Below are positions 1 to 11,104 of a stretch of DNA of 11,104 nt, in pieces. Location: assembly GCA_945903615.1 (NCBI GenBank), contig CAMDOL010000044.1, positions 1 to 11,104 on the forward strand, written 5' to 3'. A program made the translations under genes and the position numbers. This DNA is from Rickettsia typhi (lineage in GTDB: Bacteria; Pseudomonadota; Alphaproteobacteria; Rickettsiales; UBA1997). Numbering within the stretch: the first letter of the stretch is position 1; every line of letters begins with the position of its first letter. The notes below the pieces were generated by a model, which had not been told where the DNA came from, did no database searches, and saw only the letters and a list, made by a program, of their open reading frames with translations.

Positions 1-603
1 AATGGAACAATTGATGCTAGCGAGAAAATCATTGATAAAGTTTATCTAAAACTAGTTGGTGGCACTCAAGATTGTAAGCCTACCTGCTCTATAACGAGCT
101 ATCAAAGTTTTGGAAGTGGTAGTCAGTATAATGGAGGGGCGACAACAATATTTCCTGGTTCAAGCCTAACTTTATCTTGTAAATCTGGTTATCTCTCAGC
201 ACTTAATTATTATGGCGCTAGATCAGGGATATCTCCAACTATAACTTGCCAGACGCAGCCGAATGGAACTGCAACTTGGGCTAATCTTACAAACGATTGT
301 TCGCTACCAAGAAATTGTTACTCTTACAGCCCAATTTCTGGTCCAACTACTTGTTATGCATCGGCTTCGGGGTGGGATTGGGCGGTGCATTATTCTTCTT
401 CTGAAATATTTTCGATTAATGGTACTGGCGGTTGGAAGTATGTTGGTATTGATCTCTCAAATACAAACCACGGATCTTCCGTGCCGCCTGGTTGTAGACG
501 ATGGGATGATCGTGGTCGTGCTGCTATTCACGGTCGTTTTATTTTGCAATGTAATGATGGCACTTATTATTCTACATCTGACTGTGGAGGTGGTGGTTGC
601 TAG
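1..603 (+). CDS. Partial cysteine-rich, probably exported protein with a Sushi/CCP-like module
   Basis: The frame is open from base 1 to a TAG at 601-603, giving 200 residues with the N-terminus missing. There are eleven cysteines. C29, C60, C83 and C100, with a preceding [14 protein letters not shown] stretch and W93 before the last Cys, follow the four-Cys plus Trp plan of a Sushi (complement control protein) module. Residues 101-200 hold six more cysteines, many Tyr, Gly and Ser, several NxT/S sites, and end in CGGGGC. The composition suggests an extracytoplasmic, disulfide-bonded protein. Any signal peptide or pilin-type N-terminus would lie outside the window. Its function is not recognised: a surface adhesin or minor pilin-like protein is possible but unproven. 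uvrB starts 13 bases downstream on the same strand. Confidence is high that it is coding and moderate for the Sushi resemblance. Confidence 0.75.
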
Positions 604-616
604 TAAGTCAATAAAT

Positions 617-2647
617 ATGAACAATCTCTTCAAACTTCATTCCAACTTCAAGCCCGCTGGAGATCAGCCGCAAGCAATTGAAAAATTGATTGCTGGTTTA
701 GATTCTGGCAAGAAAGAACAAGTTCTTTTGGGCGTAACTGGCTCGGGCAAAACTTTCACGATGGCAAATGTGATTGCCAAAACTGGTCGCCCAGCATTGA
801 TAATGGCTCACAACAAAACTTTGGCTGCCCAAATTTATGGCGAGATGAAAGAATTTTTCCCTGAAAATCAGGTTGGCTATTTCGTTTCCTATTATGACTA
901 CTACCAGCCCGAAGCCTATATTCCAAAGACTGACACCTTCATTGAAAAAGACAGCTCAATTAACGAAGAAATTGATCGCCTGCGTCACCAAGCCACGCGT
1001 GCGTTTTTTGAAAATCGCGATTCAATTGTGGTGGCTTCAGTTTCCTGCATCTATGGCATTGGCTCGCCAGAGTTTTATAACACCATGGCAATTCGTCTCA
1101 AGGTTGGTGAAGAAATTAATCGCCAAAAACTTTTGAGCCGCTTGGTCGATCTGCAATATCAGCGCAATGAAATCACATTTGAGCGTGGTGATTTTCGCGC
1201 CAAAGGCGACTGTGTCGATGTCTTTCCATCGCATTTAGATGATCGCGCTTGGAAGATTGTTATGTTTGGTGATGAGATTGAAGAGATCAATGAGTTTGAT
1301 CCTTTAACTGGCGAATTTTTTGGCAAGTTGCAAGATATCGCCATTTATCCCAGCTCGCATTATGTAACCCCTGAAAATACAATTAAAGCAGCAATCGTGA
1401 ATATCAGAAATGATATGCAAAAACGCATCACACAATTTGAAGAACAAAAAAAATTAATTGAAGCGCAGCGGATTGAACAGCGCACGGTTTATGATATGGA
1501 AATGTTGATTGAAACAGGAACCTGCAAGGGTATTGAAAATTATTCAAGATATTTAACTGGTCGTCCAGCAGGATTTGCTCCGCCAACTTTGTTTGAATAT
1601 TTGCCAAGCGATGCCTTGCTCTTTGTTGACGAAAGCCATGTCTCTGTTCCACAAATTGGCGCTATGTATAAAGGAGATTTTGCTCGTAAAACCAATTTGA
1701 CTGAATATGGCTTTCGCCTGCCAAGCGCGATGGATAATCGACCTTTGAAGTTTGAGGAATGGGAAAAATTTAAACCCCAAACAATCTATGTTTCAGCCAC
1801 GCCAAGTAAATATGAGTTAGAAAAAACTGATGGTAAATTTATCGAACAGATTATTCGCCCAACTGGGCTTTTGGATCCAGTCTGCGAAATTCGTCCAGCC
1901 AAAACCCAAATTGATGATTTGATGAGTGAAATCAAGCTCACTAAAGAAAAAGGCTTTCGCACTTTGGCGACAACTCTGACCAAAAAAATGGCGGAATCCT
2001 TAAGTGAATATTTAACTGATTGTGGGCTAAAAGCGGTTTATATGCATTCTGATATTGAAACTTTAGAGCGCATAGAAATTATCCGTGATTTGCGCCAAGG
2101 AATTTACGATGTTTTGATCGGTGTAAACCTCTTGCGTGAAGGTTTGGATATTCCTGAATGTGCTTTAATGGCAATTTTGGATGCGGATAAAGAAGGATTT
2201 TTGCGTAATGAGACTTCACTGATTCAAACCATTGGTAGGGCAGCTCGCAACTCAGAATCAAAAGTTATTTTATATGCCGACAAAGAAACAAAATCGATCA
2301 AAGCAGCTTTAAGCGAAACAACGCGTAGAAGAAAAATTCAACAAGATCACAACAGCAAAAACGGCATTACGCCAACTACCACTGCCAAATCTTTTTCATC
2401 GCCTTTGGACAATCTTTATAACAAAAGCAAAGAAGCAAAATTATCGCGCAGTAAAAAAACTTTGGGTAATAAAGAAAATTATGACGAAATTTTTGCTGAA
2501 GCCAAAACCGGAAATTATAAGGCTTTGGATAAGAAAATTCCTGAACTAAAAAAAGAAATGCAAGATGCAGCAGGAAATTTGGATTTTGAAAAAGCGGCAC
2601 AGCTTCGAGATGTGATTCGTAAATTAGAAGCAATAAAGTTGATTTAG
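617..2647 (+). CDS. uvrB: Excinuclease ABC subunit B (UvrB)
   Basis: UvrB is the DNA-damage-verifying helicase-like subunit of nucleotide excision repair. It receives damage from UvrA and recruits UvrC for incision. The product is 676 residues, normal for the family. Residues 39-46 (GVTGSGKT) are Walker A. The aromatic beta-hairpin that clamps DNA spans about 92-117, with Y92, Y93, Y95, Y96, Y101 and F108 in family positions. DESH at 338-341 is motif [15 protein letters not shown] and QTIGRAARN are helicase motifs V and VI. The last 40 or so residues form the UVR coiled coil that binds UvrC. The frame is open upstream to 263, but conserved UvrB begins at [18 protein letters not shown], so ATG 617 is chosen. 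No Shine-Dalgarno site lies at proper spacing; a GGAGGT is 25 bases away, too far. Its TAG overlaps the stop of the opposing amidase gene. Confidence 0.97.
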
Positions 2648-3351
2648 CTTTTATATTTTTTAATCAGTGCCAGCAAGGTTGCGTAGCTTTTTAAATCAAT
2701 TTCTTTTTTAATTAAATCTACGCAAAAATGTTTTCTAAAAGCATCTAAAACTATTTGGGTTTGCTCATCGAAATTTCCAGTCAAATCAATTTGATAGCCA
2801 TATTTGGCAAGGCTTTGTTGCAATTCTAAAGCAGTTGGAATGGCAATAGTTTTTTCAATAAACACAACATCAGCCAAATCTGGCATTGCTCCAATGCCAT
2901 TTTCATAAAGCAAGCCCCAAGGAAATAAAATTCCCGGATCATCTTTTCTTGATGGTGCAATATCAGAATGCCCCAAAACACAATCTGGAGCAATATTATA
3001 TCGGGCAATAATTTGCTGACACAAAAACATTACCGCTTCAATTTGGTGCTGCGGATAAGGATTTTTATTGCCGTCCACATTGACAATTTCAATTCCAATT
3101 GAGTTATCATTCAAGTTAGTGCGACCACCCCAGAAGCTGACCCCAGCATGCCAAGCTCTTTTGTTTTCATCAACCAATTGCAGAATTTCAACAGGAGAGT
3201 CAGAAACTAAATAATGCACGCTAACCTTGTCTTTTAGAAGTTCGAGTGCAGTTTTAAAATCAACCGCAGTATAGTGCAAAATCAAAAATTTGATTCGCCC
3301 ATCAAATGATTCAGAGCTATGCTGTTTGTTAATTAGAAAATTTTGCTTCAT
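2644..3351 (-). CDS. N-acetylmuramoyl-L-alanine amidase, AmiD/AmpD type (Amidase_2 plus C-terminal peptidoglycan-binding-like domain)
   Basis: This zinc amidase cleaves the bond between MurNAc (or anhydroMurNAc) and L-Ala in peptidoglycan or its recycled fragments. It has 235 residues. The Amidase_2 fold spans about 18-145. The expected zinc ligands are H26 (LILHYTA), H128 ([11 protein letters not shown]) and D138, with catalytic E88 (IGIEI) and K136; the 10-residue H128-D138 spacing matches E. coli AmpD. Residues about 170-232 look like a PG_binding_1 helical domain, as in AmiD. No signal peptide or lipobox is visible (the start is [10 protein letters not shown]), unlike E. coli AmiD, so a cytoplasmic recycling role like AmpD is possible, as is export by another route. 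It is transcribed towards uvrB, with overlapping stops, and divergently from ccoI. An extended -10 box lies just upstream. The family is certain; the choice between AmpD and AmiD is open, so no symbol is given. Confidence 0.93.
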
Positions 3352-3377
3352 TGTTTTTAGAGTGCTTGTTGATTAAA

Positions 3378-3386
3378 ATTATACCA
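3378..3386 (-). promoter_or_regulatory. Extended -10 promoter element for the amidase gene
   Basis: Read on the minus strand this is TGGTATAAT: a perfect TATAAT preceded by the TGn extension typical of sigma-70 extended -10 promoters. No good -35 hexamer stands at 16-18 bases, which extended -10 promoters can tolerate. Transcription would start near 3371, giving a leader of about 20 bases before the ATG at 3351. Nothing equally clear was found for the divergent ccoI gene. Confidence 0.5.
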
Positions 3387-3425
3387 AAGTTCATCTTAAA
3401 TTCATCATTATTGCTGCTCAAACAA

Positions 3426-3456
3426 ACTTACCACTTACAACTTGCTACTTACAACT
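3426..3456 (+). repeat. Short direct repeats upstream of ccoI
   Basis: ACTTAC occurs at 3426, 3433 and 3447. The longer unit ACTTACAACT occurs twice, at 3433-3442 and 3447-3456, with a 14-base period, ending 14 bases before the ccoI start. It could be an operator or simple slippage-derived sequence. No regulator can be named. Confidence 0.4.
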
Positions 3457-3470
3457 AAAATTTTTTATCA

Positions 3471-5822
3471 ATGAAAACTTACTGCCAGCACTGCGGCTTG
3501 ATGAACAAAAATTCTGAAGAAAAATTTTGCTGTAATGGCTGCGAGGTCGCTTATCAAATTATCAATAATTTAGGTTTAGCAAATTATTATCAGACTCGTC
3601 TTTTAAACAATCAAATCAAGGCTCTAAAGCCAGAAGAAAATGGGCAAGTTGATGTTAGTGAATTTGCACACCAAGTTGATAAAAATAGTTTTGCAATTAA
3701 TTTAATGATTGAAGGTTTGCATTGTGCAGCTTGTGTTTGGCTTATTGAAAATGTTTTGAAAAAACAATCGGCAGTAAAAAAAGCGCGAATCAATATGTCG
3801 ACCAAGAGGCTTTATTTAGAATGGTCAGGTCAAGGAAAAGATGCTAAAAATGATGGCAATGATTTGGTTAAATTAATTTTTAATTTGGGCTATCGATTGA
3901 TTCCTTTCGATGCAGAATTTTTAGAAGCTAGTGAAAAAAAATATGATGGCTCAATGCTAAAAGCCCTTGCGGTTTCTGGCTTTGCTTCGGGAAATGTGAT
4001 GCTAATTTCAGTAGCTTTGTGGGCGAATAGCTCTTTGCAAATGGGCGTTGCTACACGCAATTTGCTTTACTGGGTTTCAGCGCTAATTGCTTTGCCGGCT
4101 ATTGTTTATTCTGGTCGTATTTTTGTAGTTTCAGCTTTTAACTCCATTAAACAAAGCCGAACAAATATGGATGTTCCAATTGCGGTGGCAATATTTTTGG
4201 CGAGCATTATCAGCATTTTTGAAGCTATCACTAAAGGCGAACACGCTTATTTTGATTCGGTGATAATGCTAATTTTCTTTTTGTTAATTGGCAGATATTT
4301 AGATTTTTCTGCGCGTCGCAAAGCCTTTTCAATTACGGGTGATTTGATAATGCTCGCAGGAATTTCAGCGACAATAATTTTGGATAACAAACATAAAATT
4401 ATTGCCAGTAAAGATTTGCAAAAAAATATGATTTTGAATGTAGCGATGGGCGAAAGAATTGCTGCGGATGGTTTGATAATTCAAGGCAAATCCGAAATTG
4501 ACACTTCAGTAATTACGGGAGAATCTAATCCAAAAAAATGTCAAGTTGGTGATGAAGTTTTTGCCGGAATGGTCAATTTGGGCAATGCTTTGCAAGTTCG
4601 AATCACTAAAGCGAGAGAAGAAACTTTGCTCGCCAAAATCGTGGTTATGGTTGAACAAATTGAAACTAGCAAAAATTATTATACTAAAATTGCCGATGTA
4701 GTTTCAAAATATTATACGCCAATTGTGCATCTGGTTGCTTTAATTACTTTTATAATTTGGTGCGTCATCGGCATTGGCTGGCATCACTCTTTGCTTAACG
4801 CCGCTGCAGTTCTAATTATTACTTGCCCTTGTGCTTTGGCTCTTGCGGTTCCGGTCGTTCAAATCGTTGCGGCAGGCAGGTTGCTAAAACAGGGAATTTT
4901 GATTAAAAATGGCGAGGCTTTGGAAAGGCTGAATAAAGTTGATACAATTGTTTTTGATAAGACAGGAACTTTGACGGTTGGCAAACCAACATTGGTTAGC
5001 AATTCGTTATTTGTTAGCGAAGAAATTATGAGAATGACAGCTTCTCTGGCAGCAAAAAGCAAACATCCTTTGTCACGAGCTTTGGTAGAAAGTTTTAAAG
5101 GTGAATTGATAGATTTGGAAGTGAAAGAAATTCCGGGAATGGGCTTGGTTGCTAATTATAATGGTGAAGAAATGCGGTTGGGAAATCTTCGTCATTGCCA
5201 AGAGATAAGTAGCGCTGCGATCCAGAATAATGAAGAATTGCCGCAAATATTTTTCAAATATCAAAATCAAATCACAACTTTTATTTTTCAAGACCAATTA
5301 CGCAGCGACGCAAAATCAACCATAAAACAACTTTATAATTATAATTTAATTCTTCTTTCTGGCGACAAAGAATCGGTTGTCAAATCAACCGCAAACCAAC
5401 TGGGTATTGCAAAATATTATTTTGAAAAAACTCCTGATCAAAAATTAGAAATTCTTAAAGCTCTTAAAAACAAAAACAAAAATATTTTAATGGTTGGCGA
5501 TGGCATTAATGACGCACCTTCGCTAATGCTGGCAGATGTTTCAATTTCACCAGCATCAGCAGCTGATATTAGCAAGAATATTGCTGATATAATTTTTCAA
5601 AGCCAGAAGCTGCAACCAATTTTAGAAACCATAAAAACCGCTAAAAAATCTAGCCAAATTATCAAACAAAATTTAGCTTTTGCACTTTTTTATAATTTGG
5701 TCGCAGTGCCTTTTGCAATAATGGGATATGTGGTTCCACTCTTTGCCGCTCTAGCAATGTCCTCTTCTTCGATTGTAGTGGTTTTAAATGCGCTGAGAAT
5801 TAAGAAACCTCTGAACAACTAA
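3471..5822 (+). CDS. ccoI: CcoI/FixI-type copper-translocating P1B-ATPase
   Basis: This inner-membrane heavy-metal ATPase moves Cu(I) outwards. The FixI/CcoI subgroup supplies copper for maturation of cbb3 cytochrome oxidase. It has 783 residues. The N-terminal cysteine-rich segment (CQHC at 5-8, CC at 20-21 and C24) is typical of CcoI-like ATPases and is followed by an HMA domain with GLHCAAC (C85, C88). The actuator TGES is at 349-352, the transmembrane metal site CPC at 452-454, the phosphorylated Asp D496 in DKTGT, the nucleotide-domain HP at 532-533, and GDGIND with D677 and D681 close to the end. About eight membrane spans are present. No ccoNOPQ, ccoG, ccoH or ccoS is in the window, so the gene is isolated here. 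The final residues after NALRIK and the TAA itself lie in the left arm of the palindromic element, so the native C-terminus has been slightly changed. Confidence 0.93.
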   Translation: MKTYCQHCGLMNKNSEEKFCCNGCEVAYQIINNLGLANYYQTRLLNNQIKALKPEENGQVDVSEFAHQVDKNSFAINLMIEGLHCAACVWLIENVLKKQSAVKKARINMSTKRLYLEWSGQGKDAKNDGNDLVKLIFNLGYRLIPFDAEFLEASEKKYDGSMLKALAVSGFASGNVMLISVALWANSSLQMGVATRNLLYWVSALIALPAIVYSGRIFVVSAFNSIKQSRTNMDVPIAVAIFLASIISIFEAITKGEHAYFDSVIMLIFFLLIGRYLDFSARRKAFSITGDLIMLAGISATIILDNKHKIIASKDLQKNMILNVAMGERIAADGLIIQGKSEIDTSVITGESNPKKCQVGDEVFAGMVNLGNALQVRITKAREETLLAKIVVMVEQIETSKNYYTKIADVVSKYYTPIVHLVALITFIIWCVIGIGWHHSLLNAAAVLIITCPCALALAVPVVQIVAAGRLLKQGILIKNGEALERLNKVDTIVFDKTGTLTVGKPTLVSNSLFVSEEIMRMTASLAAKSKHPLSRALVESFKGELIDLEVKEIPGMGLVANYNGEEMRLGNLRHCQEISSAAIQNNEELPQIFFKYQNQITTFIFQDQLRSDAKSTIKQLYNYNLILLSGDKESVVKSTANQLGIAKYYFEKTPDQKLEILKALKNKNKNILMVGDGINDAPSLMLADVSISPASAADISKNIADIIFQSQKLQPILETIKTAKKSSQIIKQNLAFALFYNLVAVPFAIMGYVVPLFAALAMSSSSIVVVLNALRIKKPLNN

Positions 5823-5977
5823 AACAATGTTTTAGAAAAATTGATCTTTCTGGTCTTTTTTGGCATAAATTCCATTATTTTTGGTGAAATATGGAAATAT
5901 TCCACCAAAAAGTAATAAAATTTCTACTCAAAAAATCCTCAGAAATATCAATTTTTAGCTGTTCAGAGGTTCCTTAA
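5800..5977. mobile_element. MITE-like palindromic element with TTAA flanks
   Basis: The ends are inverted repeats: 5800-5824 matches the reverse complement of 5953-5977 at 23 of 25 bases (core RAACCTCTGAACARCTAAAA). Similarity continues inwards along both arms to a perfect hairpin core, apart from one mismatch, at 5878-5911, so nearly the whole element folds on itself. The left arm carries an extra 15 bases at 5825-5839, which create the small palindrome CTAAAACAATGTTTTAG. TTAA stands at both outer edges (5800-5803, 5974-5977), consistent with a target duplication around a 170-bp element. There is no transposase frame, so it is non-autonomous. The ends loosely recall IS5-family termini, but that is not established here. 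It supplies the end and stop codon of ccoI. Confidence 0.75.
5878..5911. repeat. Central hairpin of the palindromic element
   Basis: 15-base arms at 5878-5892 and 5897-5911 pair with one mismatch around a GGAA loop (core TTTTTGGTG / CACCAAAAA... read across the arms). It is the only strong hairpin downstream of ccoI and could attenuate or end transcription or protect the ccoI mRNA 3' end. It lacks a downstream T-run, so it is not a classical intrinsic terminator. Confidence 0.55.
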
Positions 5978-6112
5978 AAACAGCAAATTATATCGAAAAA
6001 ATTTCTGATACCTGTTGAACCATTTGTTGATAATGGTTTTAAGAGTTTTAGTGTTTGGCTAAGCGGACAGAAGTTGATTAAGCTCTACTATAAACATATT
6101 AAAATTACATAA
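5978..6112 (+). pseudogene. Headless 3' remnant of an unidentified gene
   Basis: An open frame of 44 codons starts directly at the right edge of the palindromic element; the TAA that closes it upstream is part of the element's flanking TTAA. It has no start codon at its head. It reads KQQIISKKFL, then IPVEPFVDNGFKSFSVWLSG, then a basic tail ending KHIKIT. Its stop overlaps the start of the next gene as TAATG, the arrangement expected of translationally coupled operon genes. This supports its being the true C-terminus of a gene that once preceded the GT2 gene. The family is not recognised. It could instead be a chance open frame, since 44 codons is short. Confidence 0.4.
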
Positions 6113-6957
6113 TGTCAGATTTAACAATTATAATTGTCACTTTTAATAGCTCACAAGTTATTGAGCAATGTTTGAGCCATTTGAATGTTGCAAAATATGA
6201 TATTGTGGTGGTTGATAATGCCAGCTCGGACAACACTTCTCAAATTGTTCGTGAAAAATTCCCTGAGGTCAAATTAATCCAAAGTGATAAAAATTTAGGT
6301 TATGGAAGAGCCAATAATATAGGTTTAAGGCAGGCTAAAACTGAGTTCGCATTAGTCTTAAATCCGGATGCTTTTATATTAGAAGAATCAACCGAAATTG
6401 CTCTTGGGGTTCTAAAAAATAATTCCAAAATTGCGCTGGCAAGCCCAGAAATATTTCATACTGCCGATGCTGAGGCGAAGATTGTTCCACAGCCAGGCGA
6501 TTATAGATTGGCAAACTTTATAATTGGCGGCGTTTTATTTATGCGTTTGGAAGTCTTTAGAAAAATCGGTTTTTTTGACGAAGATTTTTTTATGTTTGCC
6601 GAAGATAATGAGCTTTCTGATCGCGCGACGCAAAATGGTTATCAAATTGTGTTGATCAACAATGCAAAAGCCTTTCACTCTGGCGCTGGATCAAGCAAAA
6701 AAAGTTTGCGCAACACCTATCGGCGTTTCTGGCATTTGGGTTGGTCAAAGTCCAAATATAAACAAACTAAAAAAGGAAAATTGCAAACCATTCGTGCAAC
6801 CGCAAGATTATCCTTGGTTTATTTTTGCGAAGGAATTTTTTATTTTCTAATCGGAAATATCAATAAATCAGTTTCAAAATTCGCCTTTTCTTCAGGCTGT
6901 TCTTCATTTTTAATTGGGCTTAAAGCATTCAAAAAAAATGGCACACCAAGAGGATAA
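6112..6957 (+). CDS. Family 2 glycosyltransferase (WbbL/rhamnosyltransferase-like)
   Basis: It is a probable inverting GT-A glycosyltransferase that adds a sugar from a nucleotide donor during surface-polysaccharide assembly on the cytoplasmic membrane face. It has 281 residues. The N-terminal strand TIIIVTFNS and VVVDNASSDNT (D35) bind the nucleotide. NLGYGRANNIGL (61-72) and LNPD (83-86) are typical of the WbbL-like branch, where NPD replaces DxD. GGVLFMR (139-145) and FFMFAEDNELSDR with E164 and D165 give the catalytic-base region. A hydrophobic C-terminal stretch around 232-247 may contact the membrane. Family resemblance and the nearby rfbD suggest a rhamnosyl or similar donor, but donor and acceptor cannot be read from sequence. 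The ATG overlaps the preceding remnant's TAA. No Shine-Dalgarno site is visible. mntA follows after 15 bases. Confidence 0.9.
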   Translation: MSDLTIIIVTFNSSQVIEQCLSHLNVAKYDIVVVDNASSDNTSQIVREKFPEVKLIQSDKNLGYGRANNIGLRQAKTEFALVLNPDAFILEESTEIALGVLKNNSKIALASPEIFHTADAEAKIVPQPGDYRLANFIIGGVLFMRLEVFRKIGFFDEDFFMFAEDNELSDRATQNGYQIVLINNAKAFHSGAGSSKKSLRNTYRRFWHLGWSKSKYKQTKKGKLQTIRATARLSLVYFCEGIFYFLIGNINKSVSKFAFSSGCSSFLIGLKAFKKNGTPRG

Positions 6958-6972
6958 ATTCAAAAATAAAAA

Positions 6973-7263
6973 ATGAGATTATCAGTTCAAGATATAAAAG
7001 TTATTAAAAAAGCCACTAAAGAAATTTATGGAAATTCTCCAATTTGGCTTTTTGGCAGTAGGGTTGATGATAATAAAAAAGGTGGGGATATCGATTTATT
7101 TATTGAAACTAAACAAAAAAGTTCAATAGATGATAAAATAAAATTTCTAAGAATATTAGAAAATAATGGAATTGAAAGAAAGGTTGATTTGATTGTTAAA
7201 TCTTCAGATTCAAATCATCGTTCAATATTTGATACAGCAAAACAAACTGGAATTTTATTATGA
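6973..7263 (+). CDS. mntA: MntA-like minimal nucleotidyltransferase antitoxin
   Basis: A 96-residue member of the DNA polymerase beta-like minimal nucleotidyltransferase (MNT) family. GS at 28-29 followed by D39-I-D41 gives the GSx9DxD catalytic signature, and D72 (RKVDLIV) is the third metal-binding Asp. In characterised MntA-HepT systems this protein modifies a Tyr of the HEPN toxin with AMP from ATP and so silences it. All three acidic residues are intact, so it should be active. Its TGA overlaps the hepT ATG as ATGA, giving the standard antitoxin-first, coupled arrangement. It sits inside a polysaccharide operon, 15 bases after the GT2 gene, and is probably co-transcribed with it. No Shine-Dalgarno site is evident. 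Confidence 0.9.
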   Translation: MRLSVQDIKVIKKATKEIYGNSPIWLFGSRVDDNKKGGDIDLFIETKQKSSIDDKIKFLRILENNGIERKVDLIVKSSDSNHRSIFDTAKQTGILL

Positions 7264-7718
7264 AGAATAAATCACTACTAAATGAGTCTTTAGAAACCTC
7301 AAAACTTCATCTAAAAAGAGCGAAATTTGGTTATGAGCGGATGCAGAAAATAATTCTTGATTCAGAATTATTTAATGACGAATCAAAAATAGAAACTGTA
7401 GATGCTTTTATTTTTAGATTTATAAAGTTACAAGATTTTATGGGTGAAAAACTATTCAAACATCTATTAACTAGGGTTGGAGTGTATAAAGATAGTATGT
7501 CTTTGCTCGATGTATTGGATAAATTAGAAAAAATGGAGTTGGTGCCAAGCAGTGATAGGTGGAAAGATTATAGAGAGGTTAGAAATCAATTAACCCATGA
7601 ATATCCTGAAAATAAAGAAGATGTGGTTAATGGTATTAAAAAAGCTATGGAATATTTTCCTGAGATTGAGAATATTGTTGTCAAAATGGAGAATTATATC
7701 AAAACTTTAGAGCGTTAG
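7260..7718 (+). CDS. hepT: HepT-like HEPN-domain toxin
   Basis: A 152-residue, mostly helical HEPN-domain protein. R108-N-Q-L-T-H113-E-Y115 is a full Rx4HxY motif: R and H form the predicted RNase site, and the Tyr is the residue that the partner MntA modifies in studied systems. As a toxin it would cleave RNA and arrest growth when the labile or inactive antitoxin no longer modifies it. It is slightly longer than compact HepT proteins of about 130-140 residues but is otherwise complete. It overlaps mntA by four bases and ends one base before the ATG of the rhamnan-synthesis-like gene, so loss of the pair without harming the operon would be difficult. The family is secure; activity in this host is inferred. 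Confidence 0.9.
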   Translation: MKNKSLLNESLETSKLHLKRAKFGYERMQKIILDSELFNDESKIETVDAFIFRFIKLQDFMGEKLFKHLLTRVGVYKDSMSLLDVLDKLEKMELVPSSDRWKDYREVRNQLTHEYPENKEDVVNGIKKAMEYFPEIENIVVKMENYIKTLER

Positions 7719-7719
7719 A

Positions 7720-8649
7720 ATGTCAAAATCACACCAAAAAACTAATAATATCGCCATCTTCGCCCACTACGACAAACACAACATTGTTGATGATTATGTG
7801 CTGATCTATTTGCAAAATCTAAAAAAATTCTGCGACCAAATAATTTTTGTTTCTGATGGCGATTTATCAGCCCAGGAGCGACAAAAAATTTCTTCAATGG
7901 TTAGTGATATTATCGCCACCAGACATCAAGAATATGATTTTGGCAGTTGGAAAAGAGGCTTTAATCTTTTAAAAGAAAAATATCCGCAAGATTTTTTGAT
8001 TACAAATAAATTAATTTTTGCCAACGATTCTTGTTATTGCTTGGGTGAGTTTGATGGTATATTTGATCAGATTAAATCTATGCCAAATGTTGATTGCTTT
8101 GGCATTACCGACAATGAAGAATGTTCTTATCATCTCCAAAGTTATTTTTTAGTTTTTAATCAAACTGTTTTTCAGCAAGATTTTTTTGATATTTTTTTAC
8201 AAAATGTTGGGCAAAAAAAATATAAATACGATATCATCAAAGAATACGAAGTTGGTCTATCAGAGCTTTTGATCCGCAATAACAAAAAAATATATGCAAT
8301 TTTTGGCAGAGATTTGGTTCAAGATTATTCCAATCAAAACAAACCATTAATCAGAAAAAAAATCTTAAGAATCATTGGCTTATATCAAATTTTATTTGGC
8401 GTTAAAAGAATTTTTACCACCCTATTTCAAATCTCTGATTGCTATTCTTATCATAATGCCTTCTATCTATTGATATTAAAGGGTTGTCCGCTATTAAAAC
8501 GCTCAATTGTTCTTAAAGATTTTTTGCCAAAAAAATCTCTCAACTCTTCATCATTGTGTTATTTTTGGAAAAAAATTTTAGATAAGGAAACCATTTTTGA
8601 TGGCCAAATCATCTCCAATCACGCCACTAGAATTTCGCAAGCAAAATGA
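7720..8649 (+). CDS. Rhamnan synthesis protein F-like (RgpF family) glycan-assembly protein
   Basis: A 309-residue protein resembling the rhamnan synthesis F (RgpF) family, whose members are putative glycosyltransferases in rhamnose-rich polysaccharide synthesis. Visible family hallmarks are the N-terminal IAIFAHYDKH, EYDFGSWKRG at 71-80, IFANDSCY at 99-106, GITDN at 128-132 and HLQSYFLVF at 138-146. A C-terminal part with HNAF and GCPLLKRSIV resembles the usual end of the family. There are no clear membrane spans. The start follows the hepT stop by one base, and the end overlaps rfbD as ATGA, so the three genes are almost certainly one transcript. Standing next to dTDP-rhamnose reductase, it probably handles rhamnose transfer; the exact linkage is unknown. 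Confidence 0.85.
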   Translation: MSKSHQKTNNIAIFAHYDKHNIVDDYVLIYLQNLKKFCDQIIFVSDGDLSAQERQKISSMVSDIIATRHQEYDFGSWKRGFNLLKEKYPQDFLITNKLIFANDSCYCLGEFDGIFDQIKSMPNVDCFGITDNEECSYHLQSYFLVFNQTVFQQDFFDIFLQNVGQKKYKYDIIKEYEVGLSELLIRNNKKIYAIFGRDLVQDYSNQNKPLIRKKILRIIGLYQILFGVKRIFTTLFQISDCYSYHNAFYLLILKGCPLLKRSIVLKDFLPKKSLNSSSLCYFWKKILDKETIFDGQIISNHATRISQAK

Positions 8650-9509
8650 ACAACATTCTAATCTTTGGCAAAAATGGACAAGTTGCATCTAATTTGATTC
8701 GGCTTTTTGCTGAAGAAAATACCAGAGGTGATAACAAGGAAAATAATTTTAATGTTCATTCATATTCAAGCTCTGAGGTTGATTTTGCTGATCTATCAGC
8801 ATTGAAAAATTTTTTAAATAATTTATCAACAAAGCCAAATTTTATCATCAACGCCGCCGCTTATACCAATGTTGATAAAGCTGAAGATGAAAAAGCCAAA
8901 GGGGAAAATGATTTAGCCGATTTAATCAATCACCAAGCGGTGGCAGTTATCGCCAGATATTGCGCTCAAAACCAAATAAAACTAATTCACTATTCCACCG
9001 ATTATGTTTTTGACGGGTCAGGCACTGAGCCTTTCGCGGAAGATAACACCGCAAATCTTCACCCTCTTAATCATTATGGAGCAACTAAATTGCTTGGCGA
9101 AAAGGCAATTACAAATTCTAACTGCCAGCATATAATTTTTAGAATTTCTTGGGTTTATGATGCCAATCCAAACAGCAAAAATTTTCTCAACACCATCACC
9201 AGACTTGCCAAAGAGAAAGAAGTGTTAAATATTATCGATGATCAAATCGGCAGCCCAACATCAGCCAGTTTCGTTGCGACAAACACCATAAGAACCATAA
9301 AAAAATTTTCCAATTCCACAGAAAAATTCCCTAGCGGAATTTATCATTTAAATAATGGAAAATACATTTCTTGGTATGATTTTGCGTTGCAAATTGTGGA
9401 GGATTTAAAAATGAAAAATGTTGAGTTAAAGGTAAAAGAAATCTTGCCGATTAAAACTTCTGAATATAAAACTAAAGCGACAAGACCTTTAAATTCAAGG
9501 CTATTATAG
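8646..9509 (+). CDS. rfbD: dTDP-4-dehydrorhamnose reductase, C-terminally truncated
   Basis: RfbD (RmlD) carries out the last step of dTDP-L-rhamnose synthesis: NAD(P)H-dependent reduction of dTDP-4-dehydro-L-rhamnose. It has 287 residues. The Rossmann nucleotide loop GKNGQV is at 8-13, AAAYTNVDKAE at 70-80, STDYVFDG at 117-124, the catalytic Y144xxxK148 follows, then RISWVYD at 167-172 and IGSPTSA at 201-207. The protein ends ATRPLNSRLL, whereas the family normally continues past RPxNSxLD for roughly 20-30 more residues. The TAG at 9507-9509 is made by the first bases of a mobile element, so the final helix is missing. The catalytic core is intact and the enzyme may still work. rfbA, rfbB and rfbC are not in the window. 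Confidence 0.88.
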   Translation: MNNILIFGKNGQVASNLIRLFAEENTRGDNKENNFNVHSYSSSEVDFADLSALKNFLNNLSTKPNFIINAAAYTNVDKAEDEKAKGENDLADLINHQAVAVIARYCAQNQIKLIHYSTDYVFDGSGTEPFAEDNTANLHPLNHYGATKLLGEKAITNSNCQHIIFRISWVYDANPNSKNFLNTITRLAKEKEVLNIIDDQIGSPTSASFVATNTIRTIKKFSNSTEKFPSGIYHLNNGKYISWYDFALQIVEDLKMKNVELKVKEILPIKTSEYKTKATRPLNSRLL

Positions 9510-9746
9510 TGAACCCCAATTTTCAGATCACTCACTTTCATTTTTAGCAAGACTTTTTTACCCAGAAATATTATTGATTTTCTATCAACAAATAATGAGG
9601 TAAAAAATGTCATCAGCGAATAAACATTTAAAACAAGGATTGCGTGTTGTTGTTTTAAGAGGTGACAAGAGGTATTTTCAGAGATTTTCTGGGTCAAAAA
9701 GTCCGATGATTTTTGAAGGGAGATGGTCTTGACAATGTGGTTCACT
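9508..9746. mobile_element. Second MITE-like element with long terminal inverted repeats
   Basis: The tips AGTGAACC (9508-9515) and GGTTCACT (9739-9746) are perfect inverted repeats, extendable outwards to 12 of 13 bases. A second pair, 9551-9565 against 9689-9703, matches 14 of 15 and lies exactly 43 bases inside each tip. So the arms are collinear over about 58 bases (about 37 matches in an ungapped hand count). The inside has no transposase frame, only a 41-codon open frame (9607-9732). A short TTA stands close to both tips, but no convincing target duplication is seen. This fits an element caught between two different genes, truncated rfbD and headless pyrD. It shows no clear similarity to the first element. 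Confidence 0.7.
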
Positions 9747-10093
9747 TTAATATTATTGGTAGCACAACAATTTTTCGCCCACAAAATTTACGCAGTGAAT
9801 ATAAAACCCAAAGCGGTGGCCTAAGCGGTAAGCCTTTATTCTCAATACCTAACGAGGTTCTAAAAAATATTTATAGCCTCACCAAAGGCAAAATTTCAAT
9901 CACAGCCGCGGGCGCAATTTCTTCAGCCCAAGAGACGTCTTCATAAAATTGAACTGGGTCTCTCTGTGCACATTTACCCCACCTTAATCTATCAGGGGTG
10001 GCAAAAATTAAAAAAGAGCTGGATGAATGCTTAAAAAAAGACAGATTAAAAAACATTGAACAGCTAGTTGGGACAATTAATAAGGACCGCTAA
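9747..10093 (+). pseudogene. pyrD: Degraded 3' fragment of dihydroorotate dehydrogenase (class 2)
   Basis: PyrD oxidises dihydroorotate to orotate in pyrimidine synthesis. Only the last third is here. After the element edge comes NIIGSTTIFRPQNL, the family's ...SNTTISRPQNL region; then QSGGLSGKPLF (FMN-binding loop); then KISITAAGAISSAQ, where the family has I-I-GVGGISSAQ, so the phosphate-binding VGG is lost. The frame breaks near 9937-9944; the next segment, HKIELGLSVHIYPTLIYQG, is in the following frame. Near 9994 it returns to the first frame for AKIKKELDECLKKDRLKNIE and ...LVGTINKDR, ending in TAA at 10091-10093. Two frameshifts and a missing N-terminus make it non-functional as a dehydrogenase. 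A working pyrD would be expected elsewhere in the genome. Confidence 0.82.
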
Positions 10094-10141
10094 AAGATCG
10101 CCAAAAGCTTTTCTGTAAGAAATCAAAATTGAAAATAAAAT

Positions 10142-11104
10142 ATGCTAAACCGCCTAAAAAAAACCAAACTGCTTTTTGATATGACCCAGTTCCAGCATTT
10201 TGGAACTGATGGAGAAACTGGCATTTATAGAGCCGCTAATGAGATCTTCAAAAGACTAGTAGAAAGAGAGGATATAGACCTATATTGCTTTATTGATAGA
10301 AAAAAAATCTACAATAATGTTATTAAATATATCAAAAAAACCAGCCCAGAGCACCTAAATAAGATAATCTATTTAAAATATTTACAAAAAATTGCTCGAG
10401 ATAAAAATTTTATTTTTAGAGCTAAATCTTGCATTTATAAGGCTTTATATCTCCAAAAATATTGCAATATAATCAAAAATTTTGATTGGTATTTTTCTCC
10501 TTTTGACAACATTTCCAATTTAGTTTATCAAAATACCAAAACATCAATTTTAATCCACGATCTAATTCCAATAATGCAGCCCGAGTTTGTGGATAAAGAT
10601 TTTATCAAGTATTTTACTAAAATGATTGATAATCTAAAGGCAGATTTTGTTTTTTTCAATTCCAACTATAGCCGCCAAGATTTTCTAAATTATCGCAAAG
10701 ATTTTGATCCCAATAAAACTGCAATCACTTATTTAGCAGCTAGTGAAAAATTCAAACCAAGCGGCGATAAAAATTTGATCAGCCAAATTAAACAAAAATA
10801 TAACATTAAAACAGAGAAATATTTTCTTTCTGTTTCTAACTCCAATCCAAGAAAAAATCTTTTATTTGTAATCAAAAACTTTTTTGCATTCATAAAAATT
10901 AATAACATCAAAAACCTATCCCTTGTTCTCTCTGGCCCTAAAAGCGACCAATTTTATCAAAATTTGGCAATAAATTTTCCCGAATACCAAGATCTGTGTG
11001 AAAAAATAATCGTCACAGGTTTTGTGGAGGATGCAGATTTGCCAGCCCTATATAGTGGCTCACTAGCTTTTGTTTATATGTCGTTATATGAAGGTTTTGG
11101 CCTG
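10142..11104 (+). CDS. Family 4 glycosyltransferase (group 1), 3'-partial
   Basis: The frame is open from ATG 10142 to the window end, giving 321 residues with the C-terminus missing. It is a GT-B fold retaining glycosyltransferase like those of O-antigen and capsule clusters. The N-terminal domain begins LLFDMTQFQHFG with a TGIYRA motif. HDLIP at 139-143 is typical of this branch. The linker reads YLAASEKFKPS; the C-terminal domain opens with FLSVSNSNPRKNL (P236-R237-K238), then LVLSGPK, VTGFVEDADLPALY and the start of the donor-sugar motif SLYEGFGL (E317), where the window stops. It follows the pyrD remnant by 48 bases and has no visible Shine-Dalgarno site. It is probably part of the same polysaccharide locus as the GT2, RgpF-like and rfbD genes; its donor sugar is unknown. 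Confidence 0.88.
   Translation, partial: MLNRLKKTKLLFDMTQFQHFGTDGETGIYRAANEIFKRLVEREDIDLYCFIDRKKIYNNVIKYIKKTSPEHLNKIIYLKYLQKIARDKNFIFRAKSCIYKALYLQKYCNIIKNFDWYFSPFDNISNLVYQNTKTSILIHDLIPIMQPEFVDKDFIKYFTKMIDNLKADFVFFNSNYSRQDFLNYRKDFDPNKTAITYLAASEKFKPSGDKNLISQIKQKYNIKTEKYFLSVSNSNPRKNLLFVIKNFFAFIKINNIKNLSLVLSGPKSDQFYQNLAINFPEYQDLCEKIIVTGFVEDADLPALYSGSLAFVYMSLYEGFGL

Follow-up and report, generated by a model that had tools for sequence, protein, structure and literature searches.

Between rfbD and a remnant of pyrD, the stretch of DNA analysed here (11,104 nucleotides; the window) carries a 245-bp, internally deleted element of the IS3 family, and the evidence supports, although it does not prove, the view that this element sits at a chromosome breakpoint. 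With moderate confidence, we attribute the junction to recombination between two IS3 copies, one at the 3' end of rfbD and the other in pyrD. The features that bear on this reading are the following.

8646..9509, + strand: rfbD/rmlD (dTDP-4-dehydrorhamnose reductase), 287 aa (Pfam RmlD, 274 bits; TIGR01214, 265 bits)
9505..9749, + strand: non-autonomous, internally deleted IS3-family element (MITE-like), from matches of its left and right halves to IS3 ends
9505..9530, + strand: left terminal inverted repeat, its tip TATAGT being the predicted -10 of a circle-junction promoter (repeat scan, IS3 tip comparison)
9551..9568, + strand: inner inverted repeat, left copy; its ACTTTTT core is also found in the left ends of L104, L238, L239, L246 and L247
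9597..9609, + strand: start region of the orfA remnant, with predicted ribosome-binding site and ATG (GAGGTAAAAAATG), as judged by alignment with where orfA begins in L104 and L238
9607..9732, + strand: 41-codon ORF, about ten orfA codons (MSSANKHLKQ) continuing into orfB-end sequence (N-terminus comparison)
9686..9703, + strand: inner inverted repeat, right copy, with the AAAAAGTC core of the IS right end
9724..9749, - strand: right terminal inverted repeat (repeat scan, tip comparison, orfB-end alignment)
9729..9734, + strand: outward -35 hexamer TTGACA, 15 nt before the right tip
9750..10093, + strand: pyrD pseudogene, reduced to its C-terminal part, roughly residue 240 onwards out of about 355 (Pfam DHO_dh, NCBIfam pyrD)
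9751..9756, + strand: TATTAT in the flanking pyrD DNA, separated by 16 nt from the -35 hexamer, with which it may form a hybrid outward promoter (11 of 12 consensus matches)
10142..11104, + strand: glycosyltransferase group 1 gene (Pfam), downstream of the junction and running off the window

Homology of both halves shows the element to be an IS3-family copy that has lost its interior and kept its two ends. The left half corresponds to the left end of the IS, the leader, the ribosome-binding site and about ten codons of orfA, and the right half to the end of orfB followed by the right repeat. The left half aligns with the IS3 left end of genome G184 (locus L104; 75% over 99 bp, E = 1.6e-10), with two loci of G274 (L238 and L239; z = 15.4 and 13.2, respectively, against letter shuffles), and with L246 of G191 and L247 of G266 (scores of 70 and 66, respectively). 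The right half matches the orfB end and right repeat of L238, near 3690-3775, with a score of 52 (z = 8.6; 0 of 300 shuffles as good), and also L249 of G269 (z = 5.0); against L247, which is the nearest of the full-length copies seen, it aligns weakly (z = 3.2, with 4 of 300 shuffles scoring as well). None of 1038 control stretches, drawn from both strands of seven loci and partly overlapping, reached 52 for the right half (maximum 35) or 66 for the left half (maximum 52), the controls being 175 nt long and the left-half targets in L246 and L247 310 nt. The ORFs of L104 belong to the IS3 family (NF033516 at E = 1.4e-70 for orfB; rve and HTH_Tnp_1 domains), and both have matches in L247 and in L249. 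The IS3 copies of G274, G266, G191 and G184, all of the same GTDB family, have in common with the element the inner repeat core (ACTTTTT / AAAAAGTC), the leader, the ribosome-binding site, the orfA start and the orfB end. The 1492-bp copy of G266 and the copy of G184 carry both orfA and orfB, whereas the window copy has 245 bp and no transposase, about 1.0-1.2 kb less than copies of 1260-1492 bp; the match in the G191 copy is confined to orfA residues 2-47, and one of the G274 copies runs to the end of the contig.

The N-terminus encoded by the 41-codon ORF was compared with the orfA N-termini of L239 (MSSTSKHFKKYSSDF), L246 and L247 (MSTSKHFKKYSSDF) and L238 (MSNLSKHIKKYSSDF); from about 9667 onwards the sequence resembles the orfB end, and these short similarities suggest that the ORF is an in-frame fusion of the orfA start with the orfB end. 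The element encodes no orfA/orfB transposase with HTH and rve domains, and the best Pfam match of the 41-aa product has E = 0.093. Given that there is no intact transposase, the element is best described as a derivative rather than an autonomous IS3 element: its terminal inverted repeats are like those of related IS3 copies and, as a short (245 bp), non-autonomous and IS-derived sequence with terminal repeats, it has the properties of a MITE. Shrinkage of IS3 has happened elsewhere in this family, as indicated by a 426-bp derivative in G274 (contig C14, L238:325-750) in which most of orfA is followed by the last 43 nt of the right end. An identical 43 nt of right end is found 2.6 kb downstream on the same contig, in a 5'-truncated IS3 that consists of orfB residues 120-247 and the right end (L238:3324-3775); a gene that looks by eye like an acyltransferase lies between the two pieces.

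The original prediction was a 239-bp inverted-repeat element, at 9508-9746, with inner repeats at equal 43-base offsets. The repeats proved real, and the extent had to be revised. A scan of the window finds tip arms at 9502-9530/9724-9752 (29 nt, 76% complementary) and inner arms at 9551-9568/9686-9703 (18 nt, 94% complementary) that begin 43 bases inside 9508 and 9746, tip and inner arms being in one register. When paired in register, 9508-9746 has 40 of 61 outer pairs complementary, the top score of all placements in the window (about 2.7 million, from every start at lengths of 150-400), and, folded as single-stranded DNA, it has z = -3.2. Going by the majority of IS3 copies from related genomes, an element that spans 9505-9749 (245 bp) fits better; this version has 39 of 61 pairs, a value reached by 0 of 5000 dinucleotide shuffles of the element (maximum 30). 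Its left end reads TATAGTGAACCCC and the reverse complement of its right end reads TAAAGTGAACC, resembling the tips of other Rickettsiales IS3 copies, for which 12 pairs of copies, each pair from one Rickettsiales genome, served as the reference. Several groups (G228, G197, G124, G054 and G032) have the left tips TATAATGG or TATAATGC, with deviating ones in G161 (AGAAGTGC), G179 (TTACGTAATG) and G155 (TATAAGAG); the copies of G274, G266 and G191 share the left tip TATAGTG, after which several C (CCCC) come in a row. The right tip of the G266 copy is TATAATGAACCCC, and the G184 copy, the first relative found, differs in its outer tips. Ends at 9510/9744 (TG..CA) with a TA duplication at 9504/9750 were also considered and dropped after comparison with the ends of the reference IS3 copies.

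The tip pattern of the element occurs only once in the window. A separate inverted-repeat element at 5800-5977 (36 of 61 outer pairs in register) also lies at a gene end, directly after the stop codon of a P-type ATPase gene, and has different tips (AAACCTCTGAACAACTAAAA / GGAACCTCTGAACAGCTAAAA). A second copy of this very element was not found in 262 Rickettsiales genomes or 61 family-level genomes (the two sets overlap), with two candidates scored per genome for the genomes listed in the former and at most 12 per genome in the latter; the G274 copies were missed by the family-level search and found only by the tip pattern, so that divergent copies could be missed. At E <= 1e-4, the element DNA matches two of the 262 genomes, namely G184, with its IS3 copy, and G104, whose match, 36 AT-rich bases, was set aside. 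In blastn comparisons with plasmids (3 records) and phages (44 records, 20 of them listed), the matches listed span 25-35 bases with E of 0.02 or worse. A 21-base tip pattern with up to 3 mismatches is found in the 262 genomes at 6 places in 5 genomes, all inside longer ORFs, and tblastn detected no IS3 transposase within reach of these places. In viral contigs, an 18-base tip pattern had 0 matches and a 15-base one had 58, none with an IS3 transposase in the surrounding stretch; the 41-aa ORF, used as a protein query, returned no candidate. Among 30 IS orfB loci from 18 genomes, the left end of the element reached z >= 3 upstream of orfB in 4 and the right end did so downstream in 2, indicating that, apart from the tip, there is little in common with most distant IS3 copies.

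The two ends also have the layout of an IS3 circle-junction promoter, as predicted from TTGACA near the right tip and TATAGT at the left tip. Such a promoter is described as demonstrated for IS911 and IS2 in the portions of PMC9330008 and PMC3219604 available to us, with the outward -35 in the right repeat and the -10 in the left; the element has the same predicted arrangement, with 15 nt plus the spacer. A -35-like hexamer (at least 4 of 6 matches) lies 15 nt from the right tip in 6 of the 10 reference groups (G228, G197, G124, G054, G032 and G274) and is absent from this position in G161, G269 (L249), G184 (L104) and G266 (L247), the last being the nearest full-length copy. Exact TTGACA occurs at 8 of the 22,198 window positions on both strands. 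In its present place, the hexamer forms together with TATTAT a predicted promoter-like site directed towards 10142; within 9300-10200, 2 promoter-like sites were observed against 2.6 expected. The ends of the element thus appear to be still of the kind used by IS3 transposases, and a partner transposase could have moved the element in trans. A bolder, and in our estimate very unlikely, proposal is that the gutted copy is still a working mobile module, circularised in trans, that provides a hybrid promoter for the polysaccharide gene at 10142 and an orfA-orfB micro-peptide modulating the transposase; if this were true, such modules would be chromosome breakage sites and new promoters in this lineage.

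The homology boundaries proposed for the junction, that of rfbD at the left tip and that of pyrD at the right tip, agree with the alignments. The last native codon of rfbD is CTA at 9501-9503 (L286), and its stop codon, TAG at 9507-9509, lies inside the element tip. In an alignment with 14 relatives, the protein is nearly invariant to L286, beyond which there are weakly conserved tails of 7-26 residues, with one isoleucine column reaching a majority and a loose K-I-x-N-L in several tails. A 98% identical rfbD product (P0001) has 8 residues after L286, and the window has one, then the stop. Judging from this alignment, rfbD seems trimmed rather than clearly broken, short of 8 residues of weakly conserved tail, and probably still functional; a shortfall of about 27 residues, estimated from the profile end, was dropped, given that the alignment with relatives shows 8. 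The rfbD genes of two bins titled Rickettsia typhi, titles that may be wrong, are 63% (L002) and 49% (L004) identical to that of the window.

On the right side, the first aligned codon of pyrD is at 9752. The remnant is split in three: 9752-9931, a second piece starting at 9945 in a different frame, and a third starting at 10004, where the first frame resumes; the frames are 2, 0 and 2, with two frame changes. Its best genome match is the intact pyrD of G001 (68% identical); the first piece is up to 74% identical among the 120 proteins listed, and the third up to 83% (P0126, intact). The neighbouring genes are open, which suggests that pyrD is a pseudogene rather than poor sequence. Only pyrD, then, is clearly dead, and, with rfbD merely trimmed, the initial description of two broken genes was overstated. 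The glycosyltransferase gene downstream has no match at E <= 1e-8 in the related loci examined. Elsewhere in the window, within the polysaccharide gene cluster, 6973-7718 encodes a pair of nucleotidyltransferase and substrate-binding-like genes (a Polbeta match, with NTase_sub_bind just below the cut-off); toxin-antitoxin modules are known to include such pairs.

A rearrangement at the element, as originally suggested, is supported by the presence of a mobile-element derivative exactly at the junction, by the separation of the two genes in relatives and by the lack of an in-register 3-bp duplication. At E <= 1e-60, rfbD is found in 19 of the 262 Rickettsiales genomes, 17 of which also have a pyrD match at E <= 1e-4; the two genes share a contig in 0 of these 17, a count weakened by the many drafts with short contigs. 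In G001, they are on different contigs, at least about 62.5 kb apart. The same gene order with an intact pyrD, which would speak against a rearrangement, was not encountered in the genomes searched. For the second-best rfbD match (P0002, 79% identical) and for an intact pyrD (P0132), the longest contig given has the same size, 140,599 bases, and the two genes may be linked in that relative; each comes from a bin titled 'Pseudomonadota bacterium', and this contig would be the best outgroup for the junction. The 3-mers flanking the element differ (TAT and ATA), leaving it without an in-register target duplication; this is weak evidence for rearrangement because 5 of the 8 reference IS3 copies with both ends and flanks defined (two each from G228, G197, G124 and G054) also have none, and the other 3 have matched 3-bp duplications (CTC and CGG in G197, GTG in G054). 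This count leaves out G179 (ends not parsed), G161 (ends uncertain), G032 (no left flank) and the copy pairs with an unresolved right end; no matched 3-bp duplication is seen in L247 or the L238 derivative either.

The element is an IS3-family copy that lost about 1.0-1.2 kb of transposase sequence by internal deletion. Under the explanation that we prefer, recombination between two copies, one would have lain at the 3' end of rfbD and the other within pyrD. The exchange would have connected the sequence to the left of one copy with that to the right of the other via a single element; pyrD would thereby have been destroyed, gathering frameshifts later, and rfbD would have kept its conserved sequence and taken its stop codon from the element tip. 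The reciprocal junction of the proposed recombination was not seen. A rather unlikely course of events is that a single element was inserted at the end of rfbD and that the DNA beyond its right tip was then deleted as far as the interior of pyrD. An adjacent deletion of this kind needs no second copy and would yield one crisp tip on each side, and P0002 and P0132, through their shared contig size, allow that the two genes lie on one stretch of DNA in that relative; a deletion is opposed by the distance between the genes in G001, given that so large a loss from a small genome would probably remove needed genes.

That the junction is an assembly artefact, with rfbD-element and element-pyrD reads of two copies wrongly joined, appears doubtful. 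The element is repetitive in type and exceeds the length of a short read, and P0001, nearly identical to the window rfbD, has the longer tail, all of which would fit a misassembly; nevertheless, the frame changes within pyrD make it dead whatever the join, and the nine other named genes of the window are open. A plain insertion into an older rfbD-pyrD junction would find a slipped target duplication in the TAT at 9502-9504 and 9751-9753, but these two TAT are shifted by one base relative to the tips that related copies define, and an exact hit on an older junction is improbable, which makes this account highly improbable as a whole. That the element is a Rickettsia palindromic element (RPE) or a regulatory hairpin instead of a transposon derivative is scarcely credible: it is short and palindromic, and the nearest rfbD relative among the genome contigs searched is titled Rickettsiaceae, but both halves match IS3 ends, no terminator-like site was detected in 9300-10200, and Rfam at E <= 1 gave no match there, the two weak microRNA-family matches being at the other inverted repeat (5799-5978).

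A rearrangement at the element would make the junction an ordinary kind of genome decay with an unusually clear anatomy: in an uncultured Rickettsiaceae-like lineage, an IS that shrank to its ends now appears to lie at a breakpoint. That breakpoint would have removed a pyrimidine-synthesis gene, a loss of the kind that accompanies host dependence. The element ends, the inner repeats and the promoter geometry can be used for finding further copies in metagenomes.

Several known systems resemble parts of this picture. In the text of PMC10969869 available to us, RPEs are described as elements of about 150 bp that carry ORFs and that in many cases are inserted in frame into genes. The element is similar to RPEs of Rickettsiaceae in its short palindromic form and its ORF; its ends, however, are by homology those of IS3, and rather than extending the host protein by an in-frame insertion, its tip gives rfbD a TAG stop. 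MITEs that are deletion derivatives of ISs are well known according to PMC3189936 and PMC3852290; the excerpts of the former describe the IS5-like MITEPsy1 (100 bp), which was seen to move, and MITEPsy2 (228 bp), with Tn3-family-like ends. Like the window element, whose ends are IS3-like, both are below 300 bp, have IS-like or transposon-like ends and contain no transposase. No IS3-type miniature inverted-repeat transposable element of Rickettsiales was found in the open-licence literature, which does not show that none is in print. Shuffling driven by ISs has already been described in Rickettsia: as far as the available part of PMC2791219 goes, a copy of ISRpe1 lies at 31 of 37 synteny breaks of Rickettsia peacockii, whose chromosome holds 42 copies, of which 31 have the coding sequence of the transposase and 11 are interrupted by frameshifts or stops. 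The association of an IS with synteny breakpoints and with the loss of neighbouring genes is thus common to ISRpe1 and the junction described here, where a single gutted copy is found at a single junction.
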